IMG/VR virus record: IMGVR_UViG_3300025128_000370
Coordinates: 1 to 22,726 of that record
DNA length: 22,726 bases
From: a virus
Reading direction: 5' to 3' (one strand)
Below the pieces are notes generated by a model. That model was not told where the DNA came from. It searched no databases and worked only from the letters and a program-made list of their open reading frames with translations. Each line of letters begins with the position of its first letter. The first letter of the stretch is position 1. A program made the position numbers and the translations under genes. Shown here piece after piece: positions 1 to 22,726 of the stretch.

Positions 1-12
1 CACTAGGATACT

Positions 13-36
13 GTTTACTAGTTTACTAGTTTACTT
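13..36. repeat. Three tandem octamers near the left edge
   Basis: Two identical copies of GTTTACTA (13-20 and 21-28) are followed by a third with one change, GTTTACTT (29-36). The stretch is AT-rich and lies in the gene-free first 100 bases next to a strong hairpin. Short phased repeats like this can be protein-binding sites or simple slippage products. Nothing in the sequence decides between these. Confidence 0.5.
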
Positions 37-48
37 AGAGGTGGTATT

Positions 49-87
49 AGGAACTCCTCTCTCTCTCTAAAGAGAGAGGAGTTTCCT
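49..87. terminator. Long (CT)n/(AG)n hairpin downstream of the leftward nuclease gene
   Basis: Bases 49-64 (AGGAACTCCTCTCTCT) pair with 71-87 (AGAGAGAGGAGTTTCCT) with a single bulged base, around a six-base loop. The CT repeat allows slipped alternatives. The hairpin begins 14 bases after the stop of the minus-strand gene ending at 101, so it could end that transcript, a rightward transcript from outside the window, or both. Neither strand shows a T-run after the stem, so it is not a textbook intrinsic terminator. It could instead protect mRNA 3' ends. Confidence 0.45.
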
Positions 88-100
88 AAGACCCCCTAGA

Positions 101-739
101 TTACATAGATAACTGGGGTTGTTTTTCATTTTCCAGTTTTTTGTATAATGCTCCGATTCGTTCAAATTTTGCAATTTCTTCTGGAGTAAATATTTTAATT
201 TCTTCTGAGTCGATTAAATTCCATGGTATAGTCCATCTATCCTCGCCATTATCATGGTATTTATCTTTCTTCAGAACATTAGAATTTATAATATTTGTAA
301 TTTGTCTAAGGCTTATTACTTTGGCTACATTTTTACGTAGACCAGAATATAGAAAGAACATAACTTCCACATCGTCATCTTTTAAGAATTGTTCCCACTT
401 CTTATACGCCTCATAGTCACTTATTTTAAGATATAGACCTGTATATGGTGAGCATCCTTTAGCTTCTACAAGAAACTGTTTTGTGTCATGCTTACTTGTG
501 GCTATTTGAACTACATAGTCTGGGGTTTTTCTAACTACCTGTGGCAGTCTACTGTAAAGGTTTGCAACGCCTTCTCTTTTGTAGTATCCGTATAAGTCGT
601 CAAATCCATATCGTTTAACGTATGCTTGTTTTTGGTCTTTGTATTTTACTATGTGCCTATAGTATTTTTTACATGCCATTTCTGCAAACTGGATTCTATT
701 TCTTTTATCAAAAGGTTGTTCATTAGATTGTGTAAACAT
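101..739 (-). CDS. Probable PD-(D/E)XK-fold nuclease (hypothetical)
   Basis: I do not recognise the exact family. The 212-residue protein has the spacing of a PD-(D/E)XK nuclease: a glutamate in an N-terminal helix (E20), then TPDYVV with D74, then FLVEAKG with E92 and K94, followed by a helical segment rich in charged residues. In this fold these residues bind the metal and cut DNA, as in Holliday-junction resolvases and many phage endonucleases. The start at 739 is preferred because AGGGG lies five bases upstream. The frame stays open to an ATG at 835, which would give 244 residues, but that start has no ribosome binding site and follows an intrinsic terminator directly. It is the only leftward gene here, so it is probably expressed at a different time from the structural genes. 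A role in recombination, packaging or host-DNA attack is inference. Confidence 0.6.
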   Translation of the reverse strand: MFTQSNEQPFDKRNRIQFAEMACKKYYRHIVKYKDQKQAYVKRYGFDDLYGYYKREGVANLYSRLPQVVRKTPDYVVQIATSKHDTKQFLVEAKGCSPYTGLYLKISDYEAYKKWEQFLKDDDVEVMFFLYSGLRKNVAKVISLRQITNIINSNVLKKDKYHDNGEDRWTIPWNLIDSEEIKIFTPEEIAKFERIGALYKKLENEKQPQLSM

Positions 740-780
740 AGCTGCCCCTATATTGTTTTTGTATCTACTATCTGATTTGG

Positions 781-828
781 AAGGCTGGTAGGTAAGAAGT
801 AGAGTAGATGTTTGTGACCACCAGCCTT
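781..828. repeat. Inverted repeat AAGGCTGGT/ACCAGCCTT
   Basis: AAGGCTGGT at 781-789 is the exact reverse complement of ACCAGCCTT at 820-828, separated by 30 bases. It lies in the leader of the minus-strand nuclease gene if that gene starts at 739. Its upstream arm on the minus strand (GCTGGTGGT) resembles the downstream arm of the neighbouring terminator (ACTGGTGGTGTC), so the two could compete for the same partner. Confidence 0.45.
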
Positions 829-843
829 GTAGCATTGTATCAC

Positions 844-902
844 AAAAAAAGACACCACCAGTAAATTTTGTATAGTTTTTTATTAAAAAAACTGATGGTG
901 CC
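844..902 (-). terminator. Leftward intrinsic terminator upstream of the nuclease gene
   Basis: Read on the minus strand, GGCACCATCAGT (902-891) pairs with ACTGGTGGTGTC (862-851). This gives twelve pairs, including two G-U wobbles, followed directly by seven Ts (850-844). The 28-base loop contains an extra T-run/A-run that can nest inside. On the plus strand the two wobbles become mismatches and no T-run follows, so the orientation is clear. It would stop leftward transcription just before the nuclease gene. It is therefore either an attenuator or a barrier against antisense transcription from the right. Confidence 0.6.
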
Positions 903-963
903 TAAAACAATGATTATCCATTTAAAGGAGAATGGACATTTATATTGTATCAGACTAGTCAAG

Positions 964-1048
964 GCAAGGGCAATCTGGTTTAGCACAAGAAACATTACCA
1001 GACGTTGGTTGTCACGAAGGCAGTCGTGTCTTGTTTACGACCCTTGCA
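964..1048 (+). other. Possible structured RNA with a three-way junction
   Basis: Three perfect helices nest without conflict. P1 is GCAAGGG (964-970) with CCCTTGC (1041-1047). P2 is TCTGGT (974-979) with ACCAGA (997-1002). P3 is CACGA (1013-1017) with TCGTG (1024-1028). An alternative to P3 is a tRNA T-arm-like hairpin (1024-1028 with 1036-1040, seven-base loop) abutting P1. The overall size is tRNA-like, but no valid anticodon arm or TTC loop is present. It ends 22 bases before the first rightward gene, so it could be a leader element. Chance pairing cannot be excluded from one sequence. Confidence 0.25.
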
Positions 1049-1069
1049 TTTCTATGGTAGCATAGGCTC

Positions 1070-1513
1070 ATGTTAACGAGGATAGAGGTTTGTCCTAGAT
1101 GTTCTGGGCAAATCAGTGATTCTGGGAGCATTTTTGGGTATACAGGGTACACAGAGATTTGTTGCATACATTGTGGATGGGCTCAATATACATATACAGA
1201 AGAACCAGATAAGCCTCCTAGGGAACACTTTGACAGGCAGATAGTTCCTTATGATGAGGCTTTGATTTTAGAAAGAAAAAAGGATAGACCAAAGGGTGGG
1301 TATCCTGACATAGAAGTGTTTACAGACTTTAAAGTTTACAAGTCAGGGTTCGAGAAAATAACGCTTTCTAGCAGATGTCCTTTCTGCAAGAAGGATAAGA
1401 AAATATACAAATCGAAAAAAACTCAAAGAAATAATTTATCCAAGTCTCTTTGCGAAAATAGACATGTGTGGTATTTTAAATTAAAGGACAAGGAACCAGT
1501 ATCATGGAGGTAA
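1070..1513 (+). CDS. Zinc-ribbon protein of unknown function
   Basis: The 147-residue protein has two likely zinc sites. The first is made by C8, C11, C32 and C35 (CPRC then CIHC), a classical zinc ribbon. The second is made by C103, C106, C128 and H132. The middle, about residues 45-95, is charged and carries no motif I recognise. It is the first gene of the rightward operon and lies just before the terminase genes. Zinc ribbons at this position in phages are often nucleic-acid binding, or serve as small transcription or packaging regulators, but no such role can be read here. The ATG at 1070 has only a weak upstream AGG, and an in-frame TAG shortly upstream rules out a longer product. Confidence 0.65.
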   Translation: MLTRIEVCPRCSGQISDSGSIFGYTGYTEICCIHCGWAQYTYTEEPDKPPREHFDRQIVPYDEALILERKKDRPKGGYPDIEVFTDFKVYKSGFEKITLSSRCPFCKKDKKIYKSKKTQRNNLSKSLCENRHVWYFKLKDKEPVSWR

Positions 1514-1517
1514 TAAT

Positions 1518-1622
1518 ATGCCCAAGGTAGGAAAGAAGAAGTTTCCGTACAGTAAAGCTGGTATGGCAAAAGCTAAAAACTACGCTAAGAAAACTGGCAA
1601 AAAGATCAAGAAGAAGTATTAA
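1518..1622 (+). CDS. Lysine-rich 34-residue basic peptide
   Basis: This small gene encodes 34 residues, 14 of them lysine, starting MPKVGKKKFPYSKAG and ending in KKKY. It has a good ribosome binding site (GGAGG, seven bases before the ATG), starts four bases after the zinc-ribbon stop, and is followed one base later by the small terminase start, so it is clearly set within the operon. I recall similar short peptides beginning MPKVGKK in marine phage genomes near packaging genes, but their function is not known to me. The extreme positive charge suggests binding to DNA, RNA or an acidic head protein. A packaged DNA-condensing peptide or a packaging cofactor are both possible. Confidence 0.75.
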   Translation: MPKVGKKKFPYSKAGMAKAKNYAKKTGKKIKKKY

Positions 1623-1623
1623 G

Positions 1624-2091
1624 ATGCCAACAGGGAATACACAGTTAGCTCAAGAACCATACGTCAGGGATAGGCAAGATAGGTTTTTAGATTCTTATAG
1701 TATTCTTGGTAGCATTAGGTCTGCAACTGAAGTGGCAGGGCTTGGCAGAAGAATTGTTCATGGATGGATTTCAGAAGATAAGTATGGATTTAAAGAAAGA
1801 TTTGAAGAAGCTAAACATAATTTTAGAGAAATGTTACAGGACTTAGCAGTCGAAAGAGTAAAGGAACAGGGTGCTAAAGATAACCCTGTGCTTTTAATTA
1901 CACTGCTTAATGCACATTGGGGAGAGAAGTACAGACCCCAGACATCTAATGCACAGGAAGAAGCTAAAGATGTTTTGTTGGAGATGAAGAAAAGTTTCCA
2001 AAGATCACTTAAGCCTACAGAAACTATCATAGATGTTACTGAGTCTGTAGAAGAAAAGGTAGAAAAAATATTAGAAAATAAAAAAAAGTAG
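1624..2091 (+). CDS. terS: Terminase small subunit (probable)
   Basis: This 155-residue protein is assigned as the DNA-recognition subunit of the packaging motor. Residues about 15-55 look like a helix-turn-helix of the terminase small-subunit type (FLDSYSILGSIRSATEVAGL, then a recognition-like helix around VHGWI). A helical oligomerisation region follows (about 60-105), then a charged tail ending in KKK that could contact the large subunit. Length and position immediately upstream of the large terminase fit the family well. It begins one base after the basic peptide stop, with an AAGAAG stretch as a weak ribosome binding site. A general DNA-binding protein is the main alternative. Confidence 0.75.
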   Translation: MPTGNTQLAQEPYVRDRQDRFLDSYSILGSIRSATEVAGLGRRIVHGWISEDKYGFKERFEEAKHNFREMLQDLAVERVKEQGAKDNPVLLITLLNAHWGEKYRPQTSNAQEEAKDVLLEMKKSFQRSLKPTETIIDVTESVEEKVEKILENKKK

Positions 2092-2097
2092 GACACT

Positions 2098-3456
2098 ATG
2101 ACTCTTACTCCCCCAGTAGAACAAAAAGAATATATAGATTTTCTATATAACAAGGTGGGATTTGCTCCTACAGAACTGCAAAAGCCTATTCTGGAATCCA
2201 GAAAAAGATTTATATTGGTAGCTGGTGGCGAACAAGCTGGTAAATCTATGGTTGCCAGTAAATATTTGATAGCAAGGTTTCTGGAAAATGATGAACCTGG
2301 TTTGTACTGGTTGGTTGCAGCAGACTATGAACGAACAAGAGCAGAATTTGAATACTTAGTTCAGGACTTTGCGTCTATGGGATTGTTGAAAGAAGCCTCT
2401 AAAAGAGTAGACCCTGGTAAGATTATTCTTGCAGATGATACAAGGATAGAGACTAAATCAGCTAAAGATCCAAGGACACTAGCTATGAGAGCTCCTAACG
2501 GAATCATAGGATGCGAAGCATCTCAGTTAGATTTGGAAACATTTCACAGATTACGTGGCAGATGTGCACCTAAACGTGGGTGGATGTTCTTGGGTGGTAC
2601 TTTTGAGGGATCATTAGGTTGGTATCCACAGATGTATCAGGCATGGCAACATTCTTCTAGCGTAGAAGAACAGTCATTTTCACTCCCAAGCTACTCAAAT
2701 CAGTATTTATACCCTGGTGGTAGAGAAGATCCAGAGATTTTAGCACTAGAAAGAGCATCATCTGATGACTTTTTCATGGAAAGAATTGAAGGAATACCTT
2801 CTCCACCTAAAGGAATGGTCTTTACAGAGATCAGACCTGACCTTCATGTGAAGAATGTAGAGTATGAGCCTGACACACCAGTACATTTATGGATAGACCC
2901 AGGTTATTCTGAAGCATATGCCGTTGAAGTCGTACAAGTAGTTAACGATCAGATACGAGTTATAGATGAAATCTATGAAAGAGACCTGATTACTGACGAA
3001 ATCATAGAAATTGCACAGGCAAGACCTTGGTGGAGAGATGCTAAGTTTGGAGTGATAGATATTGCTGGTACTCAGCATCAGGCTATGGCTGCTCCTGCCG
3101 AAGTATGGATGGAAAAGACTGGAATATATTTTGATTCACAGAAAGTTAAGATAAATGATGGAACAGAAAGGCTAAAAGCCTTCTTGAAAACAGATCCAGT
3201 GGCACAAAGAGAGCCGAGAATTGTATTTAATCCTAGGTGTAAAGGTATCTTGTCTGAGTTTGGAGTACAACCAAATCCATTTGATGGTCAGACCAGAGCA
3301 TATAGGTGGAAAATGGATAGAGATGGTACAATAGTTGGTGAAACACCTGAAGATAGGTACAACCATGGTGTCAAGGCAGTGATTTATGGTTTGATTAACA
3401 GGTATGGCTATGGCTATATTGCCGAAGGTAAAACTATAAAGGTTAGAAGGTGGTAA
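2098..3456 (+). CDS. terL: Terminase large subunit (packaging ATPase and nuclease)
   Basis: The 452-residue protein is the packaging motor. The N-terminal ATPase has a Walker A loop GGEQAGKS at residues 43-50, a beta strand and adenine-binding-like segment near 69-80, and a second acidic region around GIIGCEAS (135-142). That region occupies the Walker B position, although the usual run of aspartates is replaced by CE. The C-terminal RNase H-like nuclease shows three acidic positions: D267 in LWIDPG, D321 in FGVIDIAG and D419 in the final EDRYNHGVKA helix region. Length is typical for the family. It follows the small subunit by six bases, and its TAA is directly followed by the portal ATG, so the two are likely translated together. 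Confidence 0.93.
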   Translation: MTLTPPVEQKEYIDFLYNKVGFAPTELQKPILESRKRFILVAGGEQAGKSMVASKYLIARFLENDEPGLYWLVAADYERTRAEFEYLVQDFASMGLLKEASKRVDPGKIILADDTRIETKSAKDPRTLAMRAPNGIIGCEASQLDLETFHRLRGRCAPKRGWMFLGGTFEGSLGWYPQMYQAWQHSSSVEEQSFSLPSYSNQYLYPGGREDPEILALERASSDDFFMERIEGIPSPPKGMVFTEIRPDLHVKNVEYEPDTPVHLWIDPGYSEAYAVEVVQVVNDQIRVIDEIYERDLITDEIIEIAQARPWWRDAKFGVIDIAGTQHQAMAAPAEVWMEKTGIYFDSQKVKINDGTERLKAFLKTDPVAQREPRIVFNPRCKGILSEFGVQPNPFDGQTRAYRWKMDRDGTIVGETPEDRYNHGVKAVIYGLINRYGYGYIAEGKTIKVRRW

Positions 3457-5364
3457 ATGGCTAACTATAAACCAGAAGAAATCATTGCGTTAGTTGATAG
3501 TCACTACGATTTGACCGAACCTCTACGCACTCGCATGGATGATGACCATAAGCTATACAGGCTTGAAGAATTTGACGCTGGTGAAGGTTACCAGTCATAT
3601 ACTTCTAACGAACCACAAGTATATGCAGATAAATTAATCTCTTGGCTAACATCTGCTGAGATGGTAGTAAGAATCCCATATGGTAATTCTAAAAGAGAAG
3701 ATAGAGAAAATAATGATGCTAAAGAAAGATTCTTAATTGGATTAATTAAAGCTGCAGACGACAGATTGACAGCTAGGTTCCAACCCTCTGTAAGAAATCA
3801 AATGGCTTGGTTTATCACTTTACGTGGTTGGTATGCTGCAAGAGCATTGCTCGTAAAAGACGATGATGGAGATACCAATGTTGAGATTCAGCCATGGGAT
3901 CCACTTCACACATACTGGAGTGAAGGTAAGAAAGGATTATCTTGGGCTTGTTATAAAACCAAGAAAACTCCTAGTGAAATAGAAGCCATTTGGGGAGTGA
4001 AACTTGAAGGCGAAGATCAGGGAGATGATGATGACGCAGTAGATGTTTATGACTTTTATGATTCAGAAGATAATATTGTTTGTACAGAAGATACTGTTTT
4101 AAAGAAAAGAACCAAGCATGGATCAGATAGAGTACCTGTAGTTATTGGACCAGTAGGATCTAATCCACTTGTTCAGACTATTACAGACTCAGGTAACTTA
4201 GATTCCGTAGAAGATTACGGAGAATCATGTTACAAATCTTCCAGAGAATTATTTGAGAAGCATAACTTTATGATGAGTGTTATGTTAGAACTTACAGCAC
4301 GTTCCAGAAAGCAAGGACTGAAAATAAAATCCAGAGATGGTACGAAAACATTAGAAGAAGATCCTTATAAAGAGGGTTCAGAAATAGCTCTCGGTCAGGG
4401 AGAAGATGTAGAACCATTAGGTTTGTTGGAGATGGCTAGGGAATCTGGAGTGTTCATGGGTCTTATATCTGGTGAGATGCAAAGAGGTGGTTTGCCTCAT
4501 TCTATTTATGGTCAATTAGAATTTCAATTATCAGGATTTGCCATAAATACATTGAGACAAGGCGTGGAGACTGTACTGATTCCCAGATTACAGGCTATGG
4601 AAAAAGCACACAGAGCTATCTTTAATTTAATGTGCGACCAGTATATAACTGGTGCATTTAAATCAATTGAAGTTAGTGGGCAAGATAAAAACAGGATGTA
4701 CTTCAGAGAAGAAGTTACTCCTGATATGATTAAAAACGCTGGTGATGTTGAAGTTAGCTTCATCGGACAACTACCTCAAGATGAGATGGGTAAGATGTCT
4801 ATGGCACAAATTGCCAGAGAAGGTGAAACACCATTGTTACCAGATGTTTATATACGAGATAATATCTTAGGATTACAGTCAGCAGATCAGATGGAAGATG
4901 CTATAAATACACAAATAGCAGAAAGCACATTACCTGAAGCAAGACTATGGACACTACTTCAGGGTGCACAAAGACATGGCAGAGAAGATTTAGTTGAATT
5001 TTATAGGGGTGAACTTATGCGTTTATTCCTAGTTAAAAGCATGGAACAGTCACAACTGATGGCTCAAGCAAAAGCACAAGGTATGCAAGGTGCACCACCA
5101 CAAGGAGGAGGTATGCCACCAGAAATGGGTATGCCACCAGGTATGGGTATGCCACCAGGTATGGGTATGCCACCAGGCGTTGGTGGAGCTGGACCAACCT
5201 TGCCACCGACAGTTATGCCTGATGCTGCAATGGGTGTTCCACCTGTTCCACCTACTGCTCCTATGGGTCCTTTTGCTCCACCAGGAGCACCAAGACCAGG
5301 GGCTCAAAGTCCAGAAAACAGATTAGCTAATATTGGCTTAGTGCCACCTACAGAAGGAGCTTAA
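3457..5364 (+). CDS. Portal protein
   Basis: The 635-residue protein is assigned as the dodecameric ring at the head vertex through which DNA enters and leaves. Support is its place directly after the large terminase, its length, and its alternating acidic helices and beta strands. The N-terminus has a helical clip-like segment, and a long helical stretch about residues 330-420 would include the tunnel and stem. The C-terminus (about 530-635) is unlike the rest: it is rich in Gly, Met and Pro, with four tandem GMPP-type units and a proline/alanine tail. It is probably disordered and could project into or below the head. The start abuts the terminase stop. I see no conserved residue that would by itself prove the assignment. 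Confidence 0.85.
   Translation: MANYKPEEIIALVDSHYDLTEPLRTRMDDDHKLYRLEEFDAGEGYQSYTSNEPQVYADKLISWLTSAEMVVRIPYGNSKREDRENNDAKERFLIGLIKAADDRLTARFQPSVRNQMAWFITLRGWYAARALLVKDDDGDTNVEIQPWDPLHTYWSEGKKGLSWACYKTKKTPSEIEAIWGVKLEGEDQGDDDDAVDVYDFYDSEDNIVCTEDTVLKKRTKHGSDRVPVVIGPVGSNPLVQTITDSGNLDSVEDYGESCYKSSRELFEKHNFMMSVMLELTARSRKQGLKIKSRDGTKTLEEDPYKEGSEIALGQGEDVEPLGLLEMARESGVFMGLISGEMQRGGLPHSIYGQLEFQLSGFAINTLRQGVETVLIPRLQAMEKAHRAIFNLMCDQYITGAFKSIEVSGQDKNRMYFREEVTPDMIKNAGDVEVSFIGQLPQDEMGKMSMAQIAREGETPLLPDVYIRDNILGLQSADQMEDAINTQIAESTLPEARLWTLLQGAQRHGREDLVEFYRGELMRLFLVKSMEQSQLMAQAKAQGMQGAPPQGGGMPPEMGMPPGMGMPPGMGMPPGVGGAGPTLPPTVMPDAAMGVPPVPPTAPMGPFAPPGAPRPGAQSPENRLANIGLVPPTEGA
5110..5181 (+). repeat. Four 18-base tandem repeats in the portal gene
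   Basis: The unit GGTATGCCACCAGGTATG occurs at 5128-5145 and 5146-5163, with variant copies before (5110-5127) and after (5164-5181). It encodes Gly-Met-Pro-Pro-Gly-Met. The near-identity of the central copies at the DNA level points to recent slippage, so copy number probably varies between relatives. Confidence 0.85.
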
Positions 5365-5365
5365 A

Positions 5366-7357
5366 ATGGCTTTAGAGATAAGAGACATACCTGATTTATT
5401 TGGAATGGGTCCATTGCTAGGTGACATGCCTGGTTCACAGGTTGCAAATGCTATTTCATCTATTATTCAAGGTGAGGAACCAGATTTAAATAGGGCAAAA
5501 TTAAATATACCTATGGATCAGTTTGATGGTTTTAATGCAACAGACCCCATGTTAACAGGTCCAATGGAACCTATACCACCACCTACGATGGGTGATCCTT
5601 CTATGTTAAATATTCCAGAAATGCCTGGTTTGGGCGTAACAGATCCTTTAGTAACATCCCCAGACATGACAGGTATTCCTATGCCAAGTATTCCTGTGCC
5701 ACCTAATCCTTCTATGTTAAATGTTCCACAACCTTCAATTCAAAATGATGTTGTAGGTGTGGATCCTGTTCTTCTTAGAGATCAAGAACTTATTAATAAT
5801 TTACAATCAATTACTGGTCAGGGATCGTCTAATCCTTCTATGTTAAATATTCCAGATATAACCAATATGACAGGATCAGGATTTGATGATGAAACTGTTA
5901 TTAGTCCTACGATGCCTGTTGCTCCTACTTCTGATGTAGGTAATATAGATTTATCAATTAACCCTACTGGTGGAACAGACTTAGCTAGTACCATAAACTT
6001 ATCAACAGATACTTCGCAAATAGAAGGAACTGGAGACACAGATACAGGATGGATGAAAGACTACCCAGATATAAATGCTTTACAAAGAGCTTTGGTTCTT
6101 GAGTCTATTACAGGCGAACAAGCTATGGCTTGGCTTAGAAATCCTAATTATGGTAACTATGGAGCATTTGATGCTAAAAAACTACTTGATACTTGGATAC
6201 CTAAAGCTAAAGATAAGAATGTTCCAGAGGTATCTTTTGACGATAAAGGGAACGTGAAATCTATAGTAAAAGCAGGCGTAGACAGACCACTGCTATTCGA
6301 TGAATGGCATGAGCGAGTGTATGGAACTAAAACAATACCAGGTGGTCAAACTAATGTAACAAGAGGTAATGAATATAAAAGTTATTTTAATAAATGGCAC
6401 TCAGATAACTCAAAAAAACTGAGTACAATAGATGATGCTAGTAAGGCAGGTGGTGGAGATGCTATTATTATTGACTCTACAGACAGCAAATCTGATGATG
6501 GTGACCCTAAAGATGATGACAGTAAGATTAACTGGTTTGACGACAAGAAAGATGATAGTAATGTTAATAATGTAACTGGTGGCAATCAAGGTGGTGGTAA
6601 TGTACAAGGTGGTGGTAATGTTAATAATGTAACTAGTACTGCCAGTGCCAGTGCAGATGGCACACTACCTTCAGATCTAGCATTAAAACCTGGGGATGCA
6701 TATAGCCAGTACATAAGATCATTTTTCCCTGGGGCTGGTACTGGAGAACTGGCAAGACTGTCAGCAGATCCAGATAAATTATATTATGGATTTAATCCTA
6801 ATTATGGAAGATATCTATTAGGATTAACTGACATACCTACTATAACTGAAGGTGAAGCAATTAAAGGTTCTCTACCTATGGCAGGTACCTTTTCCGATTT
6901 TCTGGGTCGAGATTATAGGCAACCTCTTTCAGACATACGAAGTAAATTTGGTGGTTTAAGAGATTACTTACGAGCAATCTCACCAGGTGGCGTAGGAATT
7001 GAGGGAGCACCAGATCTTGGTGGATTTGGTACTACTTATACTACAGACCCAACAAGACAGGATATATTATCATCAGCAATAGCTGCTCTGGGATATGCAC
7101 CTGGGGCATCATCTAGAGCTTACTCAGGTTTAGGTAGCATATTTGATGCATTTAAGTTTAAATATAGTAGTCCATTTGAGGCTAAAAATAGGTTTGCCGA
7201 TTGGGTAACTAAGGCATATGCAACCCCTGTTTCTACTGGTCAGACTATTGGGCAGTCAATAAAATCAGGAGCCTTCGATCCCAGAACACGAGGTTCGACA
7301 ATGCCTGAAGATCAATGGAGAGACACTAAATATAAAGATGATTCTTGGGAATGGTAG
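5366..7357 (+). CDS. Large, mostly disordered virion-associated protein (hypothetical)
   Basis: I do not recognise this 663-residue protein. Residues 1-220 are low-complexity and rich in Pro, Met, Asp and Thr, with the motif PSMLN(I/V)P at 78, 115 and 157. Residues about 225-340 look folded (tryptophans and helices), followed by an acidic Asp/Lys linker (about 355-395) and an Asn/Gly-rich repeat (about 400-425). The C-terminal 200 residues are again folded, with aromatic patches such as YGFNPNYGRYL. No signal peptide or membrane segment is visible. It lies between portal and giant protein, with a good ribosome binding site (GAAGGAG) overlapping the portal end. This suggests a head-interior or neck component that is packaged or ejected. 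That role is inferred from position only. Confidence 0.6.
   Translation: MALEIRDIPDLFGMGPLLGDMPGSQVANAISSIIQGEEPDLNRAKLNIPMDQFDGFNATDPMLTGPMEPIPPPTMGDPSMLNIPEMPGLGVTDPLVTSPDMTGIPMPSIPVPPNPSMLNVPQPSIQNDVVGVDPVLLRDQELINNLQSITGQGSSNPSMLNIPDITNMTGSGFDDETVISPTMPVAPTSDVGNIDLSINPTGGTDLASTINLSTDTSQIEGTGDTDTGWMKDYPDINALQRALVLESITGEQAMAWLRNPNYGNYGAFDAKKLLDTWIPKAKDKNVPEVSFDDKGNVKSIVKAGVDRPLLFDEWHERVYGTKTIPGGQTNVTRGNEYKSYFNKWHSDNSKKLSTIDDASKAGGGDAIIIDSTDSKSDDGDPKDDDSKINWFDDKKDDSNVNNVTGGNQGGGNVQGGGNVNNVTSTASASADGTLPSDLALKPGDAYSQYIRSFFPGAGTGELARLSADPDKLYYGFNPNYGRYLLGLTDIPTITEGEAIKGSLPMAGTFSDFLGRDYRQPLSDIRSKFGGLRDYLRAISPGGVGIEGAPDLGGFGTTYTTDPTRQDILSSAIAALGYAPGASSRAYSGLGSIFDAFKFKYSSPFEAKNRFADWVTKAYATPVSTGQTIGQSIKSGAFDPRTRGSTMPEDQWRDTKYKDDSWEW
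5595..5854 (+). repeat. Three dispersed 23-base repeats encoding PSMLN(I/V)P
   Basis: ATCCTTCTATGTTAAATATT followed by CCA occurs at 5595-5617 and 5832-5854, and with a single change at 5706-5728. The intervals are 111 and 126 bases, both multiples of three. Synonymous positions are conserved, so the copies arose by duplication or are kept alike by recombination rather than by protein selection alone. Confidence 0.75.
6558..6634 (+). repeat. Direct repeats encoding Asn/Gly-rich linker
   Basis: The 20-mer GTAATGTTAATAATGTAACT is perfect at 6558-6577 and 6615-6634. Between them CAAGGTGGTGGTAATGT occurs twice. They encode NVNNVT and QGGGNV and lie in the flexible linker before the folded C-terminal part of the protein. 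Confidence 0.75.
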
Positions 7358-7376
7358 TTTTATATAGGAGGCTAAT

Positions 7377-7724
7377 ATGGCTGATAGTTTAAATGCATTT
7401 AGTGATTTTTATAGTGGGATGCTTGAAGCAGATCCTAACCTTGCCTATATGGGTCAGGTTGCTGGAACTGATTTTTCAGGCACTAAGCCCATGAAAAAGA
7501 GGGCAAAGGATTACTTTGCCAACCAGTTTGGTAATGTTTATAATCAGTATCTAGGTCAACTTGGTACAGAATATAAGCAAGGAACTGATCCTTCAAAGCA
7601 AACAACATTCACGCAGTTTTTAGAACAGCAACCATTTACTGAAAGATATGCAAGTTTATCACCATACCAAAGAGGCGTGTCTACAAGTAGATTTGCTCCT
7701 AGTACAAGGTTTATATTTTACTAA
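7377..7724 (+). CDS. Small hypothetical protein upstream of the giant protein
   Basis: This 115-residue protein has no motif I can name. Its first half is helical and hydrophobic-acidic. The second half contains aromatic-rich stretches (FTQFLEQQPFTERYASLSPYQRG) and it ends in RFAPSTRFIFY. I loosely recall the same kind of ending in proteins beside portal genes of other aquatic phages. It has a strong ribosome binding site (TAGGAGG, seven bases before the ATG), and its stop overlaps the start of the next gene as TAATG, so the two are probably made in a fixed ratio. A chaperone or a small partner of the giant protein is a reasonable guess and no more. Confidence 0.65.
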   Translation: MADSLNAFSDFYSGMLEADPNLAYMGQVAGTDFSGTKPMKKRAKDYFANQFGNVYNQYLGQLGTEYKQGTDPSKQTTFTQFLEQQPFTERYASLSPYQRGVSTSRFAPSTRFIFY

Positions 7725-10700
7725 TGGCAGATCCTAGAGATTCAAAATACATTCCAGTTAAAGAAAGAAAAGATTTTAAAGCCGATAAAAATTTATGGGA
7801 TAAGTACCCCTCTTTTTTTACCTTTGGCAATATACCTATAGCTAAAAGAGAAAAACTTGGGCAAGACTTAAACGCTTTTTCACAATGGCTAGACTCTATA
7901 GGTCAATCTGACCCTGTTCAAAAAGCTGCTTCTATCAATACATGGATTCAGGAAAATATACCCATGGGTCCTATTGGAACAGGAAAGGCTAGAGCAAAAG
8001 CATGGGAAACTGTAGGGAAACCACTGTGGGAAAAAAATAGATACCTTGCTGAAGAAAAAATGCCACTTATTACTACTGGAGAAAAGGCAAGGCTCCCTAT
8101 TTCCAAAGGTGAGGGAAAGTGGGATGCTTACAAATCTCCAGAAGGAAAGTTTGATCCAAGGGCAGTTTTGAAAGCTGCCGATGTACTCACTCCATTTGGA
8201 ACTACAGCAAGTGCTTTTGAAAATATTACAGGCAAAGAGTATAAGACCTTAAGAGATGTTAAGGTAGAAAAAGAAATAGAGAAAAGGGAACAAAAACTTA
8301 AAGAGTCTGGAATGAATCCTTTGACTCCTATTGAAAAGATACATGCAGAACGAGAATTATATCCTACGGCAGATATACCAGGAATAGAGGGATCAGGTAA
8401 GTTTATAGACGAAGTAATAGATGATCCTTTAACTTACGTACCTGCTTTTAAGACTATTTCAACAGCAGCTAAAGGTGCAAAGGCATTACAGTATACAGGC
8501 AAGGGTGCAAAACTAGGAGCAGTAGGAAAACCTGCTGCAGCCGTTGTCAGATCTGTGGGAAGTGTAGCTGAAACATTATTAAAACCTGCAGTACTTGTAG
8601 AAGATCAGTTAGTTAAGGTTGTGACTTTGCCATTCCAAGCTGCTAAAGTAACTCTTGGTGCAGTAGGAAGTGGAACCAAATCAATAACAAATACTCTCTT
8701 GAGGAGAGTTTCAGATCCTGAATTGGGTCCTATGATTAGTGATAAAGGCACACAATACCTAACGAAATTAGAATCTAAAGCAGGTAAAGCTTGGGCGAAG
8801 CAGACACATGAAAATATAGCAAACGAAGCTAAAAGTATATTTTCCAAAACCCCAGATTTAGACACAACTGTTGCTTATAGAAATAGTGCGACAAGAAGAT
8901 CAGCGATAAGTCAAGGAAAAGATATTACGCTTAATCTCGAGCAAGGCTATGAAGATGTGTTTAGAAGTGAGTTTATGAAACTCAAACACGAAAGAAAGGC
9001 AGCTAGATTTGAAGGAGTATTAGCTGATTTTTTCAACTCAGATGTTACCCAAAGGTCTTTCAGGACTGTAGGCGACTCAGCGACAACTGTTAGAAAGAAG
9101 ATAGATAACTATGCTTCTATTGCAGGTAGAAGATCAGGAATAACTAAAGTTTTTACTGCTGACAGCTTTCACAGAATTGCAAGGTGGAATCCATTTGTCG
9201 GAAACTCTCAATACACAATAGAGAATCTTTTAGATGCTGCTGTTGTAGCACAATTTAAGAATGTATATACAGAACAAATGCCTAAAGGATATTGGAAAAA
9301 CAAAGCACTTATGAAGGGAATGAAAGCTCTAGAAAGGGAAATGGAAAGAACTGGAGATTTCAGTGCCCTCAAGTTATCTAAAGCCAAAGGTATAGGGGGG
9401 AAACAAGGCAATGCTGCATTTGAAGATCTCATAAAAGACTTGTCTTATTTGTTTAGAGAATTTGACAGCGTTAATAGAAAGTTGCTAAAAACCAAACCGA
9501 TGTATAGCTTTGACCAGTGGATAGATGCATTACAAAAATATACACTGGGCACACGTACTGTTGAAATTGGAAAGCTACACCCATCCAGATTAGAGCCTAA
9601 AAACTTGCCTATGTTTCACGATATTACCAAGGGATCAGATTATGTAATGCAAGTGAAAATATCTACAGGCAAAGAGGCTAAGATAATAGATGCTCCTTTC
9701 TACCCTAATTACACTCAAATGACAAAGGCTATGATTGATCCATCTAATACAACAGTTTCATGGATTAACAAAACTGCAATAGCAAAAAATTTGGGCATAC
9801 CAGAAGAAGGTATAGGTACAATAATAAAAGCTCATAGAACGATAGTAGACCTATACGATCAACTCAGGATGAGGGAAGCAAGTAAGTACGGAGGATTTTT
9901 AAGTAAAGAAGAACTTGAATTTTTACAAGAGTGGCATCCTTCATACATGCCACTACATTATACCGACACCAAAGGCATGGGTGGGTTTACTGCTATCTCA
10001 GGAAGAAGCAAAGGAGCTACTGATAATGGTATTAAATCATTAAGTGAAAACCCAGGAGAGCAACACATGTTGCCTTTGTTAACGCCTGAAGGTATTGGTT
10101 TTGACTTAATAAGACACAGTACAAAAATGCTATATAACGAGATTAAGCGTAATATATTTGAATCGTTAAAGTTAATTCCTATTGATCCTAATGTTCCTAT
10201 TACAAGAACAGCAGACGGAAAGGTTAAGGGTAGTGTTTTCGATGCTTGGTTTACAGATTTAACAGATGACCCTAGATTTGTCACAATATCTAAGAGACCA
10301 GATGGAAGCATAGAAAGAACGTACAAGGAATTAACTGGAGAAGGAGATCTTGGAATAGGGTATGATTCCAAGATAGGTAGTGGGTATGAAACCTATTGGA
10401 TGAACGGAGTAAGGCAAAACGTAGGCAATCCCACAGGTGGAAGATTAGATAAAGAGTGGTGGGATATGTTAAATAACGAAAATGCCTTTAATTTTTTTGG
10501 AGAGACTCGAGGAAAAATACAAGGATTTTTGGGAATGGTTAATGGGATTTATAAAACTATGTACACCAGAATATCTCCTAAGTTTTGGATTGTTGCTGGT
10601 GTATTGGATAATTATATGGCATGGTTTAGGCATGAGACTAACCCAGTTAAATCAACACGTATAATAGTAGCAAGTATGGCAAAAGCTATGGCAAAGATTC

Positions 10701-13660
10701 CAGACAATCAACTGATTCCGTCAAGTTGGAACCCAAGGAAAAGTAGATTAGATATAAAAGCAGCCAGGGCAGTGGGTAAAGAAGACCAGTACCTTAACTG
10801 GTTAAGAGTTGTAACAGGAGATAGGTTAGGGGAATCAATGCAACGAGGTTCAGGGTTTGCCCTTGGAGAAGTTGGAACTATGAATCCTGGTACTGCTTCA
10901 TATTCAGGAAAGATGGCTAATATAAATAAAAGAATTAATAAACAAGGGATTAATGCAATCTTTGTTAATAGCAAAAAAGAAGCCGAGGAGCTAACACTTC
11001 GGCAAGTATATGACAATTTACCAAAGGGTGCAACCAAAAAAAAGCAAGACTCAGGTCTCCAGATTGAATTTATGACTCCTAGTAAATTAAGAGAAGTAGG
11101 GAAAAAAGTTAAAGGTGCTGCTAAAGGCACTGTGGATGCACTTGCTTCTCCTGGTTCTCACCTTGAATTGGGTCCAAGGAAAGCAACTGCGATCAAGTCT
11201 TTAACTGACTACAACTCTAGAAATCCAATAGGTAAAGCTGAATTTGATAAGTTTTTTAGCACATGGGCAAGGCTAAAAGGTAGAGGATTAAATGAAGAAC
11301 AATTTAAAATCCAGATGTATAAAAACTGGATGCCTTCATTTAAGCCAGACGGAACAGCCGTAACTCCTCAAAATTCTCCTGAATTGTTTAAACTTGTAAA
11401 AATTGCAGACGGAGTATTTGTAGATGAGCCTGTTGGGTTAGGTTATGGATTAATAGATTCTCCAGAATGGAAAGCAGCAGAATTTTTAAGCCATTCTGTT
11501 ACGTTAGACTTTCAGTATGGATCTCAAATTGCATTAAAATATAGACACATGTTTGCTTATTTAGTTTCTATGCTAGAAGGTCCTAAACAACCATTTAAAG
11601 CAATCGGTCTCAATATAGATTTAATTACAAGACCAGTTAAAAGAACCAGTACAGATGATCCGTTTTATGAATGGGGAGATATATCAGAACAATTTATCAG
11701 GCTACTTCAGCCATTTAAAAGAAAGGGTGCTACTGGTCAAACAAGGTACTTACTTAATCAAGGTCCTTTAAAAAGTGCAATGAAACTTGCTGGTGTGTTG
11801 GGTGCATATCGAGCTCTTTCAGATTTTAACTGGAGCTTTGAATATGACGGCATTCCAGTTATGAATGACGTTTCTAAGTATATTAGAGATAAATCTATAT
11901 TTATAATAACTGGATTCCAAAGAGAAGAAACTGGAGATCTTAAGCTTGATAAAAATAATAGACCTATACCTAATGTAGCTATTTTTGTTCCTAAGAAAAG
12001 AGACTTTGCAGCATTTTTTAATACAGTAGATTTTTTTGATGCAGCTTTAAGGACAGATGAAGAAGTACAACAGCTACACCTTCAGAGCAAGAGAGAATTG
12101 GGATGGGATTTGTTTAGAAATGCCTTCGAAGAATCATATACTGGTGAAATCCCTGGACCTTTTGCTATCAAAAAGTTATTATCGGTATATACAGGATATG
12201 ACTCTTATACTGACAGACCTCTTATATCTGAATACTTAAAGCAAGAAGAACACAAAGCTGTAGATACAGATAAATATGATTCTAATACTCCTACTTCTAT
12301 GAGATATATTGCAGAAAAAATTAACCCAGCAATACAAGACGTTTTTGGCTTGGTGGAAAAAGTAACGTTTGGGGCACTAGACCCAGAGACAGAAGGGGTG
12401 AGTCCAGCATGGCTAGATGCAACATGGGAACTTTTAACAGCTAGTTCTGTTCGAGAAGTATTTCCAAAAATGGCAGATAAGGCAGTTGTGAATAAATACT
12501 TCAGGGATAAAATTACCAATTCTTTAGTAGGCGATTTGAAAGGTACTGATGTACCTTCATTGTTAAAATTAGTTGAAGAATATAAAAATGATATGACAAC
12601 TACAGAACAAAAAGAGTTTATGACCGACCTACCGATAGCTGAACGTGAATTATTTAAGAAGCTATTAAAAGAACCTGAACTTGCACTGGATGAAACTTTT
12701 CTTCCTTTCTGGGACACTATTAAGAAAGCGTTTTATGGTCCTTATGGTGGTGGCATGAAGTCTATTGGCAGAGAAAGGGCAGAAGAATACCTAAAGGGTA
12801 AAGGTATATCTATAGATAATTCACATAATGCTAGTGCAATAAAGTTCAGGAGGCAAGAAGAAGAAAGAATCCTAGACGAACAAAAAGAAGATGACAGAAG
12901 GTTAGAGATATGGGTAAATGACCCCTCAAGTAAAGAAGGTTTAAGTGGAACTGAATGGAAAAAAAGAACTACTAAAAGGCGTACTGAGTTAAGGACTATA
13001 AAAGATGCTATTAAAAGAAATCCTAGTTACAAGAACTCTCTTTATGCACAGGATAACGAAACACTAAATGAATATTACAAGCTAATGTATACTGCTGGTG
13101 GAACTGTAGACGATCTTAGAGGTCTTGTTCCTGAATTGTTAAATCTATATTACCAGATAGGGGAAACACTTCCAGATGACCCTAACTCTACCGACTTTGC
13201 TAAGTATGATCAGGATATAAATAACTTTAAAAATCGTATCAAGGCAGACTTTGGATCTGAAACTCTGGCACAGCTTGAAAGATCTATAGAGGCGTCTAAG
13301 ACCGATGCTCAAAAGATGGAATCAGAAGCTGATGAAGAAATGAAAAGATATTTCAACATAGGCAGTAACATTGATGACTTATATAAGTTAAGCCAGATAG
13401 AAGGAATAGAGGAGTGGTGGCAAAGTTATCTAAATGCTCCTGATAAATTAAATTTCCAAAACGATCCTAAGAGAAATAACTTTAAAGGAATTAAAATAAG
13501 TGCTCTTATAGTAAGGCGTAAGCAAATTAGAGATGCTTTCTTGGCACAAAACCCAAGAATTGAACGTAGATTGATATTCTTTTATGGTGGAAGATTCTTT
13601 AATCCTGTAACACGTGGTGGTGCTGAATATCATAACAAGATGTATCAGTCAAAAAAATAA
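7724..13660 (+). CDS. Giant (1978-residue) polyvalent/internal virion-like protein
   Basis: This gene fills a quarter of the window. The protein is mostly helical, with no signal peptide. Residues about 225-310 start with an IDDPLTYVP segment, of a kind I associate with large internal virion proteins, and continue into Ala/Val/Gly-rich stretches that could touch membrane. Residues about 920-985 resemble the 'large polyvalent protein' domains of phages (a VNGIYKTMYTRISPKFWIVA stretch, then DNYMAWF). The last 350 residues are charged coiled coil, ending in an Asn-Pro, aromatic and Gly-rich tail (AQNPRIERRLIFFYGGRF). Proteins of this type are carried in the capsid and injected with the DNA, and may form a trans-envelope conduit or act on the host. 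I could not identify a lysozyme, polymerase or protease active site. A siphovirus tape measure is less likely because no tail-tube genes are present and it precedes the scaffold. Confidence 0.7.
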   Translation: MADPRDSKYIPVKERKDFKADKNLWDKYPSFFTFGNIPIAKREKLGQDLNAFSQWLDSIGQSDPVQKAASINTWIQENIPMGPIGTGKARAKAWETVGKPLWEKNRYLAEEKMPLITTGEKARLPISKGEGKWDAYKSPEGKFDPRAVLKAADVLTPFGTTASAFENITGKEYKTLRDVKVEKEIEKREQKLKESGMNPLTPIEKIHAERELYPTADIPGIEGSGKFIDEVIDDPLTYVPAFKTISTAAKGAKALQYTGKGAKLGAVGKPAAAVVRSVGSVAETLLKPAVLVEDQLVKVVTLPFQAAKVTLGAVGSGTKSITNTLLRRVSDPELGPMISDKGTQYLTKLESKAGKAWAKQTHENIANEAKSIFSKTPDLDTTVAYRNSATRRSAISQGKDITLNLEQGYEDVFRSEFMKLKHERKAARFEGVLADFFNSDVTQRSFRTVGDSATTVRKKIDNYASIAGRRSGITKVFTADSFHRIARWNPFVGNSQYTIENLLDAAVVAQFKNVYTEQMPKGYWKNKALMKGMKALEREMERTGDFSALKLSKAKGIGGKQGNAAFEDLIKDLSYLFREFDSVNRKLLKTKPMYSFDQWIDALQKYTLGTRTVEIGKLHPSRLEPKNLPMFHDITKGSDYVMQVKISTGKEAKIIDAPFYPNYTQMTKAMIDPSNTTVSWINKTAIAKNLGIPEEGIGTIIKAHRTIVDLYDQLRMREASKYGGFLSKEELEFLQEWHPSYMPLHYTDTKGMGGFTAISGRSKGATDNGIKSLSENPGEQHMLPLLTPEGIGFDLIRHSTKMLYNEIKRNIFESLKLIPIDPNVPITRTADGKVKGSVFDAWFTDLTDDPRFVTISKRPDGSIERTYKELTGEGDLGIGYDSKIGSGYETYWMNGVRQNVGNPTGGRLDKEWWDMLNNENAFNFFGETRGKIQGFLGMVNGIYKTMYTRISPKFWIVAGVLDNYMAWFRHETNPVKSTRIIVASMAKAMAKIPDNQLIPSSWNPRKSRLDIKAARAVGKEDQYLNWLRVVTGDRLGESMQRGSGFALGEVGTMNPGTASYSGKMANINKRINKQGINAIFVNSKKEAEELTLRQVYDNLPKGATKKKQDSGLQIEFMTPSKLREVGKKVKGAAKGTVDALASPGSHLELGPRKATAIKSLTDYNSRNPIGKAEFDKFFSTWARLKGRGLNEEQFKIQMYKNWMPSFKPDGTAVTPQNSPELFKLVKIADGVFVDEPVGLGYGLIDSPEWKAAEFLSHSVTLDFQYGSQIALKYRHMFAYLVSMLEGPKQPFKAIGLNIDLITRPVKRTSTDDPFYEWGDISEQFIRLLQPFKRKGATGQTRYLLNQGPLKSAMKLAGVLGAYRALSDFNWSFEYDGIPVMNDVSKYIRDKSIFIITGFQREETGDLKLDKNNRPIPNVAIFVPKKRDFAAFFNTVDFFDAALRTDEEVQQLHLQSKRELGWDLFRNAFEESYTGEIPGPFAIKKLLSVYTGYDSYTDRPLISEYLKQEEHKAVDTDKYDSNTPTSMRYIAEKINPAIQDVFGLVEKVTFGALDPETEGVSPAWLDATWELLTASSVREVFPKMADKAVVNKYFRDKITNSLVGDLKGTDVPSLLKLVEEYKNDMTTTEQKEFMTDLPIAERELFKKLLKEPELALDETFLPFWDTIKKAFYGPYGGGMKSIGRERAEEYLKGKGISIDNSHNASAIKFRRQEEERILDEQKEDDRRLEIWVNDPSSKEGLSGTEWKKRTTKRRTELRTIKDAIKRNPSYKNSLYAQDNETLNEYYKLMYTAGGTVDDLRGLVPELLNLYYQIGETLPDDPNSTDFAKYDQDINNFKNRIKADFGSETLAQLERSIEASKTDAQKMESEADEEMKRYFNIGSNIDDLYKLSQIEGIEEWWQSYLNAPDKLNFQNDPKRNNFKGIKISALIVRRKQIRDAFLAQNPRIERRLIFFYGGRFFNPVTRGGAEYHNKMYQSKK

Positions 13661-13665
13661 TGATG

Positions 13666-13671
13666 TATAAT
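13666..13671 (+). promoter_or_regulatory. Candidate -10 element before scaffold and capsid genes
   Basis: A perfect TATAAT sits in the short AT-rich gap (13661-13703) between the giant gene and the scaffold gene. There is no good -35 hexamer 16-18 bases upstream, so it may depend on a phage-modified polymerase, or be chance in AT-rich DNA. An internal promoter here would make sense because scaffold and capsid protein are needed in large amounts. Confidence 0.25.
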
Positions 13672-13703
13672 AATAAATATTTTGAAATAGGAAGGTATGA
13701 ATA

Positions 13704-14489
13704 ATGGTAAATAAGGCAGAACAACCAATAGAACAACCCATAGAAAATCCAGTTAATACTAATGTAGATGTAACTGGGGAATTTGATAGCGTAGACACAC
13801 CACCAGAAGGTACTGTGGATACAGCAACAGATCAAGTGACAGAAACTACTGAAGCTACTGAAGGAGAAACTTCTTCTACAGCAACTCCAGAAGTTCCTGA
13901 GACACAGACACCTCCACCTGCAGCTGAAGTTCCACCTGTAGCTGACCCTAAAGATGATTTAGAAAAACGTATACAGGAAATAGAACAACAGAATTTACAG
14001 TATAAGACACAACAAGAACAGTCTGAATTAGTACAAAAAAGAGATGCCTATAGAGCTCAATTAGAGGGTGCAGGTTATTTACCTGAACAGGCACAACAGA
14101 TTTCAAACAATTGGGCTACTCAACAAAGCGAAGTAGCCAAACTGCAGCAAGAAAACCAAGAGAAAGAAAATTTCTTAAAGGGTCAGACCAATGCTGCTTT
14201 ACATTTTGCAAAACAATATGATCTTCAATTAGAAGATCTATCCGAGTTACAACGATATGAGGATCCTGGGAGCATGGAGAGTGCAGCGAAACGGATTAAA
14301 GTCGATAGAGACAAAGATAAAAGGATAGCTGAGCTAGAAGCTAAGCTAGTGCCATCTCAATCTTTCGATGATAATCAGAGTACACCTGCACCTTCTAGTG
14401 ACCAGGATAGATGGCTGGATAGGTATAATCAGGGTGATCGTTCAGAACAAGCATCGGCAGCAGCTCGAAGGGCTTCTGGTTTAGGTTAA
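13704..14489 (+). CDS. Capsid scaffold protein (probable)
   Basis: The 261-residue protein fits a head scaffold. The first 75 residues are acidic and low-complexity (Thr/Glu/Pro). Residues about 75-165 are a Gln/Glu-rich coiled coil (EKRIQEIEQQNLQYKTQQEQ and onward). A helical region and a short basic C-terminal tail (about 225-261, ending in ARRASGLG) complete it. In scaffolds the C-terminal helix-turn contacts the coat protein and the coiled coil mediates self-association. It lies directly upstream of the major capsid gene, the standard position. The ribosome binding site is GGAAGG. No protease motif is present, so any removal of the scaffold would rely on another protein or on exit without cleavage. 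Confidence 0.8.
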   Translation: MVNKAEQPIEQPIENPVNTNVDVTGEFDSVDTPPEGTVDTATDQVTETTEATEGETSSTATPEVPETQTPPPAAEVPPVADPKDDLEKRIQEIEQQNLQYKTQQEQSELVQKRDAYRAQLEGAGYLPEQAQQISNNWATQQSEVAKLQQENQEKENFLKGQTNAALHFAKQYDLQLEDLSELQRYEDPGSMESAAKRIKVDRDKDKRIAELEAKLVPSQSFDDNQSTPAPSSDQDRWLDRYNQGDRSEQASAAARRASGLG

Positions 14490-14523
14490 TAAAAATTTAA
14501 ATAATAAACAAGTGAGGTAAATT

Positions 14524-15408
14524 ATGGCACAGACAGCCACAACTGGGAATTTAGAAAATGCCCAGAAAATAATACTTAGTTCTGCTCGATATACAGAGGA
14601 GCATAACGCACCAGCTTTAGCCCTTATAGAACAATTTAGTTTGCCTAAAGGTGCAAAGCAGGTAACAGTTCCTAAAGTAGGACAAATGTCAATGTCTGAC
14701 TTAGTTGACGGACAAGACATTATTGATGAAGAAGAAATTGGAATGTCTACTGTTGACTTAACAGCATCAGAAGTTGGAGCTAAAGTTATATTAACTGACA
14801 AGTTAGTACGACAAGCAGCCGACAATGTTTTCTCAATGATTGGGAGACAGCTTGGTGATGGTATGGCTAGAAAGAAAGATACAGATGTAATAGCTTTGTA
14901 TGCAAATCTTAATAGTGATGCTTCTACTTCAGTATATGGTGGTGATGGTCAAAGTATGACTGCTTCAAACCTACATGCTATCATATCTAAGGCTAAAGCT
15001 AATAAGTTTGGATCACAGTTGTATATACTTCATCATCCAAATGCTGTAGCTGCTCTTTCAGGGCAAGCTGCAACAGTTGCTGCTACAGTAGGTGGAGAGC
15101 TTACAAGTGGATGGAGTGTAGACTTGTTAAAGAACTTCTATAGTGGGTTACGACCAATTAATGGCGTACCTATTTTTGAAGATGGTAATATCTCTAAGAT
15201 AACTGGCTATGATTCTGGTTATGGAGTTATAGCTGACAAAACAGCTATGGCTGCACTTACTAGTGTTGAAACCAGAACTGAACGACAAAGGGATGCGTCT
15301 CTTAGGGCTACAGAAGTGGTCATGACTAGTGATTATGGCGTTTTTGAGCTAGATGATACTAGAGGAGCACCTGTACAATTTGAGATTGGTGACTTAACAA
15401 CTTCATAA
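14524..15408 (+). CDS. Major capsid protein (HK97-like fold)
   Basis: The 294-residue protein is assigned as the main head subunit. Residues 1-35 look like an N-arm, with a beta-rich extended-loop region about 45-82 (VTVPKVGQMSMSDL, then a run of acidic residues). A long spine-like helix follows about 88-130, and the P- and A-domain-like remainder includes LYILHHPNAVAAL (about 160-175) and PINGVPIFED (about 213-222), patterns common in HK97-type coats of aquatic phages. The protein is short for a coat, with no N-terminal delta domain to be cleaved, consistent with a separate scaffold gene upstream. The ribosome binding site is GTGAGG. Position, length and composition agree, although no single motif is diagnostic. 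Confidence 0.85.
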   Translation: MAQTATTGNLENAQKIILSSARYTEEHNAPALALIEQFSLPKGAKQVTVPKVGQMSMSDLVDGQDIIDEEEIGMSTVDLTASEVGAKVILTDKLVRQAADNVFSMIGRQLGDGMARKKDTDVIALYANLNSDASTSVYGGDGQSMTASNLHAIISKAKANKFGSQLYILHHPNAVAALSGQAATVAATVGGELTSGWSVDLLKNFYSGLRPINGVPIFEDGNISKITGYDSGYGVIADKTAMAALTSVETRTERQRDASLRATEVVMTSDYGVFELDDTRGAPVQFEIGDLTTS

Positions 15409-15420
15409 TGGGAGCATAAA

Positions 15421-15840
15421 ATGGCAGGTATAACAGAACGAAATGCACAAAAAATAGAATTAGCTAATAGTGGTTTTTCTATGAAATATATAGATGAATG
15501 GCAACCCAAGACTACACTGTATAGGCATAAGCCTATTTATGCTTTAGATGGTAGCATCTCTCAAGATGTTGGATCAAAAGCAGAACAAGTCCCTGGTAAT
15601 CCAGACTATGTATTGAGGAAAGCTAAGATTGGTCTATTTCCTTGGAAACCTAGTTCTGAATGTGACTGCCAATGGTGTGGTGAATCTTTTGCTAAAGCAG
15701 AAGTTGTAGTTGATAAACCTACAAAGTCTATTGCTGTAACTGAAACTTGTAAGGCATGTGGTTTTAAGATGGAAGCTAAAAACAAACTTGGATTAAGCTC
15801 TAAGATTAGATCACATAACTCAAAGGTTCATTCAAAATAA
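15421..15840 (+). CDS. Zinc-finger head-region protein (hypothetical)
   Basis: The 139-residue protein has a disordered basic N-terminus and a C-terminal zinc module: C83 and C86 (CQWC), C110 and C113 (CKAC), plus C81, and a final H132 and H137 in a basic tail. Two knuckles of the C-x2-C type separated by about 23 residues make a treble-clef or ribbon site. The histidines could add a second, C2H2-like one. It follows the capsid gene by 12 bases, with a GGAG ribosome binding site. The position suggests a head-associated or co-expressed protein. Zinc fingers can also bind nucleic acid, so it could act on viral or host transcripts during late infection. Its true role is unknown to me. Confidence 0.65.
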   Translation: MAGITERNAQKIELANSGFSMKYIDEWQPKTTLYRHKPIYALDGSISQDVGSKAEQVPGNPDYVLRKAKIGLFPWKPSSECDCQWCGESFAKAEVVVDKPTKSIAVTETCKACGFKMEAKNKLGLSSKIRSHNSKVHSK

Positions 15841-15854
15841 AATAGCTTAATAGG

Positions 15855-15892
15855 GTTCTGGAAGTTGTAAAGATTTCCGTGGCTTCCAGAAC
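15855..15892 (+). terminator. Hairpin after the capsid/zinc-finger genes
   Basis: GTTCTGGAAG (15855-15864) pairs perfectly with CTTCCAGAAC (15883-15892) around an 18-base loop, 14 bases after the stop at 15840. No T-run follows, so it is a weak terminator at best. It may instead stabilise the capsid mRNA end or mark an RNase processing site. It lies in the largest gap of the structural operon (125 bases). Confidence 0.5.
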
Positions 15893-15943
15893 TCTTAACT
15901 AACTAACGGAGATCGCAGGACTTTGAGCCTGTTCAAAAAATAT

Positions 15944-15962
15944 AAACCTTAAAAGGAGGTTT
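15944..15962 (+). promoter_or_regulatory. Strong ribosome binding site inside a small hairpin
   Basis: The SD AAAAGGAGG (15951-15959) lies between AAACC (15944-15948) and GGTTT (15958-15962), which can pair and would partly cover the SD. The SD is the best in the window and sits six bases before the ATG at 15966, suggesting a highly translated product whose rate may be tuned by this weak hairpin. Confidence 0.4.
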
Positions 15963-15965
15963 AAA

Positions 15966-16757
15966 ATGGCATTTCCATATACAGTGAATTTGTCTTACGG
16001 ACAAGAAAAAGTGGAAACTGAAGAACAAAAACAAAAGTTAGGCACAAGGGCAACCACTCCAGATGGTAGGGTGTTTTATTATGCTCAGTGTGCTAGTGGT
16101 GCTGCAATTTCAACTGGAGGATTCTTAGTGGATGGGCTTGTTACTGAAGCTGACCATGATATGGATAAAGCTGCTACGGCTGCTCATTCAGTGGGCGATA
16201 CTACTATCAGCTTAGAAATAACTGAGGCTTCTGGTGGGTCTGGTGACCTTGTGAAAGATGAATATGCAGATGGGTACATGATGTTTAATGACGGACCTGG
16301 AGAAGGTGAAGTTTACAGAATTAAATCTCATCCTGCTCACGATGCATCATCTGACCCTACTGCTATATTCACGCTTGATGAGCCAGACGGAATTAGGACT
16401 GCATTGACTACTGATTCTATTTGTGGACTTTTTAAGAGTCCATATAATGCAATTGCAATAGTTGATGGTGATGCAGCTCCGACAACTAGGACTGGCGTTC
16501 TAGGTGTAACAACTATACCTGTAACAGCAAGTTATTACTGTTGGGTTCAGACTTCTGGGATAGCTACTGTTGCTTTAGGAGCACAAGTTGGTGTCGTAGG
16601 GGATGCTTTGACTATATCTCAAGAGAGTAGTGAAAGTGGAATGGCAGAAAGAGCCGACTTTTCTGATGAGTCCGACTTGGCAACTATAGGAGTTGCGATA
16701 GGAATACCTTCAGTCAGTGGTGATAAACAAGCCTGTATACTTCATATCAGGTCTTAA
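15966..16757 (+). CDS. Probable head decoration or accessory structural protein
   Basis: This 263-residue, beta-rich and Gly/Thr/Ala-rich protein has no catalytic motif. A short N-terminal stretch with GTRATTPDGRVFYYA (about 26-40) precedes a beta domain. That segment resembles the start of proteins encoded just after the coat gene in other aquatic phages. The middle (about 60-140) alternates strands and acidic loops, and the C-terminal part (about 145-263) is strand-rich with few charges. Position after the coat module, the very strong ribosome binding site and the composition suggest an abundant capsid-surface protein. A neck or tail subunit cannot be excluded. Confidence 0.6.
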   Translation: MAFPYTVNLSYGQEKVETEEQKQKLGTRATTPDGRVFYYAQCASGAAISTGGFLVDGLVTEADHDMDKAATAAHSVGDTTISLEITEASGGSGDLVKDEYADGYMMFNDGPGEGEVYRIKSHPAHDASSDPTAIFTLDEPDGIRTALTTDSICGLFKSPYNAIAIVDGDAAPTTRTGVLGVTTIPVTASYYCWVQTSGIATVALGAQVGVVGDALTISQESSESGMAERADFSDESDLATIGVAIGIPSVSGDKQACILHIRS

Positions 16758-16759
16758 GA

Positions 16760-17104
16760 ATGGTTGAATTATGGACACCTAAAGGATCAACTTATGTTGG
16801 GGAGACTCAGCCTAGTTATTCTGGGGTGTCCATAAAAATCTATGAATTTCAATTTCATGATCCTGTGACAGACAGAAGGCAGTTAGTAAGAATTCCTGAT
16901 GATGGTGAAATGTCTATGGCTCATGTGGAGGATATGGCAGCTCAAGCATTGGAAGGTTTTATTAAGGAATGTAGAGGTCTTGATATTAAAAAGAAACCTA
17001 CCCCTGAACAGAAAAAAGAAATAGGTAAGGCAGTAGAAGAATTTAGAAAATATCGTGCTAAACGTGATGAGAGTACGAGTAATAGACTATATTGGAGTAT
17101 GTAA
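16760..17104 (+). CDS. Small hypothetical structural-operon protein
   Basis: The 114-residue protein starts two bases after the previous stop. Its first half is beta-rich and its second half is a charged helix (about residues 75-105: PTPEQKKEIGKAVEEFRKYR). I do not recognise it. Its stop overlaps the next start as TAATG. Short proteins at this point, between the head-surface and adaptor genes, are often head-completion factors, but no motif supports that here. Confidence 0.6.
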   Translation: MVELWTPKGSTYVGETQPSYSGVSIKIYEFQFHDPVTDRRQLVRIPDDGEMSMAHVEDMAAQALEGFIKECRGLDIKKKPTPEQKKEIGKAVEEFRKYRAKRDESTSNRLYWSM

Positions 17105-17280
17105 TGGTTGTAAATAATACTGAAATTAATATTACACAAGATGATTATGCTGAATTGCTTAGAGGTGAGATAGCTGTAAATACTAATCTCAAACTCCAAG
17201 TAGCAGCTTTAAAAAGAACTGTAATAGAATTGCAGGAGATTAATAATGCCAGTACAAGCAAGGACAAGAAAGCAACTTAG
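17104..17280 (+). CDS. Very small helical protein (58 residues)
   Basis: This ATG overlaps the previous TAA and has GGAG six bases upstream. A longer TTG-initiated version from 17092 is possible but less likely. The product has an acidic start and a helical middle (about residues 18-47), leucine- and valine-spaced enough for a short coiled coil. Its last 35 bases are read in another frame by the adaptor gene, which starts at 17246. Function is unknown; it could be a small assembly factor for the neck. Confidence 0.6.
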   Translation: MVVNNTEINITQDDYAELLRGEIAVNTNLKLQVAALKRTVIELQEINNASTSKDKKAT

Positions 17281-18511
17281 GCAATCTATAGGATATAACT
17301 TAGGTGCACTGAAAGTAGGCACAGCTACAGGTGGTACTAATAACACATTGATAGATGTTAATACTTTTAGAGGTGGAGATGATGAGTATATTGGTAAACT
17401 AGCCTTAGTTACTGATGCTACTGACAGTTCTCAAACTACACAATATGTTAATGATTATACAGCTAGTAATAATACTATTCAGTTTCAACAAAATGCCAGT
17501 TTCACAGTAGCTAGTGGTGATGAATATGAATTATGGAGTGAGCCTTATACACCTACAAGAATACATGACTTTATTAATCAGGCAATTATAGATGTTACTG
17601 GACAGGCATACGATCCAATAGAGAGTGTTGCATTACATGCTGATGGTTCTAGCATGAGATATCCTGTACCTTCTAATATATCTATTATCAACAGATTATA
17701 TTACAGAAGTTCAGTATCTTTCACAGAGTTACATAGTTGCAACTCAGCATTTGACGAAACAGTAGATTCAGACTTTACAGTTACTGCTGATACTAACGAT
17801 AAGAAAAAGGGAACAGCTAGTAATAAGTTTGTTATAGCATCAGGTGCAAGTCAAAACGACATAGCTACTGATTCTATATCTAGTACAAACATAAGTAAGT
17901 ATGATTATTTAGAATGTTGGGTTAAATCTACAGTAAATGTTACAGCAGGTAATTTACAAATATTATTGGATGACTCAGCTAGTTGTGCTAGTCCATTAGA
18001 ATCATTAGATATACCTGCATTAACTGCTGATACATGGACATTTGTTAGGATTAAATTAGATAACCCTGAGACTGATACAGCTATTATATCTATAGGATTA
18101 AAATATGGTCTTGATTCTGATTTAGGTGCATGTACTATCTGGCTAGATGATATCAAGGTAGTACAAAACGATACTGCTGTATGGGAGATATTCCCAAAAC
18201 ATCTATGGAGAGTCGACAGAGAAGCTAGGGCTCTAGTATTAACTGATTCTGGCAGACTTGAATCTGGTTATGCTTTACTAAAGATAGTTGGTGGAGATAA
18301 ACCTGCATTACTCTCAACAGAAACTGGTGCTAGTGAAATAGATGATTCATATATTATAGCTAGAGCTACAGCTTTAGCATTTTCCTCTGCGTCTGGTGGA
18401 GCTGGTACTGATCCAGATTCTTTAAGACAGCAATCTGCTTTCTGGTTTGGGTTGGCAGAACAATCTAAGAGAGCCTTTCCTTTATTAATCACAGGGAGAG
18501 TAGTTGAATAA
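17246..18511 (+). CDS. Head-tail adaptor-like protein with inserted carbohydrate-binding-like domain
   Basis: The 421-residue protein appears built in two parts. Residues 1-160 and about 311-421 form the frame: a helical start (TRKQLRQSIGYNLG), a beta section with GGDDEYIG, a helix around PTRIHDFINQAIIDVTG, and a C-terminal helix around LRQQSAFWFGLAEQSKR. I associate this pattern with proteins that sit under the portal in podovirus-like phages. Residues about 161-310 look like an independent beta-sandwich, with alternating strands, few charges and a final IWLDDIKVV, typical of carbohydrate-binding jelly rolls. It lies directly before the nozzle-like gene, as T7 gp11 lies before gp12. The ribosome binding site GGAG is inside the preceding gene. 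The adaptor role is inferred; the insertion is visible in the sequence. Confidence 0.65.
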   Translation: MPVQARTRKQLRQSIGYNLGALKVGTATGGTNNTLIDVNTFRGGDDEYIGKLALVTDATDSSQTTQYVNDYTASNNTIQFQQNASFTVASGDEYELWSEPYTPTRIHDFINQAIIDVTGQAYDPIESVALHADGSSMRYPVPSNISIINRLYYRSSVSFTELHSCNSAFDETVDSDFTVTADTNDKKKGTASNKFVIASGASQNDIATDSISSTNISKYDYLECWVKSTVNVTAGNLQILLDDSASCASPLESLDIPALTADTWTFVRIKLDNPETDTAIISIGLKYGLDSDLGACTIWLDDIKVVQNDTAVWEIFPKHLWRVDREARALVLTDSGRLESGYALLKIVGGDKPALLSTETGASEIDDSYIIARATALAFSSASGGAGTDPDSLRQQSAFWFGLAEQSKRAFPLLITGRVVE

Positions 18512-20520
18512 TGGCAAACAAGGTAGTAACAAAGAATGAGATATATCTAGGTGGAACATATTATCCACTGGCAAGACCAGTACAAAGTACATTAGCTTCT
18601 ATATATCCTTCTAAGGTTGTTATAGGAGATACTACCAAGGATTCTAATTTACGATCTTCTGTTGTTGCATGGTCTGATTGGCGAGGTGGCATTGGTGTAG
18701 AGAGGATGCAAGGACCTGCTGACGTTGATAGAGCATGGTATTCTACTTGTAATTTGAGACATAGACATCACTTGGTATTACCTTCTCTATCTACAATTAC
18801 AGCTCAAGTTAGTGATGTTACTACAGATTCTGAAGATAACTCTGTTGAAGGAATAGTTAATTTTATTCAAGACTTAGGTGAGGACTTGTATGCCAGTTGG
18901 GATACAAGACCTTATTATTACACAAAAGGTGATGACAGGTGGGTCAGGGTTACTAGTGGTGGAAGTCCTTATAGCTTCTTTAGTACCCCTACAGATTCCA
19001 TTACTGTTCGTATGGATACTACTGATTATATAGTAGTTGCCCAAGGAGATGCTGGGTATAGTTATTTTTCTTCAGCCACTACTGTTGTTGACAAGAAAGT
19101 TAGCGATAGTTTTAAAGCCACAACATTTATAGCTTTTTGGGATGACAGATTGTGGGGTATATCAGATGCTGGTCAATTATGGTACACGCTTACTATGGGT
19201 GGAACCCAAGTTAATGATGCCACACTACCTGTACAAGACGGATATGTTACTGACTTGTTTGTTGGAAGGGATGCCACTGGTGAGCAAATCTTATACGCAG
19301 CGACTAAAGTTGGATTATTTGCACATGACGTTGCTAATAGTAGGTTTGTAGAAACTCAGTTCCAGTTACCTTTTCATAATTTTAATGGAGTAGGTAGCGT
19401 TAGATGGAGAGATGCTATATACAATCCTAGTGGATTAGGTATTTATAAATATATCAATGGTAACAATAATGCTGTTGTAACTGTAATGGGTCCTGACAGG
19501 GATGATGGTTTGCCCTCTACATATAGGGGTAGCATAAGGAAACTGATAGGTACACATACAGAATTATTAGCTGCAGTAGATGCAACTACATCTCCTGGTG
19601 CTCAAGCTAGTACAGATGTATCTTGGCAACGTGGTCATAGCACAGGGCTTGGTGGACACAGTTCAAGTTATATGGGTCAAAGCACTGGGCAATCTTCTAT
19701 AGTAGCTTGGAATGATATGGGATGGGAAACCAAATGGGTTGCATCTGAAGTAAACAAAGGTAAAGCTGTTGATAAAATGTTAATATCTAATGCAGGTAAA
19801 GGTGATTATAGGCTGTGGTGGGGATTTAATGGAAAGGTATATCACCAGTTAATTCCATATGATGTTACCAATCCCTCGCAGTTAAGTTCTCCAGATGGTA
19901 CAGATTATGCTTATGCAGAAAGTGCTTTTCATGAGACGCCTTGGTTTGACGCACAGCAATCAGATGTGGATAAGTTGGCATTAAAACTAAAAGTAGAATG
20001 TCAGGATATTTCTGCTAACGAAACTGTGGTAGTTCAATATGCCTTGGATTATTCTGAGTCTTATGAGAGTACTAGTTTTACTGTTAATAGTACCACTCTT
20101 GGTGCTACTTCAGGTACTTATACACATACATTTCAAACAAGTAGTGCTAATATTGGTACTGCGTTTAGATCAATTAAGTTTAAGTTAACACTAGCTAGAG
20201 AGTCTGGTTCCACATCAGCTATTATGAAAAAGACTCCTGACGTAGTTTCTATATCATTAGAATATAGAAAGAAGATGGATCCCAAGTATGGTCATAGTGT
20301 AGAGGTTAACTTAAATAAAACATATAAAGGTAAAAGCCCTAAACAACTAAGAAGTGCGTTAGTTTCTGCGATAGAATCTAATACATTAAATGAGTTTACG
20401 TTTAGAGATGACAGTGGTGGTGATCGTAATTATTATGTAGATGTTACGTCTGCCACAGGTATAGAGTATACAGGATATGATGAACGAGGAACCTCTAGGA
20501 TTACGTTGGTGGAACCATGA
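18511..20520 (+). CDS. Tail nozzle-like (tubular) protein
   Basis: The 669-residue protein is rich in strands and aromatic residues, with repeated blocks such as FIAFWDDRLWGISDAGQLWY and QILYAATKVGLFAHD (about residues 200-270). These resemble blades of a beta-propeller, the core of podovirus nozzle proteins. The N-terminal part contains the tryptophan-rich VVAWSDWRGGIGVERM (about 50-65). The C-terminal 100 residues, starting KMDPKYGHSVEVNLNKTYKG, form a separate beta domain. The stop of the adaptor overlaps this start as TAATG, and its own end overlaps the next gene by ATGA. Gene order supports a tube at the bottom of the neck. A baseplate or receptor-binding protein is the main alternative. 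Confidence 0.6.
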   Translation: MANKVVTKNEIYLGGTYYPLARPVQSTLASIYPSKVVIGDTTKDSNLRSSVVAWSDWRGGIGVERMQGPADVDRAWYSTCNLRHRHHLVLPSLSTITAQVSDVTTDSEDNSVEGIVNFIQDLGEDLYASWDTRPYYYTKGDDRWVRVTSGGSPYSFFSTPTDSITVRMDTTDYIVVAQGDAGYSYFSSATTVVDKKVSDSFKATTFIAFWDDRLWGISDAGQLWYTLTMGGTQVNDATLPVQDGYVTDLFVGRDATGEQILYAATKVGLFAHDVANSRFVETQFQLPFHNFNGVGSVRWRDAIYNPSGLGIYKYINGNNNAVVTVMGPDRDDGLPSTYRGSIRKLIGTHTELLAAVDATTSPGAQASTDVSWQRGHSTGLGGHSSSYMGQSTGQSSIVAWNDMGWETKWVASEVNKGKAVDKMLISNAGKGDYRLWWGFNGKVYHQLIPYDVTNPSQLSSPDGTDYAYAESAFHETPWFDAQQSDVDKLALKLKVECQDISANETVVVQYALDYSESYESTSFTVNSTTLGATSGTYTHTFQTSSANIGTAFRSIKFKLTLARESGSTSAIMKKTPDVVSISLEYRKKMDPKYGHSVEVNLNKTYKGKSPKQLRSALVSAIESNTLNEFTFRDDSGGDRNYYVDVTSATGIEYTGYDERGTSRITLVEP

Positions 20521-20810
20521 TATATGACGCAGGTACTACAAATGTTGCTACGGCAGGTACGGAAGTACAAATATCTAACACAACCAATAGAGTCCGTTGG
20601 ATAAAAGTAAAAGCACTGGCTGGTAATTCTAATAAGGTTTATTTAGGTGTTAGTGACGTTACAGCTAGTAATGGGTATGAACTATCTGCTGGTAACGAGA
20701 TAGAAATGAGTTTTGCAGATCAAGGTGGAACAGTACCTTTTAGTGCGTTCTACGTAGACGCAGCTACCAACAATGATAAGGTTTGTTGGTCAGTAATATT
20801 GGATGGATAA
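20517..20810 (+). CDS. Small beta-sandwich virion protein (hypothetical)
   Basis: This 97-residue protein overlaps the nozzle-like gene by four bases (ATGA). It is almost entirely beta strand with Thr, Ala and Asn loops, with segments such as VRWIKVKALAGNSNKVYLGV and PFSAFYVDAATNNDKV. I see no catalytic residues. The composition fits a small virion surface or fibre-anchoring protein, and similar proteins occur beside fibre genes in aquatic phages, as far as I recall. The stop overlaps the next start as TAATG. Confidence 0.6.
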   Translation: MIYDAGTTNVATAGTEVQISNTTNRVRWIKVKALAGNSNKVYLGVSDVTASNGYELSAGNEIEMSFADQGGTVPFSAFYVDAATNNDKVCWSVILDG

Positions 20811-21208
20811 TGGTTACAAAAGCAGACATAATGAATCCACCTACAGAGTGGGTTGGATCCAGACCAGAGTGGATGTTTTATGCCAGTTTAATAGACTTAG
20901 GATACCAACCAGGGGATGATTTTACCTATCAATCACCATTAATGGGTGGTAGACTAGATAAAGGTGGTATAATTGTTGACTTTATTTTTGACAACCCACC
21001 TGGTCTTGCAGTAAATGTTCAAGGGATATATTATCACTATGAGCTAGGAGCTGATACTGGAGCCAGAGATATAATGGCTAGAGAGGCTTTAGCAGGACAA
21101 GGAATAACATTAATATTTGTAGATGAAGATGACTTAGAGCAAGACCCAGTAGGGGTCACTAGGGAGGCATTACAATTTAGAGACAGTTCTCGACTAGGAG
21201 GAAGATAA
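20810..21208 (+). CDS. VSR/DUF559-like nuclease-fold protein, probably inactive
   Basis: The 132-residue protein has the layout of the very-short-patch-repair (VSR)/DUF559 endonuclease fold: E20 in the first helix, the strand pair ending GGIIVDF with D57, a core strand at LAVNVQG (66-72), H76 in YYHY, a helix RDIMAREALAGQG, and a last strand LIFVDEDDL. In active members the core strand carries an acidic pair (like IELDG), but here those positions are N69 and Q71, so metal-dependent cutting seems lost. The start at 20810 (TAATG overlap) is chosen over an upstream in-frame ATG at 20783. It is encoded among tail genes, so a structural or adaptor role for a former nuclease is plausible. The alternative is a nuclease with a different active site. 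Confidence 0.6.
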   Translation: MVTKADIMNPPTEWVGSRPEWMFYASLIDLGYQPGDDFTYQSPLMGGRLDKGGIIVDFIFDNPPGLAVNVQGIYYHYELGADTGARDIMAREALAGQGITLIFVDEDDLEQDPVGVTREALQFRDSSRLGGR

Positions 21209-22726
21209 TGGCAAAACCAGGTTTAAGCTTTGCAGGATTTTTATATGATGATGCAGGAGATGCAATTAATGGTGCTACCATTAACTTGTATGCTAAAAAT
21301 GCAACGTCTACTTCTTTAGCTAATACTACCACTAACTCATCTGGCTATTGGGCTATAAGTCATACTCCAGCATCAGGAGAAGCTGGTGAATATGACGTTC
21401 AGATCACTTCAGGAGCATCAAAGAGGCGTATTAAATTTGATGATGCAGTCCAACTAGCATCTCTTGACGCAGAGACTCTCTCTGTGAGAGGCAATGAAGG
21501 AGCATCAGCAACTTATTATATGTTTGCTGATGAGGGTGAAGATGCTGGTGATAGGTGGAAGGTCAATGTTGCTGATGGTGGTGTGATGACATTTGGTAAT
21601 GACATCAACTCCCAGAATACATATGTAACTCATTTGACAATAACTCCTAATTCTACAGTGGCAAGTTCTACAGTAGCTGTAGCAGGACACCTTGATGTTG
21701 ATGGTACTGCTAACTTAGATGCTGTAGATATAGATGGTGCAGTTCAGGCAGATGGTACTGTAACTGTTGGTGTTGATGACACAGGATATGATGTTAAATT
21801 CTTTGGTGCATCAGCTGGTGCATTTATGTTATATGATGAATCTGTAGATCAATTAGAAATTAGAGGAGCATCAGCAGATGCTACTACCAGTACAGGTAAA
21901 TTATTATTATCTACTGCTCTTACTAATATTAATGCTAATGATGTTATAGGTAAAATAGACTTCCAAGCTCCATTAGAGGCTGGAGGTACAGATGCTATTA
22001 CTGTTGCAGCTTCAATTCAAGCTATAGCACAGGGTACATTTAGTGCTTCTGTTAATTCTACAGACTTAATCTTTTACACAGGACATTCAGAGGCAGCTAC
22101 TGAGAAATTCAGATTTACCAGTCAAGGTGAATTGGGTATTGGTGGTGCTACGTATGGTTCTAGTGGTGATGTATTAACATCAGGTGGAGCAGGAGCTGCT
22201 CCCACATGGGCTACACCAACGACAGGAGATATCACAGGTGTAACTGCTGGTGATGGTCTATCAGGTGGAGGTACGTCTGGTACAGTATCCCTTGCTTTAG
22301 ACTTCAACGAACTGACAGCAGCAGCAGTTGCTGATGGCGATTTTATTCCAATAATAGATACCAATGATTCCAATGGTTCAAGAAAAGAAGCAGTCCATGA
22401 CCTAGCTACTTTGTTTGCTGGTGCTGGTATGACAGCTACAAGTTCTGTAATGAACGTCATTGGTGGGGATGGTATTACAGCAAACTCTAATGATGTAGCT
22501 ATAACTGCTGCTCAGACAACTGTAACTTCTGTTTATAATACTAGTTTGAAAATGGGTAGGGATAGTCAAAACTTAATTGACTTTGCTACTACTGATAACA
22601 AAATCATACTTAGAGTAAACAATGTAGATGAAGTAGAGTTAGTAGAAAATGCTTTGTCTCCTGTGACATCTGATGGTGTTGCACTGGGTACAGGTTCTTT
22701 GATGTGGCAAGATTTATTCTTGGCTA
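21208..22726 (+). CDS. Tail fibre protein, cut by the window edge
   Basis: The gene starts at a TAATG overlap with the previous stop and runs open to the last base (506 codons seen). Residues 1-75 form a small Ig/transthyretin-like domain (a GFLYDDAGDAINGATINLYA strand, then a pattern ending EYDVQITSGASKRR), probably the virion-attachment end. The rest is low-charge and repetitive, rich in Gly, Ala, Thr and Asp, with short strands suited to a trimeric beta shaft. It includes the DVKFFGASAGAFMLYDES block (about 195-212) and GDVLTSGGAGAAPTW (about 319-333), both common in phage tail fibres. The visible end (GTGSLMWQDLFLA) is of the kind that precedes a final receptor-binding or S74-type self-cleaving chaperone region, which would lie beyond the window. 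Receptor and host cannot be read. Confidence 0.85.
   Translation, partial: MAKPGLSFAGFLYDDAGDAINGATINLYAKNATSTSLANTTTNSSGYWAISHTPASGEAGEYDVQITSGASKRRIKFDDAVQLASLDAETLSVRGNEGASATYYMFADEGEDAGDRWKVNVADGGVMTFGNDINSQNTYVTHLTITPNSTVASSTVAVAGHLDVDGTANLDAVDIDGAVQADGTVTVGVDDTGYDVKFFGASAGAFMLYDESVDQLEIRGASADATTSTGKLLLSTALTNINANDVIGKIDFQAPLEAGGTDAITVAASIQAIAQGTFSASVNSTDLIFYTGHSEAATEKFRFTSQGELGIGGATYGSSGDVLTSGGAGAAPTWATPTTGDITGVTAGDGLSGGGTSGTVSLALDFNELTAAAVADGDFIPIIDTNDSNGSRKEAVHDLATLFAGAGMTATSSVMNVIGGDGITANSNDVAITAAQTTVTSVYNTSLKMGRDSQNLIDFATTDNKIILRVNNVDEVELVENALSPVTSDGVALGTGSLMWQDLFLA

Follow-up and report, generated by a model that had tools for sequence, protein, structure and literature searches.

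The window, i.e. the whole stretch of 22,726 nucleotides that was analysed, carries a terminase gene, an ORF in the portal position, a capsid gene and a group of tail genes that includes an open reading frame (ORF) of 132 aa at positions 20810-21208. The capsid gene is followed, in this order, by a 421-aa ORF, a 669-aa ORF, a 97-aa ORF, the 132-aa ORF and an open-ended fibre-like ORF. The features are as follows:

2098-3456: terminase (PHROG match, 4.4e-16)
3457-5364: 635-aa ORF in the portal position
7724-13660: 1978-aa ORF between the portal-like and capsid genes
14524-15408: capsid protein (Pfam Phage_capsid_4, 3.1e-10)
18511..20520, plus strand: P22 gp10-like (nozzle/DNA-stabilising) tail gene, 669 aa (BFVD structural matches; constantly upstream by synteny)
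20517..20810, plus strand: 97-aa ORF, no function assigned; separates the nozzle and nuclease-fold genes only in part of the lineage
20810..21208, plus strand: coding sequence of the Vsr/EDxHD-fold protein, 132 aa (translation, AF2 model, structural alignment, residue conservation)
21196..21201, plus strand: AGGAGG within the final codons of the nuclease-fold gene, probably serving the fibre-like gene as ribosome-binding site
21208..22725, plus strand: fibre-like ORF, open at the window end (start conserved, end variable across relatives)

The 132-aa ORF shares one base with each of its neighbours: it begins on the base that ends the stop codon of the 97-aa ORF (20810), and its own stop codon ends on the base that opens the start codon of the fibre-like ORF (21208). 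Its translation contains E20, D57, N69, Q71, H76 and D87 as well as the acidic run D105-E106-D107-D108, which confirms the VSR/DUF559 layout of E20, D57, H76 and an acidic end that the initial annotation had described. In viral contigs the protein has 161 relatives, the best 80 of which were used, and the median dN/dS of the gene is 0.104 (maximum 0.257 over 198 pairs), i.e. it is under purifying selection. Judging from these homologues and this selection, the ORF is protein-coding, and a chance ORF at this position is ruled out.

The predicted structure of the 669-aa protein upstream combines a propeller with a beta-rich end (pLDDT 80.5). Among its structural matches in BFVD are entries that bear the name P22 Gp10 DNA-stabilising (one of them at E 1.1e-13); the PDB matches were filled with propellers, and the likeness to P22 gp10 is based on the BFVD names. 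Because of this likeness, we consider the 669-aa protein a probable short-tail nozzle. The gene downstream of the nuclease-fold gene was represented by 61 complete examples of 436-1107 aa. When its ORFs were compared pairwise, 1640 of 1830 pairs aligned at the N-terminus and 299 of 1830 reached the C-terminus. As a conserved start and a variable end are typical of tail fibres, we refer to this gene as fibre-like. The nuclease-fold gene is thus encoded among tail genes, as proposed initially. Its last codons contain a ribosome-binding motif in 39 of 50 distinct ends, compared to 181 of 1272 control stretches. Since the likely ribosome-binding site of the downstream gene overlaps these codons, the conserved C-terminal G-G of the protein is at least partly explained, and a special C-terminal tail motif was rejected as an explanation. 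The conservation of D125 and S127 is not accounted for by this overlap.

Fold of the 132-aa protein and its known relatives

An AlphaFold2 (AF2) model of the 132-aa protein, employing an alignment of 59 relatives, reached a pLDDT of 78.9 and a pTM of 0.77, with low confidence near H76 (residues 74-76 under 50). Structural alignment of this model by VIA-align ranked Vsr, the very short patch repair endonuclease of E. coli (PDB 1CW0, 1VSR), at the top (1cw0; Z 8.6, 3.2 Å, 106 aa), followed by 3r3p, which is the homing endonuclease I-Bth0305I (Z 8.3), and 3hrl, which is NGO0050 (Z 8.2). With Vsr and I-Bth0305I in the two highest rows, a restriction-like alpha/beta core is present, and the proposal of a nuclease fold is supported. 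Two mitoribosome chains, 9i05 and 9g6k, also display a Vsr-like fold (Z 7.5-8.0), and 9i05 (Z 8.0) scores nearly equal to the top ranks. Foldseek alone returned no PDB or BFVD match for the AF2 model at E ≤ 0.001.

Profile comparisons point to the same family. An alignment of profiles with seven phage homing-endonuclease-like domains gave a probability of 96.2 and an E-value of 2.2e-9, with E20, D57 and H76 in register, and an HMM made from nine family members detected four of these seven among 17,200 frames (2.8e-8 to 5.9e-6). These are C-terminal domains from F-LimVIII, F-LimIII, Lak, PA5oct and VPALA, carried by larger frames of 402-495 residues as read, some of which are cut by the sequence stretch. 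In the first profile search, 3R3P was the only PDB chain and matched weakly (E 0.62); a 50-aa piece of it, used as query, found no match in phage records. For the 132-aa protein, neither Pfam, with its DUF559 model (PF04480), nor NCBIfam gave a match at E ≤ 10, and PHROG gave none at E ≤ 1, while the Vsr model (PF03852) found no match anywhere in the window at E ≤ 10. Some of 25 relatives scanned gave weak matches to MTES_1575 (7/25, best E 0.032), DUF559 (1/25, E 0.25), DUF2726 (1/25, E 0.14) or a homing endonuclease PHROG (3/25, best 0.038). Based on the model and the profiles, the protein is best read as a single-domain member of the Vsr/EDxHD branch of the PD-(D/E)XK fold.

I-Bth0305I, the prototype EDxHD homing endonuclease, is intron-encoded, and the EDxHD family was reportedly first found in a NAR 2009 paper. 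In the alignment, I-Bth0305I has G and D counterparts for G72 and D87, and carries E and N at the places of N69 and Q71. Its crystal chain reads A at the place of H76, presumably as a result of engineering. I-Bth0305I is multidomain and dimeric and has a long target, as stated in parts of PMC3943268, whereas the 132-aa protein is a single domain fixed in a tail module. In the same parts of this review, EDxHD enzymes are said to consist of a nuclease domain joined to a long region that binds DNA; an extra region of this kind was not seen here, as the nuclease domain spans all 132 aa. Distant EDxHD/Vsr-like domains behind CapR-like domains are known from phage group II introns, according to excerpts of PMC12350094.

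The mismatch-repair context of Vsr is absent for the 132-aa protein. Residues E, H and D of Vsr are the sequence counterparts of E20, H76 and D87, and D51 of Vsr corresponds to D57 (D51 and D87 placed by hand); D51 and H69 of Vsr are named in sections of PMC11879112. There, the mitochondrial protein FASTKD4 is described as Vsr-like, and the authors hold that it is no nuclease. FASTKD4 has N at the place of the active-site H69 of Vsr, whereas H is kept in 84 of 85 relatives of the 132-aa protein. A full-text literature search, mostly at the level of search results, returned no report of a phage tail module that has a Vsr-like protein as a fixed member.

Conserved residues and the N-x-Q strand

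Among 70 distinct homologues, which were detected by their own motifs, E20 was present (gaps set aside) in 69/69, D57 in 70/70, H76 in 70/70 and D87 in 68/68, N69 in 67/70 (two E, one S) and Q71 in 67/70 (two S, one L). As a set collected in this way is biased toward intact motifs, the sample was re-collected through the upstream 669-aa gene, yielding 88 distinct proteins, three of which are cut before D57. The codons of interest, with the conservation in this second sample, are:

20867..20869, plus strand: E20, the helix acid, conserved in 88/88
20978..20980, plus strand: D57, conserved in 84/85
21014..21016, plus strand: N69, conserved in 85/85; homing-endonuclease relatives have E or D here and Vsr has F
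21020..21022, plus strand: Q71, conserved in 84/85; homing-endonuclease relatives have N or Y here and Vsr has H
21035..21037, plus strand: H76, conserved in 84/85
21068..21070, plus strand: D87, conserved in 83/85

Fixed E, D, H and D residues are what the EDxHD motif denotes, as read from the family name, and E20, D57, H76 and D87 provide exactly these. All four are near-invariant in proteins as low as about 40% identity. Of this set the initial annotation had named E20, D57 and H76, which are indeed conserved, and had missed D87, which belongs to it. D87 sits 11 residues ahead of a glycine, and D is found likewise in Vsr, the 3r3p chain, MaeS and PA5oct (placed by hand), while four of the phage homing-endonuclease-like domains (L187, L189, L191 and L194) carry H at this place. 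One relative, L312, has N there, and its near twin L313 has D.

N69 and Q71, which had been seen as departures from an acidic pair of active enzymes, proved to be conserved in the family alignment. In the strand, N69-V-Q71-G aligns with F-T-H-G of E. coli Vsr and with E-x-N-G, D-x-N-G or E-x-Y-G of the homing domains. The place of Q71 is taken by N, Y, S or H in relatives, and one homologue from outside the nozzle-gene sample, L028, has S69 and L71. The expectation of acidic residues therefore holds for N69 and not for Q71: since no acid is usual at the latter place, Q71 is no acid loss, and only N69 is a true replacement relative to the homing enzymes. Moreover, as Vsr has F and H at these places, an active family member needs no acidic pair there. 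The N-x-Q strand is best read, from sequence comparison, as a lineage-specific replacement at strand positions that are changeable within the family. A nuclease stripped of its active site is contradicted in general, as almost every relative retains E20, D57, H76 and D87.

Synteny, co-inheritance and one divergent branch

The sample gathered through the upstream 669-aa gene and an alignment of its relatives employed the best 80 of 358 relatives. The nuclease-fold gene lies downstream of the nozzle gene in 113 of 137 distinct contigs (114 of 140 loci when three duplicates are still counted). The remaining 24 are not assessable, as 16 have a truncated nozzle gene and eight end within 368 nt past it. 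Thus none of the 113 assessable contigs with a nozzle gene and sufficient room lacks the nuclease-fold gene, and the sporadic presence with empty sites expected of an EDxHD homing endonuclease was not observed. An earlier, smaller count had found the gene in 47 of 49 cases; in the other two, the sequence left room for only 319 and 334 nt. Some members of the lineage have the 97-aa gene, or another small gene, between the nozzle gene and the nuclease-fold gene. The initial statement that relatives are widespread at the same place in phage genomes was borne out as far as the place is concerned.

Across 104 contigs, distances between nuclease-fold proteins follow those between nozzle proteins (Mantel r 0.876), with none of 999 permutations reaching as high a value. 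Taken together with its dN/dS, the gene is fixed, co-inherited and strongly constrained. Being present in every relative that could be checked, it appears to be a fixed working part of these phages and not a selfish passenger or a dead enzyme. The protein had no match among 50,697 phage records, and the family had no match in the genome collection except one bacterial bin, which was reached via a distant relative. The group is therefore nearly unstudied. The relative in this bin, Bacterium HR28 (L195, 8001-8426), is of the E69/S71 type and shares 96% identity with its counterpart in a viral contig.

One contig, L136, which was found via the nozzle gene, departs from the common pattern. It shows the changes D57T, Q71H, G72Q, H76N, Y77G and D87E and misses part of the G-G-R loop, while it retains E20, N69, D105, D125 and S127, an open frame of 124 aa and the position of the gene between the 97-aa gene and the fibre. 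The protein differs by 44-49% from relatives whose nozzle genes differ by 19-22%. Its identity to these relatives is 36-42% at residues 38-82 and 64-70% at residues 83-132. Among 31 otherwise conserved columns, 13 are altered: 11 of the 19 that fall within residues 38-87, against two of the remaining 12 (Fisher p 0.032). The 40-kb contig contains no second copy of the nuclease-fold gene. Since L136 keeps the gene without D57, H76 and D87, catalysis may not always be needed, and a putatively dead fold is supported in this one branch, which is represented by one contig with saturated dS.

To place N69, we consulted a quick tree of 61 rows, in which the N-x-Q rows were thinned to about half and branches are long; homing domains and Vsr, in which place 69 is E, D or F, served as outgroup. 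Next to this outgroup the tree places three E69/S71 relatives (two viral contigs and one bacterial bin), followed by the N-x-Q group, into which L028 (S/L) and L136 fall. The simplest reading of this topology would be a single change from E to N at the base of the N-x-Q group. Two E69 relatives, L121 and L122, are likewise found downstream of a nozzle-like gene.

Predicted role and alternative explanations

In the explanation that we consider most likely, with a probability somewhat better than even, the 132-aa protein is a nuclease of Vsr/EDxHD type that consists of one domain, has an N-x-Q strand peculiar to its lineage and is still active, catalysis being predicted; its gene would have become a fixed part of the tail module in a lineage of uncultured, probably short-tailed phages. 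As the gene sits between the nozzle gene and the fibre-like gene, the protein is probably made together with the tail through predicted co-expression. E20, D57, H76 and D87 would form a metal and general-base site, to which E20 may supply the second acid as in Vsr. The protein is predicted to be a metal-dependent DNA endonuclease that acts late in infection, at or near the assembly of the tail or DNA exit. Gene order suggests this association with the tail and also the candidate substrates, which might be a protruding or leaking DNA end or competing DNA. Alongside the probable activity, a non-catalytic contribution is possible. Between the two readings offered in the initial annotation, an unusual active site fits better because the four residues are kept in nearly all relatives, and reuse as a structural or regulatory protein is weaker, though alive through L136.

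A mainly structural or scaffolding tail protein, with no more than vestigial catalysis, if any, and a pocket retained for folding or to bind metal, comes next and is doubtful in our judgement. It would agree with a presence as constant as that of a tail gene (all 113 assessable contigs), with the invariant N69 in place of the usual strand acid, with the ORF, place and C-terminal identity that L136 keeps after its changes at D57, Q71, H76 and D87, and with the non-nuclease use of a Vsr-like fold in FASTKD4 (sections of PMC11879112). However, a scaffold need not keep E20, D57, H76 and D87 near-invariant down to about 40% identity, and L136 is a single contig with losses mostly in residues 38-87. 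It is likewise rather unlikely that the protein is an obligatory tail part of a large lineage of uncultured phages, with a modified catalytic site and a non-catalytic role, one branch having shed the catalytic residues, so that a transition from nuclease to virion part would be underway.

Other roles would draw on the kinship with phage homing endonucleases or on the late-type gene order. A domesticated homing enzyme might promote exchange of the adjacent fibre gene and thereby swap receptor-binding ends, as the gene borders one whose start is conserved and whose end is variable. This is improbable, since the 132 aa show no additional domain for DNA binding and many phage fibres vary without such a nuclease gene. 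Homing-type genes do border exchanged phage modules in the portions of PMC10448857 that cover them, but that paper depicts such genes as unstable and interchangeable; the gene studied here, in contrast, is fixed and co-varies with the nozzle gene. A Holliday-junction or packaging-branch nuclease seems very improbable: archaeal junction resolvases do appear in the structural list (2eo0, Z 5.5; 2wj0, Z 5.2), yet more weakly than Vsr, and two of 37 proteins scanned in the 47-kb relative G006 match the RusA-like resolvase families phrog_1682 and phrog_34, which argues against a resolvase role in G006 only. We regard a selfish, free-standing homing endonuclease as the least probable of all. The relationship to EDxHD/Vsr-type homing nuclease domains speaks for it, but the distribution contradicts it, as every assessable contig carries the gene, and so do the co-variation with the nozzle gene and the single domain, given the additional DNA-binding regions of the EDxHD homing enzymes reviewed in parts of PMC3943268.

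If the active-nuclease explanation is correct, tail closure or DNA exit in such phages would involve a nuclease-fold protein dedicated to it, of a kind that model phages are not known to have. The N-x-Q strand and the natural L136 variant would then offer comparisons of the fold with and without its catalytic residues, and the family would be an example of a homing or repair nuclease fold that became a fixed phage-assembly part.

Several further ORFs of the window have features of their own. The 635-aa ORF in the portal position ends at its C-terminus in a repeated Met-Gly-Pro-Pro-rich stretch. The 1978-aa ORF has no Pfam match and is possibly a giant internal or ejected virion protein. On the minus strand, a 244-aa ORF (101-835) contains PDYV...FLVEAKG, which by eye resembles a canonical PD-(D/E)xK core; it was among 25 unrelated proteins scanned, one unnamed member of which matched PDDEXK_1. 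The ORFs at 15421-15840 and 1070-1513 both carry paired CxxC motifs that look zinc-ribbon-like by eye, and the former shows a weak zinc-finger Pfam match (E 0.02).
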